Source: Methanoregulaceae archaeon
GTDB taxonomy: Archaea > Halobacteriota > Methanomicrobia > Methanomicrobiales > Methanospirillaceae
Direction of reading: 5' to 3'
Length of the DNA stretch: 7,581 nucleotides
Assembly (NCBI GenBank): GCA_013331215.1
Contig: DUGU01000234.1
Location: forward strand, 1-7,581
Shown: positions 1 through 7,581 of the stretch, one piece after another
Position numbering within the stretch: position 1 is the first letter of the stretch
How the letters are laid out: each line of letters starts with the position of its first letter
Position numbers and translations under genes: made by a program
Notes under the pieces: generated by a model
Databases searched by the model: none
The model's input: only the letters and a program-made list of their open reading frames with translations
Told to the model about the DNA's origin: nothing

Positions 1-55
1 CGAGCTGCTGGTGGATCTCGATCCCCGAGACGAGCCCGATCGCATTATAGTCCAT
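1..55 (-). CDS. gatE: Glu-tRNA(Gln) amidotransferase subunit E, N-terminal fragment
   Basis: Only the first 18 codons are in the window; the gene continues past position 1. The visible residues are MDYNAIGLVSGIEIHQQL. The GxEIHQQL core is the conserved start of GatB/GatE proteins, and a short MDY leader is typical of GatE. GatE activates the Glu carried on Glu-tRNA(Gln) by phosphorylation and passes it to ammonia released by GatD, giving Gln-tRNA(Gln) in the cytoplasm. The ATG (complement of 53-55) lies 11 nt inside the end of gatD in another frame. A strong Shine-Dalgarno GGGAGG (complement of 63-68), 7 nt upstream, fixes the start. The overlap and the partner gene next door suggest coupled translation of the two subunits in equal amounts. 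The family call is secure for so short a fragment because motif, spacing and neighbour agree. Confidence 0.9.
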   Translation of the reverse strand, partial: MDYNAIGLVSGIEIHQQL

Positions 56-1280
56 GGGGCGTCCTCCCGAGGACCTCGCCGGCCATGTCCGTCTGCATCA
101 TCGACGCGACCTCGTCGGGGTCGCGCGTGCGGCCGAGCACGCACATCATCTTCACGAGCGCGACCTCGGGGAGCATGGTCGCTCCCTCGATCACGCCGCA
201 GGCGAGGAGGTCGCGGCCCGTGTCGTAGACGCGATCGCAGACCCGGCCGTCCAGGCACTGCGAGGTCATCACGACTGCGGTCCCGTTCTCGACCAGGGCC
301 CCCAGCCGCTCGATGCAGGGCGTCGAGACGTGCCCGAGGCCCGTGCCGGCCACGACGAGCCCGGCGTACCCGGCGAACGCGCCGAGCAGGGCCGGGTCCA
401 TGCCGGGGTAGAACTGGACGAGGCCGCAGTTGGGCTCGAGCCGGTCGTCGAGGGCGAGGGGCCGTGAGCCGCGGCGGACCGCGTCCGCGCCGAGCTCGAC
501 CGTCCGCTCGGGGAAGGCGACCGTCCCGAGCGGGGGCGAGCCGACGGAGCGGAACGCGTCGCGCCGCGAGGTGTGGAGTTTGCGGACGCGGGTCGCGCGG
601 TGGATCGCGCACCGGTCGTCCGAGGGGCCCTCGTGCATCACGACCGCGACCTCGCCGAGCTCGGAGACGGCGGCCGATGCCGCGCAGACGCCGTTCATCA
701 CGTTGTCCGAGGACGGGCGGTCGGCCGAGCGCTGCGAGCCCACGAAGACGACCGGGACCGGGGTCGAGAGCATGAACGCGAGCACCGCGGCCGAGTACGA
801 CATGGTGTCCGTGCCGTGCGTGACGATCACGCCGGCCGCGCCGTCGGCGATCGCGCCGTGGACGGCGCGGGCGAGCTCCTGCCAGAGGGCCGGGGTCATG
901 TTCTCGGAGAGGATAGTCGCGAGGACCTCCGTCCGGTACCGGGCGATCTCGGCGAGGCCGGGGATGGCGCGGAGGATGTCCGCGGCCGTGAACTGGCTGG
1001 TCACGGCCCCGGTCCGGTAGTCGATCCGGGAAGCAATGGTCCCCCCGGTCGAGACGATGGCGAGCTCGGGCAGGTCCGGGTCCTGCGCGGCCTCGACGGC
1101 GGGCGAGGGCGTTGCGGGGACCCGCTCGAGGAAGGAGACCCGTTCCGGGTCGACGCCGATGTTGTACCCGCTGTCGAGCTTGACCACGCGCATCCCGGCG
1201 CGGTCCGTGATGTACGTGCCCGTGAGGTTCGTCGGGCCGACCGTGCAGGCGACGCGGTCGCCGGAGTGGAGGGCGGTCAT
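45..1280 (-). CDS. gatD: Glu-tRNA(Gln) amidotransferase subunit D (asparaginase-like)
   Basis: This 411-residue cytoplasmic protein is the glutaminase half of the archaeal GatDE complex. It releases ammonia from an amide donor, and GatE uses it to convert Glu-tRNA(Gln) to Gln-tRNA(Gln). Residues 1-52 form the small N-terminal beta domain typical of GatD (HSGDRVACTV to PERVSFLERV). A Pro/Ala linker follows, then an L-asparaginase-type domain from about residue 72. Visible active-site elements are STGGTIAS at 77-84 (nucleophile-type Thr81), THGTDT at 154-159 (Thr157, Asp158) and the RKLHTSRRDAF segment with Lys234. The HTSRRDAFRS motif separates GatD from ordinary asparaginases. Length is close to the family norm. 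The ATG overlaps the argH stop as ATGA and has a GGGAGG Shine-Dalgarno (complement of 1288-1293) 7 nt upstream. The end overlaps gatE by 11 nt. All key residues are present. Confidence 0.96.
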   Translation of the reverse strand: MTALHSGDRVACTVGPTNLTGTYITDRAGMRVVKLDSGYNIGVDPERVSFLERVPATPSPAVEAAQDPDLPELAIVSTGGTIASRIDYRTGAVTSQFTAADILRAIPGLAEIARYRTEVLATILSENMTPALWQELARAVHGAIADGAAGVIVTHGTDTMSYSAAVLAFMLSTPVPVVFVGSQRSADRPSSDNVMNGVCAASAAVSELGEVAVVMHEGPSDDRCAIHRATRVRKLHTSRRDAFRSVGSPPLGTVAFPERTVELGADAVRRGSRPLALDDRLEPNCGLVQFYPGMDPALLGAFAGYAGLVVAGTGLGHVSTPCIERLGALVENGTAVVMTSQCLDGRVCDRVYDTGRDLLACGVIEGATMLPEVALVKMMCVLGRTRDPDEVASMMQTDMAGEVLGRTPHGL

Positions 1281-2755
1281 TCGGCCGCCTCCCGGGCCTC
1301 GGCGAGGAGCTCGTCGATCCGGGCCTTCACCCGGGCCTCCTCCCGCTCGACGAAGGCCCGGTCCCGGGCGAGGCGCGAGGCCGCGGACGCGAGCTGGGCC
1401 CCGACCGCGTCCGGCGCCGGGCCGCCCATGACCGTGCGGACGCGGACCGTCACGAGCGGGTCGAGGGCGCGGTCGATCCGGGCCTGGTCGAGGCTGGCCC
1501 CGACGAGCGAGAGCCCGGCCGACGCCTGGGCCGCGGCCTCGAGTCCGGCGAGGTCAAGTTTCCCGTCACGGACGGCGCGGGCGACCACGTGGTGGGCCGT
1601 CCGGAACGGCAGTCCGAACTCTCGTACGAGTGTATCCGCGAGCTCGGTCGCGGTCGAGCCCCCTGCGGCGGCCTCTTCGGCCATCCGCCCGGTCCGGAAA
1701 CGCGCCGTCCCGATCGCGCCGGCCAGGACGCGGATAGACCGCCGCGTCTCCTCGATGCCGCGCCAGAGCTGGGGGCTGAGCTCCTGCAGGTCGCGGTTGT
1801 ACGCCTGCGGGAGGCCCTTTACAATCCCGAGCGCGGCCGCGAGCGCGCCCGCGACCGTGGACGCCTTGGCCCGGACCAGCTCCATCGTATCGGGGTTCTT
1901 CTTCTGGGGCATGATCGAGGAGGTCGAGCAGTACGCGTCGTCGAGGACGACGAAGCCGACGAGCGGCGAGGACCAGAGCACGAGCTCGTCCGCGAGCCGG
2001 CTCGCGCCGGCCATCAGGACGGCTGCGGCCGAGAGCGCCTCGAGGGCGAAGTCCCGGCCCGAGACCGCGTCCATGGAGTTCTCGAGGACCCCGGAGAAGC
2101 CGAGCCGGCTCGCGGTCCATTCCCGGTCGAGCGGGTACCCGGTCGAGGCGAACGCAGCCGATCCCAGGGGCGACCGGTTCGTGCGGGCGTACGCGTCGAG
2201 GAGGCGGGCCGTGTCGCGTTCGAAGGCGGCCGCGTACGCGAGCAGGTGGTGGGCGAGCGTGGTCGGCTGCGCCGGCTGGAGGTGGGTGAAGCCTGGCATG
2301 ACCGTCTCGACGTGCGCGGACGCGGTCCCGGCGAGGACGCGCCGGAGCTCGCAGACCTCGCCGGCGAGGGCGAGCAGCTCGTCGCGGAGGCGGAGGCGCA
2401 GGCAGGTCGCGACTTCATCGTTCCGCGAGCGCCCGACGTGGAGCCGGCCGCCGGCCTCCTCGCCGACCATGGCCGTGAGGTGGGCCTCGATCCCGGCGTG
2501 GACGTCCTCGTACGCGGGGTCGTAGACCGACGCGGGCAGGCCGTCGTCGCGGAGGGCGAGGAGGCCGCCGAGGAGGGTCCGGACATGCGCCGGCTCGACG
2601 ATCCCCTGCCGGCCGAGCATCAGTACGTGCGCGAGGTCCACCAGGAGGTCCGCCTCGCCGATGAAACGGTCCGCCCCGGCCGACGACAGGATCCACGCCA
2701 CGTCACCGGTCCGCTCTCCCTCGAGGCGCCCGCCCCGCACCACATCCCGTACCAT
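1277..2755 (-). CDS. argH: Argininosuccinate lyase
   Basis: This 492-residue cytoplasmic enzyme splits argininosuccinate into arginine and fumarate, the last step of arginine synthesis. It belongs to the fumarase/aspartase superfamily and works as a tetramer. Visible motifs in order are the RGGRL start, VGRSRNDEVAT (107-117), GFTHLQPAQPTT with His158 (155-166), SPLGSAAF (195-202), and the superfamily signature SSIMPQKKNPD at 279-289 with the catalytic-loop serine near Ser280. Family proteins usually read GSS in the signature; here it is TSS. The C-terminal region extends to an Arg/Glu-rich helix. I chose the ATG at the complement of 2753-2755 because homologues begin just before the RGGRL motif. 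The frame stays open to an upstream ATG (complement of 2830) that would add 25 residues without recognisable homology. The Shine-Dalgarno at the chosen start is weak (AGGGA). This is the first gene of the argH-gatD-gatE block and its stop overlaps gatD. Confidence 0.95.
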   Translation of the reverse strand: MVRDVVRGGRLEGERTGDVAWILSSAGADRFIGEADLLVDLAHVLMLGRQGIVEPAHVRTLLGGLLALRDDGLPASVYDPAYEDVHAGIEAHLTAMVGEEAGGRLHVGRSRNDEVATCLRLRLRDELLALAGEVCELRRVLAGTASAHVETVMPGFTHLQPAQPTTLAHHLLAYAAAFERDTARLLDAYARTNRSPLGSAAFASTGYPLDREWTASRLGFSGVLENSMDAVSGRDFALEALSAAAVLMAGASRLADELVLWSSPLVGFVVLDDAYCSTSSIMPQKKNPDTMELVRAKASTVAGALAAALGIVKGLPQAYNRDLQELSPQLWRGIEETRRSIRVLAGAIGTARFRTGRMAEEAAAGGSTATELADTLVREFGLPFRTAHHVVARAVRDGKLDLAGLEAAAQASAGLSLVGASLDQARIDRALDPLVTVRVRTVMGGPAPDAVGAQLASAASRLARDRAFVEREEARVKARIDELLAEAREAAE

Positions 2756-2918
2756 GCCGTTCCCTACTAGCTCGGCGCCGGGCGACATGAGGGTGTCGGC
2801 GGAGATCGGCGGACCGGCATCGCGATGCATGCGGCCGCGGCCGGGACCGTATCGTCATGGTTGGACAGACGAGGGGATTTGAGAGTACAGAAGTTGAAAA
2901 AATCGGGGTGAAAGTTAC

Positions 2919-2932
2919 CTCATAATAGAATT
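2919..2932 (-). promoter_or_regulatory. Possible TATA element for argH-gatD-gatE
   Basis: On the minus strand this reads TTCTATTATG within an A/T-rich context preceded by a run of A, the best TATA-like match upstream of argH. A start about 25 nt downstream would give a leader of about 145 nt that contains a T6 run. The match to the archaeal consensus is loose. The symmetric ATATACATAT a little further upstream is an alternative that could serve both directions. Confidence 0.25.
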
Positions 2933-2947
2933 TTTCCGGCCGATAGG

Positions 2948-2960
2948 AATATGTATATCA
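2948..2960 (+). promoter_or_regulatory. TATA box of the ABC transporter operon
   Basis: The sequence AATATGTATATCA contains the TATA-like core TATGTATA at 2950-2957. The archaeal spacing of about 25 nt from the centre of the TATA box to the transcription start puts the start near 2978-2982, a few bases before the ATG at 2985. The messenger would therefore be almost leaderless. This argues against the in-frame ATG at 2967, which would lie upstream of transcription. Confidence 0.6.
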
Positions 2961-2984
2961 TCACGGATGGCACATCGATCGCTC

Positions 2985-4205
2985 ATGAATTCACGAAGAT
3001 TGATGCTCGTGCTGGCCGTCGTGGCCGCCGTGGCCCTCCTCGGCGCCGGCTGCACCACGACCCCGGGCGGGAACCAGACCGCCAACGCCACGGTCGGCGT
3101 CCTGTACAGCCAGGGCGTCGGCCCCATGCCGAACCTGCTCGCGACCAAGCAGATCGACGGCTACATCGCCTGGCAGCCGTTCGTCTCGATCGCGACCGAG
3201 TCGCGGATCGCCCAGCTCGTCGAGCCGTCGCAGGACCTGCCGCCCGCAGGGGAGTGGATCAACCACCCGTGCTGCGTGCTCTCGACCCGCGAGGACCTCC
3301 TCGCCACGAACCCCCAGTTCGTCAACTCGATCTCGGCCGTCACTATGCTCGGCAGCAAGTACATCGCCGACCACCCCAACGAGTCCGCGGACATCCTCGC
3401 CGACTGGTTCGTGGGCCGCTCCAACTTCACCTACGGCAATGTCTCCGTCGGCTCGGTCGACGTGATGGAGGACGCGATCGACACCGTCCGGTACACGAAC
3501 GAGCCGACCGCCGGCTGGGTCAACGGCACCAAGGACTTCGTGGCCGCGCAGAAGGCCCTCGGGCTGATCACGGGCCGGCTCGCGAACGCGACCCCCGCCC
3601 AGATGGACGCGATCATCTTCGACTTCGGGCCGTACCAGGCGGCGTCGCAGCAGGTCGTCTCCAGGCAGTTCGTGACACCGGCGAAGGCCTCGGGCCCGAT
3701 CACGCTCGGGTACCTCAAGGCCGACATGCACTCGGCCGCGCTCCTCATCGCGATCAAGAAGTCGCAGTACATGAAGGACACCTATGGGATCGCCCTCGTG
3801 CCGCGGGACGCGACGAAGTCCGCGCCCGACGTCTGCGACCTGGTCGTGAACGGCCAGACCGTGGCCGAGGTTCACCTTATCGCCGCGAACGCGGGCCCCG
3901 AGCTGATGCAGCTCGCCGCGACGAACAGCGTCCAGATGACCTTCGCGGGCGTGCCCCCGGCGATGGCGGCGATCGACAAGGGAACCCCTATTAAGGTCCT
4001 TCATCCCATCAATAACGAGGGCTCGGGCCTTGTCGCGACCGCCGGTTCGCCGGCGACGGACTGGGCGACCTTCACCGCGTGGGCGAAGACCCGTTCGGCC
4101 GAAGGGAAGCCCCTGAAGATCGCGGCCCCGTCCAAGGGCTCGATCCAGGACGTGATGCTCCGCTTCGCCCTCAAGGACGCGGGCTTCACGGTCACCGAAG
4201 GATAA
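2985..4205 (+). CDS. ABC substrate-binding lipoprotein, NitT/TauT (NMT1/SsuA-like), domain order permuted
   Basis: This 406-residue protein should capture a solute outside the cell and deliver it to the permease encoded next. Residues 1-22 are a lipoprotein signal peptide (MNSRRL, a hydrophobic stretch, then LLGAGC with Cys23 as the lipid-anchored residue), followed by a Thr/Gly/Asn linker. Residues about 36-233 match what is normally the C-terminal half of SsuA/NMT1-type proteins: IDGYIAWQPF (57-66), HPCC (94-97), REDLLATNP (102-110) and NESADILADWF (132-142). Residues about 238-404 match the usual N-terminal half: ITLGYLKAD (239-247), FAGVPPAMAAIDKG (320-333), NNEGSGLV (343-350) and APSKGSIQDVMLRFAL (381-396). 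The stop follows where the other half would normally begin. The family call is firm; the permuted order is my comparison with remembered family order. The substrate is unknown (sulfonate, nitrate, taurine or a pyrimidine are family options). The ATG at 2985 is preferred over 2967 from TATA spacing and signal-peptide shape. Confidence 0.88.
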   Translation: MNSRRLMLVLAVVAAVALLGAGCTTTPGGNQTANATVGVLYSQGVGPMPNLLATKQIDGYIAWQPFVSIATESRIAQLVEPSQDLPPAGEWINHPCCVLSTREDLLATNPQFVNSISAVTMLGSKYIADHPNESADILADWFVGRSNFTYGNVSVGSVDVMEDAIDTVRYTNEPTAGWVNGTKDFVAAQKALGLITGRLANATPAQMDAIIFDFGPYQAASQQVVSRQFVTPAKASGPITLGYLKADMHSAALLIAIKKSQYMKDTYGIALVPRDATKSAPDVCDLVVNGQTVAEVHLIAANAGPELMQLAATNSVQMTFAGVPPAMAAIDKGTPIKVLHPINNEGSGLVATAGSPATDWATFTAWAKTRSAEGKPLKIAAPSKGSIQDVMLRFALKDAGFTVTEG

Positions 4206-4214
4206 GGGAGGAGA

Positions 4215-5015
4215 ATGCCAGGGATCGCCCGGAATCGTCGGAACCACGGAGTCGCCCGGAGGCTCCGCTGGGCGGTCCTCCCCGTCCTCTTTCTCGTCGC
4301 CTGGGAGCTCGCGGCGGTCCTGATCAACAACCCGTTCGTCCTGCCGACCCTCGAGTCCGTCGCGGCCGTGCTCGCCACGCCCTTCGCCTCGATCCTCGGC
4401 ACGGGCTCGCTCCTGCAGAACGCGGCCGTCTCGCTCGAACGGGTCCTGATCGGTTTCTTCGTCGGCGCGGCCCTGGCGATCCCGCTCGGGATCGCGATGG
4501 GCCGCTGGCGGCTCGTCGAGGAGCTCGTGGACCCGATGGTCCAGCTCTTCCGCCCCGTCCCGCCGCTCGCCTGGGTCCCGCTCGCCCTCGCCTGGTTCCG
4601 GATCGGCCTGACCTCGATGGTCTTCATCATCGCGCTCGGCGCCTTCTTCCCGGTCCTGCTCAACACCCTCGACGGCGTCCGGTCGGTCAAGCGGACCTGG
4701 GTCGAGGCCGCCATGACCCTCGGCGCGACCGAGCGGCAGCTGCTGGCGCGGGTGATCCTCCCCGGCGCGCTCCCGACGATCTGGACGGGAATGCGTGTCG
4801 GGTTCGGGATCGCCTGGATGTGCGTGGTCGCGGCAGAGATGATGCCGGGCACGAACTCCGGCCTCGGGTACCTGATCCTCTACTCGTACAACTTCAGCCA
4901 GGTCCAGGTGATCGTCGCGGGCATGATCGTGATCGGGATCATCGGGCTCGGGATCGACCTCGCGCTCCGCCAGGTCGAGCTGCGCCGCTTCAGCTGGAGG
5001 GAGCTCGAACGATGA
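4215..5015 (+). CDS. ABC transporter permease, NitT/TauT family
   Basis: This 266-residue membrane protein forms the channel of the importer, probably as a homodimer because only one permease gene is present. Hydrophobic segments are visible near residues 19-37, 76-96, 115-127, 133-150, 190-208 and 232-252, giving about six membrane passes. The cytoplasmic EAA loop that docks on the ATPase is EAAMTLGATERQLLARVILP (164-183), close to the SsuC/TauC pattern. The RPVPPLAWVPLALAWF segment (113-128) is also typical of the family, and the length is normal. The start has a strong Shine-Dalgarno (GGGAGGAG, 4206-4213) and lies 9 nt after the binding-protein stop. The stop overlaps the ATPase start as ATGA. 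The solute cannot be read from the permease. Confidence 0.94.
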   Translation: MPGIARNRRNHGVARRLRWAVLPVLFLVAWELAAVLINNPFVLPTLESVAAVLATPFASILGTGSLLQNAAVSLERVLIGFFVGAALAIPLGIAMGRWRLVEELVDPMVQLFRPVPPLAWVPLALAWFRIGLTSMVFIIALGAFFPVLLNTLDGVRSVKRTWVEAAMTLGATERQLLARVILPGALPTIWTGMRVGFGIAWMCVVAAEMMPGTNSGLGYLILYSYNFSQVQVIVAGMIVIGIIGLGIDLALRQVELRRFSWRELER

Positions 5016-5770
5016 AACTCGAAGTCGACCACGTCTCGAAACGGTTTGCCGTGGACCAGGGCGAGGGCACCGAGGCCCTCCGCGACGTCTCGCTCTCCGT
5101 CGCCGAGGGGGAGTTCGTCTGCCTCCTCGGCCCGTCGGGGTGCGGCAAGACCACGCTGCTGCGGATCATCGCCGGGCTCGAGACCCCGAGCGAGGGCGAG
5201 GTGCGCGTCGACGGCGTCCCCGTAACCGGGCCGACACCGCGCCTCGGCATGATCTTCCAGGACTACTCGCTCTATCCCTGGCGGCGCGTCATCGACAACA
5301 TCGCTTTCGGCCTGGAGCTCGCCGGCGTCGGAAAGGAGGAGCGCCTGGCACGGGCCCGCGAGTACCTCGAGCTCGTCGGCCTCGACGGCTTCGCCGACTC
5401 GTTCCCGTACGAGCTCTCGGGCGGGATGCGGCAGCGGGTCGCGGTCGCCCGGGCGCTCGCGACGGACCCGGCCGTGGTGCTGATGGACGAGCCCTTCGGG
5501 GCGCTCGACGCCCAGACGCGGAACGCGATGCAGCGCGAGCTCCTGGAGATCTGGACCAAGACGAAGAAGACCGTGCTCTTCGTCACCCACTCGGTCGACG
5601 AGGCCGTCTTCCTCGCCGACCGGATCGTGGTGCTCACGGCGCGCCCGGGCCAGATCCGCGAGGTCGTCGAGGTCCGCGAGCCGCGCCCGCGGGACCGCAC
5701 CTGCGAGGAGTGCGCCGCGATTCGGCGGCACGTCCTCGGCCTGATCGACGAAGGCCGGCAGGTCCGGTGA
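5012..5770 (+). CDS. ABC transporter ATP-binding protein, NitT/TauT family
   Basis: This 252-residue cytoplasmic ATPase powers the importer. All ABC motifs are present: Walker [10 protein letters not shown] (40-48), Q-loop Gln83 in [10 protein letters not shown], signature LSGGMRQR (135-142), Walker [13 protein letters not shown] (155-166) with Glu160, and switch His193 in VTHSVDEA. The LSGGM form of the signature and the YSLYPW Q-loop are common in SsuB/TauB-type ATPases. The C-terminal region ends with a short tail bearing a CEEC pair (231-234), with no obvious extra regulatory domain. The start overlaps the permease stop (ATGA) and has a Shine-Dalgarno GGAGGGAG (4996-5003) 8 nt upstream, so translation is probably coupled. 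It is the last gene of the transporter operon; the next gene has its own promoter. Confidence 0.95.
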
Positions 5771-5777
5771 AGCAAGG

Positions 5778-5807
5778 TTTAATACCCTTGGTCTCGATTT
5801 TATAAAG
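5778..5807 (+). promoter_or_regulatory. Two candidate TATA boxes for the L10e gene
   Basis: Two archaeal TATA-like elements lie between the ATPase stop and the L10e start: TTTAATAC at 5778-5785 and TTTTATAAAG at 5798-5807. The first would start the transcript near 5806-5808 and keep the Shine-Dalgarno GAGGAG (5821-5826) in the leader. The second is closer to consensus but would start near 5828-5830, downstream of that Shine-Dalgarno. Either gives the gene a promoter independent of the transporter. Confidence 0.55.
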
Positions 5808-5834
5808 CACGGCAGTTTACGAGGAGTTTACGTT

Positions 5835-6350
5835 ATGGTCAGAAAACCCGGCAAGATGTACAGGAACCTTTCAAAGAAGGCATATACGCGTCGCGAATAC
5901 ATGGGAGGCGTTCCGGGCTCCAAGATCGTCCAGTTCGAGATGGGCAATCTCTCAGCCGACTTTTCGGTCGAGATCTCCCTCGAGGTCGAGGAGGCCTGCC
6001 AGATCCGCCACACGGCCCTCGAGGCGGCCCGCATCTCGATCAACAGGAAACTCATGTCGGAGATCGGCCGGCAGAACTTCCACCTGAAGATCCGGACCTT
6101 CCCCCACCACGTCCTCCGCGAGAACAAGCAGGCCACCGGCGCCGGCGCCGACCGTGTCTCGGAAGGGATGCGGCTCGCCTTCGGCAAGGCCGTCGGGACC
6201 GCCGCCCGCGTCGCGCCGAGGCAGAAGATCTTCACGGTCTACACCAACGAGCAGTACATCGACAAGGCGAAAGAGGCCGTGCGCAAGGGAGGGTACAAGC
6301 TCCCGTCCCCGTCGCGGATTGTCGTCGAGCAGAAGGTCCCGGCGGCCTGA
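5835..6350 (+). CDS. rpl10e: Large-subunit ribosomal protein L10e (uL16 family)
   Basis: This 171-residue protein is the archaeal/eukaryotic counterpart of bacterial L16. It sits in the 50S subunit near the peptidyl-transferase centre and the A-site tRNA elbow. The start [10 protein letters not shown], the segment [15 protein letters not shown] (17-31), the core [18 protein letters not shown] (81-98) and [19 protein letters not shown] (100-118) are hallmark L10e sequences. The C-terminal end ([12 protein letters not shown]) is also typical, and the length is normal. A Shine-Dalgarno GAGGAG (5821-5826) lies 8 nt before the ATG. The gene follows the transporter by 64 nt but has its own TATA candidates, and a T6 run after the stop suggests it is transcribed alone. 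Confidence 0.97.
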
Positions 6351-6354
6351 ATAC

Positions 6355-6360
6355 TTTTTT
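6355..6360 (+). terminator. Oligo-T terminator after the L10e gene
   Basis: Six T in a row begin 5 nt after the L10e stop codon, in otherwise GC-rich DNA. Archaeal RNA polymerase commonly stops at T-rich runs without needing a hairpin. No stem of note precedes the run; the GC-rich palindrome at 6378-6391 lies after it. Confidence 0.5.
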
Positions 6361-6377
6361 CCGACCCGTCTCCGCTC

Positions 6378-6391
6378 GTCGCCGCGGCGAC
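6378..6391. repeat. Perfect 14-bp palindrome in the intergenic region
   Basis: GTCGCCGCGGCGAC equals its own reverse complement. It lies 17 bp past the T6 run and about 40 bp before the TATA box of the next gene. It could be a regulator site, but it has no loop, no adjacent T run and is easily formed by chance in GC-rich DNA. I assign no function. Confidence 0.4.
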
Positions 6392-6430
6392 AGACCCGCC
6401 CGCACCGCTGCTTCAACCATTTCTGCGGCA

Positions 6431-6440
6431 TCTATATATC
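6431..6440 (+). promoter_or_regulatory. TATA box upstream of the S1-OB-DHH gene
   Basis: TCTATATATC contains TATATAT at 6433-6439, a good archaeal TATA element in a GC-rich surrounding. The expected transcription start is near 6460, giving a leader of about 45 nt before the ATG at 6506. No Shine-Dalgarno is visible directly before that ATG, so the leader may be shorter or start selection may rely on other features. Confidence 0.6.
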
Positions 6441-6505
6441 GGGCCGTCCATATGTGATCCACCGCGCATACGCCGGATACACGACAATACTTCGGATCGA
6501 TCCAT

Positions 6506-7581
6506 ATGAGTCCAGCAAACGTCACCGTCTACCGCCTCAGCCCCGCCTGCGACATCTCGGATGTCGAAGTCGGCACCATCTACGTGGGGCGCGTCCAGGG
6601 GTTCGCCACCTTCGGCACCTTCGTCCAGCTCACCGACCGCCTCAAGGGCCTGGTCCACAAGTCCAACGTCCGGACCAACCACGAGGAGGGCGACGAGATC
6701 CTGGTCCGCGTCAAGCAGATCCGCCCGAACGGCAACATCGACCTCGAGGAGGTCATCCTGCCGTCGTACGAGGAGCAAAACGTGACCAAGAAGGTCACGA
6801 CGACCCGGCTCGTCGAGCTCGGCAGCCGCATCGGCCGGACCGTCACGGTCGTCGGCGAGATCGCCCAGGTCAAACAGACCAGCGGCCCGACCATCTTCAC
6901 GCTCGTCGACGACACCGGGACCGAGAACGCGGCCGCCTTCGTCGAGGCCGGCGTCCGGGCCTACCCCGAGGCGAACCTCGGCGACATCGTCCAGGTCTAC
7001 GGCCAGGCGATGCAGCGCAACTCGCAGGTCCAGATCGAGGTCGGGTCGCTCACGGTCCTCGCGGGCCCGGAGGCAGACGAGGTCAAAGCCCGGATCGAGG
7101 AGGCCCTCGAGCGCCGGGCGGAGCCCGCCGAGATCCCGCTGCTGGTCGAGAGCGACGTGATGACCCTGCTCCGGCCGCAGATGCGCGAGGTCGCGAAGGC
7201 GATCCGGAAGGCGGTCTTCGTCTCGCAGCCGATCCTTCTCCGCCACCACGCCGACGCGGACGGCATCTGCTCGGCCGTCGCGATCGAGCAGGCCGTGGTC
7301 TCCCTGATCCGCGAGTCCGGCGGGGACTTCGACGCCGACTACTTCCTCTTCAAGCGCGCACCGTCCAAGGCCCCCTTCTACGAGATCGAGGACATCACCC
7401 GCGACCTCGACTTCGCGACCAAGGATCTGGCCCGGTACGGCCAGAAGATGCCGCTCGTGCTCCTCACCGATAATGGTTCAACAGAGGAGGACGAACCGGC
7501 ATACAAGATTGCAAGCGTGTACGACATCCCGTTCGTGGTGATAGACCACCACCACCCGGATGCAACCATCGACAAGTACCT
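6506..7581 (+). CDS. Archaeal S1-OB-DHH phosphoesterase (RecJ-like), 3' end outside window
   Basis: The first 358 codons are visible; the frame is open at the window end. Residues about 20-84 form an S1 RNA-binding domain (VGTIYVGRVQGFATFGTFVQL, then KGLVHKSNV). Residues about 105-185 look like an OB-fold nucleic-acid-binding domain (TVTVVGEIAQVK, then TIFTLVDDTG). A charged helix follows, and from about 240 a DHH phosphoesterase domain begins: RHHADADG (246-253), LLTDNGS (319-325) with Asp322, and DHHHPD (347-352), the metal-binding DHH motif. The order fits archaeal RecJ-like proteins (the COG1107 group, by memory), which act on DNA or RNA ends. The rest of DHH and the DHHA1 part lie beyond the window. 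The ATG at 6506 is fixed because an in-frame stop lies at 6455-6457 and no other ATG intervenes. Some relatives carry an N-terminal DnaJ-type zinc finger, which is absent here. Confidence 0.85.
   Translation, partial: MSPANVTVYRLSPACDISDVEVGTIYVGRVQGFATFGTFVQLTDRLKGLVHKSNVRTNHEEGDEILVRVKQIRPNGNIDLEEVILPSYEEQNVTKKVTTTRLVELGSRIGRTVTVVGEIAQVKQTSGPTIFTLVDDTGTENAAAFVEAGVRAYPEANLGDIVQVYGQAMQRNSQVQIEVGSLTVLAGPEADEVKARIEEALERRAEPAEIPLLVESDVMTLLRPQMREVAKAIRKAVFVSQPILLRHHADADGICSAVAIEQAVVSLIRESGGDFDADYFLFKRAPSKAPFYEIEDITRDLDFATKDLARYGQKMPLVLLTDNGSTEEDEPAYKIASVYDIPFVVIDHHHPDATIDKY

What the first reader, a model, noticed from the sequence alone, without database searches (positions are those of the whole stretch)
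2985..4205. Circularly permuted ABC substrate-binding protein
Canonical SsuA/NMT1-type binding proteins run: signal peptide, IGYL-type first strand, GxPPAxxAIDKG, EGSGxV, KGSIQDVxLR, then (I)DAxxxWEPF, HPCC and NPxxA helices. Here the signal peptide is followed directly by IDGYIAWQPF (57-66), HPCC (94-97) and NPQFV. Only after a short linker (about 230-238, VTPAKASGP) come ITLGYLKAD (239-247), VPPAMAAIDKG (323-333), EGSG (345-348) and KGSIQDVMLRFAL (384-396). The protein ends at GFTVTEG, where the first block would normally begin. Both new termini fall at the same point of the canonical chain, and the old termini are joined by the linker, as expected for a circular permutation. The signal peptide, promoter, Shine-Dalgarno of the next gene and partner genes are intact, so this looks like a working gene. 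The two lobes of this fold are crossed by the chain twice, so a permutation here could keep the fold while changing the lipid-anchor point and the hinge. I have a vague memory of similar roughly 400-residue proteins in other Methanomicrobiales but cannot confirm it or whether the permutation has been described.
Basis: partly seen in the sequence, partly recalled or inferred. Interest (0 to 1): 0.8.

Follow-up and report, generated by a model that had tools for sequence, protein, structure and literature searches.

The report
Binding protein with swapped halves
This archaeal gene encodes a nutrient-binding protein whose two halves stand in swapped order, as they do in hundreds of relatives; the swap likely arose when the gene was doubled, fused and then trimmed, a route of which some related methane-makers seem to carry the half-way stage.

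Summary
Confirmed and extended. The 406-residue protein (2985-4202) matches Pfam NMT1_2 as two complementary pieces in reversed order (C-half = profile 9-150, N-half = 164-248). Against a profile built only from 18 canonical-order relatives, the native chain scores 73.7 bits in one domain and the best rotation, at the linker, 139.4. It is no artefact: 365 of 365 proteins examined, from methanogens, Archaeoglobus, Thermoplasmata, Bacillota and Anaerolineae, have the same order.

The larger finding: the chain start of this receptor has moved more than once. Numbering four conserved motifs 1-2-3-4 in canonical order, all four cyclic orders occur: canonical; 4-1-2-3 (window); 2-3-4-1 (a Thermoplasmatota clade nested among 4-1-2-3 proteins); and 3-4-1-2 (one genome). 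Two genomes carry two full copies fused in one 757-aa frame, the intermediate predicted by "permutation by duplication".

Natural permutants of substrate-binding proteins are known (TpMglB-2; OpuAC/ProX/molybdate-binding), so this is a new variant of a known kind. The ligand is unknown, and no order-independent superposition could be run.

The parts
2985..4205 (+). Gene of the circularly permuted substrate-binding protein (406 aa, stop included)
   Evidence: ORF; NMT1_2 78.6 bits in two stretches; close relatives begin at the same Met
2985..3053 (+). Signal peptide with lipobox (residues 1-23, Cys at 23)
   Evidence: Sequence; G22 and C23 invariant in 77 of 77 aligned relatives
3090..3671 (+). 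Block that is C-terminal in canonical proteins (residues 36-229; motif 4 with IDGYIAWQPF and HPCC, then helices)
   Evidence: NMT1_2 profile 164-248; motif 4
3264..3275 (+). HPCC motif (residues 94-97)
   Evidence: HPCC in 357 of 361 permuted proteins
3672..3698 (+). Linker VTPAKASGP joining the old C- and N-termini
   Evidence: Rotation scan peaks at or beside it
3699..4202 (+). Block that is N-terminal in canonical proteins (residues 239-406; motifs 1, 2, 3)
   Evidence: NMT1_2 profile 9-150
4215..5015 (+). ABC permease
   Evidence: BPD_transp_1, E 2.2e-25; nearest NCBIfam models SaoP, TauC, SsuC, all below cut-off
5012..5770 (+). ABC ATPase
   Evidence: ABC_tran, E 2.3e-34; nearest NCBIfam models SaoA and taurine ATPase, below cut-off; start

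Best explanation
The gene encodes an NMT1/SsuA-type substrate-binding protein whose two profile halves stand in swapped order, and it likely serves as the lipid-anchored solute receptor of the ABC importer whose permease and ATPase genes follow it. Shown: the canonical C-terminal block comes first behind the signal peptide, a short linker joins the old ends, the canonical N-terminal block comes last, and each is present once. Predicted: a bilobed flytrap fold. By homology the new ends lie between a helix and a strand of lobe II, so the lipid anchor would hang on lobe II instead of lobe I (inferred). The order most likely arose by permutation by duplication: tandem doubling, in-frame fusion, then loss of the front of copy one behind its signal peptide and of the back of copy two (inferred). 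The process appears to have run more than once in this family, so that all four cyclic orders of its four conserved motifs now exist. The ligand is unknown; a small sulfur-containing or anionic solute is my guess from the kinship of permease and ATPase.
For: Reversed complementary profile hits and gain on rotation. 365 of 365 proteins permuted. AlphaFold2 model pLDDT 91.9, pTM 0.86. Permease and ATPase directly downstream, as in relatives. For the duplication route: two 757-aa single frames with two copies, in which NMT1_2 matches collinearly across the joint (residues 330-571 to profile 22-242 in L159; 331-572 to 23-240 in L157); copies 86% and 72% identical; the 2-3-4-1 form nested among 4-1-2-3 proteins with 13-17 residues between motifs 3 and 4 where canonical proteins have a median of 5; L092 (3-4-1-2) beside its canonical congener L093, to which its parts are 70 and 84% identical.
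Confidence: 0.88

Rival explanations
1. Fission and fusion: the two halves come from two different binding-protein genes, or from one split gene rejoined in the other order, rather than from a doubled gene.
For: This route is an accepted alternative for permutants (PMC3320104, passages). No double form was seen in Methanomicrobiales.
Against: The canonical protein L091 is among the best scorers for both blocks; fused doubles and serial cuts exist in the family; no free half-protein partner was noticed, though I did not search for one systematically.
Confidence: 0.13
2. It is a member of the already described permuted type II set around OpuAC.
Against: The window protein is not listed for PF04069 at E up to 10 (HMMER filters drop most weak hits) but is for NMT1_2 far over its cut-off; canonical NMT1/SsuA-type relatives in the same operon type exist.
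Confidence: 0.04
3. It is permuted but not a working solute receptor (decaying gene or another role).
For: No ligand or expression data.
Against: Intact frames and invariant residues across 77 relatives, conserved operon.
Confidence: 0.04
4. Assembly or binning artefact.
For: The window's genome is a fragmentary bin (348 contigs, completeness 66.5). The 3-4-1-2 form rests on one bin of 220 contigs.
Against: Same order in 50 fetched loci of 48 among 294 genomes of the phylum, in hundreds of proteins and in complete chromosome records (L023, L038).
Confidence: 0.01

Closest known systems
TpMglB-2 (Tp0684), Treponema pallidum, 'Type Ic / Cluster Bc' (PMC4990184: passages, Discussion read)
   Same: Natural circular permutant of a lipid-anchored substrate-binding protein in a family; the authors also suggest a link to anchoring
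   Different: Type I sugar receptor of the MglB kind with one described permuted topology; here NMT1/SsuA-type (type II by recalled classification), three permuted orders and a fused double form
OpuAC / ProX / molybdate-binding / CysB permutation set (PMC2395249: passages, section 11 read)
   Same: Circular permutation among binding proteins of related two-lobed fold; OpuAC heads the chain-order structure matches
   Different: Detected between very distant proteins (under 24% identity); no serial cuts or double form described in the section read; different profile family
SsuA / TauA / NrtA and Sao-type receptors
   Same: Same profile families and the same kind of permease and ATPase
   Different: Canonical order; the window protein is far below the cut-offs of SsuA_fam (58.6 of 163.5 bits) and SaoX (30.9 of 300)
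DNA methyltransferases and saposin/swaposin (PMC3320104, passages read)
   Same: Permutation by duplication with intermediates; swaposin is a 3-4-1-2 order
   Different: Enzymes and lipid-binding peptides; not transport receptors

Membership tests
Pfam NMT1_2 (PF13379) binding proteins | Whole-protein score over the curated cut-off | tested here: met
   78.6 bits against 24.7
Pfam NMT1_2 (PF13379) binding proteins | Both parts of the profile present, each once | tested here: met
   9-150 and 164-248
Pfam NMT1_2 (PF13379) binding proteins | Parts collinear with the profile | tested here: not met
   Reversed: hence a permuted relative, not an ordinary member
ABC-importer substrate-binding protein | Exported and anchored | tested here: met
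   By sequence only: signal peptide with lipobox, G22 C23 invariant in 77 of 77
ABC-importer substrate-binding protein | Permease and ATPase beside it | tested here: met
ABC-importer substrate-binding protein | Two-lobed type II fold | tested here: inconclusive
   Confident model, but only chain-order comparison possible
ABC-importer substrate-binding protein | Binds a solute | not testable with these tools
   -
SsuA_fam (TIGR01728) | Curated cut-off 163.5 bits | tested here: not met
   58.6 bits native, 67.3 rotated
SaoX (NF040735) | Curated cut-off 300 bits | tested here: not met
   30.9 bits, 31.3 rotated
OpuAC (PF04069) | Profile match | tested here: inconclusive
   Not listed at E up to 10 (weak hits are filtered); OpuAC heads the structure list
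TpMglB-2 'Type Ic' | Type I sugar-binding receptor | tested here: not met
   The profile families found are NMT1_2, NMT1 and SsuA_fam; no type I sugar-binding family was listed

The most novel reading that the evidence does not exclude
One importer's receptor has a wandering chain start: within a single protein family all four cyclic orders of its four conserved motifs exist, each beside its own permease gene, one permutation was laid on top of another (4-1-2-3 to 2-3-4-1), and the doubled, fused intermediate from which any order, the canonical one included, can be cut is still carried by living methanogens. This would be permutation by duplication caught at every stage in a transport receptor.
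Probability: 0.7. Interest if true: 0.8.

Novelty: new variant of a known kind. Interest (0 to 1): 0.7.

Why it matters
Circular permutation is usually inferred from a pair of distant proteins. Here relatives in the same kind of operon differ in order, a second permutation appears stacked on a first, and fused doubles survive, so the steps (doubling, fusion, trimming at either end) can be made and assayed one by one in a small binding protein. [quoted passage not shown] In practice these proteins carry ordinary receptor names in databases, and profile searches that keep chain order see about half of the true score.

Tried and rejected
Assembly artefact: rejected for the window's order. Two full-length domains: rejected for the window. 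One origin of the 4-1-2-3 order: in a first tree (75 rows) the permuted proteins fell into two well supported groups (22 and 29 rows) and one clade was not rejected (AU p 0.398; permease tree, 55 rows, p 0.396). After adding Thermoplasmatota rows, among them the canonical L136, one permuted clade was rejected (61 rows against 20, p 3.9e-6), and leaving L136 outside the second group was weakly rejected (p 0.031). So 4-1-2-3 arose more than once or L136 returned to canonical order; I cannot tell which, and the result leans on one sequence. Rows dropped: L126 (no block-A hit), L092 and L105; five long-branch canonical rows (L085b, L127-L130); one search used a thinned set of 70.

Ligand: no RNA family above threshold (one IRES_mnt match, 19.5 bits against 100). 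Partner genes are nearest to Sao, Tau and Ssu models but below their cut-offs. A review predicts metal links for Sao selenoproteins (PMC13188914, passages); I did not build on it. PMC9732360 (passages) did not bear on permutation of receptors.

Structure: chain-order searches and the C-half model add little. Three long canonical ORFs (L173, L174, L177) hold one motif set each and are not doubles. PDB search with the rotated window protein found nothing relevant; native found nothing. Literature: ten searches of an open-licence library listed no paper on a permuted NMT1/SsuA-type protein; most subscription papers are outside it.

Full report
OBSERVATION. Pfam NMT1_2 scores the whole protein at 78.6 bits (cut-off 24.7) in two stretches. 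The C-half alone covers profile 9-150, the N-half alone 164-248; the same residues rotated at the linker give one stretch, 9-247, at 87 bits. NCBIfam SsuA_fam behaves alike: two stretches, 58.6 bits, native; one stretch, 67.3 bits, rotated. To avoid choosing the cut by eye I scored all 373 rotations against a profile of 18 canonical-order relatives: native best single domain 73.7 bits, best rotations 139.3-139.4, beginning at residues 224-244. Three relatives gave the same picture (P0246 95.6 to 198.6; P0358 78.5 to 158.1; P0176 88.2 to 173.2); two canonical proteins gained at most 0.5 bits by rotation (they are in the profile, so only their lack of gain counts).

HOW WIDE. The window protein finds 403 proteins, a Thermoplasmata relative 502, a mixed alignment 1029; 120 of each are listed and only these were examined. 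With the window and four translated loci, 245 of 245 and 120 of 120 are permuted. With finer motif profiles 363 of the 365 read 4-1-2-3; one read 1-2-3 and one 4-1, which I take to be incomplete proteins. Names given by sources include Methanoregula, Archaeoglobus, Thermoplasmata, Methermicoccaceae, Anaerolineae, Desulfitibacter, Metallumcola and Clostridia. Of 294 genomes of the window's phylum 234 match the profile in some way; 50 loci from 48 genomes (the window's included) were fetched and all 50 hold a permuted protein, against 18 canonical ones, one partial (L105) and one oddity (L092) among 20 further loci. By sequence, every best stretch of the family profile in solved structures (22 at E up to 1, most of them binding proteins or CmpC/NrtC-like chains) covers only one of the two blocks.

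OPERON. Permease (4215-5015) and ATPase (5012-5770) follow. The same set stands beside permuted proteins in Methanomicrobiales, Methanosaeta, Thermoplasmata and most Archaeoglobi-type loci. A divergent helix-turn-helix regulator of about 180 aa lies in the fetched flank in 48 of 79 loci, beside permuted and canonical forms (L091-L093 among them), but not in the window. This suggests that permuted and canonical proteins serve related importers.

OTHER CUTS. Four motif profiles (1 GYL...PPAI...N; 2 VNxEGS; 3 GK...PGxxSIQ; 4 ID...WEP...HPCC) revealed two further orders. L092 reads 3-4-1-2 in an intact 361-aa frame; its parts are 70% and 84% identical to canonical L093 of the same genus group, and its linker resembles the stretch behind the lipobox of L093 (by eye). 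It occurs in one of the four genomes held for its order. In the phylum of the Thermoplasmata relative, 61 of 389 genomes matched a profile of the third form. Of the 30 loci examined, 24 read 2-3-4-1, two 3-4-1 (motif 2 not detected), two are double and two 4-1-2-3; the 28 with the third form come from 28 genomes. Scores of motif 2 there are low (6-19 bits). Pfam places profile positions 67/75-241/243 in the first 209 residues of L135, L139 and L141; the profile's start at the C-terminus is reported only for L139, weakly and by NMT1. All 11 loci have a permease; an ATPase was found in 10.

DOUBLED FORM. L157 and L159 are single 757-aa frames with two copies head to tail; the scan reads 3-4-1-3-4-1 (motif 2 under threshold, though RVNTDGSGIY is visible in both copies) and a permease follows. 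L159 lies in a contig of 1,664,211 bases, L157 in one of 50,147. The copies are 86% (L159) and 72% (L157) identical, so they are not a stutter. NMT1_2 matches collinearly across the joint, residues 330-571 to 22-242 in L159 and 331-572 to 23-240 in L157: canonical order re-created inside the fusion. In the tree the two copies of each genome are sisters, so these are separate doublings or homogenised copies.

HISTORY. With all sequences rotated to canonical order, the 2-3-4-1 proteins form one clade (100/98, 5 of 82 rows; 95/96, 30 of 70 rows with the four double copies) nested among 4-1-2-3 proteins. The five measured have 13-17 residues between motifs 3 and 4, where 20 canonical proteins have a median of 5 (range 4-15) and L092 has 6: a likely scar of the rejoined first cut. 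Whether 4-1-2-3 arose once is open: one clade was not rejected without canonical L136 (p 0.398) and rejected with it (p 3.9e-6; p 0.031 for L136's place). Repeated origin and return to canonical order are both possible; a double form would make a return easy.

MECHANISM. Shown: order, completeness, operon, other orders, double form, nesting. Inferred: doubling, fusion and trimming; flytrap function; anchor moved to lobe II; ligand. HPCC is present in 357 of 361 permuted proteins; of 20 canonical-type loci (L092 included) 18 have HPCC or HACC and two HPCD, so the permutation did not change that site. A lipobox-like pattern in the first 60 residues is found in 76 of 121, 1 of 120 and 84 of 120 proteins; the Thermoplasmata set thus seems to keep an uncleaved N-terminal helix. 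Six of six 2-3-4-1 or double-form genomes tested have mcrA, as has L092's; the window's bin (66.5% complete) and one Thermoplasmata genome gave none. That the six are Methanomassiliicoccales and L092's genome is Methanocella-like is recalled, not tested.

KNOWN OR NEW. Natural permutation of binding proteins is known: TpMglB-2 and the OpuAC/ProX/molybdate set. Permutation by duplication with intermediates is known for DNA methyltransferases. Ten searches listed no report for NMT1/SsuA-type receptors (numbers under Tried and rejected). Hence a new variant of a known kind, with an unusually complete series.

Noticed in passing
L157 1516-3789; L159 346-2619 (same genes in L176, L175): Two copies of the binding protein fused in one 757-aa frame, before a permease gene; the likely intermediate of permutation by duplication.
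   Followed up: partly
L092 1689-2774: Another cut of the same kind of protein (3-4-1-2), next to its canonical congener L093; one genome only.
   Followed up: partly
L143-L156, L158, L160-L169, L171: A third permuted order, 2-3-4-1 (motif 2 undetected in L164 and L165), in Thermoplasmatota genomes, six of six tested with mcrA.
   Followed up: yes
L136 976-2040: Canonical-order protein that groups with the permuted Thermoplasmata proteins; repeated origin or return.
   Followed up: partly
for example L010 5270-5842 (-), L040 5214-5798 (-), L091 1168-1710 (-): Divergent regulator (HTH_3; weak PrpR_N-like match in L010) near permuted and canonical forms in 48 of 79 loci, absent from the window.
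   Followed up: partly
L085 1055-1933: Canonical-looking, apparently unexported binding-protein relative directly before the permuted gene.
   Followed up: no
G000 contig C139, bases 2-178: Second fragment in the window's own genome that matches the C-terminal end of the permuted family, so probably a second copy.
   Followed up: no
L173 1693-4101; L174 1815-5324: Canonical binding proteins fused to other long domains in one frame (802 and 1169 aa).
   Followed up: no
window 48-2830 (-) and 5835-6350 (+): Flanking genes look like housekeeping: GatD-like asparaginase, argininosuccinate lyase, ribosomal protein L16/L10e.
   Followed up: no
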